From the NCBI RefSeq assembly GCF_028747205.1, contig NZ_CP112880.1, forward strand, positions 2,418,001 to 2,482,000: a DNA stretch of 64,000 bases, written 5' to 3'. The notes beneath the pieces were generated by a model, which worked only from the letters and a program-made list of their open reading frames with translations, searched no databases and had not been told where the DNA came from. Source of the DNA: Streptomyces sp. CA-278952 (lineage in GTDB: Bacteria > Actinomycetota > Actinomycetes > Streptomycetales > Streptomycetaceae). The number at the start of each line of letters is the position of its first letter. The stretch's first letter is position 1. Below are positions 1 to 64,000 of the stretch, one piece after another. The translations under genes and the position numbers were made by a program.

Positions 1-2
1 CC

Positions 3-125
3 ATCGGCCTGATCCAGACCATCTCGCGGGGCCGCCTGCAGCGCGCTTGCGAGGACGGCCAGTGCAAGCTGACCGTCGCGGATCGGGACCACGAGGAGCG
101 CCCGACCGCATCGGTCTCGCTATAG
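3..125 (+). CDS. C-terminal fragment of an unidentified protein, cut by the left edge
   Basis: The frame starting at base 3 is open from the window edge to a TAG stop and reads about 40 residues, ending TASVSL. Codon use is GC-rich in third positions, so it is probably the tail of a real gene that starts outside the window. No motif is visible and I do not recognise the family. It lies on the same strand as the NLR pair but is separated from it by more than 450 bases, so it need not belong to that system. Confidence 0.5.
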   Translation: MGLIQTISRGRLQRACEDGQCKLTVADRDHEERPTASVSL

Positions 126-588
126 CAGAGCCGTGGATTCGGTGCCTGCGTCCGGGACACCGCGTCCGCCGAGGACACTGCACCGGCCACCGGCCGGCAG
201 GGACCCCCACGAAGGCGGGCACCGGCAACATGCCGGGTCTTTCGACCCTTGCGGAACCTGGCGACCGGGATGCTGCGGCGGTGACGAATCGACAACATCG
301 CCGCCGCCCTGCGGCACCGCGCCCGCGATCTCGCCGCCCACCGGCTCTCCTCGGGGTCAGGTGATCAAACCGCGCGCAACCGCGAGACCGACGAGGCCCT
401 GACGCACCCCCCACGCTGCGTTCCCAGCCGGCTCGGTCCCGGCGGAAAGCCGCCTTTCCTGCGCCCCGCTGACGTTGTCGATCACCTCTCGTCAGGCTTA
501 TTTTCGGGCCTGGTTGGGTAGGTAGCGCGCTAACACCGATCGTTCTGAGGCCGATCGCGTCTCCGCACTCGCAGGGGAGGTGAAGGGT
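126..588. other. Non-coding gap before the NLR pair
   Basis: No convincing gene is seen here. Short open frames exist on both strands, but they have no ribosome binding site and no recognisable protein. The last 60 bases should hold the promoter of the downstream pair, and a GGGAGG ribosome binding site lies at 575-580. I see no clear terminator for the fragment to the left. Confidence 0.5.
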
Positions 589-1002
589 ATGGATCCCCTT
601 ACGCTGGCGGCAGGCAGCGCACTTGTCGCAGCAATGGCCACTGACAGCTGGCAGCACTGTCGTGACACCGTGGCCGACTGGTGGAGGCAACGTCACGCGA
701 ATCGAACAGACGGCCTGGATGCCGCCCTTGATCACCTTCGCACCCAGGTCCTGGCCACAGGTCAGGAGGGAGATCAGCCGGGTGAGGACGCCTTGACCGT
801 GGCATGGGGAGAACGTTTTCAGCGGCTGCTCGACTCAGACCCTCACATGGCGTCCGAAATACGAGAGTTGATTGACCGGCTCACTCCGGCAGCCTCCTCC
901 GCCAACGACCGGGATACTCCAGTGGTCACCATGAAGGCGGACGCACGGGACAACGCGCGGATTTTCATGGCCGGACGGGACCAGCACATCACTGGCTCAT
1001 GA
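589..1002 (+). CDS. Small helical protein with C-terminal amyloid-type motif (Bell-like candidate effector)
   Basis: A 137-residue protein of unknown function. Residues 1-35 form a hydrophobic then amphipathic helix (MDPLTLAAGSALVAAMATDS followed by a Trp-rich stretch), and residues 40-100 are predicted helical. The C-terminus (residues 122-135, NARIFMAGRDQHIT) closely matches residues 19-32 of the NLR encoded next (HAQIFVAGNDMHAT). From family knowledge, a short motif shared between the C-terminus of a helical Bell-domain protein and the N-terminus of an adjacent NLR marks bacterial amyloid signalling pairs, where the helical domain is thought to attack membranes. I infer that role here. The ATG at 589 is chosen because GGGAGG lies 8 bases upstream; a GTG at 580 overlaps that site. 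The stop overlaps the NLR start (ATGA). Confidence 0.75.
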   Translation: MDPLTLAAGSALVAAMATDSWQHCRDTVADWWRQRHANRTDGLDAALDHLRTQVLATGQEGDQPGEDALTVAWGERFQRLLDSDPHMASEIRELIDRLTPAASSANDRDTPVVTMKADARDNARIFMAGRDQHITGS

Positions 1003-3620
1003 GCGAGCTGAGCGGCGATGCCGGGGTTCGGCAGGAGATCCACGGCGAGGGACATGCTCAGATCTTTGTCGCGGGCAACGACATGCACGCGACATTCGCT
1101 GCCCCACCGCCGCCCGACGCCGTCGTCGCACTGCGCACGCTCCCCCGTGACATCGCGGCCTTCACCGGCCGCGACAGTGAACTCCTGCGCATCATGCGCG
1201 CGGACACCGTGTCCTCCGGGGCGTTGACCATGCACGCAATCGACGGCATGCCCGGAGTCGGCAAGACGGCTCTGGTCACCCGTATCGCCCATATCCTTGC
1301 CGACCGGTATCCGGACGGGCAGCTCTTCGTCGACCTGCACGCACACACTCCCGGGCGCCAGCCGGCGGACCCACAAGGGGTTCTGACCACCCTTCTCGTC
1401 GGCCTCGGTATTGCCCCCAAGGACGTACCGGGCAGCCTGGAGGCCTGCACATCACTGTGGCGCGACCGGCTCGCCGGTCGCCGCGTACTGCTCGTCCTGG
1501 ACAACGCCGCCGACGTGGCCCAGGTCGAACCGCTCCTGCCGTCCCACCGTGCCAACCTGGTCCTGATCACCAGCCGCCGACGCCTCCTGGGCCTGGACGG
1601 GGCGGCATTGACGTCCCTGGGGACGCTGCCCCCCGACCAGGCGAGCGACCTCTTCGTCCGCCTCACACGGCGCGAGCGGACGGACTCGAACAGCGACACC
1701 ATCAGCGACGCAGTCGCCGCGTGCGGTCACCTGCCCCTCGCGATCAACCTGCTCGCATCTCGTCTGGCGCATCACCCGGACCGTGAGCTCACGGCCTTCG
1801 TCGGCGAGTTCACCACAGCGCTGGACCGCCTGGACGAGCTCCAGGCCGGCAACCGTGCGGTGGCCGCCGCGTTCGACCTGTCCTACCGTGCGCTTCCCGC
1901 CGACAGGCAGCGCTTCTTCCGCTGCCTGGGCATGCATGCCGGAGTACATATCGACCCCTTCGCCGCGGCGGCATTGGGCAACATCTCAGTGGCTCAGGCA
2001 CGGCGCATGCTGGACTTCCTGCACTCGGAACACCTCGTCGACGAAATATCCACCTACCGCTACAGGTTCCATGACCTCATCCGCGCGTTCGCCCGGACAC
2101 TCTCGTCCGGAGATCCCACACTTGAGCAGGACCGAACGATCGCACGCATGCAGGCCTACTATCAGCAGGCGGCGGAATCGGCGGACCGATATCTCACCGA
2201 CGTCGAACGCCCCGGGCCTTCCTGCCCCTCCACCTTCGCCGTCCCGGACGTGCACAGCCATGAACAGGCTCTGGAGTGGATGCGCACCGAACGTGCCAAC
2301 CTGCTGGCTTGCATGGAAACGGAATCCCAGAACGCGAGTCGGCACAGAAGAGGGCTTACGGCCGCGCTGGCGTCTCACCTGCGGCAAGAGGGCCCTTGGC
2401 CGGAAGCCGCGTCGCTTCATCGAGCGGCTGCCGAATCGGCGCGGGACTCCGGCGCCTCCCTCGAACAAGCGAACGCCCTGTTCGACCTCGGGCGGATTGA
2501 ATCCGCTATGGGTGACTACGCGACCGCCGAGGACACCCTTCGCTTGGCACTGGACCTCTATCGGACACTCGAAAACTCACTGGGGCAGGCCAACGCCCTG
2601 AATATGCTGGGCAATGCACAGCAGATCACGGGGCGCGGATCCGAAGCCGTAGAACTGCAACAGAAGGCGCTGGCGCTTCACGAACAGCTCGGAAGTCGAC
2701 TGGGGCAGGCGATCAGCCTCTTCGGCCTGGGGCGGATAAAGCAGGCCACGGGAGACTATGCGGGGGCGGCGGAATTGCACCTGAGGGCGTTGAGCTTATA
2801 CCGGCAGACGGGAAACCCCATCGGACAGGCGAACGCTCTCAATATGCTTGGGCAGGCCCGCTACGCAACAGGTGAGTACAGCCTCTCGGCCGATCTTCAC
2901 CAGAAGGCTCTGCTGCTCTACACGAGTATCGGGAATCGCCTGGGCCAGGCGCACGCACTGCACGACATCGGACGTGCGGAACAGGTGGTCGGGGACAATG
3001 CCGCGGCCCTCGCATCACACCGGCAGGCACTGGTTCTCTACGAAACGGTCGGCAACCGTCTGGGACAGGCGAACACGTCCCACGACCTGGGCCGCCTGGC
3101 GGAGACGACAGGCGATCGTATCGCGGCCTCCGCATTCCTCCAGCGAGCCCTGACCCTTTACGACTCGGTCGGTGACCGGCTCGGACAGGCGAATACACTC
3201 CACGCCGTCGGCCGCCTGGAGCAGGCGGCCGGCAGCCCTGCCGCCGCCGACCTGTACCGACGGGCGTGGGAACTCTTCCGTGCATCAGGGGATCCTGATG
3301 GAGAAGCCCAAGTCGTGTACAGCATGGGGACACTCCGGGCCGAGACGGATCCAACCGAGGCGCTGGGCAATTTCAGCCGGGCTCGACGCCTCGCCCGGCA
3401 GGTCGGCAACCCGTTCACCGAGGCAGAGGCGATCGAGGGCACCGCCCGATGCCAGGCGCACCTCGGCGACCGCCGGTCCGCACTCATTACCATCCGGCAG
3501 GCGTTGAAAATCTATCGCACGATCGGCGTCGCGGAAGCGGCATCAGCCGACGCCTTCCGTGCGGAGCTGGAAGCGGAATTCTCCGAACCAGAGGCACCCG
3601 AGGAGCGGAAGAGAAGGTGA
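999..3620 (+). CDS. NLR-type STAND ATPase: NB-ARC plus tetratricopeptide repeats
   Basis: An 873-residue signal-transduction ATPase. Residues 12-33 carry a QIFVAGNDMH motif shared with the upstream small protein. The NB-ARC core follows: P-loop GMPGVGKT at 83-90, Walker B VLLVLDN at 163-169, sensor TSR at 191-193, GHLPLAI at 243-249, and a winged-helix segment ending RFHDLIRAFAR at 356-366. From about residue 488 to 830 there are eight or nine TPRs of about 40 residues, each with a GxRLGQAN-type signature. Family knowledge: TPRs sense a trigger, the NB-ARC oligomerises, and the N-terminal motif recruits the effector. The start codon overlaps the previous stop, so the two are co-translated. 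Leucine 600 uses TTA (2796-2798), so expression should need bldA. The trigger is unknown. Confidence 0.9.
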   Translation: MSELSGDAGVRQEIHGEGHAQIFVAGNDMHATFAAPPPPDAVVALRTLPRDIAAFTGRDSELLRIMRADTVSSGALTMHAIDGMPGVGKTALVTRIAHILADRYPDGQLFVDLHAHTPGRQPADPQGVLTTLLVGLGIAPKDVPGSLEACTSLWRDRLAGRRVLLVLDNAADVAQVEPLLPSHRANLVLITSRRRLLGLDGAALTSLGTLPPDQASDLFVRLTRRERTDSNSDTISDAVAACGHLPLAINLLASRLAHHPDRELTAFVGEFTTALDRLDELQAGNRAVAAAFDLSYRALPADRQRFFRCLGMHAGVHIDPFAAAALGNISVAQARRMLDFLHSEHLVDEISTYRYRFHDLIRAFARTLSSGDPTLEQDRTIARMQAYYQQAAESADRYLTDVERPGPSCPSTFAVPDVHSHEQALEWMRTERANLLACMETESQNASRHRRGLTAALASHLRQEGPWPEAASLHRAAAESARDSGASLEQANALFDLGRIESAMGDYATAEDTLRLALDLYRTLENSLGQANALNMLGNAQQITGRGSEAVELQQKALALHEQLGSRLGQAISLFGLGRIKQATGDYAGAAELHLRALSLYRQTGNPIGQANALNMLGQARYATGEYSLSADLHQKALLLYTSIGNRLGQAHALHDIGRAEQVVGDNAAALASHRQALVLYETVGNRLGQANTSHDLGRLAETTGDRIAASAFLQRALTLYDSVGDRLGQANTLHAVGRLEQAAGSPAAADLYRRAWELFRASGDPDGEAQVVYSMGTLRAETDPTEALGNFSRARRLARQVGNPFTEAEAIEGTARCQAHLGDRRSALITIRQALKIYRTIGVAEAASADAFRAELEAEFSEPEAPEERKRR

Positions 3621-3625
3621 CGGAC

Positions 3626-3829
3626 ATGAACACGGAGCTCAATTGGTTCAAGAGTTCCAGGAGTGAGCCTCCTGGGCCAGGAGGGTCTCAGGGATGCGTG
3701 GAGGCCGCCACACTCGAAGGAGAAGGAATAGCGATACGTGATTCGAAGGAACCAGGCGGATCCGTACTGCGGTTCTCCGGAACAGCGTGGAGTGCCTTCA
3801 CTTCCATGACGAGGAGCGACACTCCTTAG
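3626..3829 (+). CDS. DUF397 family protein
   Basis: A 67-residue protein with the DUF397 pattern: LNWFKSSRS near the N-terminus, a central GCVEAA, and IRDSKEPGGSVLRFSGTAWSAF near the C-terminus in two adjoining stretches. Such proteins are common in Streptomyces, usually next to an XRE-type regulator that they antagonise. Here no XRE gene is adjacent; it sits 5 bases behind the NLR gene and could be its third operon member. The ATG at 3626 is preferred because AGAAGG lies 9 bases before it; an in-frame GTG at 3617 is too close to that site. Confidence 0.8.
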   Translation: MNTELNWFKSSRSEPPGPGGSQGCVEAATLEGEGIAIRDSKEPGGSVLRFSGTAWSAFTSMTRSDTP

Positions 3830-3898
3830 TCCGGTCAGTCCGGGACGACCCGGCGGTTCACCGAGCACTATCAGGCCCGTCGACCGGCGGTGCACGAC

Positions 3899-3945
3899 CC
3901 CGGCAGCCCGGCCCGCGTGCGGCTGGACTGCCGGGTCCTTCCTTC
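3899..3945 (+). terminator. Probable terminator after the NLR operon
   Basis: Inverted repeat CCCGGCAG / CTGCCGGG with a GC-rich loop that can itself fold, followed by a pyrimidine-rich TCCTTCCTTCT run. It lies 70 bases past the DUF397 stop and before the hydrolase promoter. Confidence 0.5.
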
Positions 3946-3989
3946 TGCCGCCACTGGCCTCGCACCCGGCGATGCACTACTCTCATAGC

Positions 3990-4009
3990 GAGACGCAACG
4001 TTTCGTCTC
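3990..4009. promoter_or_regulatory. TetR-type operator palindrome before the hydrolase gene
   Basis: A 20-base dyad, GAGACGCAACGTTTCGTCTC, matches its own reverse complement at 18 of 20 positions. Dyads of this form are typical TetR/AcrR-family operators. No tetR gene lies next to it, so any cognate repressor must be encoded elsewhere. Confidence 0.55.
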
Positions 4010-4042
4010 TTCTGTCGATTCACCAGGACAGCGAGGTCCACC

Positions 4043-4915
4043 ATGGAACGCTTCGTCGAAGTCGCCCCCGGCGTGCGCCTGTGGGCCCAGGAGCACGGCG
4101 CACCCGACGCCCCCGCCCTGCTGCTGGTCATGGGTGCGCAGGCGTCCGGGCTCGGCTGGCCCGACGAGTTGGTGGAGTTGCTCGCCGCCCGGCATCGCGT
4201 GATCCGTTACGACCACCGGGACACCGGCCGGTCCACCTGGGCCTTCGACGAGCGGCCCTACCCGCTCACCGCACTGGCCGAGGACGCCGTGGCCGTGCTC
4301 GACGCGTTCGGTGTGGAGCGCGCACACATCGTGGGGATGTCGCTGGGCGGCATGCTCGCCCAGTTGCTGATCGCCGACCACCCCGAGCGGCTGCTGAGCG
4401 CCACGGTGTTCGGGACGCGAGCGCTCAGCTCCGTCCCCTACACCGCCCCGGACGGCGCCCGTGTCCCGCCCGAGCAGCTTCCCGGCGTCGCCCCCGCCCT
4501 GCTGGAGCTGTGGGCCCGGCCCGTGGAGGACCGTGGGCCCGAGGCCGAGTTGGAGCGGCGCGTGGAGCACTGGCGGGCGCTCGGCGGCAGCGTGATCCCC
4601 TTCGACGCCGATCGCGCCCGGGCCCTGGAGCGCCGGATCATCGAGCACACCGGGCATCACCGCGCCGGTTCCGCGCACGCCCGCGCCGACTACTCCGGGA
4701 TGGACCGCACCGAGCAGCTCGCCAGGACCCGCGTGCCCGCCCTGGTCGTCTCGGCCCGCGCCGAACCCGTCTTCCCGCCCCCGCACGCCGAACACCTCGC
4801 CCAGGCGATCCGCGGCGCGCGGCTCGTCGAGATACCGGGCATGGGCCACGCGCTCCCCCGCGAGGTGCACGCCCCGCTCGTCGGCGCGATCCTGGAGCAC
4901 ACCGGCCGGGGCTGA
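4043..4915 (+). CDS. Alpha/beta hydrolase
   Basis: A 290-residue cytoplasmic alpha/beta hydrolase. The oxyanion segment is LLVMGAQASGLGWPDEL, the nucleophile elbow is GMSLGGM with Ser100, and the catalytic histidine is in GMGHALP (His269). The acid position reads AEPVFPP where many relatives have Asp. The closest general family is the esterase / aclacinomycin methylesterase-like group; the substrate cannot be told from sequence. The ATG has a short AGGTCC site upstream. It stands alone behind a TetR-type palindrome and is probably derepressed by an inducer. Confidence 0.85.
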   Translation: MERFVEVAPGVRLWAQEHGAPDAPALLLVMGAQASGLGWPDELVELLAARHRVIRYDHRDTGRSTWAFDERPYPLTALAEDAVAVLDAFGVERAHIVGMSLGGMLAQLLIADHPERLLSATVFGTRALSSVPYTAPDGARVPPEQLPGVAPALLELWARPVEDRGPEAELERRVEHWRALGGSVIPFDADRARALERRIIEHTGHHRAGSAHARADYSGMDRTEQLARTRVPALVVSARAEPVFPPPHAEHLAQAIRGARLVEIPGMGHALPREVHAPLVGAILEHTGRG

Positions 4916-5160
4916 CGCCGCGCCGCACGGGCCGGGGCTGACTGCCGCCCTCCGGCCGGGCCGACACCGCAGGGCACGCACCGCTCGCACCGCGCCCCAC
5001 CGGCGGGACCCGGCCGACCCGCCCCCGCCCGCGTCCCCCGCGTCATACCTGAGAGCCACCCCGCAGGTGCCCCCTCCAGCGGGACGCCGACTACCGGCCC
5101 CCGTCCATAACTTCTGTACCGGAAGCAACCGATGCCCCTGGTACGGAAGGACCTCACCCC

Positions 5161-6126
5161 ATGCCCGACCGCCCGCGCAGCCCCCGCCGGCTCCGCGCCC
5201 TACTCGCCGCACTCGTCACCTTCGCGGTGGCCGTGCCGGTGTCCGGAGCGGCCCGGCCCGCCGCCGTGCCCGCCCCCGCGCCGACCGCTCATGGGCCGCT
5301 GCGGGACGCGGGGCCGGCGGCGCTCGCCCGGCGGTACGCGGTGAGCCGGCAGGACATCCGGGCGGCCGAAGGGGCGGCGGAGGAGCACGGGGACCTCCGG
5401 CGGGCGGCCTCGCTGCGGGAGATGGCCGAGCCCGGGCGGCAGTTCCTCGGCTTCGACGGGCGGGACGGCGGCCGGAGCACGGAGGTCGTCGGGGACCTGT
5501 CCACGGCCCGGCGGATCGCGGTGCTGGTGCCCGGTGCCGGCGTCGGTCTTGACGCGTACTGGCGGCTGCGGCGTGATGCCCGGGCGCTGCACCGGGAGTC
5601 GGGGGAGGGCGCGGCCGTCGTCGTCTGGCTCGGCTACCGCTCGCCCGCCACCGTCAGCCCGGCCGCGCTGACCACCGGTCGGGCCGACGAGGCCGCGCCG
5701 GCGCTGCGCGCACTGGTGGACGGGTTGCGCGTGGTGCTCCCCGGCGCCCGGATCAGCCTGCTCTGCCACTCCTACGGTTCGGTGATCTGCGCCCGGTCCG
5801 CGCCGGGGACGGCGGCCGATGCCCTCGTCCTCTACGGCAGCCCCGGGGTCGGAGCCCCGGACGCCGCCTCGCTGCGCACCGGGGCCCGGGTGTGGGCGGG
5901 CCGGAGCGACGGGGACTGGATCGCCCAAGTGCCCCATACCCGGGTGCGGGTGCCGTTCCTCGCGACGGTCGGCTTCGGGGCCGATCCGGTGGCGGACCGG
6001 TTCGGGGCCGAGGTGTTCGACGCGGGCGGCGGCGGCCACAGCGACTATCTGCTGCCCGGTTCGCGCTCCTTGACGAACCTGGCCCGGATCACGGCGGGCG
6101 CCGAACCGCTGGAGGCCTCCCGATGA
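5161..6126 (+). CDS. Secreted alpha/beta hydrolase of the DUF1023 type
   Basis: A 321-residue protein. Residues 1-35 form a signal peptide (RRLR, then a hydrophobic core ending near SGAARPA). The hydrolase domain has the strand AVLVPGAGVGLDAYW, the elbow CHSYGS with Ser204 (most relatives have GHSYGS), and a C-terminal GHSDYL histidine. DUF1023 proteins are predicted exported serine hydrolases of unknown substrate. The start is set by GGAAGGA 9 bases upstream. It heads a tightly coupled operon: the stop overlaps the acyltransferase start (ATGA). Confidence 0.8.
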   Translation: MPDRPRSPRRLRALLAALVTFAVAVPVSGAARPAAVPAPAPTAHGPLRDAGPAALARRYAVSRQDIRAAEGAAEEHGDLRRAASLREMAEPGRQFLGFDGRDGGRSTEVVGDLSTARRIAVLVPGAGVGLDAYWRLRRDARALHRESGEGAAVVVWLGYRSPATVSPAALTTGRADEAAPALRALVDGLRVVLPGARISLLCHSYGSVICARSAPGTAADALVLYGSPGVGAPDAASLRTGARVWAGRSDGDWIAQVPHTRVRVPFLATVGFGADPVADRFGAEVFDAGGGGHSDYLLPGSRSLTNLARITAGAEPLEASR

Positions 6127-7307
6127 CTGGTCTCGTCGCACGGATCGAGGCCGCGACCCCGCCGGGCCGGGACCGGGCCGTCGACGCCCTGCGGGCCCTG
6201 GCGATCCTCGGCGTGGTGGGCGGGCACTGGCTGGTGACCGCGCTGGTCACCGACAGCGGCACGGTGCGCGGGGCGAGCCCGCTGACGTATCTGCCTCACC
6301 TCACCCCGGTCTCCTGGGTGTTCCAGACCCTCGCGGTGTTCTTCCTGGTGGGCGGGCAGGTGGCGGCGGGGAGTTGGGCATCGGCCCGGCAGCGCGGCGT
6401 CCCGTACGGGCGGTGGGTGCGCGGCCGGCTGGGGCGACTGTTCCGGCCGGTGGCGGCGGTGCTCGTGGTGTGGGCGCTCGCGGCGGCCGCGATGCTGGTG
6501 GCCGGGGTGGGCGAGTCGACGGTCCGGGCGCTGGTCAAGCTGGTCTGGTCCCCGCTGTGGTTCCTGCTGGTCTTCGCCGCGCTGACGGCGCTGACTCCGC
6601 TGGTGGCGCGGCTGCACCCACTGTGGCCGTTCGTATTGGTGCTCCACGTCGACCTCGTACGCCTGGGCCTCGGCGGTCCTCGCGAGCTGGGGTGGATCAA
6701 CGTGGTCGCGGGCTGGCTGGTGCCCTACTGCCTGGGGGCGCTGGTGGCCCGGGGTGGGGTGCGGGGGCGGACGGGCCGCTGGGCTCTGCTGCTCGGCGGG
6801 GCCGCGGCGGCCGTCGCGCTCGTCCTGTGGGCCGGGTATCCGGCGGCCATGGTCGGCGTTCCGGGCGGCCGGATGTCCAATCTTGATCCGCCGAGCCTGG
6901 CCGCCGTGGCGTTCGGCCTGGCGCAGTGCGCAGCGGCGCTGCTGCTGCTCGGGCCCCTGCGCCGGGCGCTGCGGAGGCCCGTCCTCTGGGCGGTGGTGGC
7001 GGTGGTGAACCTGTCGGCGATGACCGTCTTCCTGTGGCACCAGACCGCGATGATCATCGTCACGACGAGTGCGGCGCTGCTCGCGGACGGGCCGCTGCCG
7101 GGCCTGCACACCGTGCCCGAGGGCGCCGGCTGGGTGCTCGCCCGGTTGCTCTGGCTGCCGGTGTTCGCGCTGGCCCTGCTGGTGTGCTGGGCCGCGTTCC
7201 GGGGTCACGAGCAGGGCGGCCGACGTCACGGCGGGGGCTCCCTCGTCGTCAAGGAGTCCCTACGGGAGTCCTCCCCCGAGCGGAAGGGACACGCACGTCG
7301 TGCCTAG
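6123..7307 (+). CDS. Membrane acyltransferase (acyltransferase family 3, OafA/YrhL-like)
   Basis: A 394-residue integral membrane protein with about ten transmembrane helices. The N-terminus has the family signature RDRAVDALRALAILGVVGGHWLV, written here as two adjoining motifs RDRAVDALRAL and VVGGHW, in which the histidine is catalytic. Near the C-terminus is the conserved segment TVFLWHQTAM. Family members move acyl groups onto glycans, lipids or antibiotics at the membrane. It follows the secreted hydrolase with a 4-base overlap and overlaps the kinase start, suggesting the two-component system senses or controls the same envelope process. Confidence 0.85.
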   Translation: MTGLVARIEAATPPGRDRAVDALRALAILGVVGGHWLVTALVTDSGTVRGASPLTYLPHLTPVSWVFQTLAVFFLVGGQVAAGSWASARQRGVPYGRWVRGRLGRLFRPVAAVLVVWALAAAAMLVAGVGESTVRALVKLVWSPLWFLLVFAALTALTPLVARLHPLWPFVLVLHVDLVRLGLGGPRELGWINVVAGWLVPYCLGALVARGGVRGRTGRWALLLGGAAAAVALVLWAGYPAAMVGVPGGRMSNLDPPSLAAVAFGLAQCAAALLLLGPLRRALRRPVLWAVVAVVNLSAMTVFLWHQTAMIIVTTSAALLADGPLPGLHTVPEGAGWVLARLLWLPVFALALLVCWAAFRGHEQGGRRHGGGSLVVKESLRESSPERKGHARRA

Positions 7308-8670
7308 TCTGAGCAGCAAGGGAGCCGAGGGGACGGTGGGGGCGGTGACGTCATCGAGGGCGGTACGGGCACGGGCGGCGGTGCGCCGTGCGCCGCGCGC
7401 CCTGTACGAGGAGTTGTGGGCCGCGCCCGCCGACCGGGTGCCGCGCATGGGAGAGCCGAACGCGCCGGTGTGGCGCCCGGTGTTCCTGGTGCTGCTGGTG
7501 CTCATCGCGGTCGGCGTCACGGTGATCCGTACCGTCGAGCTCACCCCGTACGGCACCGCGGTCAGCGGCTTGGCGGTTCTGGTGGCCGTCGCGCAGTCCG
7601 CGGCACTGGTGGCCGGCATGATCCGTCCGGTGGGCGCCTGGTGGGCGGCGACCGCGCTGGCGATCGTGTCGGTGCCGGCCACCGTGGCCGCCGCCCCGCC
7701 GGGCCACCCTCCGTACCCAGGGCTGGAGTTCCTGTATCCCAGCCCCTTCGCGGGAGCGGCCCTGCAGGGCGGCGCCCTGTTCCTGTTGGCGCTGCGTGTC
7801 CGGCCGCGCCGCGCGGTGGCCGCGCTGGCGATCTCGCTGGCGGCGGCGCTGTCCGTCGCCCTGCGCACGCCGCCGCTGCCGCACGTGACTCCGGCCGTGG
7901 CCGTGCTCGTGTTCACCACCTCCCTCGTCCTCGGCGCCGCACTGCGCAGCCTGCGCCTGGCCCGTAAGGACCTCGTCGTCCAGGCCGAGCTGACCTCCGA
8001 GGAGCGGGCCCGGCGCACCCTGCTGGAGGAGCGCAACCGGATCGCCCGCGAGCTGCACGACGTGGTCGCCCACCACATGTCGGTGATCTCCATCCAGGCG
8101 CAGGTCGCCCCGCATCTGGTGGAGCACCCCACCGAGGAGCTGCGGGAGAATCTGACCGGCATCCGGGAGAACGCCCTGGAAGCCCTCACCGAGCTGCGCA
8201 GGGTGCTGGGCGTCCTGCGCTCGGAGGACGCGCCGTCGCAGAGCGCGCGGCATGCCCCGCAGCCGGGCCTCGACGGCCTCGACGGCCTGCTCGCCACGGT
8301 GCGCTCGGCCGGTCTCGCCGTCACCTGCTCCACGACCGGCGATCCCCGCCCCCTCCCGCCGGGCGTCGAGCTGTCCGCGTACCGCATCGTGCAGGAGGCC
8401 CTGAGCAACGTGATGCGCCACGCGCCCAGCGCGAGCGCCGAGGTGGTGATCGGCCACCGGCCCACCGGGCTGACCGTCCGGGTCGTCAACTCGCCGCCGG
8501 ATCGCCCGGCCGCCCCCTCCCCCGGCGTACGCCACGGCCTGCTCGGGATGCGGGAACGCGCGGCGATGCTCGGCGGCGAGCTGGCCACCGGCCCCACGCC
8601 CGACGGCGGCTGGGAAGTCACCGCGCTCCTGCCCACCGGAACAACCGAGACGACCGAGGACGCCCCATGA
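7300..8670 (+). CDS. Sensor histidine kinase, NarL/DesK type (HisKA_3)
   Basis: A 456-residue kinase. About five transmembrane helices lie between residues 45 and 210, with almost no extracytoplasmic domain. The dimerisation domain has ERNRIARELHDVVAHHMS with phospho-acceptor His253, and the ATPase domain has AYRIVQEALSNVMRHA (N box) and GLLGMRERAAMLGG (G box). The GTG start overlaps the acyltransferase stop by 8 bases and has AAGGGA upstream. The stop overlaps the response regulator start (ATGA), so the two form a cognate pair. Confidence 0.92.
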   Translation: MPSLSSKGAEGTVGAVTSSRAVRARAAVRRAPRALYEELWAAPADRVPRMGEPNAPVWRPVFLVLLVLIAVGVTVIRTVELTPYGTAVSGLAVLVAVAQSAALVAGMIRPVGAWWAATALAIVSVPATVAAAPPGHPPYPGLEFLYPSPFAGAALQGGALFLLALRVRPRRAVAALAISLAAALSVALRTPPLPHVTPAVAVLVFTTSLVLGAALRSLRLARKDLVVQAELTSEERARRTLLEERNRIARELHDVVAHHMSVISIQAQVAPHLVEHPTEELRENLTGIRENALEALTELRRVLGVLRSEDAPSQSARHAPQPGLDGLDGLLATVRSAGLAVTCSTTGDPRPLPPGVELSAYRIVQEALSNVMRHAPSASAEVVIGHRPTGLTVRVVNSPPDRPAAPSPGVRHGLLGMRERAAMLGGELATGPTPDGGWEVTALLPTGTTETTEDAP

Positions 8671-9341
8671 CACCACCCATCCGCGCCGTGATCGCCGACG
8701 ACCAGATGATGGTCCGCCAGGGCTTCACGGTCCTGCTGAACGCGGAGCCGGACATCGAGGTCGTCGGGCAGGCCGTCAACGGGCTCGACGCGGTCGACAA
8801 GGTCGCCGAACTCGCCCCGGACGTCGTCCTGATGGACATCCGGATGCCGGAGCTGGGCGGTATCGAGGCGACCCGGCGGATCACCTCCCCCGAGGGCTCC
8901 ACGGTGAAGGTGCTCGTGCTGACCACCTTCGATCTCGACGAGTACGTCTACGAGGCGCTGCGCGCGGGCGCTTCGGGCTTCCTGCTGAAGGACGCCTCCG
9001 CCGACGAACTGGCGCACGCGGTACGGGTGGTGGCGGCGGGCGACGCGCTGCTCTCCCCGAACATCACCAAGCGGCTCATCGTGGAGTTCTCCCGGACGGC
9101 CGGGGCCCCGCGCCCACCGCTCAAGGCGCGCGTCGGGGAGCTGACGGAGCGCGAGACGGAAGTGCTGACGCTGATCGCGGGCGGCCTGTCGAACGCGGAG
9201 ATCTCCCGGCAGCTCGTCGTGGCGGAGCAGACGGTGAAGACCCATGTGGGCAGGATCCTGGTCAAGTTGGGCATCCGCGACCGGACCCAGGCTGCGGTGT
9301 TCGCGTACGAGTCGGGGCTGGTGCGCCCGGCCGGGCTCTGA
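8667..9341 (+). CDS. Response regulator, NarL/FixJ family
   Basis: A 224-residue regulator. The receiver domain has acidic residues in IADDQMM, phospho-acceptor Asp57 in VVLMDIRMPE, and Lys in FLLKDAS. The C-terminal LuxR-type helix-turn-helix reads LTERETEVLTLIAGGLSN followed by EISRQLVVAEQTVKTHV. It is the partner of the kinase just upstream. Targets are not evident; the hydrolase/acyltransferase genes of the same operon are natural candidates. Confidence 0.93.
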   Translation: MTPPIRAVIADDQMMVRQGFTVLLNAEPDIEVVGQAVNGLDAVDKVAELAPDVVLMDIRMPELGGIEATRRITSPEGSTVKVLVLTTFDLDEYVYEALRAGASGFLLKDASADELAHAVRVVAAGDALLSPNITKRLIVEFSRTAGAPRPPLKARVGELTERETEVLTLIAGGLSNAEISRQLVVAEQTVKTHVGRILVKLGIRDRTQAAVFAYESGLVRPAGL

Positions 9342-9384
9342 CCTCCCGTGCCCGGCGCGGGGCCCGTTTCGTAGGATCGGCTCC

Positions 9385-10211
9385 GTGACGACGGGGAACG
9401 GGGCAGGAACAGCGGGCGGCACAGCGGTGGCGCCCACCGGGATCGAGCGCGCGCTGTCCGCGGCCGTCGCGGGCGGCAGCGCCGACGCGGTCGTGGAGCT
9501 GCTCGCGCGGACCCGGCTGTACGTGCTCGTCGCCCGGCTGCACGCGGACATCCCCGGCTGGACAGCCCCTCTGCCCGCGATCCGCGACGAGGCCTCGGGG
9601 CGGGCCTGTGTCACGGTCCTGACCCCGGGCATGCTGCCGCCCTGGCACCCGGAGTGGGTCTTCCGCGAGGTGAGTCTCGGCGAGCTGGCCCGGATCTGGC
9701 CGTACGACGAGCGCCGGCTCGCGGTGGACCACGGCACCCCGTACGCGGCGATGGTCGACGCCCGGCCCAGGCGGCTGAAGGCCTGGGCGAGGGCGGACGA
9801 GCACTCCGGCGGGGCCCGGCGGGGCGTCCTGCTCACCGGCGACGGCGGGCCGCTGCACGGACCGCTCGCCCACGGGCTGGCGCTCGGCGCCCATCTGGCC
9901 GTCACAGGCCGGACGGCCGGGTGCGCACGACGGTCGCGTACGACTACGGGCGGGCGGTGAACCTGGCGCGCTGGGGGCTGTCGGCGCGCTACTGCACACC
10001 GGCGGACGCGGAACAGGCGATCGTGTACGCCGGGGCGCTCGGCAAGTCGGCCCACCGTTCCTGGGAGGACTTCTCGGCGGGGTACGCGCTGGGGCGGGTC
10101 CTGCGGTTCGACGAGGAGGAGTACGGGCCGTTCTACGAACAGAACGTCCTCGCCCACCGCCTGCTGGCGGAGAGCGAGGGCAGTCCGTGGCGTCACATCC
10201 CGTGGCGGTGA
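9385..10211 (+). pseudogene. DUF1266-type protein, internally deleted and frameshifted
   Basis: The first frame (GTG 9385, AGGA 8 bases upstream) encodes RTRLYVLVARLHADIPGW, GMLPPWHPEWVF and GPLAHGLALGAHLAVT, the N-terminal half of a Streptomyces DUF1266 protein, then runs into unrelated sequence and stops at 9960. From about 9912 a second frame (+1) continues with PDGRVRTTVAYDYGRAVNL, SWEDFSAGYALGRVLRFD and the typical ending SPWRHIPWR. In relatives, as I remember them, roughly a hundred residues lie between these halves. The simplest reading is one deletion that removed the middle and shifted the frame. No function is expected. Confidence 0.75.
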
Positions 10212-10226
10212 GGCGGGGCCTCCAGG

Positions 10227-11108
10227 TCAGCCGCCCGGCAGCAGATGACGGTAGCTGTCCGGGTTCTCCACGAGGAACTGCGCGAAGCTCTTCGCCGGGT
10301 GTCCGGTGAGCGTGGGCACCGCGTCGGAGACGGCGGCCAGCTCGCCCTGGGCGATGGCCTCGTACGAGGTGACCCAGCCGGCCACCTCCCACTCCTCCGC
10401 CCCGTGGCCGGCCCGGGAGGCGTAGGCCTCCTCGCGCGTCTCGGGGACGTAGACGACGGGTCGCCCGGTGACCCGGCTCAGTTCGTCGGCCGCCTCGGCG
10501 AGGGTGAACGCCTCGGGTCCGGTGAGGTCGTGGACCCGGTCGTCGTGGTCCGTGCCCTCGTCCAGCAGCACGGCCGCCGCCGCGTCGGCGATGTCCTCGT
10601 GGGCGACGGCCGCCACCCGTCCGTCGCCGCCCGGCCCGCGCAGCACCCCGTCGGTCCCGGTCATCGCGGGCAGCCCCGCCAGATACCAGTTGTCCCGCAG
10701 GAAGGTGTGGCGGATCTCGGCCGTACGGATGTGGGCCTCGGTGTCCCAGTGGTCGCGGGCGAAGGTGAACGTGGCGTCGGGCGCGGCCCCTTGGAAGGAC
10801 ACGTACACGATCCGCTCCACGCCCACCGCCACGGCGGCGTCGATCGCCGTGGTGTGCTCGCGGACCCGGTAGGGGCTTTCGTGGGCGGAGACCAGGAACA
10901 ACGTGTGGGCTCCGTCGAGGGCCCGGCGCATGGCCTCCGCGTCGCCGTAGCGGGCGGCGGGCGCGTGGTCGGCGCCGGGCAGGTCGGGCAGCCGGGCGGG
11001 GTCGCGGCCGAGGAGCCGTACGGGCACGCCGGCCCGGGCCAGCCGTCGGGCGACCCGGCCGCCGACCGCTCCGGTCGCTCCGGTCACCGCGATGAGGGGG
11101 CCGATCAC
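10227..11108 (-). CDS. NmrA-like NAD(P)-binding oxidoreductase
   Basis: A 293-residue atypical short-chain dehydrogenase. The N-terminus has the Rossmann motif VTGATGAVGGRVARRL. An HTLFLVSAHE segment and RIVYVSFQGA follow, as in NmrA/HSCARG and QorB-like quinone reductases, which bind NADPH and sense redox state or reduce quinones. The GTG start overlaps the DUF952 stop (GTGA), so the two are co-translated. Confidence 0.8.
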   Translation of the reverse strand: MIGPLIAVTGATGAVGGRVARRLARAGVPVRLLGRDPARLPDLPGADHAPAARYGDAEAMRRALDGAHTLFLVSAHESPYRVREHTTAIDAAVAVGVERIVYVSFQGAAPDATFTFARDHWDTEAHIRTAEIRHTFLRDNWYLAGLPAMTGTDGVLRGPGGDGRVAAVAHEDIADAAAAVLLDEGTDHDDRVHDLTGPEAFTLAEAADELSRVTGRPVVYVPETREEAYASRAGHGAEEWEVAGWVTSYEAIAQGELAAVSDAVPTLTGHPAKSFAQFLVENPDSYRHLLPGG

Positions 11109-11455
11109 TGGGGTTCGTCTTCCTCTCGTCGTCCTCCGTCCCAGGGCCGCACCTCCACGACCGCGCCCACCGGGAGCGGTCCGTACAGGTGCGGGAACTC
11201 CTCGCCGCCGGGCTTCATCGCCTCGTACCGGACGGGGTCGGCGAGGCGGGCGGGGTCGACGACCAGGACCACGAGGTCCCGGGCGTCGTCCCCGTACAGC
11301 GTCCGGGCCACACCGGGGAGTTGGTGGGGCAGCGAGAGATGGATGAAGCCCTCCTCCTGGAGAGTGCGGCCGCGGGTGGACATCTCGTACGTCCCAGTCC
11401 CGCGGGCCGCCTCCCAGAGAGGTACTTCGGCCAGGTGCAGCAGCGGTTCGGTCAT
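11105..11455 (-). CDS. DUF952 family protein
   Basis: A 116-residue protein with the DUF952 pattern: LLHLAEVPLWEAARGTGTYE, EEGFIHLSLPHQLPGVA, VLVVDPARL, and FPHLYGPLP. The family is of unknown function and is structurally related to ADP-ribosyltransferase-like folds. It is the first gene of a two-gene minus-strand unit with the NmrA-like reductase. Confidence 0.85.
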   Translation of the reverse strand: MTEPLLHLAEVPLWEAARGTGTYEMSTRGRTLQEEGFIHLSLPHQLPGVARTLYGDDARDLVVLVVDPARLADPVRYEAMKPGGEEFPHLYGPLPVGAVVEVRPWDGGRREEDEPQ

Positions 11456-11488
11456 CGGACCACGCTAGCGGGCGGTGGTTGGCGCCTG

Positions 11489-13123
11489 CTAGAAGGTGCG
11501 GCGACGAGCCCTGCGCGTGGCCACGAGAACCGTGCCGCCGGCGGCGACCAGCGCGGCCGCGATGGACCCGATGATCCATTCGCCGCCCCGGGAGCCGGTG
11601 TCGGGCAGCTCACCGGGGTGGCTCGGCGAGTGCGTGGGGTGCGGCGGGTGGCCGGTGCGGGTGGGGGTGGGCGTCGGGTCGGTGGGCGTGGGCGTCGGGT
11701 CGGTGGGCGTGGGCGTCGGGTCCGTGGGAGACGGCGTGGGGTCCGTGGGAGACGGCGTGGGGTCCGTCGGCGTCGGCGTCGGGTCGGTCGGGGTGGGCGT
11801 GGGATCCGTGGGGGTCGGCGTCGGGTCCGTCGGCGTCGGCGTCGGGTCCGTCGGCGTCGGCGTGGGATCCGTCGGCGTCGGCGTGGGATCCGTCGGCGTC
11901 GGCGTGGGATCCGTCGGCGTCGGCGTCGGGTCCGTCGGCGTCGGCGTCGGGTCCGTCGGCGTCGGCGTCGGGTCCGTCGGCGTCGGCGTGGGATCCGTCG
12001 GCGTCGGCGTGGGATCCGTCGGGGTCGGCGTCGGGTCCGTCGGCGTCGGCGTCGGGTCGGGCGAGCAGGTCGGCAGGTCGCCGTCGAAGGGGTACGCGTG
12101 GATCTCCTGGCCGCCCGACGCCCCCGCCGAGGTGTGGGTGAGCGAACCCGCCGTGTAGAAGCGGCCGTTGGTGCCGCTCATGCTGAGCACGGTGGTGCTC
12201 GTCGGCTGCCCGACCAGCACGCTTCCCTCGAACTGGGCCGGACCGCTCATGGACAGGTCGGTGGCGTCCGGGAAGTTCCACAGCAGGTTCTCGCGGAGGC
12301 CCTCGTTGGGGAACGAGCCCATGAACGTGGCGACGCTGCGGGTGTCGCCGTAGACGTTGACGAGGACCGTCGCGCCCTCGGGGATGCCGTTGAAAACGAA
12401 CCCCGTATTGCCGCCCGCCTCCGACTCCAGGTCCGCGTCCACGTCGAAGATCTGGATCGCGGACGAGCCGTCACCGGTGAACGTCATGACGTCACCGGTC
12501 TTCACCCAGGTGCCCGTCGCCTCCCGGTGCTCGTCGCCGTCGTACGCGTAGCACTGGCTGGCCTCGGTGAGCTGCGGGCGCAGCCCGGTGTACGGGGCGG
12601 CCGCGTCCTCGTCGAAGCGCGGGGCGGTGGTGGGGTTCACCGTGCCCGTGAGGTCACCCGCGTACGCGACGCGGCCGGAGTGCGTGCCCTCCTCGGCGAG
12701 CAGGCGCTCGCCGGCGGCGATGGTCACGTCGCCGCCCGCCGTCAGGTAGTCGGAGCCGTCCGGCGGCGGCACCCGCGAACCGACGCCCGCGATACCGACG
12801 TTGTAGACCTGCGAGACCCCGTCCCGCTTGTCCATGTCGAAGTTGCCGAGGGTGACGACCTTCCCCTCCGCCTCGGCCGCTGCCTCCCGGACCAGGAAGT
12901 CCCCGCCGACGTAGACGTTGATGTTGCTGTCGAAGTTGGTGACCGGGCCGTTGTTGGGGTCGTTCCAGCTGGGCGGGCAGGAGCTGCCGAGGCAGGGTCC
13001 CAGTCCGCCCGGCAGCGGATCGGCACCCGCGGCCGGGGCCAGCACGCCCACCATCGCCGCGGCCGTGGCCACTGTCACTGCTGCCCGGATTGCGTTGCCG
13101 CGCCTGCGCGCCTTCTGTTCCAT
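11489..13123 (-). CDS. Choice-of-anchor A family wall-anchored protein with Pro-Thr repeat stalk
   Basis: A 544-residue exported protein. Residues 1-35 are a signal peptide (KARRRGNAIRAA then hydrophobic). The globular choice-of-anchor A domain covers about residues 45-340 (NINVYVGGDFLV near its start, LVNVYGD in the middle). A stalk of about 19 heptads of the TDPTPTP type follows, then LPDTG, a hydrophobic helix and the basic tail ATRRARRRTF, a sortase sorting signal. It should be covalently attached to the cell wall and displayed. ATG 13123 is used; a TTG three codons upstream is possible. No strong ribosome binding site is seen. It is monocistronic. Confidence 0.88.
   Translation of the reverse strand: MEQKARRRGNAIRAAVTVATAAAMVGVLAPAAGADPLPGGLGPCLGSSCPPSWNDPNNGPVTNFDSNINVYVGGDFLVREAAAEAEGKVVTLGNFDMDKRDGVSQVYNVGIAGVGSRVPPPDGSDYLTAGGDVTIAAGERLLAEEGTHSGRVAYAGDLTGTVNPTTAPRFDEDAAAPYTGLRPQLTEASQCYAYDGDEHREATGTWVKTGDVMTFTGDGSSAIQIFDVDADLESEAGGNTGFVFNGIPEGATVLVNVYGDTRSVATFMGSFPNEGLRENLLWNFPDATDLSMSGPAQFEGSVLVGQPTSTTVLSMSGTNGRFYTAGSLTHTSAGASGGQEIHAYPFDGDLPTCSPDPTPTPTDPTPTPTDPTPTPTDPTPTPTDPTPTPTDPTPTPTDPTPTPTDPTPTPTDPTPTPTDPTPTPTDPTPTPTDPTPTPTDPTPTPTDPTPTPTDPTPSPTDPTPSPTDPTPTPTDPTPTPTDPTPTPTRTGHPPHPTHSPSHPGELPDTGSRGGEWIIGSIAAALVAAGGTVLVATRRARRRTF
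11659..12060 (-). repeat. 21-base tandem repeat array encoding the Pro-Thr stalk
   Basis: About 19 head-to-tail copies of a 21-base unit (plus-strand core GTCGGCGTCGGCGTGGGATC and variants), coding for the heptad TDPTPTP with two TDPTPSP copies near the anchor end. The unit is a multiple of three, so copy number can change without breaking the frame. Silent variants cluster in blocks, suggesting segmental duplications. Confidence 0.95.
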
Positions 13124-13238
13124 GCCGCGCAATATGCATGGTTAACACTTAGTCATTTTGTATGACACGCCGCTCTTGCCCCTTCGTGTAGGCCTATAGG
13201 AGGTTTCTTCGCCGCGACACGCAGGCGCAAGCGGTGCG

Positions 13239-14237
13239 TCAGAGAGCCAGCAGCCTCGCCTCCAGCGCGGGGTCGAGGCCGACGGCCGGGCGGTCGGGGC
13301 GCTGGGGTGCCACGCCACCGAGGGCGCGCAGCCAGGCCCAGGTGTCCTCGACGGTCTCCCCGGCCGGGCGGCAGCGCAGCCCCGCGGCGTACGCCTTGGT
13401 GGGGTCGCCCCGGTGGAGCGTGTCGTACAGCTCGCCCGGCGGGAGCCAGATCGGCAGGTCGCTCCAGGGCTCGGCCCCGGCGGCCAGCAGGACCTCCGGA
13501 TCGGTCCAGCGCAGTTCGGCGTCGGACCCGGTGACGCGTACGCAGGCCTCCAGCAGCTCGCCCGTGGTCGTGTGGCCGGGGCGGCTGACGGTGTTGTACG
13601 GGCCGTGCAGCCCGCCCGCCGCCGCGTCCAGGATCCAGTCCGCCAGGTCCCGGGCGTCGATGTACTGGAGCTCGGTCCCGGGCCGGCCGGGGGCTATCAC
13701 CGGTCCGCCCCGGGCGATCCGCGACAGCCACCAGGGCAGCCGGCCGATGTTCTCCCCGGGGCCGATGATCAGCCCGGCCCTCGCCAGCAGGGCCCGGTCC
13801 CCGAAGGCGTCGAGGGCGGCCAGCTCACCGCCGCGCTTGGCCCGGTCGTACGGCACGTCCGCGCCGTCGTCGGGCGAGGCGCCGGCCACCAGCGGGCCGT
13901 CCTCGTCGAGCCCAGGGGCGGCCGGATGGGCGTACACCGAGCGGCTGGAGACGTAACTGAAGTGCGCGGCCCGGCCGGACAGCAGACGGGCGGCGTCCCG
14001 GACGGCTGCGGGGGCGCCGCTCCAGGTGTCGACGACCAGGTCCCAGTCCTGCCCGCTCTCCGCCAGTGCCGCGAGTCCGCGCTCGCCCGCGGTCCGGTCC
14101 CCGGTCAGTGCGCGCACGCCGGGCGGGGGCGCGTGGCGGCCCCGGTGGAACACCGTGACGTCCCAGCCCCGCTCCAGCGCGGCGTCGGTGACGGCCCGTC
14201 CGACGAACTCCGTACCGCCCAGCATCAGAAGCCTCAT
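13239..14237 (-). CDS. NAD-dependent epimerase/dehydratase family protein
   Basis: A 332-residue extended short-chain dehydrogenase. The N-terminus has the nucleotide-binding motif MLGGTEFVGRAV, then SYVSSRSVYAHP, and PYDRAKRGGE carries the Tyr and Lys of the active site. Relatives act as reductases or mRNA-binding-like epimerase homologues; substrate unknown. It appears monocistronic and has no visible functional link to its neighbours. Confidence 0.8.
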   Translation of the reverse strand: MRLLMLGGTEFVGRAVTDAALERGWDVTVFHRGRHAPPPGVRALTGDRTAGERGLAALAESGQDWDLVVDTWSGAPAAVRDAARLLSGRAAHFSYVSSRSVYAHPAAPGLDEDGPLVAGASPDDGADVPYDRAKRGGELAALDAFGDRALLARAGLIIGPGENIGRLPWWLSRIARGGPVIAPGRPGTELQYIDARDLADWILDAAAGGLHGPYNTVSRPGHTTTGELLEACVRVTGSDAELRWTDPEVLLAAGAEPWSDLPIWLPPGELYDTLHRGDPTKAYAAGLRCRPAGETVEDTWAWLRALGGVAPQRPDRPAVGLDPALEARLLAL

Positions 14238-14410
14238 GGGACGACTCTGCCCACCGGAAGGCGGCGGGGGAACACGAGCACGCTCTCAGCAGAACGGGGA
14301 ACTCACCGTCGCGAGGCCGTCGGTGGGCCGTCGGGGGCCAGGGCGCGGCCGTCGCGGGGCCGGGGCGCGGGCCGGCGGGGCGTCACCGGCGCGAGCGGAA
14401 CGGCGGAGGA

Positions 14411-15364
14411 TCAGGGTGTGCGGGCCAGCGGGGAGCGGTGGCGCAGCAGCCACTCGTGGTAGCCGCCGGCCCGGCGCGCCGCGTCCCGGTAGGCGTCCTC
14501 CAACTGCGCGTACACCACCGCGACGTCCGTCCCGGGCCGGGAGACCAGGAGCAGCCGCACCGCGAGCGGGTCCCCCACCAGCGGGCGGATCACCATGTCG
14601 TCGCGCGGGCCCGACGTCGGCTGGCAGGGCGCGACGGCCTCGCCGAGCACGACGAGGGAGGCGGCGGTGAGGTAGTCGCCGTGCAGGACCGGCGGGTTGA
14701 GCCCGGCGGCGCCGAGCACCCGGCGCACCCCGTCCCACTCGCCGTCCACCGTCGGATCGACCATCCACGGGTCGCCCGCCAGGTCCCCGAGTTCCACCAC
14801 GCGGCGGCGGGCGGCGGGGTGGTCCCGGGAGAGGGAGATGAACTGCGGCTCCCGCTCCACGAGTACGCGCTGCTCCAGGCCCTCCGGAACGGCGAGCGAG
14901 GAGCCCTCCACCTCGTGCACGAAGGCAACGTCCAGGCGCCCGGCCTCGACCGAGAGCAGGAGTGCGTGGGCGGAGACGTCGACCCGCAGCGAGATGTCGG
15001 TGCCGGGCAGGGCGACCCGCAGCCGGCGCAGCCAGCCGCCGATGACCCGGCTCGCGGTGCAGCCGATGCGCAGCCGGGAGCCGCGCGGCCGGGCGGCCTC
15101 GGCCTCCGCCAGCGCTGCGGTGACCAGGTCGTTCATGCCGTCCACGAGGGGCCGGGCCCGGCTCAGGACGGCCCGTCCCAGGGAGGTCGGCCGGCAGCCG
15201 GTCCGTTCGCGACGGAACAGTTCGGCGCCGAGCACGTTCTCGATCCGCCGGAGCTGGGTGGTCAGGGAGGGCTGGCTCACACCGAGGCGTCGGGCCGCCT
15301 GATGCAGGCTGCCCGCGTCGGCGATGGCGCAGAGCGCCCTGAGGTGCCTCACCTCCAGCTCCAT
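14411..15364 (-). CDS. LysR-type regulator divergent from snapalysin (SnpR-like)
   Basis: A 317-residue LysR regulator. The N-terminal winged helix spans residues 3-62 (HLRALCAIADAGSLHQAARR, then GVSQPSLTTQLRRIE). The C-terminal co-inducer domain starts near residue 90. Its gene is divergent from the snapalysin gene with 315 bases between the starts, the classic arrangement of LysR activators (SnpR/MprR) with small neutral protease genes in Streptomyces. It is inferred to activate that gene and repress its own. Confidence 0.85.
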   Translation of the reverse strand: MELEVRHLRALCAIADAGSLHQAARRLGVSQPSLTTQLRRIENVLGAELFRRERTGCRPTSLGRAVLSRARPLVDGMNDLVTAALAEAEAARPRGSRLRIGCTASRVIGGWLRRLRVALPGTDISLRVDVSAHALLLSVEAGRLDVAFVHEVEGSSLAVPEGLEQRVLVEREPQFISLSRDHPAARRRVVELGDLAGDPWMVDPTVDGEWDGVRRVLGAAGLNPPVLHGDYLTAASLVVLGEAVAPCQPTSGPRDDMVIRPLVGDPLAVRLLLVSRPGTDVAVVYAQLEDAYRDAARRAGGYHEWLLRHRSPLARTP

Positions 15365-15679
15365 GCAGCGGAGACTATGACCGCCGCACGCCGTGCACCA
15401 GACGTCGCAACCCCACCAAACAGCTGCAATTCAGTGAGTGTTGGGCTCTGAGCCATGTGACGATGCCGTGCCCGTGACGTGAGCATGGCATGCCCATGGA
15501 CGGCTGACGTGCGGCGAGAGAGGGCCCGGGCGGCGATAGGGCGGCGCTATCGCCGTTCGACATCATCCCCGCGACTGTGCGCGGCACCACACTCTTCCCC
15601 GTACCGCCCCACGCCCTGTCCGCCCAGCGGACACCCCCACGGCGCGGGTTCGGATCAGACAGGTAGGAGAAATCCCCCC
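15365..15679. promoter_or_regulatory. Divergent promoter region of the LysR and snapalysin genes
   Basis: This 315-base gap holds no gene. It contains several LysR-like T-N11-A elements and an imperfect dyad ATGGCATGCCCAT near 15485-15497. The snapalysin ribosome binding site AGGTAGGAGA lies at 15661-15670. Exact promoters cannot be fixed by eye. Confidence 0.5.
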
Positions 15680-16333
15680 ATGAGACACCTCAGGACCGCT
15701 GTCGCCACCGCCGCCGCCGGGCTCGGCCTCGTCGCCGCGCTGGGCACCGCACCCGCGGCCGCCGCCGCTCCGGCCCCTGCCGCCCCCTCCTCCACCACCA
15801 TCGCCGCGTACAACGGCTCGGGCGAGAACACCGCCGCGAACCGCGCCTTCCTCGACGCGGTCATGAAGTCCGTCGCCGAGAAGCGCGCCGCCAACCCGGG
15901 CATCAAGGCCGTCACGGTCACCTACAACGCGTCGAGCGCACCGTCCTTCCGGGGCGAGATAGCCAACAGCACGCGGATCTGGAACGGCTCGGTCTCCAAC
16001 GTCCAGCTCCAGGAAGGCTCCAACGCCGACTTCACCTACCGCGAGGGCAACGACCCCCGGGGCTCCTACGCGAGCACCGACGGGCACGGTCGCGGGTACA
16101 TCTTCCTGGACTACGCCCAGAACCAGCAGTACGACTCGACCCGCGTCACCACGCACGAGACCGGACACGTGCTCGGCCTGCCGGACAACTACTCCGGACC
16201 GTGCAGCCAGCTCATGTCCGGCGGCGGCCCCGGCCCGTCCTGCACCAACGCCCAGCCGGACGCCAACGAACGGGCCCGGGTGAACCAGCTCTGGCAGAAC
16301 GGCCTGGCCGCGCTCGCCCGCTCCGCCTCCTGA
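15680..16333 (+). CDS. snpA: Snapalysin, secreted small neutral metalloprotease (M7)
   Basis: A 217-residue prepro-enzyme. A signal peptide with an Ala-rich end near residue 33 is followed by a short propeptide. The mature enzyme has the aspzincin-type zinc motif [11 protein letters not shown] (HExxHxxGxxD), an upstream [13 protein letters not shown] segment, and cysteines in [10 protein letters not shown] and [10 protein letters not shown] that form the family disulphide. It degrades extracellular protein such as casein. The divergent LysR gene is the likely activator. The ATG follows AGGAGAAATCCCCC. Confidence 0.95.
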
Positions 16334-16362
16334 CGCCGGCTCGCACCGGCAGTCCGGCGGAG

Positions 16363-16395
16363 GCCGGCCGGTCCCGTGTCCCGGGACCGGCCGGC
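16363..16395 (+). terminator. Terminator hairpin after snpA
   Basis: Perfect 14-base-pair stem GCCGGCCGGTCCCG with a 5-base loop, about 30 bases after the snapalysin stop. Confidence 0.7.
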
Positions 16396-16409
16396 ACCCC
16401 CCACACGAC

Positions 16410-16441
16410 GGAGGACCGTTCCGCGCGCGGAACGGTCCTCC
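16410..16441. terminator. 32-base perfect palindrome between convergent genes
   Basis: The left half, GGAGGACCGTTCCGCG, is followed directly by its exact reverse complement with no spacer. It lies between the convergent snpA and GntR genes and may serve as a bidirectional terminator. A spacer-free palindrome is also a cruciform or protein-binding candidate. Confidence 0.5.
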
Positions 16442-16506
16442 GCGCGGTCCGTGCCCGTGCCGGTCGGGCCGGCCGGGCGGTGCGCCCGTGCGCGCCCGTG
16501 CGCCGG

Positions 16507-16863
16507 TCAGGCGTCGAACTCGCCGCGGACGAGGGTCAGCAGTTCGTCCTCGGTCATACCGAGGTCCCGGGCGTCCGCGACGGCTTCGCGGACGCGCTCC
16601 AGCAGCCGGGCCCGCTGCGGCGAGGCGCCCGCGGTGATCGCCGCGCCCCGGCCTCGGCGGAGCTCGATGAGCCCTTCCTCGCGCAGCCGTTGATAGCCGC
16701 GCAGCACGGTGTGGACGTTCACGCCGAGGGATTCGGCGAGCACCCGGGCGGCGGGCAGCCGCTCGCCCGGGGCCACCGCGCCCTCGGCGACCGCACGCCG
16801 GACCGAGGCGGCGATCTGGTCGCCGAGCGGGACGGTGGAGGTCGGATCGACCCGGAAGAGCAT
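16507..16863 (-). CDS. GntR-family regulator, YtrA type
   Basis: A 118-residue regulator. A GntR winged helix occupies residues 8-75 (PLGDQIAASVRRAVAEGAV, LPAARVLAESLGVNVHTVLR, EGLIELRRGRG), followed by only a short C-terminal helix pair, the hallmark of the YtrA subfamily. YtrA regulators typically repress their own operon, which encodes membrane proteins or ABC transporters, in response to cell-envelope stress. It lies 2 bases behind the membrane protein gene and is the second gene of the operon. Confidence 0.88.
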   Translation of the reverse strand: MLFRVDPTSTVPLGDQIAASVRRAVAEGAVAPGERLPAARVLAESLGVNVHTVLRGYQRLREEGLIELRRGRGAAITAGASPQRARLLERVREAVADARDLGMTEDELLTLVRGEFDA

Positions 16864-16865
16864 GG

Positions 16866-17834
16866 TCAGCGCCCCGTCCGCTGCCGGTCGAGCAGCGTGT
16901 TGAGCAGGGCCGCGCCGGTGGCCGAGTCGTCGACGGTGACGGCGAACTCGCGGCCGCTCACCAGGCTGACGACGATGGCCTCGCCCGAGCGGGTGATGAC
17001 ACCGCTGCGCTCGGGGCGGATGCGGTAGCCCCAACCGCCGTACTCCGCGAGCGCGCTGACGCGGCGACTGTCCGCCCCCGCCATCCGCTCCAGCGGCACC
17101 CGCACCCGTGGCCGGGGCAGCAGGCCCGAGACGGTGAGGCCCCGCCGGTCCACGGTGACGTGGGGGCGGCAGAAGGTGAGCGCCACCAGACCGAGGAGAA
17201 GGAGCGGGCCCCCGATGAACCAGCTCTGCTCCAGGCCGAGGGTGACACCGGCCGCCAGGAACACCAGCACGGCGACCGGCACCCACCACGCGCCGATCCC
17301 GCGCGCCCAGCCGGCCACCTCGCCGTCGGCGAGCGCGATCCGCTCCCGGCTCGCCGGATCCCGGTCGCGGGGGTCGTCGGGTGCGGGGACGAGCCGGTAC
17401 GCCAGCAGGCCGAGGGCTCCGGCGAGGACGGCCACCCCGAGGGCCACGGCGATATGCCGGAGCGGGAAGCCGTCCGCCGGTCCGCCCTCGGAGGCGTCCA
17501 CGTTGACCAACAGGACGGCGGTCAACAGGTATCCGAGGAACCCGGCGACGGCGAAGCCCCCGCCGGTGAACCACCGTTGGGCACGGCCGTAGAGCCTGCC
17601 GTTGACCGCGACGAAGGCCCACAGGGCGCCGAGCACGAGCAGCGATGTGGCGGTGTAGAGGAGATGAGCGGTGAGGCCCATGTAGCCGTCGGCGGAGCCG
17701 CCGGCGTCGAAGTGGACGGCCAGCCGGGTGGGCAGCCGGTCCTTGACGGTGACATGGACCACGAGGTCGGCGAGGAGAGCGAGCACAAAGGGCAGGGCAG
17801 CGAGCGTTGCGCGGCCAAGGTTCTTGCTTGTCAT
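16866..17834 (-). CDS. DUF1648-type membrane protein of the YtrA operon
   Basis: A 322-residue membrane protein. The N-terminus (residues 8-55) resembles DUF1648: LPTRLAVHFDAGGSADGYM after a transmembrane helix. Further helices lie at about 55-80, 95-115, 140-160, 205-225 and 228-245. The soluble C-terminal part (HVTVDRRGLTVSGLLPRPRV) resembles a bacterial PH-like domain. Function unknown; co-transcribed with a YtrA-type repressor. GGAGG lies 7 bases before the ATG. Confidence 0.75.
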   Translation of the reverse strand: MTSKNLGRATLAALPFVLALLADLVVHVTVKDRLPTRLAVHFDAGGSADGYMGLTAHLLYTATSLLVLGALWAFVAVNGRLYGRAQRWFTGGGFAVAGFLGYLLTAVLLVNVDASEGGPADGFPLRHIAVALGVAVLAGALGLLAYRLVPAPDDPRDRDPASRERIALADGEVAGWARGIGAWWVPVAVLVFLAAGVTLGLEQSWFIGGPLLLLGLVALTFCRPHVTVDRRGLTVSGLLPRPRVRVPLERMAGADSRRVSALAEYGGWGYRIRPERSGVITRSGEAIVVSLVSGREFAVTVDDSATGAALLNTLLDRQRTGR

Positions 17835-17846
17835 GGAAAACCTCCG

Positions 17847-17869
17847 TTGTTCGCATGCTAGTAGAACAA
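17847..17869 (-). promoter_or_regulatory. Inverted-repeat operator of the YtrA-type operon
   Basis: TTGTTC-N11-GAACAA lies 12 bases upstream of the DUF1648 ATG, immediately before the ribosome binding site. YtrA-type GntR proteins bind such spaced dyads at their own promoters, so autoregulation is likely. Confidence 0.6.
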
Positions 17870-18053
17870 TGAGGCGAGGGCAACGGGGGTTACGCACGTC
17901 CGCCCCGTACCGGGATGGGTACGGGGCGGAAGCGGTACAGGGCGGAGTGGTAGGGAACGGATGCGGTACGGGGGATGCTGGCGATTCCGGCGGCGGCGGG
18001 CACCCCGGGCCGGGGCAGGCCGGAGGTGGCGGCGGGCGCCTCAGGCCGGTCCG

Positions 18054-18722
18054 TCAGGCGAGTTCCAGCGGGAAGGCGCCTCGGTGGCCGGTGCCCGCGC
18101 CGTCGGCCGGGCGCACCTCGAACTCGCGGCAGCTCCAGACCTCCTGGACGAACCCGGACCGCTGGTCCCACAGATCCAGCACGTCATCCTCGCCCGCCGA
18201 GCCCCGGTAGGCGTCCTTGGCGCCCCGGAAACAGGCGAGCCCACCGGAGAGGCCCCGGCCGGGGGCCGGGAAGTAGTCGGAGAAGGCGCAGGCGATACAG
18301 GTCTGGATCCGGACGCCGTCCGGGAGGAGGCGCTGGACAGCGGTCAGGGCGGCGTTGAAGTCGCGCTCGGCGCGGGCCGATTCGTACACCGCGCCGTCCA
18401 GATGGAGCGCGAGGTGGAGGTCGGGGTCGGCCCGGCGCAGGGAGAGCAGGCAGCTGAGCGTGGCGTGGCGGAGCGCGCCCGCCACGAGGAGGGGCAGCGG
18501 CATGTCCCACTCCAGTACGCAGTCGGTGAGCGCGCCGTCCGCGAGAGCGAACATCCCGCTCTCCGGCGGCATGCCAGCGACCGGCTCCAGGTCGTCGAAG
18601 CTCTCACCCTCGAAGTCGACCCCTCTGATCCGGATCCGGAGCTGCCGCCCGTCCGTGGTGAGAACGACGGCGTCGGAACCCTTGGCGTCCCGGTACCAGC
18701 CGGCCCACGACTCATCTGTCAT
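18054..18722 (-). CDS. Hypothetical protein (DUF6304-like)
   Basis: A 222-residue soluble protein without transmembrane segments. Recognisable stretches are SWAGWYRDAKGSDAVVLTTD, RIRGVDFEGESFDDLEPV and CSFREFEV-like text near the C-terminus (SCREFEVRPADG). I associate this with a Streptomyces-specific family annotated DUF6304, but that name is from memory. The ATG overlaps the stop of the acetyltransferase gene (ATGA). Function unknown. Confidence 0.6.
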   Translation of the reverse strand: MTDESWAGWYRDAKGSDAVVLTTDGRQLRIRIRGVDFEGESFDDLEPVAGMPPESGMFALADGALTDCVLEWDMPLPLLVAGALRHATLSCLLSLRRADPDLHLALHLDGAVYESARAERDFNAALTAVQRLLPDGVRIQTCIACAFSDYFPAPGRGLSGGLACFRGAKDAYRGSAGEDDVLDLWDQRSGFVQEVWSCREFEVRPADGAGTGHRGAFPLELA

Positions 18723-19375
18723 GAGCAGGGACTGTAGCCCCTGCCCCGGACGGCTTCCGTACCACCCTCCACCGGAGTTCCAACTGCCTGGGGTTCGCGC
18801 CACATGGGGTACATCGGTGGGCCGTCCGGCAGGTCGACGGCACGGCCGAGGAAGCGGAATCCGAGCCGCTCGTACAGCGCCCGGCTCCGGGCGCTGCTCG
18901 CCTCCAGATAGGCCGGCAGCCCTTCCCGGTCGCAGCGCTCCAGCTCCACTCCGATCAGCTCCGCGCCGATGCCCTCTCCCTGGCGGTCGGGGGAGACGCC
19001 GATCATCAGCAGATAGGCGTGTGCCCGGTCGTGCGGGTGAACGGCCCCGGTGAGTCGGCCCACCAGTTCGCACCGCTCGTTGCCGGGGTCGGCGGTCCGC
19101 CGCATCAGGGCGGGCGTGGGGTCTTCCTCCTCGGGGGCCCCGGCGGGCACCGGCAGCCAGAGCGCCACCGCGGCCCCGTCCTCGGCGATGTCGATACGGC
19201 CCTCGGCGAGGGCGACGTCGACGAAGACGCCGAGGAACCTGCCGTGGACGGCACGTCGGTGCGCCTCGTCGGGGAACACCCAGCTGCTGACCGGGTCGTG
19301 GTGGAACGCCTCCTCCATGACCGAGACGACCAGCTCCCGGTCGCGCTTCGCCGCCTGCTGAATCCGTATGCCCAT
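18719..19375 (-). CDS. GNAT family N-acetyltransferase
   Basis: A 218-residue acetyltransferase. The acetyl-CoA binding region is LLMIGVSPDRQGEGIGAELIG (motif A, RQGEGIGAEL), followed by AYLEASSARSRALYERLGF (motif B). The N-terminus IRIQQAAKRDRELVVSVM fits the fold. Substrate unknown. First gene of a two-gene unit with the downstream hypothetical gene. Confidence 0.85.
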   Translation of the reverse strand: MGIRIQQAAKRDRELVVSVMEEAFHHDPVSSWVFPDEAHRRAVHGRFLGVFVDVALAEGRIDIAEDGAAVALWLPVPAGAPEEEDPTPALMRRTADPGNERCELVGRLTGAVHPHDRAHAYLLMIGVSPDRQGEGIGAELIGVELERCDREGLPAYLEASSARSRALYERLGFRFLGRAVDLPDGPPMYPMWREPQAVGTPVEGGTEAVRGRGYSPCS

Positions 19376-19464
19376 GACCGGCTACCGCCCCTCCGTACCA
19401 CTTTCGCTCAACCCGCCTCCGGAATACTAGAGTTGCTGGGACGGCGCCGGTCACACGAGATGGG

Positions 19465-20514
19465 TCAGCTGGTCCTGCGGGTGACGAATTCGGCCAGTGC
19501 CAACAGGTCGCCGGCGGCGCTCGGGTCGGGGACCGCCCGGGAGAGGTGGTGGACCGCGCGGGCCATCCGGTCGGCGGCGCAGACCTGGGCCCAGTCCCGG
19601 CCGCCGGCCCGGTCCACCGCGTCGGCCGCCCGGCTCACCTCGCCGGAGGTGGTCATGGGCCCCCGGTAGAGCGTGGCGAGCTCGGCGGCGGCCGGGGTGC
19701 CCGAGGTGAGGGCGGCGACCACGGGCAGGGACTTCTTGTGGGCGGACAGGTCGGCCCCGACGGGCTTGCCGGTGCGGTCCGGGTCGCCCCAGATGCCGAT
19801 GAGATCGTCGATGAGCTGGAACGAGAGGCCCGCCTCCCGCCCGAACCCGTCCATCGCGCGGACCGCCCGGTCCTCCGCCCCGGCGTAGAGGGCTCCGAGC
19901 GCACAGGCGCAGCCGAGCAGCGCGCCGGTCTTGGCGGTGGCCATGGCGAGGCATTCGTCGAGTGTGACCTCGTCGGGGGCGCGTTCCTCGAAGGCGCAGT
20001 CCGCCTGCTGGCCCGCGCACAGCTCGATGACGCAGGAGGAGAGGCGGGCGGCGGCGAGGGCGGCGGCCGGGTGCGGATCCTCGGCCAGCAGCCGCTGGGC
20101 CAGGGCGAGCATGGCGTCGCCGGTGATGATGGCGTCCGGGATGCCGAAGACCGCCCAGGCGGTGGGCCGGTGCCTGCGGGTGGTGTCCTCGTCGATGACG
20201 TCGTCGTGGAGCAGGGTGAAGTTGTGGGCGAGCTCCACGGCGACGGCGGCCCGGACGGCGCGTTCCGGATCGCCGCCCAGCGCGCGGGCGGCGGCCAGCA
20301 CCAGGGCCGGCCTGATGGCCTTGCCCGCCTGGCCTGCGGCCGGGGTTCCGTCGGCGTTCTCCCAGCCGAAGTGGTACATCGCGATGCGGCGTATGCCGCC
20401 GGGCAGCGACTCCACGGCCGATCGCAGATGCGGGTCGACGACGGCACGGGTGCGCTCCAGGAGCGCCGCGGCCTCGTGCCCTTCCGTCGCTGCGTCCGTA
20501 CTGGTCATGGTCAC
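19465..20514 (-). CDS. Polyprenyl diphosphate synthase, likely encapsulin cargo
   Basis: An isoprenyl diphosphate synthase of about 349 residues. The first aspartate-rich motif is LLHDDVIDEDTTRRHRPT, the second is FQLIDDLIGIWGD, and KAIRPALVLAAARAL supplies the diphosphate-binding Lys and Arg. It condenses isopentenyl diphosphate with allylic diphosphates; chain length cannot be read by eye. It lies directly behind a family 2B encapsulin gene, a known association in which the enzyme is packaged inside the shell, probably through its flexible, Thr/Ala-rich N-terminus (residues 1-20). Start ambiguous: GTG 20514 has the best spacing to GGGAG; GTG 20520 and ATG 20508 are in frame. Confidence 0.88.
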   Translation of the reverse strand: MTMTSTDAATEGHEAAALLERTRAVVDPHLRSAVESLPGGIRRIAMYHFGWENADGTPAAGQAGKAIRPALVLAAARALGGDPERAVRAAVAVELAHNFTLLHDDVIDEDTTRRHRPTAWAVFGIPDAIITGDAMLALAQRLLAEDPHPAAALAAARLSSCVIELCAGQQADCAFEERAPDEVTLDECLAMATAKTGALLGCACALGALYAGAEDRAVRAMDGFGREAGLSFQLIDDLIGIWGDPDRTGKPVGADLSAHKKSLPVVAALTSGTPAAAELATLYRGPMTTSGEVSRAADAVDRAGGRDWAQVCAADRMARAVHHLSRAVPDPSAAGDLLALAEFVTRRTS

Positions 20515-20548
20515 GGTCACTCCCTGGGGCGAGGCGATGGGGCGCGGG

Positions 20549-20588
20549 CCCGGGGGCCCGGGCGGCAGCCGCCGCCCGGGCCCCCGGG
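20549..20588 (-). other. 18-base-pair perfect hairpin between encapsulin and synthase genes
   Basis: CCCGGGGGCCCGGGCGGC pairs exactly with its reverse complement across a 4-base loop AGCC, 11 bases after the encapsulin stop. No T-run follows in the minus-strand direction. It could attenuate read-through or protect the upstream mRNA, giving more shell than cargo. Confidence 0.7.
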
Positions 20589-20599
20589 GTGAACCGGGG

Positions 20600-22006
20600 T
20601 CAGTGCCAGCGGCTGACCTCGACGTTCTCCAGCACGCCCAGGGCGTCCGGTACCAGGATGGCGGCGGAGTAGTACGCCGTCACGAGGTAGGAGATGATCG
20701 CCTGCTCGTCGATCCCCATGAAGCGGACCGAGAGACTCGGCTCGATCTCGTCGGGGATACCGGTCTGCTGGAGGCCGATGACGCCCTGCTCGGCCTCGCC
20801 GGTCCTCATGCAGATGATGGAGGTGGTGCGGGCGTCGGAGACGGGGATCTTGTTGGACGGGAAGATCGGCACCCCGCGCCAGGCGGGCACGTGGTGGCCG
20901 CCGATGTCGACGCTCTCCGGGACGAGTCCGCGCCGGTTGCACTCGCGGCCGAAGGCGGCGATGGCCTTCGGGTGGGCGAGGAAGAGCTTGGATCCGCGGC
21001 GGCGCGAGAGCAGCTCGTCCATGTCGTCCGGGCTGGGCGCCCCGTCGTGCGGCTGGAGCCGCTGCCCGTAGTCGCAGTTGTTGAGCAGTCCGAACTCCCT
21101 GTTGTTGATCAGCTCGTGCTCCTGGCGCTCACGCAGCGCCTCGACCGTGAGCCGCAACTGCTGCTCGGTCTGGTTCATCGGCTGGTTGTAGAGATCGGCG
21201 ACCCTGCTGTGCACCTTCAGCACCGTCTGGGCGACGCTCAGTTCGTACTCGCGCGGCGCCGCGTCGTAGTCGACGAAGGTGTGCGGGACGACCGCCTCCC
21301 CCACATGGCCGGCGGAGAGGTCGATCGCCGCCTCGCCGTAGTGGTTGGTCCGCTGCTGCGGGATGGAGAGCAGACCGGCGAGATGGTCCTGCAGTGGTGC
21401 CGCGCGCTCCGCGAGGTTGTACACGTCGGCGCGGCTGAGGGTGAGGAGCGTGCACGGGGTGAGCGCGCGAGCGGTGTACTCCCAGACGGCGTCGCCGTCG
21501 ATCAGGCTCTGGTCGCCGAAGTACGCGCCGTCGGCGAGGACTCCGAGCTCCGTCTCGTCCCCGTAGGGGCCCGATCCGACCTTCGCCACCTTGCCGTGCG
21601 CCAGCAGGAAGACCCGGTCCGCCGCGTCCCCCGAGGCGGCGAGCACCTCCCCCGCGGCCACGTCCCGCTGCTCGCACCTGCGGGCGAGCTCGGCGAGCAC
21701 CTCCTCGTCCCCGAACTCCCGCAGGGCGGGCAGCTCCCCCAGCTCCGCGGGGATCACGGACACCCGGCCCCCGGTCTGGACGAAGGTCACCCGGCCGTCG
21801 CCGACCGAATAGCTGAGCCGACGGTTCACCCGGTACGTACCGCCCTGTACCTGCACCCACGGCAGCATCTTCAGCAGCCACCGCGAGGTGATCTCCTGCA
21901 TCTGCGGCGCGGATTTGGTGGTCGTCGCGAGGTTCCGCGCAGCTGCCGTCCCCAGACTCTGCTGCGGCGGCGCCTGCGTGTCGCGAACCTCTTCACCAAC
22001 GGACAT
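20600..22006 (-). CDS. Family 2B encapsulin shell protein with inserted cyclic-nucleotide-binding-like domain
   Basis: A 468-residue nanocompartment shell protein with an HK97-type fold. Residues about 25-90 form the N-arm and first shell part ([20 protein letters not shown]). Residues about 95-215 are a CRP/cNMP-binding-like insertion ([39 protein letters not shown]), the feature that defines family 2B. The rest of the shell follows ([54 protein letters not shown]). The insertion keeps GAYFGDQSL but the phosphate-binding arginine is not obvious. AAAGGACG precedes the ATG. The next gene, a polyprenyl synthase, is the presumed cargo. Confidence 0.92.
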
Positions 22007-22144
22007 CTGACGTCCTTTCGATCTTGGGCTGACCTGCGTGCAAAAGCCTTTCAGCAGGAGGACCCGGTCGCCATTACACAAAAGAGTGCGACTAATCCGC
22101 CTTCGGTCGGGGCACGTTGCTCCTCGTCGCCCGGCGCACCGCTT

Positions 22145-22167
22145 AATTTGCATCCCTAATGCAACTT
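22145..22167. promoter_or_regulatory. NsrR-type operator upstream of nsrR
   Basis: An 11-1-11 dyad with core TTGCAT-N5-ATGCAA and AA/TT ends fits the AA...G.AT...AT.C...TT pattern I recall for Streptomyces NsrR. It ends 16 bases before the nsrR start, so autoregulation is likely. Confidence 0.65.
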
Positions 22168-22182
22168 ATCTACGGTGGGGCC

Positions 22183-22629
22183 ATGCGGTTGACGAGATTC
22201 ACCGACGTGGCGCTCCGCGTCCTCATGCGACTGGCGGTCGCCGAGGGCCGGGAGCCGCCGACCACCCGCGAGGTGGCGGCCACCATGCGGGTCCCGTACA
22301 CACACACCGCGAAGGTCGTCGCCAGGCTCCAGCACCTCGGCCTCCTCGACGCGCGTCGCGGCCGGGGCGGCGGACTCACCCTGACCTCGGCCGGCCGCTC
22401 CGCGTCGATCGGTTCACTGGTGCGGGAACTGGAGGGGCCGGAGGAAGTGGTCGAGTGCGAGGGGGACACCCCCTGCCCGCTCCGCTCCGCCTGCCGACTG
22501 CGCGGAGCCCTGCGCGGGGCCCAGGACGCCTTCTACGCCGCACTGGACCCGATCACCGTCACCGATCTCGTCGCCTCCCCCACCGGCCCTCTGCTGCTGG
22601 GCATCGGCAGCGGCCCACCGTCCGACTGA
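22183..22629 (+). CDS. nsrR: Nitric oxide sensor NsrR, Rrf2-family iron-sulphur repressor
   Basis: A 148-residue Rrf2-family repressor. The winged helix is at residues 1-65 (MRLTRFTDVALRVLMRLAV, REVAATMRVPYTHTAKVVARL). The cluster-binding cysteines are C92, C98 and C104 (CEGDTPCPLRSAC, spacing C-x5-C-x5-C). Asp8 and Arg12, which complete the [4Fe-4S] site in S. coelicolor NsrR, are both present. Nitric oxide destroys the cluster and lifts repression. The neighbour is the flavohaemoglobin gene, the standard NsrR target, and dyads lie before both genes. Confidence 0.93.
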   Translation: MRLTRFTDVALRVLMRLAVAEGREPPTTREVAATMRVPYTHTAKVVARLQHLGLLDARRGRGGGLTLTSAGRSASIGSLVRELEGPEEVVECEGDTPCPLRSACRLRGALRGAQDAFYAALDPITVTDLVASPTGPLLLGIGSGPPSD

Positions 22630-22690
22630 ACCCCGCCCCGTCGGCGCGCGGACTTCCCCCACGCGCCGGCGGGGCGCCACTCTCCCGCTA

Positions 22691-22713
22691 AATATGCATC
22701 GCACATTCCATTA
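22691..22713. promoter_or_regulatory. NsrR-type operator upstream of the flavohaemoglobin gene
   Basis: AATATGCATCGCACATTCC and the following ATTA match the NsrR pattern at AA, G6, A8-T9, A15-T16, C18 and T22, but are less symmetric than the site before nsrR. It ends 11 bases before the start codon, touching the ribosome binding site AAGGAG. Confidence 0.55.
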
Positions 22714-22724
22714 AGGAGTCCGTC

Positions 22725-23921
22725 ATGCTCTCCGACCGGTCCACCGCCACTGTCCGCGCCACCCTTCCCGCCGTCGGCGCGGCCATCGGGGACATCGCCG
22801 ACCTCTTCTACGAGAAGCTCTTCGCCGCCCACCCGGAGTTGCTGCGGGACCTGTTCAACCGGGGCAACCAGGCCTCCGGCGACCAGCGCAAGGCCCTGGC
22901 CGGGTCCATCGCCGCGTTCGCGACCGCGCTGGTCGAGCACCCCGGCACCCGGCCCGACGTGATGCTGGACCGCATCGCCCACAAGCACGCCTCGCTCGGG
23001 GTGACTCCGGAGCAGTACGAGGTGGTGCACACGCATCTGTTCGCGGCCATCGCCGATGTCCTGGGCGACGCGGTCACCCCGGAGGTCGCCGCCGCCTGGG
23101 ACGAGGTCTACTGGCTGATGGCGGGTTCCCTGATCGCCGTCGAGGAGCGTCTCTACGCCCAGCAGGGCGTCCTGGCCGGCGATGTGTGGCACACCTGGGA
23201 GGTGACCGCCCGGGTCGAGGAGACCGAGGACGTCGCCACCTTCCTGCTGCGCCCGGCCGAGGACACGCCCCCGCCCGCCTTCCGGCCCGGCCAGTACGTC
23301 TCCGTACAGGTCGGCCTCCCGGACGGCGCCCGCCAGATACGCCAGTACAGCCTGTCCAGCGCCCCCGGCTCCCGGCTGCGGTCGATCACCGTGAAGCGCG
23401 TGCGCGGCCAGGGCTCGCCCGACGGCGAGGTCTCCCGGCACCTGCACGAGCACACCCGCGCGGGCGACCTGCTGCGCCTCTCCGTCCCCTACGGGGACCT
23501 GGTACTCGACCATCTGGACGGACCCCTGCTGCTGGCGTCGGCGGGCATCGGCTGCACTCCCATGCTGTCGATGCTGGAACACCTCGCCCAGGAGGGCCAC
23601 AGCGGCCCGGTCACCGTCGTGCACGGTGACCGCTCACCGGCCGACCACGCCCTGCGCACCGACCACGTCCGGCTGACGGAGAAGCTCCCGGACGCCGAGG
23701 CGCACTTCTGGTACGAGACCCCGGAGGCCGGGCTGCCGGCGAGCCGCACCGGCCTCGTCGACCTGGCCGGCGTCACCGTACGACCGGGGACGCACGCCTA
23801 TCTGTGCGGCCCGCTCCCCTTCATGCGGGCCGTCAGGGCCCAGCTGCTGGAGGCGGGGGTCCGGCCCGCCGACGTCCACTACGAGGTGTTCGGCCCGGAC
23901 CTCTGGCTGGCCTCTTCCTGA
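22725..23921 (+). CDS. hmpA: Flavohaemoglobin, nitric oxide dioxygenase
   Basis: A 398-residue three-domain protein. The globin domain covers residues 1-140 (AHPELLRDLFNRGNQ, and proximal His in IAHKHASLGV). The FAD domain covers about 150-260 (FRPGQYVSVQV, RQYSLSSAPGS), and the NAD domain about 265-398 (GIGCTPMLSMLEHLA, YLCGPLPFM). It oxidises nitric oxide to nitrate with NAD(P)H and O2. AAGGAG precedes the ATG, and nsrR lies just upstream. A 13-base tandem repeat straddles its stop codon. Confidence 0.95.
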   Translation: MLSDRSTATVRATLPAVGAAIGDIADLFYEKLFAAHPELLRDLFNRGNQASGDQRKALAGSIAAFATALVEHPGTRPDVMLDRIAHKHASLGVTPEQYEVVHTHLFAAIADVLGDAVTPEVAAAWDEVYWLMAGSLIAVEERLYAQQGVLAGDVWHTWEVTARVEETEDVATFLLRPAEDTPPPAFRPGQYVSVQVGLPDGARQIRQYSLSSAPGSRLRSITVKRVRGQGSPDGEVSRHLHEHTRAGDLLRLSVPYGDLVLDHLDGPLLLASAGIGCTPMLSMLEHLAQEGHSGPVTVVHGDRSPADHALRTDHVRLTEKLPDAEAHFWYETPEAGLPASRTGLVDLAGVTVRPGTHAYLCGPLPFMRAVRAQLLEAGVRPADVHYEVFGPDLWLASS

Positions 23922-23962
23922 AGCTTCTTCCTGAAGCCCCTTCCTGAAGCCTCTTCCTGAAG
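23914..23962 (+). repeat. Four tandem copies of a 13-base repeat over the hmpA stop codon
   Basis: CTTCCTGAAG recurs exactly every 13 bases (at 23914, 23927, 23940 and 23953). The first copy supplies the TGA stop of hmpA. The unit is not a multiple of three and its ends (CTTC/GAAG) are complementary. Confidence 0.95.
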
Positions 23963-23986
23963 CGACGGAGAGGCGACAATGGGCGG

Positions 23987-24916
23987 GTGAACAGCCCGCC
24001 CCGCATCGATGCCCTCCTGCGGCCCCGGGTGCCCTCTCCGCTGCGGGAGGTCCACGACGAACGCTTCGCGCGCCACGGGGTGACGCTGCTCCTGAAGCGG
24101 GACGATCTGATCCACCCCGACCTGCCGGGCAACAAGTGGCGCAAACTGGCCCTCAACCTGGAGGCCGCCGCCGGGCGCACCGTGCTGACGTTCGGCGGCG
24201 CGTACTCCAACCACCTCCGGGCCACCGCGGCGGCCGGGCGGCTGCTGGGTTTTCCCACCGTCGGCGTCGTCCGCGGCGACGAGCTGGCGCGCCGGCCGCT
24301 CAACCCGTCGCTCGCCCGGTGCGCGGCCGACGGCATGCGCCTGCACTTCGTGGACCGTACGACGTACCGGGCGAAGGCCTCCTCCGAGGTCCTGGAGGGG
24401 CTGCTGAGCCTGTTCGGGGACGTGGAGGTCATCCCGGAGGGCGGCAGCAACGCGCTGGCCGCACAGGGCTGCACGGCGCTGGGGCGCGAGCTGGCCGGGG
24501 AGTGCGAGGTGGCGGCCGTGGCCTGCGGGACCGGTGGCACCCTGGCCGGGCTCGCCGCCGGCCTGGGCGCCGGGCGACAGGCCCTGGGCGTCCCGGTGCT
24601 GCGCGGCGGCTTCCTCGGGCGGGAGGTGGAGCGGCTCCAGCACGAGGCGTTCGGCGGCCCGTCCGGGAACTGGTCGCTGGACGAACGCTTCGCCTTCGGC
24701 GGCTACGCCCGCTCCACCCCGGGGCTGGAGGCCTTCGCCGCGGACTTCGAGGACCGGCACGGGCTGCCCGTGGAACGGGTGTACGTCGCCAAGCTGCTGT
24801 TCGCGCTGACCACGCTGGCCGGGGAGGGGGCGTTCGCGCCGGGCACGCGGGTGAGCGCCGTGATCACCGGCACCCCCGACGCGCGGCCCGTTCGGGAGCC
24901 GCCCGTCTCCCGGTAG
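23987..24916 (+). CDS. PLP-dependent ACC deaminase / D-cysteine desulfhydrase family enzyme
   Basis: A 309-residue fold-type II PLP enzyme. The PLP lysine is Lys50 in LPGNKWRKL, the substrate loop is TFGGAYSNHLRATAAAG, and the phosphate loop is CGTGGTLAGLAAG. True ACC deaminases and D-cysteine desulfhydrases share these motifs, and the sequence alone does not decide between them. The GTG start is taken because the upstream ATG at 23979 meets a stop after three codons. Confidence 0.85.
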   Translation: MNSPPRIDALLRPRVPSPLREVHDERFARHGVTLLLKRDDLIHPDLPGNKWRKLALNLEAAAGRTVLTFGGAYSNHLRATAAAGRLLGFPTVGVVRGDELARRPLNPSLARCAADGMRLHFVDRTTYRAKASSEVLEGLLSLFGDVEVIPEGGSNALAAQGCTALGRELAGECEVAAVACGTGGTLAGLAAGLGAGRQALGVPVLRGGFLGREVERLQHEAFGGPSGNWSLDERFAFGGYARSTPGLEAFAADFEDRHGLPVERVYVAKLLFALTTLAGEGAFAPGTRVSAVITGTPDARPVREPPVSR

Positions 24917-25251
24917 GCAGCCGCTTCTCCCTCCAGGCCAGGCCGGCGTGGCGCCGTGCCCAGCGGGTCAATACAGCGGGCGCCGGCGCCGGTGCTTCGG
25001 GGACGGTTCGATCGTCTGGCGCCTGGGTACGTCAATGCGGCGCCGGTTCTTCGCAATTGGACGCCGCAGACCCCTAGCCACTGTGTGTACCCATGGGCTT
25101 ACCATGAGTGACGGTTGGGGTATGGGGTCCGTACGACACGGCATCATGGATCCGATAACGTCGCCGAGCCGAAGAACCGTCGACGGACCGCATGGCTCCG
25201 GGCCACCCTTCCCGGAACCTCGAAAGAGTTTGTGCCACCTTGGAGGTGAGG
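24917..25251 (+). promoter_or_regulatory. Promoter region of the anti-sigma/sigma operon
   Basis: No gene is seen in this 335-base stretch. A GCTT element and a GGGTAT element (25118-25123), 17 bases apart, resemble the GNNT/GGGTAY promoters read by SigB-like sigma factors, so the operon may be partly autoregulated. The anti-sigma ribosome binding site GGAGG is at 25242-25246. Confidence 0.4.
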
Positions 25252-25665
25252 GTGTCCCAGATCGCAGGCGAGCCCGGGAATCAGGACTTCGTAGAAGTCC
25301 GACTGCCCGCTGCGGGTGCCTACCTGTCGGTGCTGCGAACGGCCACGGCCGGTCTCGCAGCGCGTTTGGACTTCACTCTCGACGAGATCGAGGATCTCCG
25401 TATCGCGGTCGACGAGGCCTGCGCGATCCTGCTCCAGCAGGCCGTGCCGGGCTCCGTCCTCAGCTGCGTCTTCCGTCTCGTCGACGACTCCCTCGAAGTG
25501 ACGGTGTCGGCGCCCACCACGGACGGCCGGGCGCCCGAGCGCGACACCTTCGCCTGGACGGTGCTCTCCGCACTGGCCGGCAAGGTCGACTCCACGGTCG
25601 CCGACGACCGTACGGTCAGCATCAGCCTCTACAAACAGCGCGGCGCGGGCCCCGGGCCGGCGTGA
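25252..25665 (+). CDS. prsH: Anti-sigma factor of the RsbW family (UshX/PrsH-like)
   Basis: A 137-residue GHKL-fold anti-sigma factor. It has TAGLAARLDFTLDEIEDLRI and the N-box region AVDEACAILLQQA, where the usual Asn after EAC is missing, so kinase activity may be weak or absent. It should bind and inhibit the sigma factor whose gene overlaps its stop (GTGA). The GTG at 25252 sits 5 bases after GGAGG. The symbol follows the S. coelicolor sigH locus by synteny with wblE and das. Confidence 0.75.
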   Translation: MSQIAGEPGNQDFVEVRLPAAGAYLSVLRTATAGLAARLDFTLDEIEDLRIAVDEACAILLQQAVPGSVLSCVFRLVDDSLEVTVSAPTTDGRAPERDTFAWTVLSALAGKVDSTVADDRTVSISLYKQRGAGPGPA

Positions 25666-26618
25666 GCGACGGGAACGGGGACGGTCCTGTGCGGGACGAG
25701 ACGATCCGATCGGGGGTGGTGCGCCCAGCAGCCATCCCGGAGCAAGAGGCCCGGCCGCATCCGGTGGACGGAGCGGACGGGCCCGAGAGTGTCGACGTCG
25801 CGGTGGAGCAGCAGTCGCAGGCAGAGCGGGCGGGCCAGATGAGCGAGCACGGGCACCACGATCCACACGACCGCAGCGGGGCCCGGGCCCTCTTCTTCGA
25901 GCTGCGGGAGCTGCCCGACGGTTCGGCCGAGAAGGCCGAGCTGCGCAACAGGCTGGTGCGGATGCACCTGCCGCTGGTGGAGCACCTGGCCCGCCGCTTC
26001 CGCAACCGCGGGGAGCCGCTGGACGACCTGACCCAGGTGGCCACGATCGGGCTGATCAAGTCCGTGGACCGGTTCGACCCGGACCGGGGCGTGGAGTTCT
26101 CCACGTACGCCACCCCCACGGTGGTCGGCGAGATCAAGCGCCACTTCCGGGACAAGGGCTGGGCGGTGCGGGTGCCGCGCCGCCTCCAGGAGCTGCGGCT
26201 GTCGCTGACCACGGCCACCGCGGAGCTCTCCCAGCAGCACGGCCGCTCACCGACGGTGCACGAGCTGGCCGAGCGGCTGGGCATCTCCGAGGAGGAGGTG
26301 CTGGAGGGCCTGGAGTCGGCCAACGCCTACAGCACGCTCTCGCTGGACGTGCCGGACACGGACGACGAGTCGCCGGCGGTCGCGGACACGCTGGGCTCGG
26401 AGGACGAGGCGCTGGAGGGCGTGGAGTACCGGGAGTCCCTCAAGCCGCTCCTGGAGGACCTGCCGCCGCGCGAGAAGCGCATCCTGCTGCTGCGCTTCTT
26501 CGGGAACATGACCCAGTCGCAGATCGCCCAGGAGGTCGGCATCTCGCAGATGCACGTCTCCCGGCTGCTGGCCCGGACCCTGGCGCAGCTGCGCGAGCGG
26601 CTGCTCGTCGAGGAGTAG
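25662..26618 (+). CDS. sigH: RNA polymerase sigma factor, SigB/SigF type (SigH)
   Basis: A 318-residue stress/development sigma factor. An unconserved N-terminal extension spans residues 1-70. Region 2 is at about 95-165 (LVEHLARRFRNRGEPLDDLT, GLIKSVDRFDPDRGVEFSTY). Region 3 includes HGRSPTVHELAERLGI, and region 4 is LPPREKRILLLRFFGNMTQS with QIAQEVGISQMHVSRLLART. A second in-frame start, ATG 25839 (residue 60, MSEHGHHDPHDRS), would give a form without most of the extension; S. coelicolor SigH is known in several sizes. It is held by the upstream anti-sigma factor. Confidence 0.85.
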   Translation: MSDGNGDGPVRDETIRSGVVRPAAIPEQEARPHPVDGADGPESVDVAVEQQSQAERAGQMSEHGHHDPHDRSGARALFFELRELPDGSAEKAELRNRLVRMHLPLVEHLARRFRNRGEPLDDLTQVATIGLIKSVDRFDPDRGVEFSTYATPTVVGEIKRHFRDKGWAVRVPRRLQELRLSLTTATAELSQQHGRSPTVHELAERLGISEEEVLEGLESANAYSTLSLDVPDTDDESPAVADTLGSEDEALEGVEYRESLKPLLEDLPPREKRILLLRFFGNMTQSQIAQEVGISQMHVSRLLARTLAQLRERLLVEE

Positions 26619-26640
26619 GGCGAGGAGGACGTCCGCCGGT

Positions 26641-27090
26641 TCAGGCCTCGGGGGTCGCCCCGGCGCCCCGGCGGATGCCCAGGTCCTGGGTGGTCGCCGG
26701 CTTGAGGACGAGCACGAGGCCGGTGACGGCGACCGCCGCCAGGACGATCCCGCTGGGGATCAGCGCGCCCTGCGAGCGCAGCAGCGTCCAGGCCACCGGC
26801 AGCGCCATGATCTGGGTGATCAGCGCGGGCCCCCGGCTCCAGCTGCGCAGCAGCAGCAGTCCGCGGGCGGCGATCAGCGGGATCGCGCCGAGCGCGACCA
26901 GCGTGATCCCGACCGTCTCCGCCTGCTGCGTGCTCTCCAGCTTCCCGAGCAGCCCCATGACCAGCATGTAGACGCCGCCGAGGGCGAGCGCCAGGCCTTC
27001 GAGGGCGTTGACCCCGGCGAGGACGGTGATCCTGGCCGGGCGCTCCGCCGCGGAGGGGGACGGCATGGAGGGGGTCGCTTGAGTACTCAC
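26641..27090 (-). CDS. Small integral membrane protein, function unknown
   Basis: A 149-residue protein with four transmembrane helices (for example ITVLAGVNALEGLALALGGV and GIVLAAVAVTGLVLVL) and a short cytoplasmic tail. No catalytic motif is seen. It is convergent with sigH, 22 bases from its stop. The GTG at 27090 has AAAGG almost touching it, so the ATG nine codons in (MPSPSAAERP) is an alternative start. Confidence 0.65.
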   Translation of the reverse strand: MSTQATPSMPSPSAAERPARITVLAGVNALEGLALALGGVYMLVMGLLGKLESTQQAETVGITLVALGAIPLIAARGLLLLRSWSRGPALITQIMALPVAWTLLRSQGALIPSGIVLAAVAVTGLVLVLKPATTQDLGIRRGAGATPEA

Positions 27091-27218
27091 GCCTTTCAGG
27101 TTGGCATCCCGGGGTCCCGGAAGTGAAGCCGGGGTGCGGAGGGGCCTCGCCCGTCCGGGCGCACGGCGGGGCGGGGGGTCACGTTCCGTCACCGGCCCGG
27201 AGCGCAGCGAACCGGGGC

Positions 27219-27460
27219 TAGGGCCTCTCGTTTGGATCAGGTCGGATCAGGGAGCGGGGTCCGGTGCGTGCAGCTGCAAGGCGGAGGATTGAGGCAACGC
27301 GGATGGGGTCTCCCCTGCTCGAGCGAAGCCGAGAGCTCGGGGAAGTTGGTGATTGACGACAACGCCGGAGGGGGTCCCTCCCTGCTCGAGCGAAGCCGAG
27401 AGCTTGGGAGAGCGCGCACCGGACCCCGCGAGCCCGACCTGATCCAAACGAGAGGCCCTA
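27219..27460. mobile_element. MITE-like element with 27-base terminal inverted repeats, copy 1
   Basis: The ends TAGGGCCTCTCGTTTGG... are exact inverted repeats for 27 bases, with a TA at each outer end as in elements that insert at TA. There is no coding capacity. The interior has TGCGTGCAGCTGCAAGGCGG and GACGACAACGCCG, shared with the element at 31 kb. It also has two copies of CTCGAGCGAAGCCGAGAGCT, which can each fold. It sits 35 bases before the DAG kinase start, so it may carry or disrupt that promoter. Confidence 0.8.
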
Positions 27461-27495
27461 CGGTACCGAATCGCCCGGTAGGTAGGCTGGCCGTC

Positions 27496-28464
27496 ATGCG
27501 CGCACTCCTCGTGGTCAACCCAGCTGCTACCACCACCAGTGCCCGCACCCGTGACGTGCTCATCCACGCGCTGGCCAGCGAGATGAAGCTGGAGGCGGTG
27601 ACCACCGAGTACCGGGGGCACGCACGGGATCTGGGACGGCGGGCCGCGGACAGCGACGACATCGATCTGGTGGTCGCCCTCGGCGGCGACGGCACGGTGA
27701 ACGAGGTCGTGAACGGGCTGCTGCACCGGGGCCCGGACGTGGACAGCCTCCCGAAGCTCGCCGTGGTCCCCGGCGGGTCCACCAATGTCTTCGCGCGCGC
27801 CCTGGGGCTGCCGAACGACGCGGTGGAGGCGACCGGCGCGATCCTGGACGCCCTGGAGAACCGGACCGAACGCACGGTCGGGCTCGGTCTGGCGGTCGGC
27901 ACCCCGGGGACCGAGGACGAGTCAGTGCCCGAACGCTGGTTCACTTTCTGCGCCGGTCTCGGATTCGACGCCGGGGTCATCGGCCGGGTCGAACAGAAGC
28001 GCGAGAACGGGAAGCGTTCGACCCACGCCCTGTATGTGCGCCAGGTGGTGCGGCAGTTCCTGAACGAGGCCCACCGCAGACACGGGCAGATCACGCTCGA
28101 CGTGCCCGGCCAGGACCCGGTGACCGACCTCGCGCTCTCCATAATCTGCAACACCGCCCCCTGGACCTACCTGGGCAATCGCCCGATGTACGCCTCTCCG
28201 AAGGCCTCCTTCGACACCGCGCTGGACGTCCTCGGACTGAAGCGTCTGTCCACCCCGGCGGTGGCCCTCTACGGCACCCAGCTGCTCACTTCGAGCCCCG
28301 AGAAGGGGCCGCGCGGCAAGCACGCCGTTTCACGGCATGACCTCACGGACTTCACCTTGCATTCAAAGGTTCCACTGCCCTTCCAGATGGACGGCGACCA
28401 CCTGGGACTGCGTACGAGCGTGACGTTCACAGGCGTACGCCGTGCACTGCGTGTGATTGTGTGA
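27496..28464 (+). CDS. Diacylglycerol kinase family lipid kinase
   Basis: A 322-residue lipid kinase of the DAGK_cat family. It has LLVVNPAATTTSARTRDV at the N-terminus, the ATP loop VVALGGDGTVNEVVNGL, the motif PGGSTNVFARALGLP, and the C-terminal lobe (FCAGLGFDAGVI, MDGDHLGLRTSV). It phosphorylates diacylglycerol or a related lipid at the membrane. It precedes wblE; the equivalent gene also neighbours whiB1 in mycobacteria as far as I recall. The ATG has a GGTAGG site 9 bases upstream. Confidence 0.88.
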   Translation: MRALLVVNPAATTTSARTRDVLIHALASEMKLEAVTTEYRGHARDLGRRAADSDDIDLVVALGGDGTVNEVVNGLLHRGPDVDSLPKLAVVPGGSTNVFARALGLPNDAVEATGAILDALENRTERTVGLGLAVGTPGTEDESVPERWFTFCAGLGFDAGVIGRVEQKRENGKRSTHALYVRQVVRQFLNEAHRRHGQITLDVPGQDPVTDLALSIICNTAPWTYLGNRPMYASPKASFDTALDVLGLKRLSTPAVALYGTQLLTSSPEKGPRGKHAVSRHDLTDFTLHSKVPLPFQMDGDHLGLRTSVTFTGVRRALRVIV

Positions 28465-28783
28465 GTGGAAGGGCCTAAAGTCCTTTAACTCGAACGTTTG
28501 GACTGGGTCCCACCCCTAAGAAGTGCGCCTGTGACCTAGTCGACACCGAGGAATCAAAAAAAACTTTCCAGAAGGGGTTGTATCCGCCGCCGAGGTTTGC
28601 GAATCTCTACATGGCGATCGAGACGGCCCGCAACACCGGCCTCCACTGAGAGCCAGAACCCCTCCTCACCATCACAGACCACACCCAGTCCTCCTGGGGG
28701 TCGGCCCGTCATCTACGGGGGGATTCGTGAAAGCGTTCACATTCACAAGCAACAGCGTGTAATACCAAGGAGAGGTAGCAGCC
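28465..28783 (+). promoter_or_regulatory. Long leader and promoter region of wblE
   Basis: No gene is present in these 319 bases. An A-rich tract (28556-28563), rare in this genome, precedes a possible promoter TTGTAT-N-CTACAT near 28578-28614. A purine-rich AAGGAGAGGT ribosome binding site is at 28769-28778. A long untranslated leader is likely. Confidence 0.45.
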
Positions 28784-29041
28784 ATGGACTGGCGTCACAA
28801 CGCCGTTTGTCGTGAGGAAGACCCTGAGCTTTTCTTCCCCATCGGCAACACCGGTCCTGCGCTGCTGCAGATCGAGGAAGCCAAGGCTGTCTGCCGCCGC
28901 TGCCCCGTCATGGAGCAGTGCCTGCAGTGGGCGCTCGAGTCCGGCCAGGACTCCGGCGTCTGGGGTGGCCTCAGCGAGGACGAGCGCCGCGCGATGAAGC
29001 GCCGCGCCGCTCGCAACCGGGCGCGCAACGCAAGCGCCTGA
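28784..29041 (+). CDS. wblE: WhiB-like iron-sulphur regulator WblE
   Basis: An 85-residue Wbl protein. The four [4Fe-4S] ligands are C9, C37, C40 and C46 (CRRCPVMEQC), followed by the GVWGGL turn and a basic C-terminus RRAMKRRAARNRARNAS that contacts DNA. The sequence is nearly that of S. coelicolor WblE, the orthologue of mycobacterial WhiB1, which binds the primary sigma factor and reacts with nitric oxide. The adjacent convergent sensor kinase is also conserved next to whiB1. Confidence 0.95.
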   Translation: MDWRHNAVCREEDPELFFPIGNTGPALLQIEEAKAVCRRCPVMEQCLQWALESGQDSGVWGGLSEDERRAMKRRAARNRARNASA

Positions 29042-29154
29042 GCGAGAACCGCACCAAGCCTCAGCCCGGCGGCGCGTACAGAGCGTACGCACAGCCCCGC
29101 CTTCGAGTCGCAGCGCGCAGTACCCCGAAGCGCATCGCAACGTGAGCATCACGG

Positions 29155-29190
29155 AGCGGGCCCGGACCGTCACCACGGTCCGGGCCCGCT
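29155..29190. terminator. Bidirectional terminator between wblE and pdtaS
   Basis: A perfect 16-base-pair stem beginning AGCGGGCCCGGACCGT, loop CACC, lies between two convergent genes. A short T-rich stretch follows on the plus strand. Confidence 0.8.
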
Positions 29191-29212
29191 CTGCTGTGTG
29201 CTCCCGTTCTTC

Positions 29213-30679
29213 TTACTTGTCGCGGCTGACCGGGAGGTCCAGCACCACCTGGGTACCGCGTCCGGGCGCCGGGACCATGCCGAACGTGCCGCCCAACTCC
29301 CCCTCCACCAGTGTCCGTACGATCTGGAGCCCGAGGTTGCCGGCCCGCTTCGGGTCGAATCCCTCGGGCAGCCCGCGCCCGTCGTCGGTGACGGTGATCA
29401 GCAGTCGTCCGTCGGTGGGCGATCCGCCGCGCACGGCGGAGACCTCCACCGTTCCGTGGTCGGCCACGGCGAAGGCGTGTTCCAGGGCGTTCTGCAGAAC
29501 CTCGGTCAGCACCATGGAGAGCGGGGTGGCGACCTCGGCGTCGAGAATGCCGAAGCGTCCGGTGCGCCGACAGGTCACCTTGCCCGGGGAGATCTCCGAG
29601 ACCATCGCGATGACCCGGTCGGCGATCTCGTCGAACTCGACCCGCTCGTCCAGATTCTGGGACAGCGTCTCATGGACGATGGCGATCGAACCGACGCGCC
29701 GGACCGCCTCGTTGAGCGCCTCGCGGCCCTGCTCGGAGTCCATCCGGCGGGCCTGGAGCCGCAACAGGGCCGCCACCGTCTGGAGGTTGTTCTTCACCCG
29801 GTGGTGGATCTCCCGGATGGTCGCGTCCTTGGTGATCAACTCGCGTTCTCGGCGGCGCAGTTCGGTGACGTCGCGGAGCAGGACCAGGGAGCCGATGCGG
29901 ACACCCTTGGGCTTGAGCGGGATGGCCCGCAGCTGGATCACCCCGCCCGCGCACTCGACCTCGAACTCGCGGGGCGCGTAACCGCTGGCCACCTTGACCA
30001 GGGCCTCGTCCACCGGCCCCCGGGACGGGGCCAGTTCGGCGGTGGTGGTGCCGAGGTGGTGGCCGACCAGGTCGGAGGCGAGGCCGAGGCGGTGGTAGGC
30101 GGAGAGGCCGTTGGGGCTGGCGTACTGGACGATTCCGTCGGCGTCGAGCCGGATCAGGCCGTCGCCCACGCGCGGGGAGGCGTCCATGTCGACCTGCTGG
30201 CCGGGGAAGGGGAACGACCCGGCGGCGATCATCTGCGCCAGGTCGGAGGCGGACTGGAGGTAGGTGAGCTCCAGCCGGGAGGGGGTGCGCACGGTGAGCA
30301 GGTTGGTGTTGCGGGCGATGACGCCGAGCACCCGGCCCTCGCGGCGTACGGGGATGGACTCGACCCGTACGGGCACCTCCTCGCGCCACTCCGGGTCGCC
30401 CTCGCGCACGATCCGGCCCTCGTCCAGGGCCGCGTCCAGCAGCGGGCGGCGGCCGCGCGGCACCAGGTGGCCGACCATGTCGTCCTGGTAGGAGGTGGGC
30501 CCGGTGTTGGGGCGCATCTGGGCGACGGAGACGTACCGCGTGCCGTCGCGGGTCGGGACCCACAGCACGAGGTCGGCGAAGGACAGGTCGGAGAGCAGTT
30601 GCCACTCCGAGACCAGCAGATGGAGCCACTCGAGGTCGGTGTCGCTCAGAGCGGTGTGCTGGCGGACGAGGTCGTTCAT
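29213..30679 (-). CDS. pdtaS: Cytoplasmic sensor histidine kinase, PdtaS-like (HisKA_2)
   Basis: A 488-residue soluble kinase. A GAF-like domain lies at residues 1-145 (DLSFADLVLWVPTRDGTRYV), a PAS domain at about 165-285 (GIVQYASPNGLSAYHRLGL), the HisKA_2 dimerisation helix has REIHHRVKNNLQTVAALLRL, and the ATPase domain has EVLQNALEHAF and DDGRGLPEGFD. The partner in mycobacteria is the ANTAR regulator PdtaR, which acts on RNA; no such gene is adjacent here. ATG 30679 has no clear ribosome binding site; GTG 30688 is three codons upstream. A candidate DasR box lies 150 bases upstream. Confidence 0.85.
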   Translation of the reverse strand: MNDLVRQHTALSDTDLEWLHLLVSEWQLLSDLSFADLVLWVPTRDGTRYVSVAQMRPNTGPTSYQDDMVGHLVPRGRRPLLDAALDEGRIVREGDPEWREEVPVRVESIPVRREGRVLGVIARNTNLLTVRTPSRLELTYLQSASDLAQMIAAGSFPFPGQQVDMDASPRVGDGLIRLDADGIVQYASPNGLSAYHRLGLASDLVGHHLGTTTAELAPSRGPVDEALVKVASGYAPREFEVECAGGVIQLRAIPLKPKGVRIGSLVLLRDVTELRRRERELITKDATIREIHHRVKNNLQTVAALLRLQARRMDSEQGREALNEAVRRVGSIAIVHETLSQNLDERVEFDEIADRVIAMVSEISPGKVTCRRTGRFGILDAEVATPLSMVLTEVLQNALEHAFAVADHGTVEVSAVRGGSPTDGRLLITVTDDGRGLPEGFDPKRAGNLGLQIVRTLVEGELGGTFGMVPAPGRGTQVVLDLPVSRDK

Positions 30680-30829
30680 GGAGGGCACGTGTGGAGCGTA
30701 CCTGGGGTTACCGGCGGCGTTCGAACCGATCGGCCCGCCGGGCCGTGCCATGGGTACGACGATGGACGGGTGCGGTCAGACAGGTGCGGGGCCGACCGAG
30801 AATGTCGTGCACATGGATGGACACGGGCA

Positions 30830-30845
30830 ATTGGTCTAGTCCACA
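30830..30845. promoter_or_regulatory. Candidate DasR box upstream of pdtaS
   Basis: ATTGGTCTAGTCCACA matches the DasR responsive element ACTGGTCTAGACCAGT in 13 of 16 positions, counting the allowed G/C at position 15; the core GGTCTAGTCC differs at one base. It lies about 150 bases before the kinase start. Confidence 0.5.
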
Positions 30846-30967
30846 ATGAATACATCACGACCTCCGCTCTCCCCGCACAGGAGAGCGGACCGAGGCTCCG
30901 GCACTCTCTGCCCTGACTGCGCCGGTGCCTCCTGTGGCCGGAGGCACCGCACACCGCCGGCCAGGTA

Positions 30968-31127
30968 GGGCCTGCCTTTTGGAACAGGCCGGATCAGCGA
31001 GCGGGGGCCGGTGCGTGCAGCTGCAAGGCGGAGGAGGGAGTCGACGCGGAGCGTCGATGACCGACGACAACGCCGCGGATGTGCGTGCCGGGGCCCGCGA
31101 GCCCGGCCGGTTCCGAAAGGCAGGCCC
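30968..31127. mobile_element. MITE-like element, copy 2 (diverged ends)
   Basis: The ends start GGGCCTGCCTTT and pair with the right end with two mismatches in about 25 bases. The interior shares TGCGTGCAGCTGCAAGGCGG and GACGACAACGCCG with the element at 27.2 kb but lacks its two CTCGAGCGAAG hairpin inserts and is shorter. No coding capacity. It lies downstream of the SIS gene. Confidence 0.7.
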
Positions 31128-31236
31128 GCAGCTCCGGGCTGCGGTGCCGGGTGGGCTGAGGGTCCCGCTCCGGTGCCGCGGCCCGCGGGTGTTTCCGGGG
31201 CCGCCGGTGCTTCCGGGGCTGTGCCGTCCCAGGGCC

Positions 31237-32319
31237 TCAGCGGGTCTCGGTGACCTTGGCCAGGGCACGGGGCGCGTCCGGGTCCTGGCCCCGGGCGATC
31301 GTCACCTCGTACGCCAGCAGCTGTAGCGGCAGGATCTCCAGGATCGGCTGCAACTCCTCCGGGACGCCCGCCGTGGGCAGGGAGAAGCCGGCCGAGGCCG
31401 CCTCCACCTGGGCCTTGGGGCCGACCACGAAGAGGTCCGCGCCGCGTCCGCGCAACCGGTCCAGCACCGGCTGGAGGGCCTCACCGCCCCGGCCGTCGGT
31501 GACCACGGCGATCACCGGGGAGATGTTGTCGACCATCGCCAGCGGCCCGTGCAGCAGATCCGCGCCGGAGTAGGAGAGAGCGGGGATGTAGCTGGTCTCC
31601 ATCAGCTTCAGGGCCGCTTCCTTGGCCGTCGGGTAGCCGTAGCCGCGCGAGGTGATCACCATGCGTTCGGCGAAACGGTAGCGGGAGGCCAGTGCCTTGA
31701 CCTCGGCCCGGCGGCCCAGGATCGCGCCCGCGAGGTCGGGCAGACCCGCGGCGGCGTCGGTGCCGTCGCGGCCTCCCAGGCCCTCCACGAAGAGGTAGAG
31801 GGAGAGCAGGGAGGCGGTGTACGTCTTGGTGGCCGGGAGCGCCTTCTCCGGGCCCGCCAGGATGTCGATGTGATACTCGGAGACCGCCGCCAGTGCGGAG
31901 TCCGGGTTGTTGGTGACGGCGAGGGTGACGGCCCCGGCCTCCCGGGCGGCCCTCGTGGAGGCCACCAGGTCCGGCGAGCCGCCCGACTGGCTGACGGTGA
32001 TCACCAGGACGTCCCGCAGGTCCGGCCGGGCGCCGTAGGCCGTCGTGGTGGACATCGAGGCCAGCCCGCAGGGCAGCCCGTGGCGGATCTCCAGCAGGTA
32101 CTTGGCGTACAGCGCCGCGTTGTCCGACGTGCCCCGGGCGGTGAGCAGCACGAACCGCGGTTTCCGGGCCGCGATCTCGGCGGCGACCTCGCGGATGCGG
32201 GGCGCGCCCTGTTCGAGGATGCGGCGGAGCATCGCGGGCTGCTCGGCCATCTCGCCGGACATGATGCGGCCGGGCTCGTCGCCCTGGCCGCCCGGGCCGG
32301 CCGGAGGGGTGGCGGACAT
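31237..32319 (-). CDS. Double-SIS-domain sugar isomerase (GlmS C-terminal-like)
   Basis: A 360-residue protein made only of two SIS domains like the isomerase half of glucosamine-6-phosphate synthase, without the glutaminase half. The first SIS has VLLTARGTSDNAALYAKYLL and ITVSQSGGSPDLVASTR; the second has VITSRGYGYPTAKEAALKL and YSGADLLHGPLAM. Proteins of this type act as amino-sugar deaminases/isomerases. It is divergent from nagB over a shared regulatory region with a DasR box, so it probably acts in N-acetylglucosamine use. GGAGG lies 7 bases before the ATG. Confidence 0.85.
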   Translation of the reverse strand: MSATPPAGPGGQGDEPGRIMSGEMAEQPAMLRRILEQGAPRIREVAAEIAARKPRFVLLTARGTSDNAALYAKYLLEIRHGLPCGLASMSTTTAYGARPDLRDVLVITVSQSGGSPDLVASTRAAREAGAVTLAVTNNPDSALAAVSEYHIDILAGPEKALPATKTYTASLLSLYLFVEGLGGRDGTDAAAGLPDLAGAILGRRAEVKALASRYRFAERMVITSRGYGYPTAKEAALKLMETSYIPALSYSGADLLHGPLAMVDNISPVIAVVTDGRGGEALQPVLDRLRGRGADLFVVGPKAQVEAASAGFSLPTAGVPEELQPILEILPLQLLAYEVTIARGQDPDAPRALAKVTETR

Positions 32320-32519
32320 GTGGGGGCCTCCTGCGCTGTCGGCGTACGGGAAGGGCGCGTGCGCGGGGGTGCGCGATCCGCGCCGTTCCGGTCGGGCCTC
32401 CCCAGTCGACCAGGCAATGCGGTGTGCCGCCAGCGGGCCGGGGCGGGCGTGTGCGCGTGCGTGCCGGTGGGCGGACTGTTCACCGTACGGCTGCCCAATT
32501 CTGCTAAATTGGGAGATTG

Positions 32520-32535
32520 ATTGGTCTATACCACC
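32520..32535 (+). promoter_or_regulatory. DasR box of nagB
   Basis: ATTGGTCTATACCACC matches the DasR responsive element ACTGGTCTAGACCAGT at its core GGTCTA-ACC. It lies 31 bases before the nagB start and 200 bases before the divergent SIS gene. Confidence 0.85.
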
Positions 32536-32565
32536 TCCTCCCCTAGTCAGATCGGCAGGCACAGC

Positions 32566-33351
32566 GTGGAAGTTGTCATCGTCCCGGACGCCGCGGCAGG
32601 CGGCGAACTGATCGCGGAGGCCATCGCCGCGCTGATCGCCCGCAAGCCCGACGCCCTGCTCGGCGTTGCCACCGGCTCGACCCCGCTGCCCATCTACCGC
32701 GCGCTCGCGGCGAAGGTCGCCGCCGGCGCGGTCGACGCGTCGCGCGCCCGGATCTGCCAGCTCGACGAGTACGTCGGGCTGCCCGCGGGCCACCCGGAGT
32801 CGTACCGCTCCGTAGTGCTGCGCGAGGTCATCGAGCCGCTCGGGCTCTCCGAGGCCTCCTTCATGGGCCCCGACGGGTCGGCCGAGGACGTCCAGGCGGC
32901 CTGCGAGGCCTACGACCTGGCGCTGGCCGAGGCCGGCGGCGTCGACCTCCAGCTCCTGGGCATCGGCACGGACGGGCACATCGGCTTCAACGAGCCGTGC
33001 TCCTCGCTCGCCTCCCGTACGCGGATCAAGACGCTCACGCAGCAGACCCGGGTCGACAACGCGCGCTTCTTCGACGACGACATCGAGCAGGTGCCGCACC
33101 ACGTGATCACGCAGGGCATCGGGACGATCCTGGACTCCCGCCACCCGATCCTGCTGGCCACCGGTGAGGGCAAGGCGGAGGCCGTCGCCCAGACGGTGGA
33201 GGGGCCCGTCGCCTCGATCGTGCCGGCCTCGGCGCTCCAGCTGCATCCGCATGCGACGGTGGTGGTGGACGAGGCCGCTGCGTCGAAGCTGAAGCTGGCG
33301 GACTACTTCCGCGCCACGTATGCGGCGAAGCCGGGGTGGCAGGGGCTGTAG
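32566..33351 (+). CDS. nagB: Glucosamine-6-phosphate deaminase
   Basis: A 261-residue NagB. It has the substrate loop LLGVATGSTPLPIYRAL, the catalytic Asp in CQLDEYVGL, and the lid GIGTDGHIGFNEPCSSL with the active-site histidine. It converts glucosamine-6-phosphate to fructose-6-phosphate and ammonia; its substrate is also the allosteric ligand that releases DasR. The GTG at 32566 gives the family's usual length; a longer frame to TTG 32521 would run through the DasR box and is rejected. Confidence 0.95.
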   Translation: MEVVIVPDAAAGGELIAEAIAALIARKPDALLGVATGSTPLPIYRALAAKVAAGAVDASRARICQLDEYVGLPAGHPESYRSVVLREVIEPLGLSEASFMGPDGSAEDVQAACEAYDLALAEAGGVDLQLLGIGTDGHIGFNEPCSSLASRTRIKTLTQQTRVDNARFFDDDIEQVPHHVITQGIGTILDSRHPILLATGEGKAEAVAQTVEGPVASIVPASALQLHPHATVVVDEAAASKLKLADYFRATYAAKPGWQGL

Positions 33352-33371
33352 GGCTCGTCCCTCGCACGGCT

Positions 33372-33405
33372 GAGGGCCGGGACGCCTGTCGGTGTCCCGG
33401 CCCTC
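33372..33405 (+). terminator. nagB terminator
   Basis: Perfect 12-base-pair stem GAGGGCCGGGAC / GTCCCGGCCCTC with a 10-base loop, 20 bases after the stop. Confidence 0.85.
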
Positions 33406-33438
33406 TGCCGTGGTGTGTCGTGCCTGGTGTCGCCGCTC

Positions 33439-33666
33439 GTCCGGCGTGAGGCCTTGTCCTCAATCGCCGGACGGGCTTGGTGTGGCGGCCCGAGGCTTGG
33501 CCCCGCAGGCCCGTCCGACCTGAGGTCCTGTCCTCAATCGCCGGACGGGCTTGGTGTGGCGGCCCGAGGCTTGGCCCCGCAGGCCCGGACGGGATAGGTG
33601 TGGCCGGCCTGCGGGCCCGTCCGGCGTGAGGCCTTGTCCTCAATCGCCGGACGGGCTTGGTGTGGC
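33439..33666. repeat. Three copies of a 48-base intergenic repeat
   Basis: A unit containing CCTCAATCGCCGGACGGGC and TTGGTGTGGC occurs at 33439-33486, 33513-33560 and 33619-33666. Internally GTCCGGCG and CGCCGGAC can pair. Copies 1 and 2 are also followed by the same GGCCCGAGGCTTGGCCCC. Similar intergenic repeats are common in Streptomyces. The gap from nagB to dasD (337 bases) holds nothing else apart from the nagB terminator. Confidence 0.9.
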
Positions 33667-33688
33667 CGGCCCGGGGCCTTGAAGTGGG

Positions 33689-35218
33689 TCAGGCCCTCGT
33701 GCCGGTGATCGCTTCCGCTGCTGCCAGGCCGCAGACCCGGGCCGCTCCGTGGGTCGCTATGTGCAGCGAGCCGCGCGGGTCCGACTGGGGCAGGCCCATC
33801 TCGACCACGATCGTGTCCGGGCGGGCCGCCAGCAGTGCGTCGAGCGCGGCGCCCATCCAGGCGTGCCGGTGCTCGTCGCGGACCACGGCGACGATGCGCC
33901 GCTCCCCCGCTGCCGCCAGGATCGCGTCCGCCGGGGCGGCGCTCTGGTCGGTGTAGGTGTCCGTGCTGGTGCCGGGCAGGATCCTGTCCAGCTCGGCAGC
34001 GATGCCCCACGGGGTCTCGTCGCCGACCGCGATGTTCGCCACCGCGCTGAACGAGGCGACGTACGCCGCCCCGGTCAGCCGGTCGCCGGAGCCGGTCACC
34101 CGGACCGCGCGGCGGGCGGCGGTCAGACCGATGTCGGAGCTGACTCCGGTGCCGGGCGCGGTCCCCTCCTGCACTGCCGCGCCCGACTCCCGGATGTCCC
34201 CCCGAACCCTCTGCGTCCAGGACGCCAGGGCTCGTACACGGGCGGCCGCGTCGGCGAGCCGCTCCTCGGTCAGGTCCCCGCCGCGCACGGCCGCGACGAG
34301 GGCGTCGCGCAGCCGCAGCACGGTCTCCTCGTCGGCCAGCCCGCCGCCCACACAGATGGCGTCGGCGCCCGCCGCGAGGGCGAGGACGGACCCGCGCTCG
34401 ATGCCGTACGTACCGGCGATGGCGTCCATCTCCACGGCGTCGGTGACGATCAGGCCGTCGTACCCCAGCTCCTGGCGCAGCAGACCGGTGAGGATCTGCG
34501 GGCTCAGGGTCGCCGGGCGGTCCGGGTCGAGTGCGGGAAGCAGAATATGCGCGCTCATCACCGACTTGGAACCCGCGGCGATGGCCGCCCGGAAGGGCAC
34601 CAGTTCACGGGCGTGCAGGGTGTCGAGGTCCACGTCGATGCGGGGCAGCGCCAGGTGCGAGTCGACCGCGGTGTCGCCGTGGCCGGGGAAGTGCTTGGTG
34701 CAGGCGGCGACGCCGGCGGCCTGGAGCCCCTCGATGTACGCGGCGGTGTGCCGGGCGGCCAGGCGGGTGTCGGCGCCGAAGGAACGCACGCCGATGACCG
34801 GGTTGCCCGGGTTGGAGTTGACGTCGGCGGACGGCGCCCAGTTGAGGTTGACGCCGCACTCGGCGAGCCGGCGGCCGAGTTCCTCGGCGACGGCCCGGGT
34901 GAGGTGGACGTCGTCCACCGAGCCGAGGGCGAAGTTGCCGGGGAAGGAGGAGCCGTGCGTGACCTCCAGGCGGGTCACGTCGCCGCCCTCCTCGTCGATG
35001 GCGACGAGGACGTCCTCCCGCTCGGAACGCAGCCGCTCGGTGAGGGCGGTGAGCTGTTCGGGTGAGGTGATGTTGCGGCCGAACAGGCCGACGGAGGCGA
35101 GGCCTTCACCGACTCGGCGCAGCAGCCAGTCCGGGGCGGTGGTGCCGGTGAACCCGGGCTGGAGCACGGCGAGCGCGTCGCGCGTCACGGTGTCCGTGGT
35201 GGAAACGAGGGTGGTCAT
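33689..35218 (-). CDS. dasD: Beta-N-acetylglucosaminidase, GH3 (DasD)
   Basis: A 509-residue GH3 enzyme without a signal peptide, so cytoplasmic. It has DEEGGDVTRL, GVNLNWAPSADVNSNPGNPV, the NagZ-type acid/base motif KHFPGHGDTAVDSH and the nucleophile Asp in DGLIVTDAVEMDA. It releases N-acetylglucosamine from imported chitobiose. It is the last gene of the das transporter unit, 9 bases after dasC, with AAGGG before the ATG. Confidence 0.92.
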   Translation of the reverse strand: MTTLVSTTDTVTRDALAVLQPGFTGTTAPDWLLRRVGEGLASVGLFGRNITSPEQLTALTERLRSEREDVLVAIDEEGGDVTRLEVTHGSSFPGNFALGSVDDVHLTRAVAEELGRRLAECGVNLNWAPSADVNSNPGNPVIGVRSFGADTRLAARHTAAYIEGLQAAGVAACTKHFPGHGDTAVDSHLALPRIDVDLDTLHARELVPFRAAIAAGSKSVMSAHILLPALDPDRPATLSPQILTGLLRQELGYDGLIVTDAVEMDAIAGTYGIERGSVLALAAGADAICVGGGLADEETVLRLRDALVAAVRGGDLTEERLADAAARVRALASWTQRVRGDIRESGAAVQEGTAPGTGVSSDIGLTAARRAVRVTGSGDRLTGAAYVASFSAVANIAVGDETPWGIAAELDRILPGTSTDTYTDQSAAPADAILAAAGERRIVAVVRDEHRHAWMGAALDALLAARPDTIVVEMGLPQSDPRGSLHIATHGAARVCGLAAAEAITGTRA

Positions 35219-35227
35219 GGGCCCGCA

Positions 35228-36091
35228 CTATCCCTTCACAGCGCCGGAAGTGAGGCCTGCGGCCATCTTCTTCTGGATGATCATGAAGAACACGACGACA
35301 GGGAGGGCGATCATGGTCGACGCCGCCATGAGGGCGCCGTAGTCCGTTCCGCGCTCGGTCGTGAACGTCATGAGCCATACGTTGAGCGTGTACTTGGAGT
35401 TGTCGTTGATCAGGATGTACGCGAAGAGGTACTCGTTCCACGCGCTCACCAGGGCGAAGATCGACGCGGCGGCGAGCCCGGGGGCGAGCAGCGGGAAGAT
35501 CACCCGGCGGAAGGCCTGGAAGCGGGTGCACCCGTCCACCATCGCGGACTCCTCCAGCTCCACCGGGATGTTCACGACGAAGCCGCGGATCATGATGGTG
35601 GCGAAGGGCAGCGTCGAGACGAGGTAGACGACGATCAGGCCCCAGTACTCGTCGATCCCGCCCATCGCGTTGAGCTGGGCGTAGATCGGGATGAGCATCG
35701 CCGTCGGCGGCAGCATCTGGACCAGGATCATGATCAGGACCAGGGCCTTGCGGCCGAAGAACCGGAACCGGCCGATCGCCAGGGCCGCCAGGGTCGCGAT
35801 GATCATGCCGCCGACCACCGCGGTGACCGCGACGATCAGGCTGGACTGGATGGCGGTGCCGAAGTTCGGCTGCTCCGTGGCCCGGACGAAGTTGTCGAAG
35901 GTGATCGACGTGGGCCACAAGGTCTGGTCGTAGCTGCGGATCTCCCGGTTGGGCCGCAGGGCGCTGATGACCAGCCAGTAGACCGGGAAGACCATGACCA
36001 GGGCGATACCGAGGCCGATCAGGTCGAAATGCAGCCGGCTCTTCTTGCGGTCGGGCCGCAGCGCCTGTGTCGTCTGGGTCGAGCTGCTCAT
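35228..36091 (-). CDS. dasC: Chitobiose ABC transporter permease DasC
   Basis: A 287-residue permease with six transmembrane helices and the cytoplasmic EAA loop EESAMVDGCTRFQAFRRVI, which docks the shared ATPase MsiK encoded elsewhere. The C-terminus TSGAVKG is typical of sugar permeases of the MalG group. The ATG overlaps the dasB stop (ATGA). Confidence 0.93.
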   Translation of the reverse strand: MSSSTQTTQALRPDRKKSRLHFDLIGLGIALVMVFPVYWLVISALRPNREIRSYDQTLWPTSITFDNFVRATEQPNFGTAIQSSLIVAVTAVVGGMIIATLAALAIGRFRFFGRKALVLIMILVQMLPPTAMLIPIYAQLNAMGGIDEYWGLIVVYLVSTLPFATIMIRGFVVNIPVELEESAMVDGCTRFQAFRRVIFPLLAPGLAAASIFALVSAWNEYLFAYILINDNSKYTLNVWLMTFTTERGTDYGALMAASTMIALPVVVFFMIIQKKMAAGLTSGAVKG

Positions 36092-37095
36092 TCGACCTCT
36101 CCCGTCTTCATGAGCTGGCGCAGGTAGTACACGGCCACGCCGGACAGCAGCAGCACCGTGATCAGGGCGATCGCAGTGCCCTGGCTGAAGGAGGTGGACT
36201 CGAACGCCTTGGAGTAGGAGTAGAGGCCGAGGGTCTCGTACTCCGGCTCGGGCTTGTTGCCGCGCAGCAGCCAGATCTGGCCGAAGACGTTGAAGTCCCA
36301 GATCACCGAGAGAGTGGCGACCATGGTGAAGACCGGCTTGATGACCGGCCAGGTGACGAACCTGTAGACGCCGTAGGCGCTGGCGCCGTCGAGGGCGGCG
36401 GCCTCCTCCAGCTCCTGGGGGACCTGGGTGAGGGCGGCGTACAGGGTGACGACGACGAACGGGATGGCGCCCCAGACGACCAGCAGGGTGATGATGCCGA
36501 AGCCCTGGATCGGGTCGAGGTACCAGTTGTGTCCGAGCCAGTCCTCGCCGACGACCTTGGCGATCAGCGTGTTGATCAGGCCGTAGTCGGAGTCGGCCAT
36601 GAACCGGAAGATCGAGGCGGCGACCATCAGCGGCATCGACCAGGCGGCGATGAGGCAGGCGGTGAGCACCAGCCGGACCCAGGTGGAGAGCTTGCGCATC
36701 AGGAGGGCGACCAGCAGCCCGATCCCCATGGTCAGCGTCACGCAGATGACCATGAAGACGACGGTGCGGAAGGTGACCCACCAGAACTCGGAGTCGCCGA
36801 GGATGTTGGTGAACTGCTCGAAGCCGACCCATGGCGCCGGCTCGCCGGACCACAGCTCACGGCGGCCCATGTCCTGGAAGGACATGATGACCGTCTTGCT
36901 GAGCGGGTAGAGGTAGACGGCGGCGATCGCCAGGACCGCCGGGAGGATCAGGAAGTAGGGGAGGAGTTCACCCTTCTTCCGCTTCCTCTTCTGCACCCGG
37001 GGCGCATCGTCGGGGGAGGACGACTTCCCGGTCGTCTGCGGGTCGGGTGGTACGGGGACCGGCGGCCCGGCGGCCTTGGTATCAGCGGCAGACAC
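36088..37095 (-). CDS. dasB: Chitobiose ABC transporter permease DasB
   Basis: A 335-residue MalF-type permease. A basic N-terminal tail (KRKRKKGE) is followed by six transmembrane helices and the EAA loop EEAAALDGASAYGVYRFV. It pairs with DasC to import chitobiose delivered by DasA. It is separated from dasA by 115 bases containing a strong hairpin. Confidence 0.93.
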   Translation of the reverse strand: MSAADTKAAGPPVPVPPDPQTTGKSSSPDDAPRVQKRKRKKGELLPYFLILPAVLAIAAVYLYPLSKTVIMSFQDMGRRELWSGEPAPWVGFEQFTNILGDSEFWWVTFRTVVFMVICVTLTMGIGLLVALLMRKLSTWVRLVLTACLIAAWSMPLMVAASIFRFMADSDYGLINTLIAKVVGEDWLGHNWYLDPIQGFGIITLLVVWGAIPFVVVTLYAALTQVPQELEEAAALDGASAYGVYRFVTWPVIKPVFTMVATLSVIWDFNVFGQIWLLRGNKPEPEYETLGLYSYSKAFESTSFSQGTAIALITVLLLSGVAVYYLRQLMKTGEVE

Positions 37096-37166
37096 GTGGC
37101 TGACCTTCCATCGCGGGTCCGGGGCGGGCCCCGGAATTCACGGCGTTCACTTGCGGGAAAGGAGCG

Positions 37167-37192
37167 GGGGCCCGGCGCTGGCGCCGGGCCCC
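37167..37192 (-). terminator. Intra-operon hairpin between dasA and dasB
   Basis: GGGGCCCGGCGC and its exact reverse complement are separated by two bases. No T-run. It lies 18 bases after the dasA stop and should lower permease expression relative to the binding protein or protect dasA mRNA. Confidence 0.75.
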
Positions 37193-37210
37193 TGCCTGGC
37201 GATCGGAAGG

Positions 37211-38509
37211 TCAGGCTTCCTTGTTGATCAGCGCGTCGATCTTCTCGTCGGCCTTCTTGGTGGCGTCGGCGACGGAGGCGCCCTTGACGATCTCCAGGAG
37301 CATGTTCTGGAGGATCTCCTCCTTCTCCACGGAGGCCCAGCCCGGCGCGATCGGCGTGAACCAGGCGTCCGGCACCGCGTTGGCGATGGCGGCGGTCTCC
37401 GGCTTCGCCTTCAGCGGCTCGAGCTGCTTCTCGTTGTTGGGAAGGATGTTCTTCGACGCGAGGACCTCCATGGACTTCGCGTTGGTGAAGAGGGAGATCC
37501 ACTCCTCGCCGAGGTCCTGGACCTTGGACTTGGAGATCGTGGCGAGGTCCGAGCCGCCGATGAAGGACGGGAGGGCCTTGCCCTCGGGGCCGGGCATACC
37601 GGCCGTGGCGATCTTGCCCTCGAGCTTCGGGTTGCCGTTCTCGCCCGTGGTGACGCTGCCGGCCTCCCAGGCCTGGCCGTAGATGACCGCGGCCTTCTCG
37701 TTGGCCATGACGTTGGCGTGGTCCTGCTCGTCCTTCGTCACGTCGGCCTTGTTGTACTTCTTGACCAGGTCGACGTAGTGCTGGATGCCCTTCTGGGCCT
37801 CCGGGGTGGAGAGCGCGGCCTTCCACTCCTTGCTGCCCTCGTCGTACTCGGCTATCTGGCCACCGAAGGCGGCGACGTAGGACATCGCGGCGTACCAGTA
37901 GCGGCCCGGGAAGTAGAGGGAGGAGGCGCGCTTGTCCTTCTTGCCCAGCTCGGCGGAGACCTTGTCCATCGCGGCGAGGAACTCGGTCTCGGTCTGCGGG
38001 AGGGCGTCGCTGCCGGTGCCGGCCTTCAGCATGTCCTTGTTGTACACGGCCAGACGGGCGCTCGCGTAGTAAGGAACGCAGTACGTCTTGCCCTCGAAGG
38101 AGCACGTGTCCTTCAGACCCTTGATCCAGGTGTCCGAATTCTCGTACTTCTTGGGGTCGATTTCTCCGAGCGCACCATTGAGGATGTACTGCATGGTCTC
38201 GGTATTGCCGAGTTCCACGACATCCGGGAATTTATCTCCACCGAGGGAGGTGTCCAGCTTCTTGACCTTGTCGGCCCACTGCTGGTACTGAACCTTGACC
38301 GTGACGCCCGGGTACTTCTTGTTGAACTCGGCGTTGACGTCCTTGACCAACTCCGGCCAGGTGGACTGGGCCTCGCCCATGAGCCAGACGGTCAGGGTTT
38401 CCTTGCGGTCCTTCGGGGCTGCGGACGACTTCGAGTCGTCCGATCCACACGCCGCGACCGAAACCAACATGCCCGCGACACCGATAGCCGCGATGAGCTT
38501 GCGCTTCAC
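37211..38509 (-). CDS. dasA: Chitobiose-binding lipoprotein DasA
   Basis: A 432-residue extracellular binding protein. The lipoprotein signal ends VSVAAC with Cys21. The mature protein has the bacterial solute-binding family 1 pattern (TLTVWLMGEAQSTWPELVKD, PDVVELGNTETMQYILNGAL). In Streptomyces DasA binds N,N'-diacetylchitobiose. First gene of the transporter unit, divergent from dasR with two DasR boxes between them. Confidence 0.95.
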   Translation of the reverse strand: MKRKLIAAIGVAGMLVSVAACGSDDSKSSAAPKDRKETLTVWLMGEAQSTWPELVKDVNAEFNKKYPGVTVKVQYQQWADKVKKLDTSLGGDKFPDVVELGNTETMQYILNGALGEIDPKKYENSDTWIKGLKDTCSFEGKTYCVPYYASARLAVYNKDMLKAGTGSDALPQTETEFLAAMDKVSAELGKKDKRASSLYFPGRYWYAAMSYVAAFGGQIAEYDEGSKEWKAALSTPEAQKGIQHYVDLVKKYNKADVTKDEQDHANVMANEKAAVIYGQAWEAGSVTTGENGNPKLEGKIATAGMPGPEGKALPSFIGGSDLATISKSKVQDLGEEWISLFTNAKSMEVLASKNILPNNEKQLEPLKAKPETAAIANAVPDAWFTPIAPGWASVEKEEILQNMLLEIVKGASVADATKKADEKIDALINKEA

Positions 38510-38591
38510 GTCAAACCCTCCTCAGGGATGCTGCAACCCCACCCACCGCGAAGACATTCGACGAGTTCTGCTGGGGCTGGACCTGGTCTTT

Positions 38592-38607
38592 AATGGTTTA
38601 GACCAGT
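38592..38607 (-). promoter_or_regulatory. DasR box 1 of dasA
   Basis: AATGGTTTAGACCAGT matches the DasR element ACTGGTCTAGACCAGT in 14 of 16 positions. It lies 83 bases upstream of the dasA start. Confidence 0.9.
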
Positions 38608-38615
38608 ACCGGGAG

Positions 38616-38631
38616 CTTGGCCTAGACCTTT
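38616..38631 (-). promoter_or_regulatory. DasR box 2 of dasA/dasR
   Basis: CTTGGCCTAGACCTTT keeps 9 of the 10 core bases of the DasR element but only about 11 of 16 overall. It is 24 bases from box 1 on the dasR side, so it may serve dasA, dasR or both. Confidence 0.65.
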
Positions 38632-38788
38632 AGGGGTGTCAAGGGTGTATAAGAAGTGCACTCGCGTCCGTTATAGGACCGACACCTAAGGGAGGGCGAC
38701 GACCCGTGACCGGACCGTGCCACCATGTGAGCCGCGACAGACGGAGGAGCCGGTGACGGCAGCAACGCAGCAGTCGGGAAGGCGGGCC

Positions 38789-39553
38789 ATGGGCTCCGAC
38801 GGGGGCAGTACGGGGAGCGAGACCGGTGCAGGTACGCGCACAGCGCGCGTACCGAAGTACTACCGGCTCAAGCGGCATCTCCTCGACATGACGGACACCC
38901 TGCCGCCCGGCACCCCGGTGCCGCCCGAACGCACCCTGGCCGCCGAGTTCGACACCTCGCGCACCACCGTGCGCCAGGCGCTCCAGGAGCTGGTCGTCGA
39001 GGGCCGGCTGGAACGCATCCAGGGCAAGGGGACCTTCGTAGCCAAGCCGAAGGTCTCCCAGGCCCTCCAGCTCACCTCGTACACCGAGGACATGCGCGCC
39101 CAGGGACTGGAGCCGACGTCCCAACTGCTGGACATCGGCTATGTGACGGCGGACGACACGCTCGCCGGTCTGCTGGACATCTCGACGGGCGGCCGGGTGC
39201 TGCGCATCGAGCGGCTGCGGCTCGCCAGCGGGGAGCCGATGGCGATCGAGACCACGCACCTTTCGGCCAAACGCTTCCCGGCGCTGCGCCGTTCGCTGGT
39301 CAAGTACACCTCGCTCTACACCGCGCTCGCCGAGGTGTACGACGTGCGCCTCGCCGAGGCGGAGGAGACCATCGAGACCTCGCTCGCCACCCCGCGCGAG
39401 GCGGGGCTGCTGGGCACCGACGTGGGGCTGCCGATGCTCATGCTGTCCCGCCATTCGGTGGACGGCCAGGGGGAACCGGTGGAGTGGGTGCGCTCGGTGT
39501 ACCGGGGCGACCGCTACAAGTTCGTGGCCCGCCTGAAGCGGCCGACGGACTGA
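38789..39553 (+). CDS. dasR: GntR/HutC-family global regulator DasR
   Basis: A 254-residue regulator. The winged helix is at residues 17-85 ([50 protein letters not shown]), followed by the UTRA ligand domain. It represses N-acetylglucosamine uptake, chitin and development genes until glucosamine-6-phosphate binds. ATG 38789 with GGAAGG 6 bases upstream gives exactly the length and the 16-residue leader expected from S. coelicolor DasR. An in-frame GTG 38753 after GGAGGA is a second candidate and would add 12 residues. Confidence 0.95.
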
Positions 39554-39583
39554 GCACCACCACGGCACGGCGCGGTACGCACA

Positions 39584-39627
39584 GGGCGGTGGCCCGGGGA
39601 CGAACTCCCCGGGCCACCGCCCGTTTT
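39584..39627. terminator. Bidirectional terminator between dasR and the aldo/keto reductase gene
   Basis: A perfect 17-base-pair stem starting GGGCGGTGGCCCGGGGA, loop CGAAC, followed by GTTTT on the plus strand, between convergent genes. Confidence 0.9.
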
Positions 39628-39644
39628 CGGTCACGCGGGGTGCG

Positions 39645-40655
39645 TCAGCGCAGCTCGGGGTCGGTCTCGATGACGCTGTACGGGTATGGGAGCGTCTGGT
39701 CGCTCGCCGCGGTCAGCAGGGCGGCGTCGGCCGGGTCGAGGTCCAGGTCCGCCGCGCCCAGGTTGGTCTCCAGCTGCTCAAGGGTGCGGGCGCCCACGAT
39801 GGGGGCGGTGACCCCGGGCCGGCCGAGCAGCCAGGCGAGGGCCAGCACCGGCACCGCGAGGCCCGTGCGTCCGGCGACCTCGTGCAGGGCGTCCAGCACC
39901 CGCCAGGTGCGCTCGTCCCCCTCGTAGGCGCTCCACGACTCGCCCCAGCCGAGCCGCTCGGCGGTCTCCACCCGGGTGCCCGCGGGCGGCCGCTCCGCAC
40001 CGCGCCGGATCGCGCCGCTCAGCCAGCCGCCGCGCAGCGGGCTCCAGGGGATGACGCCCAGGCCCTCGTTGCGGCTGACCTCCATCAGCTCCCACTCGGC
40101 GGAACGGTCCAGCAGGTTGTAGAGCGGCTGGAGGGCCGTGAAGGGCTCCCAGCCGTGTCCCCGGCTCAGGTCGACCGCCTTCTGGAGCTGCCAGCCGGAG
40201 AAGTTGCTGGCCCCGATGTAGCGCACCTTTCCGGAGGTGACCAGCGCGTCCAGGGTGGCGAGGGTCTCCTCCAGCGGGGTGCCCGGGTCCCAGGCGTGCA
40301 CCTGGTAGAGGTCGATGTGGTCGGTGCCCAGCCGGCGCAGGCTCGACTCGACCCCGGCGATCAGGTGGCTGCGGCCCAGGCCGCGGTCGTTGGGGCCCTC
40401 CCCCGTGCCGTACCGCACCTTGGTGGCGATCACCACGTCGTCGCGGCGCTGTCTCTTCAGCCAGCGGCCGAGGATCTCCTCGGAGGCCCCGGCGGAGTAG
40501 ATGTCGGCGGTGTCCACGAAAGTGCCGCCCGCCTCGGTGAAGCGGTCCAGCAGGGCGTGGCTGGTGGTCTCGTCGGCCTCACGGCCGAACGTCATGGCGC
40601 CGAGGCAGAGTTCACTGACCCGCAGGCCGGTCTTTCCCAGGTAGCGGTAACGCAT
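39645..40655 (-). CDS. Aldo/keto reductase
   Basis: A 336-residue NADPH-dependent reductase. The catalytic tetrad is seen in [15 protein letters not shown] (Asp, Tyr), IATKVRYG (Lys) and YQVHAWDP (His). The N-terminus [20 protein letters not shown] is typical and GAAGGA precedes the ATG. Substrate unknown. The upstream EEP gene runs 44 bases into this gene, so it is probably the last gene of that long operon or shares its transcript. Confidence 0.9.
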
Positions 40656-41763
40656 GGTGAGTTCCTTCGTCGTGGTGGCGGGATCGGTGGTCGGCGAGCG
40701 TCCGGTGGCCCGGTTCGGCGAGCGAGACGGACACCTCCTGGACGCTGTGGTCGGACAGGCCGCGCGGATCGCGGAAGCGGTAGCGGTGGACCCGGGCGCC
40801 CGGGGTGGTGAGCACCCAGTCCAGCCGCCACCAGCGCAGGCCCGGACGGGCCTGCCACGAGGTGGGGCAGAGGCGTCCGGACAGGGCGACCGCGTCGGAG
40901 CCCAGCCGGGCGATGCGGCGGGCGTCCCCGATCGCGGCGGTGGTGTTGAAGTCCCCCGCGATCAGGGCCGGATGGGGGCAGCCGGCGACGTCCCCGACGA
41001 GCCCCCGGTACTCCCGTGCCCGGTCGGCGGCCCGGGAGCGGACCGCGCGGTAGAAGTCTGTGCGCAACGGGCTGATGAGTCGCAGCTGTACCGGGATGTG
41101 GACGTTGAAGGTGGCGAGAATCCGACCGTCACCCGGCATCTCCAGGTCCACCCGCAGGGTCCGCCGGGCGGCCGTCTCGACGGTCGCGGCGACCGGCAGC
41201 CGGGACAGGGTGATCAGACCGCGGGCGATGACGGCCCGGTGGCCGGGGAAGGTCTCGCGCAGCCGCCGCTCGTCGTCGATCAGGCGGTACGTGCCGTCGA
41301 ACTCGTCGTGGTGGTACTCCTGGAGGAGGTAGACGTCGGCGTCGAGCCCGCGCAGAAAGGCGTAGAAGGGTTCCGGGTCGGTGGACTGGCACCAGTGCTG
41401 GGTGTTCCAGGACACGACGCGCACCGCCCCGTCCGGCGGCGGTGGCGGGCGGCGCTTCCCCCGTACGAGCGCGCCCGGCACGAGGCCGGACTGCCGGGCC
41501 CCGAGCGCCAGGGCCGCGCCCGCCACTACGGCGGCCGTGAGGTCCTCCGTCGCCCAGGAGAGCGGCAGGAGCAGGCCGGGCAGGGCGACGAACACGGGCG
41601 GCGGCAGCAGCGAGGGCAGCAGCCAGAACCACCAGCGGCCGTTGAGGACGAGGTGCGCGGCCAGGAAGACCGCCCAGGCACCGGCCGCCCACACCACCCA
41701 TCCGCCGCCCGGCCAGGCGGCGTTCGCCCCGCCGTCCGCCGCCAGGACGCCGGCCGTTCTCAC
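40612..41763 (-). CDS. Membrane-anchored EEP-family phosphatase/phosphodiesterase, VanJ-like (1)
   Basis: A 383-residue protein. Three hydrophobic helices fill residues 22-95, then an endonuclease/exonuclease/phosphatase domain: VVSWNTQHW at 116-124, [10 protein letters not shown] at 144-153, SRLPV near 187, IAGDFNTT at 268-275, RLDWVLTT at 313-320 and LSDHSVQEV at 336-344. All catalytic motifs are present. Three N-terminal helices plus an outward EEP domain is the layout of VanJ, the Streptomyces teicoplanin-resistance protein thought to act on polyprenyl carriers. The GTG start overlaps the glycosyltransferase stop. The last 15 residues overlap the reductase gene and look unconserved. Confidence 0.8.
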
Positions 41764-42917
41764 GCGGGGGCTCCCTGTACGGCCCCGGCCTCCTGGAACA
41801 GCGCGTCGTAGGCGTCCAGGCAGCTGTCGGTCCCGTACCGGGCGCGGGCGTCACGGCCTCCCTCGGCTCGGCGCTCCGGGGCGTAGGCGGCCACCTCCAG
41901 GAGGGCCCCGGCCAGGGCGCGGGCGTCGCCGGGCGGGAAGAGGCGGCCGAAACCGGTCTCCGACACCGGCACGCGCATGCCCGGCGCGTCGCTCGCGACG
42001 GAGGGGACGCCGAGCATCATCGCCTCGGCCTGGGAGATGCCGAAGGACTCCTCGGCGACGGACGGCAGGGCGAAGGCGTCCAGCGAGGCGTAGAAGCCCG
42101 CCACCCGGTCGTCGGCGAGGAAGCCGGTGAACCGGATACGGGTGTCGTCGCCGGCCCGTGCGCGCAGGGCCCCGACGACGCTGCCGCCCGCGACCTTGGA
42201 GTAGTCGCCGGCGATCAGCAGCCGGGCCTCGGGGTCCGGGATCGTCCGGAACGCGTCGACCAGGTGGTGCAGCCCCTTCTCCGGGGCGATCCGGCCGAGG
42301 AAGCCGAAGTGCGGGCCCGCCGTCTCGCGGAAGGCGGCCGGGGCGGGCTCGCGTTCACGGCAGGGCGGGGCGATGGCCAGCAGCCGGCGCCCGCGCATCA
42401 GGGGCCAGTGGCGCGAATGCTCCGCGTGGTCCACGTTGTTGACGACCACGGCGGCCGAGCGGCGCAGCGCCCCGGCCACCGAGGCGTCGACCACCTTCAC
42501 CTGGAGCGGGGCGAGAGCGCCCCCGGCGAGCCAGACGTCGTCGTGGTGGGTGGCGACCACCGGGGTGTCCCCGGCGAGGCGGGCGACGAGCCCCGCCTCC
42601 AGCATCGGCAGGTGGATGTTGACGACCCGGGAGGCGCGGGCGATCCGCCCGGCGAGCGGGGCGAACCCGGGGCTGATCACCCCGCGCCCGAGCCGGGCGG
42701 CGACCGGGGCGCGGAACACCTCGACGCCGTTCACGGTCTCCCGCGCGGGGCGGTCCGGATCGTGCCGGCAGGCGACGACGGCGACCCGGCGGCCCCGCGC
42801 GGCCAGCCCCTCGGCGACCGTGCGGGCCACTTCGGTGAGCCCGCTGGTGTACGGGAGGTAGTAGGTGAGCACGATCGTCGCGTCGAAGCGGGGCGAGCGC
42901 GCGGAGCGCCGGGTCAT
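41760..42917 (-). CDS. Glycosyltransferase family 4
   Basis: A 385-residue GT-B glycosyltransferase. The N-domain has YYLPYTSGLTEVARTVAEGL. The C-domain has GFLGRIAPEKGLHHLVDAF and the sugar-nucleotide motif EESFGISQAEAMM (E-x7-E). No membrane helix. It uses a nucleotide sugar to extend a glycan on the cytoplasmic side. 4-base overlaps on both sides place it between the two EEP genes. Confidence 0.88.
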   Translation of the reverse strand: MTRRSARSPRFDATIVLTYYLPYTSGLTEVARTVAEGLAARGRRVAVVACRHDPDRPARETVNGVEVFRAPVAARLGRGVISPGFAPLAGRIARASRVVNIHLPMLEAGLVARLAGDTPVVATHHDDVWLAGGALAPLQVKVVDASVAGALRRSAAVVVNNVDHAEHSRHWPLMRGRRLLAIAPPCREREPAPAAFRETAGPHFGFLGRIAPEKGLHHLVDAFRTIPDPEARLLIAGDYSKVAGGSVVGALRARAGDDTRIRFTGFLADDRVAGFYASLDAFALPSVAEESFGISQAEAMMLGVPSVASDAPGMRVPVSETGFGRLFPPGDARALAGALLEVAAYAPERRAEGGRDARARYGTDSCLDAYDALFQEAGAVQGAPA

Positions 42918-44062
42918 GACCGGTCCTTCTCGGTGGCCGGGGCGGAGGCCCCGGGGGCGGGCAGGGAGAGGCGGAGATCGATCAGCCGGTGGGTGGAGAG
43001 GGCGGCGGGCGGGTCCTGGACGGACTGCCGGTGCAGGTCGATCCGGGGCGAGACGAACGCCCAGTCGAGCCGCCAGAGCGCCGGGCCGCTCACCGGGAAG
43101 GTCGCCGGGTAGACCGAGTCCCCCGCGTCGGCGGCGTCCCGCAGCCCGTCGAACCAGCGCAGGTCCCCGGTGCCCGGCAGCACGTTGAGGTCCCCGGCGA
43201 GCACCACCGGGTGGCCGTTGGCGTCGAGGTCCTCGCGCAGCGCCTCGAAGTGCCTCTCGCGGCGCTCCGAGAGCTGTCGTACGGAGCGGTGGTAGGCGGG
43301 GGTCAGCGGGTTGCGGTCGACGTTCAGCAGATCGGGCAGATGGGTGTTGTAGAGGGACAGGGTCCGGCCGTCGACGTCGATGTCGGTGCGCAGGACGCGG
43401 ACGTTCCAGTAGTCGGCCCAGGAGGTGTCGGGCGGGGCGAGCCCGTCCGGGCGCAGGGCCCGCGCCGAGGTGATCGGGAAGCGGGACAGGGTGAGGAACT
43501 CGCCCTCGGTGGCGATGTGGAAGCCGGGGAACTCCTTACGGAGCCTGGCCAGGTCGTCGATCGGCGCGGGTTCGTCGCCCCGGGCGTTCTGGTACTCCTG
43601 GAGGAGGTAGACGTCGGCGGAGCGGGACTTGAGGTACGCGTAGAACGCGTCGGTGTCGCTGTCCTGGTCCCAGAAGAAGGTGTTCCAGCTGACCACCCTC
43701 AGGGCGTCCGGGGGGACGGCGGGCTGCCCGCGCAGGAGCGCCCCGGGATGCAGCCCGGTCTGCCAGGAGCCGAGGAGCAACGAGAGCAGGACGACGCTCA
43801 CCGCGGCCCGCCTGCCGTGCCGGATCAGGGCGGCCGGGATCAGCAGGGCGAGCGGGACCAGCAGATGGAGGACGGGCGGGGCGAGGCCGAGACCGTTCCA
43901 CGCCCACCACCGGCCGCTGAGGAGGGCGCGGGCGGCGACGAACAGGGCCCACAGGACGGCGACGGCGAGCAGCAGCCGGCCGGGCCAGCGGCGGGGCGGC
44001 CCTGCGGGCTCGGGCGGCGCGGCCGGATCTGCCACCGGTCCCGGAGTGAGGGTCCCGGTCAT
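42914..44062 (-). CDS. Membrane-anchored EEP-family protein, VanJ-like (2), altered last motif
   Basis: A 382-residue paralogue of the other EEP protein of the cluster. Three helices lie at residues 28-100, then VVSWNTFFWDQD at 123-134, VYLLQEYQNA at 151-160, LAGDLNVLPG and RLDWAFVS. The final motif, normally SDH, reads ALSTHRLID, so the Asp is replaced by Thr; the His is kept. Activity may be reduced or changed. ATG 44062 overlaps the stop of the upstream glycosyltransferase (ATGA). Confidence 0.78.
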   Translation of the reverse strand: MTGTLTPGPVADPAAPPEPAGPPRRWPGRLLLAVAVLWALFVAARALLSGRWWAWNGLGLAPPVLHLLVPLALLIPAALIRHGRRAAVSVVLLSLLLGSWQTGLHPGALLRGQPAVPPDALRVVSWNTFFWDQDSDTDAFYAYLKSRSADVYLLQEYQNARGDEPAPIDDLARLRKEFPGFHIATEGEFLTLSRFPITSARALRPDGLAPPDTSWADYWNVRVLRTDIDVDGRTLSLYNTHLPDLLNVDRNPLTPAYHRSVRQLSERRERHFEALREDLDANGHPVVLAGDLNVLPGTGDLRWFDGLRDAADAGDSVYPATFPVSGPALWRLDWAFVSPRIDLHRQSVQDPPAALSTHRLIDLRLSLPAPGASAPATEKDRS

Positions 44063-45090
44063 GTGGCGGCCCGCACCGGCGCGAGGTGCTCCCCCGGCTC
44101 GTACAGCCGGCGGAAGCGGCGGGAGGTCAGCCACTGGAGGACGCCGATACCCGCGCCCGCCGCGATGACCGCGTTGACCACGGTGTGCGTGCAGGCGAAG
44201 TAGGCGGCGAACAGGGGGCCCCGGCGGTGCAGGACGAAGCGGTGGAGGGCGGTGTCCGCCAGCAGGGTGAAGGCCAGCAGGGCGGCGGGGGCGAGCAGCC
44301 AGGGCAGGGCGATCAGGCCGAGCGGCAGGGTCAGCAGGGCGAGCAGGGCCGCGACGCTGGCTGACGCGCGCGGTCCGGTGGCGATGCCGCCGGGAAGGTC
44401 GCCGCGGCGGACGTACAGCGGGATGTGCAGCCGGGTGCGGTGGAAGACCTTGCGCAGCACGACGCGCCAGGTGTCGTCGTGGTCGTGCCGCCCGCGCACG
44501 GTGGTGGAGCTGTGGACCTCGTAACTCCGGCAGATCCGGGCGGCGTAGTCACCGTCCTCGGTGTGCCGCAGCCGGGGGTTGAAGGGGCCGATCTCGGCGA
44601 AGACCCGGGCGGGCATGGCGCAGATCGCGGTGTGCAGGGTGCCGATGCGGCCCTCGGTCTCGGCGAGCCAGTAGAACTGGTGGAGGCAGCGGTACTCCTC
44701 GATCAGGCTGTCCCGGATGAGGGGTTCGGCGTCGTAGGTGCCGCAGACCGCGCCGATGCGGGGGTCGGAGTCGAGCAGGGCGACGGCGTTCGCGATGGCG
44801 TCCGGCTCCATCGCCACGTCGGAGTCGACGAACACGATGATCTCGCCCCGGGCGTGGGCCGCCCCGGTGTTGCGGGTGGTGGCCACTCCGCTGTTGACGC
44901 CGGTGCTGATCACCCGGACGCCGCAGGCCTCGGCGACGGCGACCGAGTCGTCGGTGGAGCAGTCGTCGATCAGCAGCACCTCCAGCGGTTCGTAGGTCTG
45001 GGCGAGCGCGGCGCGCAGGCAGAGTTCCAGCGCGCGGCCGTAGTTGTAGTTGGGGACGACGACGGAGACGAGCGGTTGCTTCCGGTTCAT
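44059..45090 (-). CDS. Glycosyltransferase family 2 with C-terminal membrane helices (1)
   Basis: A 343-residue GT-A enzyme. It has VSVVVPNYNYGRALELCLRA, the nucleotide site LLIDDCSTDDS, the metal motif IIVFVDSDVAMEPDA and HTEDGDYAARI for the catalytic base. Three or four hydrophobic helices follow residue 240, so it works at the membrane, probably on a lipid carrier. A paralogue of the glycosyltransferase that heads the cluster. Confidence 0.88.
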   Translation of the reverse strand: MNRKQPLVSVVVPNYNYGRALELCLRAALAQTYEPLEVLLIDDCSTDDSVAVAEACGVRVISTGVNSGVATTRNTGAAHARGEIIVFVDSDVAMEPDAIANAVALLDSDPRIGAVCGTYDAEPLIRDSLIEEYRCLHQFYWLAETEGRIGTLHTAICAMPARVFAEIGPFNPRLRHTEDGDYAARICRSYEVHSSTTVRGRHDHDDTWRVVLRKVFHRTRLHIPLYVRRGDLPGGIATGPRASASVAALLALLTLPLGLIALPWLLAPAALLAFTLLADTALHRFVLHRRGPLFAAYFACTHTVVNAVIAAGAGIGVLQWLTSRRFRRLYEPGEHLAPVRAAT

Positions 45091-45118
45091 GGGGCGGCGC
45101 CTTCGGGCGGTCGGTGGG

Positions 45119-46243
45119 TCATGCGGACGCTTGCGGGAGGAGGAGGGCGAGGGCGACGAGCACCGCCCACAGCGCCGCGTTGACGAGCGTGGCGCGGTCC
45201 CGGAAGAGGACGTGGACGGGGTTGCCGCCGCCCTCCTCGACGAGGAGGAGCTGGAGGTAGCGGGCGAGGCCGAAGACGGCGCAGGGGGCGGAGAGCAGGG
45301 TGACGAGGGAGGCCCCGGCGGCGAGGGCCGCGTCGTCGCGCAGGTAGAGCACGTAACTGACGGCGGTCAGCACGGCGACCAGGACGACGAGGTGGTCGAG
45401 GAAGGCGAGCGTGTAGCCGCGCAGGGCGGGGCGGTGGGCGCGGCCCGCCGCCGTCATCTCGTGCCGGCGTTTGCCGAGCGCCAGCATCAGGCAGAGCGAG
45501 AAGACGCACAGCGCCAGCCATTCGGACATCCGGGCGCCGACGAGCAGCGACCCCTGGACGAGCCGCAGCACGAAGCCGGTCGCCACGATGAACGCGTCCA
45601 CCAGCGGTACGTGTTTGAGCCCCTGGGAGTAGGCGAGGCTCAGCGCCAGGTAGAGGGCGGTGGGCCACCACAGCCAGGCGGGCCCGGCCACCGCCCAGCC
45701 GGTCAGCGACAGGGCCAGGACGCCGGTCAGCGCTCCGGCGGCGGCGGTGGACACCTGGCCGGAGGCGATCGGGCGGTGGCGTTTGACCGGGTGCAGCCGG
45801 TCCCGCTCCCGGTCGGCGAGGTCGTTGACGACGTAGACGAGCGCGGAGGCGAGGGTGAAGCCGAGGACGGCCCAGCCGGTGCGCAGGAAGGCGGCGGTCC
45901 CCCAGGGGTGGGTGTCGAGCAGGGCCAGCGGGACGACGGCCAGGTTCTTCACCCACTGGCCGGGGCGCAGGAGGGCGAGGAGGTCGCGGGGGCGGTTGCG
46001 GCGGCGACGGCCCCGTACGTCGGTCGCGCTCGTGGTCGTGGTCGTCGTCGCGCTCGTGGTCGTGGTCGTGGTCGTGATGATCGCGCTCGCGCTCGTGGTC
46101 GCGGTCACGGTCGGTAGCGGCTCAAGCGGCTGAAGCGGTTCTACGGCGATGGGTTCGGGCAGGGCGGTGAGGTCGGCGGGTTCGGGCTCGGGCGGGACTG
46201 CCACCACGCGCACGGGCGCGGGTGAGGACCGGGTGATGTCCAC
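45119..46243 (-). CDS. UbiA-family prenyltransferase, decaprenyl-phosphate phosphoribosyltransferase-like
   Basis: A 374-residue membrane protein. Residues 1-80 are a soluble extension rich in Pro, Glu and then Thr (ATTTTTTSATD), encoded by a hexanucleotide-like repeat, ending RGRRRRNRPRD. The UbiA core with eight or nine helices has RPGQWVKNLAVVPLALL and the Mg-diphosphate motif NDLADRERDRLHPVKRHRP, the form found in DPPR synthases that move phosphoribose onto polyprenyl phosphate. It may build the lipid-linked pentose or attach another head group. GGAG lies before the GTG start. Confidence 0.82.
   Translation of the reverse strand: MDITRSSPAPVRVVAVPPEPEPADLTALPEPIAVEPLQPLEPLPTVTATTSASAIITTTTTTTSATTTTTTSATDVRGRRRRNRPRDLLALLRPGQWVKNLAVVPLALLDTHPWGTAAFLRTGWAVLGFTLASALVYVVNDLADRERDRLHPVKRHRPIASGQVSTAAAGALTGVLALSLTGWAVAGPAWLWWPTALYLALSLAYSQGLKHVPLVDAFIVATGFVLRLVQGSLLVGARMSEWLALCVFSLCLMLALGKRRHEMTAAGRAHRPALRGYTLAFLDHLVVLVAVLTAVSYVLYLRDDAALAAGASLVTLLSAPCAVFGLARYLQLLLVEEGGGNPVHVLFRDRATLVNAALWAVLVALALLLPQASA
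46023..46114 (-). repeat. Simple GTCGTG/GTCGCG repeat coding the Thr-rich linker
   Basis: Imperfect runs of GTCGTG and GCGCTC on the plus strand encode Thr, Ser and Ala runs near the N-terminus of the UbiA protein. The unit is a multiple of three, so length can vary without a frameshift. Confidence 0.85.
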
Positions 46244-46260
46244 GGCAGGGCTCCAGGGGA

Positions 46261-47307
46261 TCAGAAGAAGACCTTGGCCAGGCCGAGCGCCCCTTGGCGC
46301 CACGGGTCCCGGCTGGTCCGGCCGGCTCCGGGAGCGGGTGTACCGGCCCCCCGCTGGGTGCGCCACCACGCGTACGTGCCGAGGATGGCGTCCTGGTTGG
46401 AGAGCGCGGGACGGAAGCCGAGCCGTTCGGTGGCCCGGCCGATGTCCACGTAACTGTCGTCGAGGAGCTTGAAGAGCAGCCGCCCGTAGACCGGGGAGAG
46501 CTTGGTGCGCTCCAGCAGGCGCAGGACCGCGAGTGCCGGTGCTGCCGGCAGCGGGACCACGCGTTTGCCGTGCCCGGCCGCGTCCAGCACGGCCTGGAAG
46601 TCCTCGCGCAGGGTGCCGAATTCGGCGGCGCCCAGGTTGTAGACGTCGTTCGCGATCTCGGGCGGGGCGTTCAGGGCGAGCACCACGGCGTCGACGAGGT
46701 CGGCCATGCCGAACATCTGGATGCGGACGTCGCCCCGGCCGAGGACCGGGAAGTTGCGGCGCTCCTCGGCCCATTCGAAGAGCATCGAGAAGAGGCCCAT
46801 GCGGCCGGGCCCGAGGAAGGTCTTGGGGCGCAGCACCGGCAGGCACATCCCGCGCGCCCGGAACTCCTCGCAGACCTCCTCCGCCTCGGCCTTGGCCCTG
46901 CTGTACGGGTCGACGGGCTCGCGGGGGTGCTCCTCCGGGGTGGGGACCTGTTTGGGGAGCCCGTAGACGGCGGTGGAGGAGATGTGCACGACCCGGTCGA
47001 TCCGGGCCCGGTGCGCGGCGGTCAGGACGGTGCGGGTGCCGTCGACGGTGATGGAGCGGATCTGGTCGACGGGGTAGCTGGGCAGGGCGGCGGCGCAGTG
47101 CACCAGCGCGTGAGCCCCGTCGAAGGCGCGGGCGAGCGCCGCCGCGTCGCGGATGTCGGCGACGATGTGGCGGGCGCCGGCGGGCGGGCGGGGGTCGTCT
47201 CGCAGGTCGACGCCGACGACGTCGTGGCCGTCGGCGGCGAGCCGGGCCACCAGGTGGGAGCCGAGCATGCCGGCGGCTCCGGTGACGGCGATGGTCAGGC
47301 CGCCCAT
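46261..47307 (-). CDS. NAD-dependent sugar epimerase/reductase
   Basis: A 348-residue extended short-chain dehydrogenase. The Rossmann motif is VTGAAGMLGSHLVARL, the serine is in VVHISSTAVYG, and the Tyr/Lys pair is in VDPYSRAKAEAEE. Likely acts on a nucleotide- or lipid-linked sugar of the cluster, for instance as the 2-epimerase-type reductase partner of the DPPR-synthase-like protein (DprE-like logic, though it is not a DprE2 homologue by eye). It overlaps the aminotransferase stop by 13 bases. Confidence 0.82.
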   Translation of the reverse strand: MGGLTIAVTGAAGMLGSHLVARLAADGHDVVGVDLRDDPRPPAGARHIVADIRDAAALARAFDGAHALVHCAAALPSYPVDQIRSITVDGTRTVLTAAHRARIDRVVHISSTAVYGLPKQVPTPEEHPREPVDPYSRAKAEAEEVCEEFRARGMCLPVLRPKTFLGPGRMGLFSMLFEWAEERRNFPVLGRGDVRIQMFGMADLVDAVVLALNAPPEIANDVYNLGAAEFGTLREDFQAVLDAAGHGKRVVPLPAAPALAVLRLLERTKLSPVYGRLLFKLLDDSYVDIGRATERLGFRPALSNQDAILGTYAWWRTQRGAGTPAPGAGRTSRDPWRQGALGLAKVFF

Positions 47308-48743
47308 CGCGACACCGCCTTGTCCTTGAGGAAGGCGGTGAGCAGCCGGTTCATGCCCTTGGCCAGGGTCTTGTCGAAGGCGTCGAGGAAGATCTCCACC
47401 TCGTCGGCTCCGGCGACCAGGCAGGGCGCGGCCACCAGGGGGCTGCGGCCGTTGAGCGTGTAGTACATGTACACGTCGTGGTCGTGGTACATCGCGTTGA
47501 CGACCGCGCAGGTGATGACCTTGGTGCGCAGCAGCGGGTCGCGGGCCAGTCCGCCGGGGGCGATCTTCGCGGCGAGGTCCAGGAGGCGGGGGCCGCCGTC
47601 GAGGAAGATCCCGTACAGCGCTCCGGCGCCCCGGACGTCCGCGATGATGTCGGGGTACTGCTTGCGCAGCCGCTCCAGGCCCGGGGCGAGGACGCGTTCG
47701 ATGGCCCGGGCGCGGGCCGGGTAGTCGTCCTCGACGGCGATGTTGACGGCTTCCAGCGCGGTGGCGGTCTCCTCGCCGAAGCCGTAGTAGGTGGTGCTGG
47801 TGGACTGGAGCATGGCGTCGCCGAGGCTGTCGTAGGCCTTGCGGAAGACGGGTTCGCGGGCGACGAAGGCGGAGACGGAGGACTTGCCGCCGCCGAAGGA
47901 CTTCGAGGTGGTCACCACGTCCGGCACGAGCCCGGGGTAGCGCATGAAGTGGAAGAGGCTGCCCGTCTTGCCCCAGCCGGTGTAGATCTCGTCGAAGATC
48001 AGCACGATCTTCTCCTCGGTGCACAACTCCCTGACGCCACGCAGGAATTCCTCGGAGCACTCCGTCATCGTGGAGGCGGAGAAGGGTTCGATGAGGAGTG
48101 CGTAGACGTCGCAGCGGCCCTTGGCGTCCCGGGCTGCGGCGACCGCTTCCCGTACGGAGTCGAGGTCGCCGTAGCGGAAGGCGGAGACGCCGGGTATGCC
48201 GGGGAAGGCGAAGCTGTTCTGGGCGCTGCCGGTGAGGCTGCCGGAGCCCAGCAGCTTGCCGTGGAAGCTGATGTCGGCGTGCAGGATCTGCTGCCGGCGG
48301 CCGCCGTGGTACTTGTACGCGAGTTTCACCGCGCCCTCGACGGCCTCGGCCCCCGAGTTGGGGAAGAACGAGAGGTTCAGGTCGCCGGGGAGGAGCTGGG
48401 CGAGGTTGTGGCCGAGGGCGGCGATGTAGGGCGAGAAGTAGGTCTTGTGGACCTCCATCCGGCGCTGTTCCTGGAAGCGGCGGCGGGCGGCGAGGATCCG
48501 CGGGTGGTTGTGGCCGTGGTTGAGGACGCCGACGCCGCCGGTGAAGTCGAGGATGCGGCGGCCGTCGCGGGTGTGGATCCAGGATCCCTCGGCGTGGTCG
48601 ACGAGTTCCCGGCCGAAGCCGAAGGAGGTCATCAGGGAGACCTGGCTCTTGTTGACGTGGGAGCGGTACAGCTCGTGCACCTGGCTCGTCGACAGTTGTT
48701 CGCAGTCGTCCACGGTGAGCAGGGGGGTGGCGTCGGAGGTCAT
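47295..48743 (-). CDS. Class III PLP-dependent aminotransferase
   Basis: A 482-residue aminotransferase of the diaminobutyrate/ornithine type. It has DFTGGVGVLNHGHNHPRIL, NSGAEAVEGAVKLAYKYHG, the Asp of FDEIYTGWGKTG and the PLP lysine in VVTTSKSFGGGKSS. It should install or remove an amino group on a keto acid or sugar precursor for the cluster's product. The ATG overlaps the stop of the flippase-like gene (ATGA). Confidence 0.88.
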   Translation of the reverse strand: MTSDATPLLTVDDCEQLSTSQVHELYRSHVNKSQVSLMTSFGFGRELVDHAEGSWIHTRDGRRILDFTGGVGVLNHGHNHPRILAARRRFQEQRRMEVHKTYFSPYIAALGHNLAQLLPGDLNLSFFPNSGAEAVEGAVKLAYKYHGGRRQQILHADISFHGKLLGSGSLTGSAQNSFAFPGIPGVSAFRYGDLDSVREAVAAARDAKGRCDVYALLIEPFSASTMTECSEEFLRGVRELCTEEKIVLIFDEIYTGWGKTGSLFHFMRYPGLVPDVVTTSKSFGGGKSSVSAFVAREPVFRKAYDSLGDAMLQSTSTTYYGFGEETATALEAVNIAVEDDYPARARAIERVLAPGLERLRKQYPDIIADVRGAGALYGIFLDGGPRLLDLAAKIAPGGLARDPLLRTKVITCAVVNAMYHDHDVYMYYTLNGRSPLVAAPCLVAGADEVEIFLDAFDKTLAKGMNRLLTAFLKDKAVSRWAA

Positions 48744-49813
48744 GCGGCTCCTTCCTGGAGCGCGGGTCGGGGGGTGGGCAGGGGTCCGGCGGCGCGGGCC
48801 CACGCGAGTGCGGCGCCGGTGGCGGCCACCTCGCTGAGCACGCAGACCAGCCGGCTGGCGATGACGGCCGCGGTGGCGGCGGACAGCGGCATGACCGCGC
48901 CGAGGGGCGCGAGGAGGACGAGTTCGCGGGCGCCCCAGCCGTCGGGCAGGACGAAGGCGAGGCTTCCGGCGACGGTCGCCAGGGCGAAGCCGCCGACGCA
49001 GACCGGCAGGGAGAGCAGCGGCGGGGCGCCGAGGAGCACGACGATCGCCCACAGGTGGAGTCCGGAGACGGCCCAGGAGGCGCAGGCCCAGCCGATGGAG
49101 AGCCGCAGGGCCCGGGGCGAGCCCTCGGCGGCTCCGTCCGGGCGGCGGGCCAGCCGCATCGTCCACGCGACGAGGCGGCCCACCCAGCCGGGCCGAGCCA
49201 CGGCGGCGGCGGCGAGCAGGACGAGCGGCGCGAAGACCCAGGCGCCCGTGCCGAACACGGCCGGTGCGACGAGGAGTCCGGCGGCGGCCCCGGTGGTCAT
49301 CCCGATGACGAGGCCGAGGCCGAAGGCGGCGATCATCCGCTCGGGGGCGATGCCGAGGGCCTTGCCGAGCTGGATGTGGGCGAGGACGCCCCAGATGCGG
49401 CCGGGGACGAATTTACTGATGACGCCGATGAAGAAGATCCGGGCGGTGTCGCTGGTACGGGCCGTGGAGCCGCCGTCCACGACGAGGACCCGCCAGGACA
49501 GCATCGACAGGACGAGCCCGGCCGCGTTGGCGAGGAGGGCGGCGGCGAGCAGCAGCACTCCCCCGGGCCGGCCTGCGGCCTCGGCCATCTCCGTACCGGC
49601 GCCGCGCAGCGAACCGCCCACGGCGAAGCAGGTCGCCGCGATGAGCACGAGGGCGGCGGCCGTACGCAGCAGCCGGGCGCGGCGGGAGGGACGGGCCGCG
49701 GCTTCGGGCACCTCCGCTCCGGCCTCGGGTGGCCCGGCCTCTGGCGTCCCGGGCCCGGCCTCGGGCGCCCCCGCCCCGGCGACCCCGGGCCCCTGGTCCA
49801 CTCCGGCGCTCAC
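48740..49813 (-). CDS. Flippase-like membrane protein (lysylphosphatidylglycerol synthase TM / UPF0104)
   Basis: A 357-residue membrane protein with a Pro/Ala/Glu-rich N-terminus (residues 1-40) and about eight helices. It has KFVPGRIWGVLAHIQLGKAL and LPDGWGARELVLLAPLGAVM, motifs of the UPF0104/AglD-like group that lacks the aminoacyl transferase half. Such proteins are proposed to flip or modify polyprenyl-linked sugars. The GTG overlaps the GT2 stop (GTGA). Confidence 0.8.
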   Translation of the reverse strand: MSAGVDQGPGVAGAGAPEAGPGTPEAGPPEAGAEVPEAAARPSRRARLLRTAAALVLIAATCFAVGGSLRGAGTEMAEAAGRPGGVLLLAAALLANAAGLVLSMLSWRVLVVDGGSTARTSDTARIFFIGVISKFVPGRIWGVLAHIQLGKALGIAPERMIAAFGLGLVIGMTTGAAAGLLVAPAVFGTGAWVFAPLVLLAAAAVARPGWVGRLVAWTMRLARRPDGAAEGSPRALRLSIGWACASWAVSGLHLWAIVVLLGAPPLLSLPVCVGGFALATVAGSLAFVLPDGWGARELVLLAPLGAVMPLSAATAAVIASRLVCVLSEVAATGAALAWARAAGPLPTPRPALQEGAA

Positions 49814-50838
49814 GGAGCGGCCACCGGGGCGGGCCGGTCGCGGCGGCCCCGGACGGAGGGGCCGAAGCGGGGGTCGACCAGCCAGCGCAGCCCGCCGACC
49901 ACAGCGCCGAGGACGAGCGCCAGGTGCACCGCGAAGTGCAGCGCGGTGAAGCGGAGCAGGAAGGGCCACCCCTTGCGGCGGGCCACGAAGCGCGACAGCC
50001 CAATGTCCGCCAGCGCGAAGGCCACGGCGCAGGCCAGGGGCGCGGCGAGCAGCCAGGGGGTGAGCAGCGCGAGCGGGAGGGTGAGCGGGACCAGACCGGC
50101 GGCCAGGACGCCGCCGGTGCGGTTGGCGCGCAGCCCACCGCCGCGCCGGCGCTCGACGGCGGCGACGGGGACGAGCAGTTGGGAGCGGCGGTACTGCTCG
50201 GCGAGCATCGGCAGCAGCCGGTCCACGTCGTCGTGGCGGCCGGTCACCCGCTCGCTGAGGCGGATACGGTGGGTGGCGGCGAGGCGGTCGCTGTACTCGA
50301 CGTCCTCGGAGTCGCGGAGGTTCTCGTCGAAGGGCCCGGTCGCCTCGAAGACGCGGCGCTCGATCGCGGCCAGCGCGAAGAAGGCGGTGCCGACGACTCC
50401 GGCGCTGCGGTGTCGCCAGAAGTGCGCGTGCAGGCAGTGGTAGACCTCCACCGGGCCGTCGTCGAAGAGCGGTTCGGGGTCCAGGACGCCGTGGACGCAG
50501 CCGGTCTCCGGGTCGTCCATCAGCAGGTCGACGGCGTTCTCGATCGCGTCGGGGGCCAGTGCGATGTCGGAGTCGAGGAAGAACAGCACCTGGCCGGCGG
50601 AGGCGGCGACGCCGAGGTTGCGGGCGGCGGAGACCCCCGCGTTGTCCGGGCGGGCGACGAGCACACAGGGGAACTCGCGGGCGATGTCGCGCGAGCGGTC
50701 GGTGCTGGCGTCGTCCACGACGACCACGTCACAAGGGCGCAGCGTCTGGGCATAGACGGATTCCAGGCAGGCCCGCAGGGTCTTCTCGTAGTTGTGGTTG
50801 GGGATGATCACTGACACGGTGGGGCGCTCCCGTGGCAT
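49810..50838 (-). CDS. Glycosyltransferase family 2 with C-terminal membrane helices (2)
   Basis: A 342-residue paralogue of the other GT2. It has TVSVIIPNHNYEKTLRACLE, VVVVDDASTDRS, VLFFLDSDIALAPDAIE and RDSEDVEYSDRL, then hydrophobic helices from about residue 245 to 320. Probably transfers sugar to a lipid carrier. Its start lies inside the end of the 136-codon gene upstream (31-base overlap). Confidence 0.87.
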   Translation of the reverse strand: MPRERPTVSVIIPNHNYEKTLRACLESVYAQTLRPCDVVVVDDASTDRSRDIAREFPCVLVARPDNAGVSAARNLGVAASAGQVLFFLDSDIALAPDAIENAVDLLMDDPETGCVHGVLDPEPLFDDGPVEVYHCLHAHFWRHRSAGVVGTAFFALAAIERRVFEATGPFDENLRDSEDVEYSDRLAATHRIRLSERVTGRHDDVDRLLPMLAEQYRRSQLLVPVAAVERRRGGGLRANRTGGVLAAGLVPLTLPLALLTPWLLAAPLACAVAFALADIGLSRFVARRKGWPFLLRFTALHFAVHLALVLGAVVGGLRWLVDPRFGPSVRGRRDRPAPVAAP

Positions 50839-51218
50839 GGCGGGTCCGGTCCTTTCGGTTCGGGGAGTCGGTGCGGATCCGGACCTCCCAGGGCCGCGGG
50901 CCGCCAGCCGAGGGAGGCGGGGCGCGCGGCGCTCAGGAGGGTCAGGAGGAAGCCCAGCGCGGCCAGTTCGGCATGCACGGAGTCGGGGCTCTCCATGTAG
51001 AGCGCGGCGCGGACCGAGCCGTCCGGGCTCTCGGAGACGTACACATGGACCGGGCCCCCGGGGTGCGGTCCGGCGCTGCGGACGCAGGCCCCGACGCGGT
51101 GGGCGCGCAGCCGCCCGGCAAGGTCCCGTGCCGTCCACCGGTCGGGGTGCGGGGGTTCGGCACGCACCAGGAGCGCGGTCACCAGGAACACGGGGGCGTC
51201 CCGTTCTCCCGGGGTCAC
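50808..51218 (-). CDS. Hypothetical protein at the head of the glycan operon
   Basis: A 136-residue protein not recognised. It has APVFLVTALLVRAEPPHPDR, ARDLAGRLRAHRVGACVRSA and VHVYVSESPDGSVRAALYME, suggesting a small alpha/beta domain, then a hydrophobic segment AALGFLLTLLSAAR and a Pro-rich tail. Its GTG start overlaps the stop of a 27-codon ORF (GTGA), and its end overlaps the GT2 gene, so it is translated as part of the operon. Confidence 0.6.
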   Translation of the reverse strand: MTPGERDAPVFLVTALLVRAEPPHPDRWTARDLAGRLRAHRVGACVRSAGPHPGGPVHVYVSESPDGSVRAALYMESPDSVHAELAALGFLLTLLSAARPASLGWRPAALGGPDPHRLPEPKGPDPPCHGSAPPCQ

Positions 51219-51298
51219 CCCCAGGAGAAGCCCTCCCGGCCCGTGGCGGCGAGTGCGGCCGGCGAGGGGCGGCGGGTCGGGGAACGGAACGCACGCAT
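51215..51298 (-). CDS. 27-residue small ORF, first in the glycan operon
   Basis: A basic peptide starting [18 protein letters not shown] and ending GREGFSWG, with a GAGGAG ribosome binding site 6 bases before its ATG. Its stop overlaps the next gene's start. It could be a leader that couples translation, a small protein, or a peptide substrate; nothing in the sequence decides this. Confidence 0.45.
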   Translation of the reverse strand: MRAFRSPTRRPSPAALAATGREGFSWG

Positions 51299-51697
51299 CG
51301 GGAACTCCTCGAAGATGTAGCGGTGTGTGGATGACTTGTGACGGCCTGATCCTGTCCCCATCGCCGCCCCGGAGGCCACGGTCTCCGGGTGGCCGCGAGT
51401 TGCGGGGCAGCAGGGTGCCAGCTCCGCGGGCGGCCGTACGGGGCCCGCTGCCTGGGACGATGCGGTGGTGGCAGTCAACTGCCAGGCACCTTGCGGCCAT
51501 TGGCTCCACGGGCGGCGACCGTTCCGGCCGCCGCCCGCCTCGGCCTTTCCGGCCACGTGCGGCCTCTCGGAGCCCATCCATCCCGTGGACCTGGTCTATA
51601 CCTTCACAACACGTCGGCCCTACACTCGCGCCCGGTGCTGAAGTGGCGTCCCGTGCGGGAGTGCGTGGACGGCGTGACATCTGCGGGGGAGCCAGAG
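51299..51697. promoter_or_regulatory. Divergent regulatory region of the glycan operon and its regulator
   Basis: No gene is seen in these 399 bases. They must contain the promoters for both the minus-strand glycan operon and the plus-strand regulator. A candidate DasR box is at 51590-51605. The regulator's leader has GGGGGA at 51685-51690. Confidence 0.6.
51590..51605 (+). promoter_or_regulatory. Candidate DasR box upstream of the LuxR/TrmB-type regulator
   Basis: CCTGGTCTATACCTTC has the core GGTCTATACC, identical over ten bases to the core of the nagB box. Flanks agree less (about 11 of 16 with the consensus). It lies 93 bases before the regulator start. Confidence 0.45.
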
Positions 51698-52690
51698 ATG
51701 TTAGAGGTACTGGGGCTGGACGCACGGACGGAGCTGGTGTACCGGCTCGTTCTGGAGGAGCCGGAGCTGCGGCTGGACGAGATCGTGGCGCGGCTCGGGC
51801 GGAGCGAGGACGATGTGCGCCGGGCTCTCGACCAACTGGCCGAGCTGTGCCTGCTGGATGACGGTCCTCGCGGTACGGAGCAGGGCCCGCCGGTCTTCCG
51901 CGCACTGGACCCGGCCGCCAGTCTGCCGTTCCTCCTCTCCCGCCGGGAAGCCGAACTGGCCCGGCAGCAACGGGGGCTCGAGATCGCGCGGGACGCGATG
52001 TCGGCCCTCACGACGGACCGGGGGCGTCGGGCGGGCGGGGGCTTCGACGTCGTCAAACGGCTGGAGGGGCTCGACGCGGTACGTGAGCGGCTGACCGAAC
52101 TGGCCGAGCTGGCCAGGACGGAGTGCCTCTCGCTGCTGCCCGGCGGCGCGCAGTCCCCGGACACGCTGGAGGCCAGCGGTCCGCTGGACCGGCGGGCGTT
52201 GGAGCGCGGCGTGCGGCTCCGCAGCATCTATCAGGACAGCTTCCGCAACGATCCTTCGACCCTGCGCTATGTGACCCGGCTGGGCCTGCTCGGCGCGGAG
52301 AGCCGTACGCTGCCCACCCTGCCGCTGGTCATGGTCGTGGTCGACGGGGAGGTGGCCCTGGTGCCGCTGGACCCCGACGACGGCCGGGCGGGCGCGCTGG
52401 AGTTGCGGAGCAAGGGGGCCGTCGCGGTGGCCCGGCTCCTGTTCGAGCAGCTGTGGGCCACCGCGACCCCGCTCGGCCCCGCTCCCCGCCGCGACGGCAA
52501 CGGGCTGACCCCGCAGGAGGACGAGTTGCTGTCCCTGCTGGCGAAGGGGCACACGGACGCGACGGCCGCCCGCAGGCTGGGGGTGTCCCTGCGCACGGTG
52601 CGCCGGATGAACGCGGAGCTGACGGCCAGGATGCAGGCCCGCAGCAGGTTCCAGGCGGGCGCGGAGGCAGCGCGCCGGGGCTGGATCTGA
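51698..52690 (+). CDS. LuxR-type regulator with TrmB-like N-terminus and TTA second codon
   Basis: A 330-residue regulator. Residues 1-60 resemble a TrmB-type winged helix (LDEIVARLGRSEDDVRRALD). A central domain follows, and the C-terminal LuxR helix-turn-helix reads LTPQEDELLSLLAKGHTDAT and RLGVSLRTVRRMNAELTAR. Codon 2 is TTA (51701-51703), so translation should depend on the bldA tRNA. It is divergent from the glycan operon and probably controls it. GGGGGA precedes the ATG by 8 bases; an upstream in-frame GTG would still include the TTA. Confidence 0.85.
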   Translation: MLEVLGLDARTELVYRLVLEEPELRLDEIVARLGRSEDDVRRALDQLAELCLLDDGPRGTEQGPPVFRALDPAASLPFLLSRREAELARQQRGLEIARDAMSALTTDRGRRAGGGFDVVKRLEGLDAVRERLTELAELARTECLSLLPGGAQSPDTLEASGPLDRRALERGVRLRSIYQDSFRNDPSTLRYVTRLGLLGAESRTLPTLPLVMVVVDGEVALVPLDPDDGRAGALELRSKGAVAVARLLFEQLWATATPLGPAPRRDGNGLTPQEDELLSLLAKGHTDATAARRLGVSLRTVRRMNAELTARMQARSRFQAGAEAARRGWI

Positions 52691-52865
52691 CCGGCCGGAA
52701 AGCCTGCGCATCCGGGGTGAACCGAAACGCGTCGGCGCCCGTGTCCCCGTGCGATACATCACCGTTGCCGGACCGCAATGCGGACGGGGGGTGACGCTGG
52801 GCGGACGCGTCCCCTAGATTTCCTGCCCATTGCACCGGTGATCAGCGAGGGGACGGAGTCACCAC

Positions 52866-55091
52866 ATGGCGAAAACGCCCACACCAGCACCATCGGCACC
52901 GCAGGTGTCGGGGAAACGGGGCATCTCCCCCAGGGCCGTCGTGGTCTGGAGCCTGGTCGCCCTGGTCGGCGCCGCCGGCTGGGCCACCCTCGCGCTCTCG
53001 CGGGGTGAGGAGGTCTCCGCCGCCTGGATGCTGGCAGCGGCCCTCGGCTCGTACGCCATCGCGTACCGCTTCTACTCCCGGTTCATCGCCAACCGGGTCC
53101 TGAAGGCCGACAAGAACCGCGCGACCCCGGCCGAACGGCTGGACAACGGCGTCGATTTCCACCCCACCGACCGCCGGGTCCTGTTCGGTCACCACTTCGC
53201 CGCCATCGCCGGGGCCGGACCCCTGGTCGGCCCGGTGCTCGCCGCGCAGATGGGTTATCTGCCCGGCACGATCTGGCTGGTCGTCGGCGTCATCTTCGCC
53301 GGCGCCGTCCAGGACATGGTGACGCTCTTCTTCTCCACCCGCCGCAACGGCCGTTCGCTCGGCCAGATGGCGCGCGACGAGATCGGCCCGGTCGGCGGGA
53401 TCGCCGCCCTGGTCGCGGTCTTCATAATCATGATCATCCTGCTCGCGGTCCTCGCGCTGGTCATCGTGAACGCGCTCGCACACTCGCCGTGGGGCGTCTT
53501 CTCCATCGGCATGACGATCCCGATCGCCCTCTTCATGGGCGTCTATCTGCGCACCCTGCGGCCCGGCAAGGTCAGCGAGGTCTCCTTCATCGGCGTCGCG
53601 CTGCTGCTTCTCGCGATCGTCGCGGGCGGCTGGGTCGCCGAGTCGTCGTGGGCGGACTTCTTCACGCTGGAGCCGGCCACGCTGGTCATCTGGATGATCG
53701 TGTACGGGTTCTTCGCCTCCGTGCTTCCCGTCTGGCTGCTGCTGGCCCCGCGCGACTACCTCTCCACCTTCATGAAGGTCGGCACGATCGGGCTGCTGGC
53801 CCTGGGCGTGGTCGTCGCCCTGCCGACCCTGAAGATGCCCGCGGTCACCGACTTCGCGACCAGTGGCTCGGGCCCGGTCTTCGCCGGCTCGATGTTCCCC
53901 TTCGTCTTCATCACCATCGCCTGCGGCGCGCTCTCCGGCTTCCACTCCCTGGTCGCCTCCGGCACCACGCCGAAGATGGTCCAGAAGGAGACGCAGATCC
54001 GGATGATCGGCTACGGCGCCATGCTGGTCGAGTCGTTCGTGGCGATCATGGCGATGATCGCCGCCTGCATCATCGACCCCGGTCTCTACTTCGCCATCAA
54101 CGCACCCGCCGGCGTGATCGGCGACAGCGTCCAGTCCGCCTCCCAGGCCGTGGCCAACTTCGGCTTCACCATCACCCCGGACGCCCTGGCCCAGGCCGCC
54201 AAGGACGTCGAGGAGGCGAGTCTGCTCTCCCGGACCGGTGGCGCGCCCACGTTCGCGCTCGGCATGGCGGAGATCTTCTCCGCGGTGGTCGGCGGGACCG
54301 CGTTGAAGGCGTTCTGGTACCACTTCGCCATCATGTTCGAGGCGCTCTTCATCCTCACCACCGTGGACGCCGGCACCCGGGTCGGGCGCTTCATGCTCCA
54401 GGACATGCTGGGCAACGTCTACAAGCCGTTCCGTGAGGTCAGCTGGAAGCCGGGCGTCTGGTTCGCCAGCGCCGTCGTGGTCGGCGGCTGGGGCTACTTC
54501 CTCTGGGTCGGCGTGCACGACCCGCTGGGCGGCATCAACCAGCTGTTCCCGCTCTTCGGCATCGCCAACCAGCTACTGGCGGCCGTCGCGCTGGCCGTCT
54601 GCACCACCCTGCTCGTCAAGTCCGGCCGCCTGAAGTGGGCGTGGGTCACCGCGGTCCCGCTCGCCTGGGACGTGGCGGTCACCCTCACCGCGAGCTGGCA
54701 GAAGATCTTCTCCGACGACGTCAAGATCGGCTTCTTCGCCCAGCGCGACAAGTACCAGGCGGGCATCGACGCGGGCGAGGTGCTGGCCCCCGCGAAGAGC
54801 ATGGACGACATGCGGACCGTCGTCACCAACTCCACCGTCGACGGGGTGCTGAGCGCGCTCTTCGCGCTCCTCATCATCGTGGTGCTCGTGGACGCCGGGC
54901 GGGTCTGCTACAAGGCCATCCGCGACCCGGAGAGCGTCAAACTCCACGAAACCCCCTACGTCGAGTCCAGGCTCGTCGCCCCGGCCTCGCTCTTCGCGAC
55001 CAAGGAGGAGAAGGCCGAACTGGCCGCCGCCGGAGTCGGCCCCGAGGGCGGCATCCGCAAGGAGGCGGCGGAGACGGGGAGCCGGACATGA
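52866..55091 (+). CDS. cstA: CstA-family carbon starvation transporter
   Basis: A 741-residue membrane protein with about 16-18 helices. Family motifs are FGHHFAAIAGAGPLVGPVLA, VSGFHSLVASGTT-like text (ALSGFHSLVASGTTPKM) and TTVDAGTRVGRFMLQDML. CstA and its relative BtsT import peptides or pyruvate when carbon is short. The YbdD gene overlaps its stop (ATGA), the usual partner. GGGGACGGAG lies upstream of the ATG. Confidence 0.92.
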   Translation: MAKTPTPAPSAPQVSGKRGISPRAVVVWSLVALVGAAGWATLALSRGEEVSAAWMLAAALGSYAIAYRFYSRFIANRVLKADKNRATPAERLDNGVDFHPTDRRVLFGHHFAAIAGAGPLVGPVLAAQMGYLPGTIWLVVGVIFAGAVQDMVTLFFSTRRNGRSLGQMARDEIGPVGGIAALVAVFIIMIILLAVLALVIVNALAHSPWGVFSIGMTIPIALFMGVYLRTLRPGKVSEVSFIGVALLLLAIVAGGWVAESSWADFFTLEPATLVIWMIVYGFFASVLPVWLLLAPRDYLSTFMKVGTIGLLALGVVVALPTLKMPAVTDFATSGSGPVFAGSMFPFVFITIACGALSGFHSLVASGTTPKMVQKETQIRMIGYGAMLVESFVAIMAMIAACIIDPGLYFAINAPAGVIGDSVQSASQAVANFGFTITPDALAQAAKDVEEASLLSRTGGAPTFALGMAEIFSAVVGGTALKAFWYHFAIMFEALFILTTVDAGTRVGRFMLQDMLGNVYKPFREVSWKPGVWFASAVVVGGWGYFLWVGVHDPLGGINQLFPLFGIANQLLAAVALAVCTTLLVKSGRLKWAWVTAVPLAWDVAVTLTASWQKIFSDDVKIGFFAQRDKYQAGIDAGEVLAPAKSMDDMRTVVTNSTVDGVLSALFALLIIVVLVDAGRVCYKAIRDPESVKLHETPYVESRLVAPASLFATKEEKAELAAAGVGPEGGIRKEAAETGSRT

Positions 55092-55291
55092 CGGTCGGGG
55101 ACGTACGACGGGTGGCCGGACGGATCCGCTGGTACGTCCGTGAGCTGACCGGCGAGTCCACGTACGACCGCTATGTGGCGCACGCGAGGACCCACGATCC
55201 GGACACGCCGGTGATGACCCGTCGTGCCTTCGAACGCAGCCGCATGGACGCCCGCGAGGCGGACCCCCGCGAGGGCTTCCGCTGCTGCTGA
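55088..55291 (+). CDS. YbdD/YjiX family small protein (DUF466)
   Basis: A 67-residue protein with GRIRWYVRELTGESTYDRYV, then RTHDPDTPVMTRRAFERSRM, the complete DUF466 pattern. It occurs beside cstA-type genes in many bacteria and may support the transporter. It ends FRCC. It overlaps the cstA stop. Confidence 0.92.
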   Translation: MTVGDVRRVAGRIRWYVRELTGESTYDRYVAHARTHDPDTPVMTRRAFERSRMDAREADPREGFRCC

Positions 55292-55312
55292 GCACCACCA
55301 CCGGCCGATCGG

Positions 55313-55351
55313 GGCCGCCGCACCCCTGCCAGGGACGCGGCGGCCTCTTTT
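55313..55351 (+). terminator. Terminator after cstA-ybdD
   Basis: Stem GGCCGCCGC / GCGGCGGCC around an inner CCCTGCCAGGG, followed by TCTTTTC. Confidence 0.85.
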
Positions 55352-55426
55352 CGCGCCCTCGCGCGGGCCCGGTCGCCGGTCGCATTCTCCGTGCGCGGAG
55401 CCCTCGCCGTACGAAAGGATGTGCCC

Positions 55427-56104
55427 ATGACATCGCATCCCCGGCCGCCCCGGCTCCGTCCCGTACTCACGACCTTGGCGCTGGCCCTGAGCCTGGCGGC
55501 GGCGACGGGCTGCGGCACCGAGGTGGCGCCCGACGCGGGGGCGGCGCGGAGCGGATCGGCGGAGCCGGCGCCCGACCGGGCGGAGCTGGAGGCGCGGGCG
55601 CTGGCCGTGCAGACCGTGGCGGAGCACGTGTGGGTGACCGAAGTCCCGGGGTTCACCCTGGCCCGCCAGTCGGTCGGGGTGATCGGCGACGACGGGTTCG
55701 GCAGCGTCTACACCGCGCCCGACGGCGGGCAGATCCAGCTGCGGGTGGAGCGCCGGGTGCACGCCGGGGCCGACTGTACGAAGGACCCCGCGCCCGCCGG
55801 CGGCCAGGAGCCGCTGGTGACGTGCGAGCGGGACGGCGAGCAGTGGTACCGGGCCACGGAGTCGGGCCACGCGTACGCACGGGAACGGGGTGGAGTCGTG
55901 GTCACCGTGAGCGGGGCGCCCGAGGAGGTGGACCGGGCGACGCTGCGATCGGCGGCGCGGGCCGCCCACCGCGCCGACGACCACGAGCTGGACCAGGTGC
56001 TGCCGCCGGCCGACGAGACCGGGGGGCGGCAGCCGGTCGAGCGCGGCGACCTGCCGCCGGTGGGCGACGGCGCGCCCAACAACGACGTGGGAGCGAGCGG
56101 CTGA
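55427..56104 (+). CDS. Putative lipoprotein, function unknown
   Basis: A 225-residue exported protein. The lipobox is AAATGC, with Cys at about residue 29. The mature part has a beta-rich region (GDDGFGSVYTAPDGGQIQLR) and two cysteines in DCTKDPAPAG and LVTCERDGE that may form a disulphide, and ends in a disordered Gly/Pro tail. I do not recognise the family. GAAAGGATG precedes the ATG. A 19-base tandem repeat begins in its last codons. Confidence 0.7.
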   Translation: MTSHPRPPRLRPVLTTLALALSLAAATGCGTEVAPDAGAARSGSAEPAPDRAELEARALAVQTVAEHVWVTEVPGFTLARQSVGVIGDDGFGSVYTAPDGGQIQLRVERRVHAGADCTKDPAPAGGQEPLVTCERDGEQWYRATESGHAYARERGGVVVTVSGAPEEVDRATLRSAARAAHRADDHELDQVLPPADETGGRQPVERGDLPPVGDGAPNNDVGASG

Positions 56105-56190
56105 CAGGGGAGCGAGCGGCTGACGCGGGAGCGAGCGGCCGACGCGGGAACGAGCGGCCGACGCGGGAGCTGACGTGGGAGCGAATGGCT
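56089..56190 (+). repeat. 19-base tandem repeat across the lipoprotein stop codon
   Basis: GGGAGCGAGCGGCTGACGC-type units start at 56089, 56108, 56127, 56146 and 56165, then a shortened unit at 56177. The first copy contains the TGA stop of the lipoprotein gene. The unit is not a multiple of three. The array ends at the start of the acetyltransferase gene and may form part of its leader. Confidence 0.95.
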
Positions 56191-56191
56191 G

Positions 56192-56701
56192 ATGGATCTG
56201 ACGATCAGGGCGGCGGAGCCCGGCGAGTACACCGTCCTCGGCGAGATCATCGCCGAGGCGTATCTCGGCGACGGTCTGCTGGACGGCCCGCAGGACCCGT
56301 ATCTGCTCAGACTGCGGGCGGTGGAGCAGCGCGCGGCCGAGGCCGAGGTCCTCGTCGCGCTCGACGTGGACGGGGCCGTGCTCGGCGGCGTGACGTATGC
56401 CGCACCCGGCACCCCGTGGCGCGACATCGCGGGCGCGGACGAGGCCGAGTTCCGGATGCTGGCGGTGGCCCGCGAGGGGCGTGGGCGGGGCGTGGGAGAG
56501 GCTCTCGTGCGGGCGTGCGCCGAGCGCGCCCGGTCCGCCGACGGCGTGCGGGCCCTGGTGCTGTCGACGCAGCCGGCCATGCTCGGAGCCCATAGGATCT
56601 ACCGTCGGCTCGGCTTCGTACGGACCCCCGAACGGGACTGGGAACCGGTGCCGGGGCTACGGCTCATGACCTTCCGGCTGGAGCTGGAGGCGCCCTCCTG
56701 A
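56192..56701 (+). CDS. GNAT family N-acetyltransferase
   Basis: A 169-residue acetyltransferase with motif A EFRMLAVAREGRGRGVGEAL (R-G-x-G-x-G at REGRGRGVGE) and motif B MLGAHRIYRRLGFVRTPERD. The N-terminus MDLTIRAAEPGEY fits the fold. Substrate unknown. The leader is the preceding repeat and no clear ribosome binding site is seen. Confidence 0.85.
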   Translation: MDLTIRAAEPGEYTVLGEIIAEAYLGDGLLDGPQDPYLLRLRAVEQRAAEAEVLVALDVDGAVLGGVTYAAPGTPWRDIAGADEAEFRMLAVAREGRGRGVGEALVRACAERARSADGVRALVLSTQPAMLGAHRIYRRLGFVRTPERDWEPVPGLRLMTFRLELEAPS

Positions 56702-56727
56702 GGGGCGCGCTGAATCGTCGCGACACA

Positions 56728-56765
56728 ACATGTGGGGGCCGCTTCATCCGGCGGCCCCCACATGT
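56728..56765 (+). terminator. Terminator hairpin ahead of the nrd leader
   Basis: A perfect 15-base-pair stem ACATGTGGGGGCCGC with an 8-base loop, 27 bases after the acetyltransferase stop and directly before the probable nrd promoter (TATGCT at 56765-56770). Confidence 0.75.
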
Positions 56766-56776
56766 ATGCTCGACCT

Positions 56777-56879
56777 CGCTGTCGCCGCAGGGGAATCCGG
56801 TGCGAATCCGGAACTGTCCCGCAACGGTGTGATCGGTGTGCTTTTGCACACCCGCAAGTCCGAAGACCTGTCGACAGCG
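56777..56879 (+). ncRNA. Cobalamin (B12) riboswitch of nrdABS
   Basis: The closing stem is CGCTGTCG (56777-56784) with CGACAGCG (56872-56879). Inside are the conserved segments GGGGAATCCGGTGCGAATCC and AACTGTCCCGCAACGGTGTG, and the B12 box AAGTCCGAAGACCTGTC at 56856-56872. Downstream, CCGGAC (56897-56902) can pair either with GTCCGG (56881-56886) or, as CGGACG, with CGTCCG (56909-56914), a likely switch. With adenosylcobalamin bound, expression of the oxygen-dependent reductase is shut off so that the B12-dependent NrdJ takes over. Confidence 0.95.
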
Positions 56880-57025
56880 CGTCCGGCTCGACCGAACCGG
56901 ACGCCAGACGTCCGGGTCTCGCGGATAGGCCGGTGGACGCCGTCAGCTGTGCTGCCCTGCCCCGGGTTTCGCGCTGCCCGGCTTCCCCGCCTGCCGCCGG
57001 CCCCTGCCGAGCGAGGGAAAGCCCA

Positions 57026-59440
57026 GTGACCATCGCGCCCGCCGATCCGGTTTCAGCTACCGAATCCGCTGCCTCCACCACGTCCGGAGCAGGCACGAAC
57101 GACGGACCCGGGACCGCTCTGCTGCGGACCCTGACCGACCTCACCGTCGATCTTCCCGACACCGACCCCGGACGGGTCGCCGCCGCCGCGCTGCGCGGAC
57201 GCAACGCCCGCTCCGACGAGGCCGAGCTGCGCTCGCTGGCCACCGAGGCCGCCGCGGGGCTCATCTCCGAGGACCCGGCGTACTCCCGGCTGGCAGCCCG
57301 GCTGCTGACCCGCACGATCGCGGACGAGGCCGCGGGCCAGGGCGCGACGTCCTTCTCCGCCTCGGTCGCCGTGGGACACCGCGAGGGCCTGATCGCGGAG
57401 CGCACCGCCGCGTTCGTCGCGCTCCACTCGGCCGCCCTCGACCAGCTCGTCGAGCAGGCCCTGGCGGACGGCGCGGACGACCGCTTCGGCTACTTCGGTC
57501 TGCGGACGCTGCACAGCCGCTACCTGCTGCGCCACCCGATCACCCGGCAGGTCATCGAGACCCCGCAGCACTTCATGCTGCGCGTGGCCGCGGGGCTCGC
57601 CGAGGACGAGTCGGTGCGGGCGCTGGACGAGGTCGCCGCGCTCTACGGACTGATGAGCCGGCTGGACTACCTCCCCTCCTCCCCCACCCTCTTCAACTCC
57701 GGCACCCGCCACCCGCAGATGTCCTCCTGCTACCTGCTGGACTCGCCCAAGGACGAGCTGGACTCGATCTACGACCGCTACCACCAGGTGGCGCGGCTCT
57801 CCAAGCACGCGGGCGGCATCGGTCTGTCGTACTCCCGCATCCGCGCCCGGGGTTCGCTGATCCGGGGCACCAACGGGCACTCCAACGGCATCGTGCCGTT
57901 CCTGAAGACGCTGGACGCCTCCGTGGCGGCGGTGAACCAGGGCGGCCGGCGCAAGGGCGCGGCGGCGGTCTACCTCGAGACCTGGCACGCGGACATCGAG
58001 GAGTTCCTGGAGCTCCGCGACAACACCGGTGAGGACCAGCGGCGTACGCACAACCTGAACCTGGCGCACTGGATCCCGGACGAGTTCATGCGCCGGGTCG
58101 ACGCGGACACCGAGTGGTCGCTGTTCTCCCCCGCCGACGTGCCCGAGCTGGTCGACCTGTGGGGCGACGCGTTCGACGCGGCCTACCGGGCGGCCGAGGC
58201 CAAGGGCCTGGCCCGCAGGACGATTCCGGCGCGTGAGCTGTACGGCCGGATGATGCGGACCCTCGCGCAGACCGGCCAGGGCTGGATGACGTTCAAGGAC
58301 GCCTCCAACCGGACCGCGAACCAGACCGCCGAGCCGGGCCGGGTTGTGCACTCCTCCAACCTGTGCACGGAGATCCTCGAGGTCACGGACGACGGCGAGA
58401 CGGCCGTCTGCAACCTGGGCTCGGTCAACCTGGGCGCGTTCGTGGCGGACGGCTCGATCGACTGGGACCGCCTGGACGCCACCGTGCGGACCGCCGTGAC
58501 CTTCCTCGACCGGGTCGTCGACATCAACTTCTACCCGACCGAGCAGGCCGGGCGCTCCAACTCCCGCTGGCGGCCGGTCGGCCTGGGCGCGATGGGCCTC
58601 CAGGACGTCTTCTTCCAGCTGCGGCTGCCCTTCGACTCCCCCGAGGCCCGCGCGCTCTCCACGAGGATCTCCGAGCGGATCATGCTCGCCGCGTACGAGG
58701 CGTCCTGCGACCTCGCGGAGCGGTCGGGCCCGCTGCCCGCCTGGTCCGAGACCCGGGCGGCGCGCGGGGTGCTGCACCCCGACCACTACGACACCGAGCT
58801 GAACTGGCCGGAGCGCTGGGACGCCCTGCGCGCCCGGATCGCGAAGACCGGCATGCGCAACTCGCTGCTGCTGGCCATCGCGCCGACCGCCACGATCGCC
58901 TCGATCGCCGGGGTGTACGAGTGCATCGAGCCGCAGGTCTCCAACCTGTTCAAGCGCGAGACGCTCAGCGGGGAGTTCCTCCAGGTCAACGCCTACCTGG
59001 TGGACGAGCTGAAGAAGCTCGGCGTGTGGGACTCCCGCACCCGCGAGGCGCTGCGCGAGGCGAGCGGCTCCGTGCAGGGCTTCGGCTGGATCCCCGAGGA
59101 TGTGCGGGCGCTGTACCGCACGGCGTGGGAGATCCCCCAGCGCGGCCTGATCGACATGGCGGCGGCCCGTACGCCGTTCCTCGACCAGAGCCAGTCGCTC
59201 AACCTGTTCCTGGAGACGCCGACGATCGGCAAGCTCTCCTCGATGTACGCGTACGCCTGGAAGCAGGGGCTGAAGACGACGTACTACCTGCGTTCGCGCC
59301 CGGCGACCCGGATCGCCCGTGCCGCGTCCGGCCAGGCGTCGGCCGCCGCCCCGATCCCCGTACAGCAGGCGTCGGCTCCCGACGCGGACGCCCTCGCCTG
59401 CTCCCTGGAAAACCCCGAGTCCTGCGAGGCCTGCCAGTAA
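57026..59440 (+). CDS. nrdA: Class Ia ribonucleotide reductase, large subunit
   Basis: An 804-residue catalytic subunit. Active-site parts seen are HPQMSSCYLLDSPKDEL (first redox Cys), NLCTEILEVTD (radical Cys) and the C-terminal shuttle pair ESCEACQ. GIGLSYSRIRARGSLIRGTN lies at the substrate site. It reduces ribonucleoside diphosphates with NrdB. The GTG at 57026 follows GAGGGAAAG. A riboswitch leader of about 250 bases controls the operon; the stop TAA overlaps the nrdB ATG. Confidence 0.95.
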   Translation: MTIAPADPVSATESAASTTSGAGTNDGPGTALLRTLTDLTVDLPDTDPGRVAAAALRGRNARSDEAELRSLATEAAAGLISEDPAYSRLAARLLTRTIADEAAGQGATSFSASVAVGHREGLIAERTAAFVALHSAALDQLVEQALADGADDRFGYFGLRTLHSRYLLRHPITRQVIETPQHFMLRVAAGLAEDESVRALDEVAALYGLMSRLDYLPSSPTLFNSGTRHPQMSSCYLLDSPKDELDSIYDRYHQVARLSKHAGGIGLSYSRIRARGSLIRGTNGHSNGIVPFLKTLDASVAAVNQGGRRKGAAAVYLETWHADIEEFLELRDNTGEDQRRTHNLNLAHWIPDEFMRRVDADTEWSLFSPADVPELVDLWGDAFDAAYRAAEAKGLARRTIPARELYGRMMRTLAQTGQGWMTFKDASNRTANQTAEPGRVVHSSNLCTEILEVTDDGETAVCNLGSVNLGAFVADGSIDWDRLDATVRTAVTFLDRVVDINFYPTEQAGRSNSRWRPVGLGAMGLQDVFFQLRLPFDSPEARALSTRISERIMLAAYEASCDLAERSGPLPAWSETRAARGVLHPDHYDTELNWPERWDALRARIAKTGMRNSLLLAIAPTATIASIAGVYECIEPQVSNLFKRETLSGEFLQVNAYLVDELKKLGVWDSRTREALREASGSVQGFGWIPEDVRALYRTAWEIPQRGLIDMAAARTPFLDQSQSLNLFLETPTIGKLSSMYAYAWKQGLKTTYYLRSRPATRIARAASGQASAAAPIPVQQASAPDADALACSLENPESCEACQ

Positions 59441-60456
59441 TGAGCACCAACGACCACAAGAACCTGCTCGACCCGGGCTTCGAACTGACCCTGCGTCCCA
59501 TGCGCTACCCGGACTTCTACGAGCGCTACCGGGACGCGATCAAGAACACCTGGACCGTGGAGGAGGTCGACCTCCACTCGGACGTCTCCGACCTCGCCAA
59601 GCTGTCGCCGGGTGAGCAGCACATGATCGGCCGGCTGGTGGCGTTCTTCGCGACCGGTGACTCGATCGTCTCCAACAACCTCGTGCTGACGCTGTACAAG
59701 CACATCAACTCCCCCGAGGCGCGGCTGTACCTGTCGCGGCAGCTCTTCGAGGAGGCCGTGCACGTCCAGTTCTATCTGACGCTGCTGGACACCTATCTGC
59801 CCGACCCGGACGACCGGGCGGCCGCGTTCGACGCGGTCGAGGAGATCCCCTCGATCCGCGAGAAGGCGCAGTTCTGCTTCAAGTGGATGGACTCGGTCGA
59901 GAAGATCGACCGGCTGGAGACGAAGGCCGACCGCCGCCGCTTCCTGCTGAACCTGATCTGCTTCGCGGCCTGCATCGAGGGGCTGTTCTTCTACGGCGCT
60001 TTCGCGTACGTGTACTGGTTCCGCTCGCGGGGTCTGCTGCACGGTCTCGCCACGGGCACCAACTGGGTGTTCCGTGACGAGACGATGCACATGAACTTCG
60101 CGTTCGAGGTCGTGGACACCGTCCGCAAGGAGGAGCCGGAGCTCTTCGACGACGCGCTGGAGCAGCAGGTCACCGACATGCTGCGGGAAGCGGTCGAGGC
60201 GGAGCTGCAGTTCGGCCGCGACCTGTGCGGCGAGGGCCTGCCGGGCATGAACACCGAGTCGATGCGCCAGTACCTGGAGTGCGTCGCCGACCAGCGGCTC
60301 GCCCGCCTCGGCTTCCCGACGGTGTACGGCTCGGAGAACCCGTTCTCCTTCATGGAGCTCCAGGGCGTCCAGGAGCTGACGAACTTCTTCGAGCGCCGCC
60401 CGTCCGCCTACCAGGTGGCGGTCGAGGGATCGGTCGGGTTCGACGACGACTTCTAG
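59440..60456 (+). CDS. nrdB: Class Ia ribonucleotide reductase, small subunit
   Basis: A 338-residue radical-generating subunit. Metal ligands are in LFEEAVHVQFY and FRDETMHMNFAFE, and the radical tyrosine is likely in YLTLLDTYLP. It ends GFDDDF, the peptide that docks to NrdA. It overlaps the nrdA stop by one base. Confidence 0.95.
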   Translation: MSTNDHKNLLDPGFELTLRPMRYPDFYERYRDAIKNTWTVEEVDLHSDVSDLAKLSPGEQHMIGRLVAFFATGDSIVSNNLVLTLYKHINSPEARLYLSRQLFEEAVHVQFYLTLLDTYLPDPDDRAAAFDAVEEIPSIREKAQFCFKWMDSVEKIDRLETKADRRRFLLNLICFAACIEGLFFYGAFAYVYWFRSRGLLHGLATGTNWVFRDETMHMNFAFEVVDTVRKEEPELFDDALEQQVTDMLREAVEAELQFGRDLCGEGLPGMNTESMRQYLECVADQRLARLGFPTVYGSENPFSFMELQGVQELTNFFERRPSAYQVAVEGSVGFDDDF

Positions 60457-60668
60457 ACCCTCGCCCAGTTCCTGAGGTAGGGGCGCCGCGCGGCCGTCAC
60501 CGGTCGCGCGGCGCTCTGCGTTTCCGGGGGTCCGGCCGCGCGCCGCCCGCGTTCCGCCTCCCGCAGCTGGCGGTCGATGCGGCGTTCGCGGGCGACGCCG
60601 AGGGCCACGGGCGCCAGGACGAGGGCGAAAAGTACGGCTACGACCAGGTAGTTCAGGATTGTGTTCAT
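60453..60668 (-). CDS. Small membrane protein, convergent with nrdB
   Basis: A 71-residue protein with one transmembrane helix, NTILNYLVVAVLFALVLAPV, then a basic tail. AGAGG lies 2-6 bases before the ATG. It overlaps the last 4 bases of nrdB on the other strand and lies between nrdB and nrdS. Codon use fits a real gene but I know no function. Confidence 0.5.
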   Translation of the reverse strand: MNTILNYLVVAVLFALVLAPVALGVARERRIDRQLREAERGRRAAGPPETQSAARPVTAARRPYLRNWARV

Positions 60669-60704
60669 GCCTCTACTCTGGACCGCCGGAACGAAAATCA
60701 TCAG

Positions 60705-60718
60705 TGGCAGGACTGCCA
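60705..60718. promoter_or_regulatory. Palindrome in the nrdS leader
   Basis: TGGCAGGACTGCCA is a 6-2-6 palindrome, followed at 60732 by a further half-site AGCTGCCAC. It lies 31 bases before nrdS, as expected for an AraC-family autoregulatory site. Confidence 0.45.
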
Positions 60719-60749
60719 TGAGGCATCAAATAGCTGCCACACTCACACC

Positions 60750-61730
60750 ATGCTGACCAATGTCGCCGCCCTCCTCCTCGACGAGGTCCATCCCTTCGAA
60801 CTCGGCGTCCTGTGCGAGGTGTTCGGCCTGGACCGCAGCGAGGAAGGCCTGCCGGTGCACGACTTCGCGGTGGTCTCCGCCGAGGGCCCGGTCCTGAACA
60901 CCCACGCGGGCTTCACCATCTCCACGCCGCACGGCCTGGAGCGGCTGGAGGAGGCCGACCTCATCGCCGTGCCGGCGGGCAGCCACTTCGTGCGGCGGGA
61001 GTATCCCGAGGAGGTGCTCGACGCCCTGCGCCGGGCCGTGGCGCGCGGCTCACGGGTGCTGAGCGTCTGCTCGGGGGCGTACGTCCTCGGCGCGGCCGGA
61101 CTGCTGGACGGCCGCCGCTGCACCACGCACTGGCGGCACGCGGCGGAGCTGTCGCGGCGCTTCCCGAAGGCGATCGTCGAGCCGGACGTGCTGTACGTGG
61201 ACGAGGGCGCGGTGATCAGTTCGGCGGGCACCGCCGCCGGGATCGACGCGTGTCTGCATCTGATCCGGCAGGAGTACGGCCAGGAGGCGGCCAACACCCT
61301 CGCCCGGCGCATGGTGGTGCCGCCGCACCGGGACGGCGGGCAGGCGCAGTACATCAGCCGCCCACTGCCCCGGAGCTCCTGCGACACGGTCGGCTCGACC
61401 CTGGCCTGGATGGAGCAGCACCTCGACCAGGAGATGAGCGTGGAGCAGCTGGCGGCGCTGGCGCACATGTCGCCGCGCACCTTCGCCCGGCGGTTCCAGC
61501 AGGAGACCGGGACCACGCCCTACCGGTGGCTGCTGCGGCAGCGGGTGCTGCTGGCCCAGCATCTGCTGGAGACGTCCGAGCTGACGATCGACACGATCGC
61601 GGGGCAGACGGGCTTCGGTACGGCGGCGACCCTGCGACACCAGTTCGTGCGGTCGCTGGGCACGACACCGAACGCCTACCGCCGCACCTTCCGGGGTCCG
61701 GCGACCGCCTCCGTGCCCGACGTCGCCTGA
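60750..61730 (+). CDS. nrdS: AraC-family regulator NrdS
   Basis: A 326-residue regulator. Residues 1-190 form a DJ-1/PfpI-like domain (AALLLDEVHPFELGVLCEVF, VCSGAYVLGAAGLLDGRR with Cys in the nucleophile-elbow position). The C-terminal AraC domain has SVEQLAALAHMSPRTFARRF and IDTIAGQTGFGTAATLRHQF. NrdS is the third gene of the S. coelicolor nrdABS operon; here a gap of 293 bases with a minus-strand ORF separates it from nrdB, so it may also have its own promoter. Confidence 0.88.
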   Translation: MLTNVAALLLDEVHPFELGVLCEVFGLDRSEEGLPVHDFAVVSAEGPVLNTHAGFTISTPHGLERLEEADLIAVPAGSHFVRREYPEEVLDALRRAVARGSRVLSVCSGAYVLGAAGLLDGRRCTTHWRHAAELSRRFPKAIVEPDVLYVDEGAVISSAGTAAGIDACLHLIRQEYGQEAANTLARRMVVPPHRDGGQAQYISRPLPRSSCDTVGSTLAWMEQHLDQEMSVEQLAALAHMSPRTFARRFQQETGTTPYRWLLRQRVLLAQHLLETSELTIDTIAGQTGFGTAATLRHQFVRSLGTTPNAYRRTFRGPATASVPDVA

Positions 61731-61791
61731 GCGCACCGGGCACGGAGGGGCCTGGAGGGAGGCCCGGACCCACGAGGAGACCCGGGGAGAG

Positions 61792-62529
61792 TCAGATACC
61801 GCAGCTGGGCGCCGACCAGAAGCGGCTGGGGCCCTGGTTGACGTGCACGTGGTCGTTGTGGCCGCTGTAACCCGGGCCGAGGATGCCCCGGAAGCCGTGG
61901 TAGCGGGCCTGCTTGGCCAGCGTGCACAGCGAGTGCGGGGAGGCGCCGAGGTCGACCGCGTCGCCGTACATATGGCGGCTGTTGGAGGCTCCGCCCACGG
62001 CCGCGTTGCAGGAGACGGAGCGGAAGCCGCTGGTGACCCGGATGGACTGGTCGCCCAGCGCGTGGCGCAGTGCCTCCAGCTTCCACATGCTGCTCAGCGC
62101 GTTGGCCTTGGCCGTGCCCGCCGCGACCTTCCCGCCGGCCCAGGTGCTGTTGCACTTGTTGAGCTCGGGGTACGTGAAGTGGATCGGCGTGCAGTCGTTG
62201 TCCTGGAGCGCGTAGAGCTTGGACTGGGTGGCCGGCCCGGCGATCCCGTCGGCGGCCAGGCCGTAGGCCGCCTGGAACCGCTTGACGGCGGCGGTGGTAG
62301 CGGGGCCGTAGGAACCGTCGATGGCGAGCACCGCGTTGTAGCCCGGGTAGCCGGCCACCCGGATCTGGAGCTGGGTGACATCGTTGCCGGTGGCCCCGGC
62401 CTTCAGGGTGCGGTTCCAGGTGTAGCAGCCGTCGGCCTGGGCGGTGCCGGCGGTCAGCACCGCACCCCCCAGCGCGAACGCAATGGTCATGACAAGTCCG
62501 AGCAGAACACGTGCGGTGCGTCTCAGCAC
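61792..62529 (-). CDS. Secreted M15-type peptidase with peptidoglycan-binding domain
   Basis: A 245-residue exported cell-wall enzyme. A signal peptide (RRTARVLLGLVMTIAFALGG) is followed by a PG_binding_1 domain (residues 35-95: VTQLQIRVAGYPGYNAVLAI, GSYGPATTAAVKRFQAAYGL) and a VanY/M15_3-type zinc domain with SRHMYGDAVDLG and GHNDHVHVNQG as ligands. It should cleave D-Ala-containing peptides of peptidoglycan. GTG 62529 has GGGAG upstream; longer frames are not supported. Confidence 0.9.
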   Translation of the reverse strand: MLRRTARVLLGLVMTIAFALGGAVLTAGTAQADGCYTWNRTLKAGATGNDVTQLQIRVAGYPGYNAVLAIDGSYGPATTAAVKRFQAAYGLAADGIAGPATQSKLYALQDNDCTPIHFTYPELNKCNSTWAGGKVAAGTAKANALSSMWKLEALRHALGDQSIRVTSGFRSVSCNAAVGGASNSRHMYGDAVDLGASPHSLCTLAKQARYHGFRGILGPGYSGHNDHVHVNQGPSRFWSAPSCGI

Positions 62530-62647
62530 AGGGGTCTCCCTCTGAACGTCACGGTCGATGTGCACGCGAGCCTGGCGCAGACAGCTACGCGCGTCAACTA
62601 CGTCTGGGGAAACTGCAGTTATCTGCCAGGGGAGGAGCGGAAACCGA

Positions 62648-62685
62648 CAGGGACCCGGCACCGGCGAACCGGTAACGGGTCCCTG
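62648..62685 (-). terminator. Terminator after the deformylase gene
   Basis: Stem CAGGGACCCG / CGGGTCCCTG with an inner CCGG pairing, 15 bases past the deformylase stop on the minus strand. Confidence 0.75.
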
Positions 62686-62700
62686 CGGAGGCGTCCGTCC

Positions 62701-63339
62701 TCAGGCGTTCGGGACGACCTCGTAGCGCGGAGTGCCCTCGTCCATCTGCCGCAGCGCGTCCTTGCGCTCCCGCTTGGAGAGCCGGTCGATGTACAGGTAG
62801 CCGTACAGGTGGTCCGTCTCGTGCTGGAGGCACCGCGCGAAGTAGCCGCTGCCCCGCACCTTGACCGGATTGCCCTGCGCGTCCTGCCCGCGCACCACCG
62901 CGTAGTCCGGGCGGGCGAGCGAGGCGTACGCGGTCGGGACCGAGAGGCAGCCCTCGTTGGAGTCGTCCAGCACCCGCGCCTCGGGAGCCAGCTCCTCCAG
63001 GACCGGGTTGCAGATGACGCCGGTGTGGCGCACCCCGTCGTCGTCGGGGCAGTCGTAGACGAAGACCTTCAGGTCCACGCCGATCTGGTTGGCGGCCAGG
63101 CCGACGCCCTCGGCCGTCTTCTGGCTGGCGAACATGTCGTCGATCAGCCGCGCCAGCTCGTCGTCGAACGCGGTGACGTCCTTGCACTCCTTGTGCAGCA
63201 CCGGGTTGCCCACGACCGTGATCGGACGGGAGGTGCCACGCTCGCGGTAGGCCGCCTCGCGCTCCTCGCAGTCCTCCGTGTCGACGAGGAACCCCTCGTC
63301 GTCCACTCCGATCCGCCCGTCCGTCTCCTGCTGCGACAT
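62701..63339 (-). CDS. def: Peptide deformylase
   Basis: A 212-residue deformylase with all three motifs: [18 protein letters not shown] (metal Cys) and QHETDHLYG (HExxH). An acidic N-terminal extension of about 40 residues precedes the fold ([20 protein letters not shown]), longer than in most bacteria but usual in Streptomyces. It removes the formyl group from new proteins. Confidence 0.95.
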
Positions 63340-63454
63340 GTCCGCCGTACGCCTTCCTGCAAAACCTCAAAGTCGGTGACCCGAGAGCCCCGGGTACCCG
63401 GGCGCTCGGAGGAACAGCACCGCGATCGGTGCGCGTACAGCCTACGGGCAGAGG

Positions 63455-64000
63455 TCAGCAGACTTCTTCGAGATCCCGCCACTCGCGGCTGTCCGGGCTG
63501 TCGGCGACCCAGCCGTCCAGCAGGCCGCGCACCAGCCCGGCGGGGGCCGCGAGACCGCACTCGCGCTCCGGGACCCACAGGTCTCCGGCGCCCGCGGTGC
63601 GGTGGCCCAGCGGCCCGGGATGGCCCGGCTCGCTGTGATCGTGCGGGTCCAGGTGCTCCCCGTCGCCCTCGTCGCTCTCCATCCGGCTCTCCGAGCACGC
63701 CCGGCACAGCAGCCGTACGGAGGAGGACCAGTCCTCGGCGGCGAACCCGGCGTCCGAGGCCAGCTTCTCCAGCGCGTCCCGGTCGTCCTCGGTCGCCGCC
63801 TCCAGCAGCACCACCCAGGTCGGCACCGGGGACGGGGCCCACAGCTCGATCTCGTCGAACACCGGATACGAGGGCCCGGCCGCGGTGACCCGCTCGCCGT
63901 TGGGCACCCCGTCGTGCAGGACGACCTCGCCCCAGCGCCGCCCGGAGGACGGCAGCGGGATCGAGAGCACCTCGATCCGGGCCGGGTCGAGCCGGCGGCC
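63455..64000 (-). CDS. Hypothetical protein, 5' end beyond the right edge
   Basis: The frame is open from the right edge to the TGA at 63455. A GTG at 63970 exists, but coding-like residues (RRLDPARIEVLSIPLPSSG) run through it to the edge, so the true start is probably outside. The middle has DEIELWAPSPVPTWVVLLEA, a CRACSESR segment that might bind metal with other residues, and a C-terminal acidic tail ending REWRDLEEVC. Family not recognised. It lies 115 bases upstream of the deformylase gene on the same strand. Confidence 0.7.
   Translation of the reverse strand, partial: GRRLDPARIEVLSIPLPSSGRRWGEVVLHDGVPNGERVTAAGPSYPVFDEIELWAPSPVPTWVVLLEAATEDDRDALEKLASDAGFAAEDWSSSVRLLCRACSESRMESDEGDGEHLDPHDHSEPGHPGPLGHRTAGAGDLWVPERECGLAAPAGLVRGLLDGWVADSPDSREWRDLEEVC

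What the first reader, a model, noticed from the sequence alone, without database searches (positions are those of the whole stretch)
589..3620. NLR/STAND ATPase coupled to a Bell-like helical protein through a shared amyloid-type motif
The small protein ends NARIFMAGRDQHIT and the NLR begins with HAQIFVAGNDMHAT; the genes overlap by four bases. This is the arrangement described for bacterial amyloid signalling sequences (BASS), where an activated NLR templates amyloid folding of a pore-forming partner, a bacterial analogue of fungal HET-S and animal RHIM necrosis. The motif pair and gene overlap are seen; the cell-death or anti-phage role is inferred.
Basis: partly seen in the sequence, partly recalled or inferred. 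Interest (0 to 1): 0.85.

Follow-up and report, generated by a model that had tools for sequence, protein, structure and literature searches.

The report
Bacterial sensor-effector pair sharing amyloid-like motif
Two overlapping Streptomyces-type genes encode a STAND/NLR sensor and a small, probably helical protein that carry the same short amyloid-like tag, a known kind of putative bacterial cell-death switch, and some relatives of the small protein sit beside membrane proteins that are not NLRs but carry a matching tag.

Summary
A 137-aa protein (589-1002) ends NARIFMAGRDQHIT-GS; an 873-aa NB-ARC/TPR protein (999-3620) carries HAQIFVAGNDMHAT at residues 19-32; the genes overlap by ATGA. From this pair alone the match is modest (8 of 14 identical). 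Relatives settle it: among 188 loci with a partner gene within 60 bp, effector tails match their own partner far better than permuted partners (z = 18.5), also for 26 divergent effectors without the QAGRD core (z = 9.6). Twelve other STAND/TPR places in the genome show no motif. This is the published BASS/Bell amyloid-signalling arrangement: a new member of a known kind. The Bell fold could not be modelled (server busy), and BASS family number, fibrils and a death or anti-phage role were not testable. Phylogenetic independence of the covariation is only partly resolved. Beyond the window, 12 of 130 motif-sharing pairs have a partner without a P-loop but with the motif before a predicted early membrane helix, in ten unrelated groups; two more occur in a BASS3-type set. 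This bears on the published question whether amyloid signalling exists without NLRs.

The parts
576..580 (+). Shine-Dalgarno-like GGAGG, 8 nt before the effector ATG
   Evidence: read in the sequence
589..1002 (+). effector: 137-aa Bell-like small protein
   Evidence: relatives in 107 of 199 genomes of the genus, own genome counted
595..648 (+). N-terminal hydrophobic Ala-rich segment of the effector (aa 3-20), mean Kyte-Doolittle 1.18 over the family
   Evidence: only moderately hydrophobic (best 19-residue window of the window protein 1.0)
940..993 (+). effector-side motif DARDNARIFMAGRDQHIT
999..1002 (+). ATGA overlap of effector stop and NLR start
   Evidence: offset -4 in 130 of 188 loci
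999..3620 (+). STAND/NLR, 873 aa, NB-ARC plus TPR
   Evidence: Pfam NB-ARC 9.1e-7, TPR_12 3.2e-41
1041..1094 (+). NLR-side motif HGEGHAQIFVAGNDMHAT
1230..1775 (+). NB-ARC domain (aa 78-259)
1245..1268 (+). Walker A GMPGVGKT
1488..1508 (+). Walker B LLVLDNA
2067..2084 (+). MHD-like FHDLIR
   Evidence: the motif name is from general knowledge
2469..2819 (+). TPR repeats (sensor part): the best-scoring Pfam stretches, aa 491-607; six TPR_12 stretches in all, whose full extent the call does not list

Best explanation
A two-gene amyloid-signalling (BASS-type) switch. The NB-ARC/TPR protein is held inactive (inferred). A trigger bound by its TPR part lets the NB-ARC oligomerise (inferred). Its N-terminal motif copies are brought together and nucleate a cross-beta stack (inferred). 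This templates the same fold in the C-terminal motif of the neighbouring effector (inferred; the shared, co-varying motif is shown). The clustered helical domain then exposes its hydrophobic N-terminal helix, damages the membrane and stops or kills the cell (inferred), most likely as an abortive response to phage or other invasion in a filamentous bacterium (inferred). The ATGA overlap would couple translation and keep the two proteins in proportion (inferred).
For: Motif pair and overlap. Motif in 126 of 131 distinct effectors and in 105 of 121 non-window partners by an effector-only profile. Cognate better than permuted partners: z = 7.0 among 49 representatives under 60% body identity; z = 18.5 for all 188 pairs and z = 9.6 for 26 effectors without the QAGRD core. 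The residue before AG(R)D is matched in class (Q with Q; M or I with V, M, I, A or L) in 102 of 106 adjacent pairs. Twelve other STAND/TPR places in the same genome show no motif, while the second effector-NLR pair there does. Motif propensity is beta-like, body propensity mostly helix-like. BASS/Bell pairs of this layout are published, and BASS3-type peptides show amyloid-like aggregation (PMC8086366: passages and section 13; PMC7889193: passages; PMC9815663: passages).
Against: No fold model. Bell assignment rests on a weak profile match and propensities; residues 28-34 even score as beta, and the N-terminal helix is only moderately hydrophobic. Specificity is at the level of motif class more than of single pairs: the cognate partner is the single best of all partners for only 17 of 188 effectors (14 of 85 and 13 of 47 representatives). 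In 12 of the 26 divergent representatives the cognate ranks 9th or lower. On a tree only 1 or 2 independent changes lie on well-supported branches, against 6 and 7 on the best trees. The Q/non-Q rule fails in the 5 loci where a non-Q effector's only other motif frame lies in a non-adjacent ORF (L092, L097, L098, L099, L136). No experimental data for this motif class were found.
Confidence: 0.62

Rival explanations
1. The shared motif is a docking or co-assembly peptide that brings effector and NLR into one ordinary oligomer by short beta-strand pairing, without amyloid templating. Activation is by proximity on the NLR ring.
For: The coupling data show pairing, not fibrils. Effector and NLR motifs differ systematically at some columns (G against D at column 3, H against H/Y at column 15).
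Against: Like-with-like matching at single columns (8, 9, 14, 15) is what in-register stacking predicts. Several clearly different motifs recur in the same places. BASS3-type peptides aggregate as amyloid (PMC8086366, section 13).
Confidence: 0.2
2. The coupling is real but the output is not killing: the helical domain controls membrane state, dormancy or development in hyphae.
For: No toxicity data. N-terminal hydrophobicity is moderate. The relatives found are in actinobacteria (one search covered only the class).
Against: The layout parallels fungal NLR cell-death pairs (PMC7889193, passages). Patchy and fast-evolving distribution, with copies on plasmid records, fits conflict genes better.
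Confidence: 0.13
3. The NLR is an AfsR/HaaT-like regulator or biosynthesis accessory, and the small gene is an unrelated neighbour.
For: The body aligns to the HaaT (704 bits) and AfsR (371 bits) models.
Against: Both scores lie below the curated cut-offs (1125 and 1430). Pfam shows no DNA-binding domain. No RiPP enzyme was noticed among the upstream ORF starts listed, but no domain search of them was made. The neighbour recurs with a matching motif across loci.
Confidence: 0.04

Closest known systems
BASS / Bell-NLR amyloid signalosomes (Dyrka et al. 2020, not held; seen as described in PMC7889193 and PMC8086366)
   Same: Adjacent or overlapping genes; motif at the effector C-terminus and the NLR N-terminus; small predicted helical effector; filamentous actinobacteria.
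   Different: Family number of this motif not assigned (published profiles not held). PMC9815663 (passage) notes an ARD triplet at the C-terminus of BASS2, which resembles A(G)RD here. Bell fold not modelled.
Fungal HET-S / HELLP type NLR-HeLo pairs and the animal RHIM necrosome
   Same: Receptor and executioner share a short motif (works like).
   Different: No sequence relation was tested; the likeness is architectural. PMC7889193 says Bell has no direct detectable homology to HeLo, PMC9815663 calls it a homolog (passages).
HaaT, AfsR and FxSxx-COOH TPR proteins (NCBIfam)
   Same: Related STAND-TPR body.
   Different: The NLR scores below each curated cut-off; HaaT profile positions 1-82 and AfsR positions 1-263 are not in the best matched stretch. 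Their N-termini were not searched for motifs.
Avs and bNACHT anti-phage STAND systems
   Same: STAND sensor with C-terminal repeats (recalled).
   Different: PADLOC gave only a generic TPR model; the effector here is a separate gene.

Membership tests
BASS/Bell-NLR amyloid signalling | Effector and NLR genes adjacent or overlapping | tested here: met
   ATGA overlap at 999-1002; -4 in 130 of 188 related loci
BASS/Bell-NLR amyloid signalling | Same short motif at effector C-terminus and NLR N-terminus | tested here: met
BASS/Bell-NLR amyloid signalling | Partner is an NLR (STAND NTPase with repeats) | tested here: met
   NB-ARC and TPR, Walker motifs
BASS/Bell-NLR amyloid signalling | Motifs co-vary between partners | tested here: met
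   phylogenetic independence limited
BASS/Bell-NLR amyloid signalling | Effector domain is a Bell helical bundle with hydrophobic N-terminal helix | tested here: inconclusive
   mostly helix propensity; hhalign to seven BASS3-type effectors 47.6%, E 1.9e-4 over 27 columns, nothing significant with a single sequence; structure prediction never accepted (25 tries, server busy)
BASS/Bell-NLR amyloid signalling | Motif matches a published BASS1-10 profile | not testable with these tools
   profiles not held; Dyrka 2020 not in the library
BASS/Bell-NLR amyloid signalling | Motif forms amyloid and cross-seeds | not testable with these tools
   needs peptides
HaaT (NF041717) | score at or above curated cut-off 1125 | tested here: not met
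   703.9 bits
AfsR (NF053617) | score at or above curated cut-off 1430, DNA-binding domain | tested here: not met
   371 bits; no such Pfam domain
PADLOC defence systems | specific system model | tested here: not met
   effector no hit; NLR only generic TPR PDLC01169

The most novel reading that the evidence does not exclude
Amyloid signalling in actinobacteria is a modular bus that does not need NLRs. The same effector family is coupled, by a matching motif and often the same 4-base overlap (7 of 12 cases), to single-pass membrane proteins. Their short N-terminus would carry the motif inside the cell and their C-terminal domain would lie outside, so signals from outside the membrane would be passed inward by templated cross-beta assembly. 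The residue before AG(R)D (Q against M/I/V) would help keep co-resident channels apart.
Probability: 0.4. Interest if true: 0.78.

Novelty: new member of a known kind. Interest (0 to 1): 0.52.

Why it matters
The window pair adds a clean example, with a second pair of a different motif class in the same genome, and the relatives give a quantitative covariation test for a system known mostly from prediction. The review PMC7889193 (passage) asks whether signalling amyloids exist in pathways not dependent on NLRs. The NLR-free, membrane-anchored partners found here make that question directly testable with two short genes.

Tried and rejected
Chance similarity: rejected, although whole-protein alignment of the single pair is not significant. 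Generic feature of NB-ARC proteins: not supported; 12 other STAND/TPR places of the genome (L172-L183; two of them lie in one 1087-aa frame, and with 1.5 kb flanks some N-termini may fall outside) show no motif in six frames. DUF397 gene at 3626-3829 as a third conserved member: not regularly found beside relatives. Profile link to PDB chains: 5 matches, best E 0.73. Pfam over 64 effectors: weak hits in at most 7 of 64 members, best E 6.5e-4 in one member. Text search for three motif strings: 0 papers. Later work on the function of bacterial amyloid NLR pairs: none seen in the listings, nor in the passages read of PMC8195603, PMC12881547 and PMC7885112. Phage records: no match to the effector. 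My first P-loop pattern missed the AxxxxGK[ST] form and was replaced. The one-sequence hhalign of a BASS3-type effector failed; the 7-sequence profile gave a weak match.

Full report
What is there. The window lies in an 8.21 Mb single-contig genome of a Streptomyces-like organism (judged from its relatives). At 589-1002 a 137-aa protein starts with ATG behind GGAGG. Its stop overlaps the ATG of an 873-aa protein (999-3620) by ATGA. The large protein has NB-ARC (9.1e-7) and TPR domains (3.2e-41), with Walker A, Walker B and an MHD-like motif in order. The small one has no PADLOC, Pfam or NCBIfam match.

Chance. The two 14-mers share 8 residues. Whole protein against whole protein, the alignment is not significant (512 of 5000 shuffles reach it). 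Tail against head it is (0 of 20000). An 18-column profile built from effectors only, window left out, scores 23.1 in the NLR at residue 15, against a maximum of 12.8 in 2000 shuffles.

Relatives. The effector has relatives at E <= 1e-3 in 107 of 199 genomes of the genus, own genome counted. At E <= 1e-8 a profile of the family matches in 51 of 394 genomes and 11 of 137 genera of the class, 25 of the 51 being the genus itself. A pattern-seeded scan of 84,980 species genomes found 224 related stretches, of which 79 distinct loci were kept; the best is 53% identical. Eight of 72,556 plasmid records match, one of them 11.85 Mb long and so chromosome-sized; in two the match is annotated next to a NACHT protein. 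No phage record of 50,697 matches. So it is widespread, patchy and fast-evolving.

Data sets. The window, 60 loci fetched from the genus search and the 79 loci make 140 rows with 131 distinct effectors. The motif scores above threshold in 126 of 131 effectors and in 107 of the 122 that have a candidate partner within 130 bp; with an effector-only profile and the window left out it is 105 of 121 partners. I added 100 loci, many with a matching body but a different tail, to give 240. Of these, 188 passed the filter (distinct effector of 100-260 aa, partner ORF starting within 60 bp) and 52 were dropped; 130 of 188 have the offset -4.

Covariation. Among 49 pairs with bodies under 60% identical the cognate motif score is 46.3 against 38.4 permuted (z = 7.0). 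Columns 8, 9, 14 and 15 are matched above chance at the floor of the test (p 0.0005). At column 9 the 106 adjacent pairs are Q-Q 88, non-Q with non-Q 14, mixed 4. With tail-to-head alignments over 188 pairs z is 18.5; for 47 representatives under 50% identity 13.1; for the 26 of those without the QAGRD core 9.6. In 8 of these 26 the cognate partner ranks first (L091, L244, L251, L262, L265, L272, L280, L307). L091 is a variant of the same motif, while L262, L265, L272, L280 and L307 have clearly different ones. In 12 of the 26 it ranks 9th or lower. A partner bears this motif class only when its effector does: 110 of 116 agree, 6 effectors have it without the partner, 0 the reverse.

Limits of that test. 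Matching is by class more than by single pair: the cognate is the best of all partners for only 17 of 188 effectors, 14 of 85 and 13 of 47 representatives. Trees of about 120 columns are poorly resolved: the Q/non-Q state changes 6 times on the best tree but gives only 1 independent pair on starred branches, and the motif class 7 times with 2. Partner bodies help: non-Q partners include NB-ARC/TPR proteins, an nSTAND1/WD40 protein (L047) and unrelated membrane proteins (L046, L054, L075). Against: 25 effectors lacked an adjacent motif partner by my filter. On rescanning, L114 and L141 have one directly behind them after all. L092, L097, L098, L099 and L136 are non-Q but have a Q-type motif frame elsewhere in the locus. 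These may not be cognate, or the rule is soft.

Control. Searching the own genome with the NLR gave 12 other places. None shows the motif in six frames (best -0.3; the NLRs of the two real pairs score 23.1 and 46.3). Two of the 12 lie in one frame, and with 1.5 kb flanks some N-termini may be outside the fetched DNA. The second pair (L032, -4 overlap) is of the Q class, RVYQAGRDQH with RVFQSAGDQH. The genome also has an effector remnant, L186.

What the small protein is. Family propensities give helix over most of residues 4-98, with a short beta-scored stretch at 28-34, and a beta-like motif (hydrophobic moment at 170 degrees 0.97, at 100 degrees 0.16). Residues 3-20 are Ala-rich, mean hydropathy 1.18. 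BASS3-type effectors, found with a peptide printed in PMC8086366, share the layout, have similar hydropathy maxima, and align weakly to this family (47.6%, E 1.9e-4, 27 columns). I read this as a probable Bell domain, not a proven one.

How it most likely works. Shown: gene coupling, motif sharing, motif co-variation, intact STAND motifs. Inferred from the BASS and HeLo literature (PMC7889193 passages; PMC9815663 passages): oligomerisation, cross-beta templating, release of the N-terminal helix, membrane damage. Inferred with less support: phage as trigger.

Beyond the window. Of the 130 pairs (of 188) with tail-to-head score at least 40, 110 partners hold a P-loop pattern. Of the other 20, 12 have a predicted membrane helix within the first 130 residues, 3 a later one and 5 none (simple hydropathy threshold and pattern). 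The 12 fall into ten groups by blastp beyond residue 45, and 7 of the 12 have the -4 overlap. Lys plus Arg before the helix exceed those after it in 9 of 12, are equal in 1 and fewer in 2, so a cytoplasmic motif is likely but not certain. Named examples: L131 (Embleya hyalina, PQQ-type propeller) and L138 (Streptomyces sp. SID11385). In the BASS3-type set of 8 loci, 2 have such partners (L212, L218), 4 have large partners with a P-loop-like site (L213, L214, L216, L217), and for 2 no partner was read (L215, L219, the latter without the motif). PMC7889193 asks whether signalling amyloids occur outside NLR pathways. I saw no paper describing this in the listings, but Dyrka 2020 itself is not held, so priority is not settled.

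Verdict. A real, probably functional BASS-type pair: known kind, new member. The more novel lead is the NLR-free membrane partner.

Noticed in passing
window 3626-3829: DUF397 gene starting 5 bases after the NLR stop (2.5e-17), possibly co-transcribed; not regularly found beside relatives.
   Followed up: yes
L131, L138, L050, L046, L054, L075, L087, L091, L224, L229, L265, L307: Effectors paired with proteins that lack a P-loop, have a predicted early membrane helix and carry a matching N-terminal motif.
   Followed up: partly
L212, L218: BASS3-type effector followed by a small predicted membrane protein with the same BASS3-type motif and no NLR.
   Followed up: partly
L186 around 1501-1596 (own genome C1:3152553-3152648): Remnant of an effector gene, 59-codon frame with the N-terminal part only.
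   Followed up: no
L087 3730-4998 (minus strand): Partner N-terminus repeats GDQNIV/GDQTIV/GHQQIV/GDQHIH in tandem, with a weak beta-roll Pfam match below its cut-off.
   Followed up: no
L114: Two effector-type bodies and two motif-bearing long frames on opposite strands within one locus.
   Followed up: no
L257, L261, L264, L267, L271: Effector-type bodies with a different Gly-rich tail and no convincing adjacent partner; may be solo or paired in trans.
   Followed up: no
window 999-3620: NLR body is closest to the HaaT cyclophane-RiPP TPR model (704 bits, cut-off 1125) and then AfsR, linking these STAND-TPR families.
   Followed up: partly
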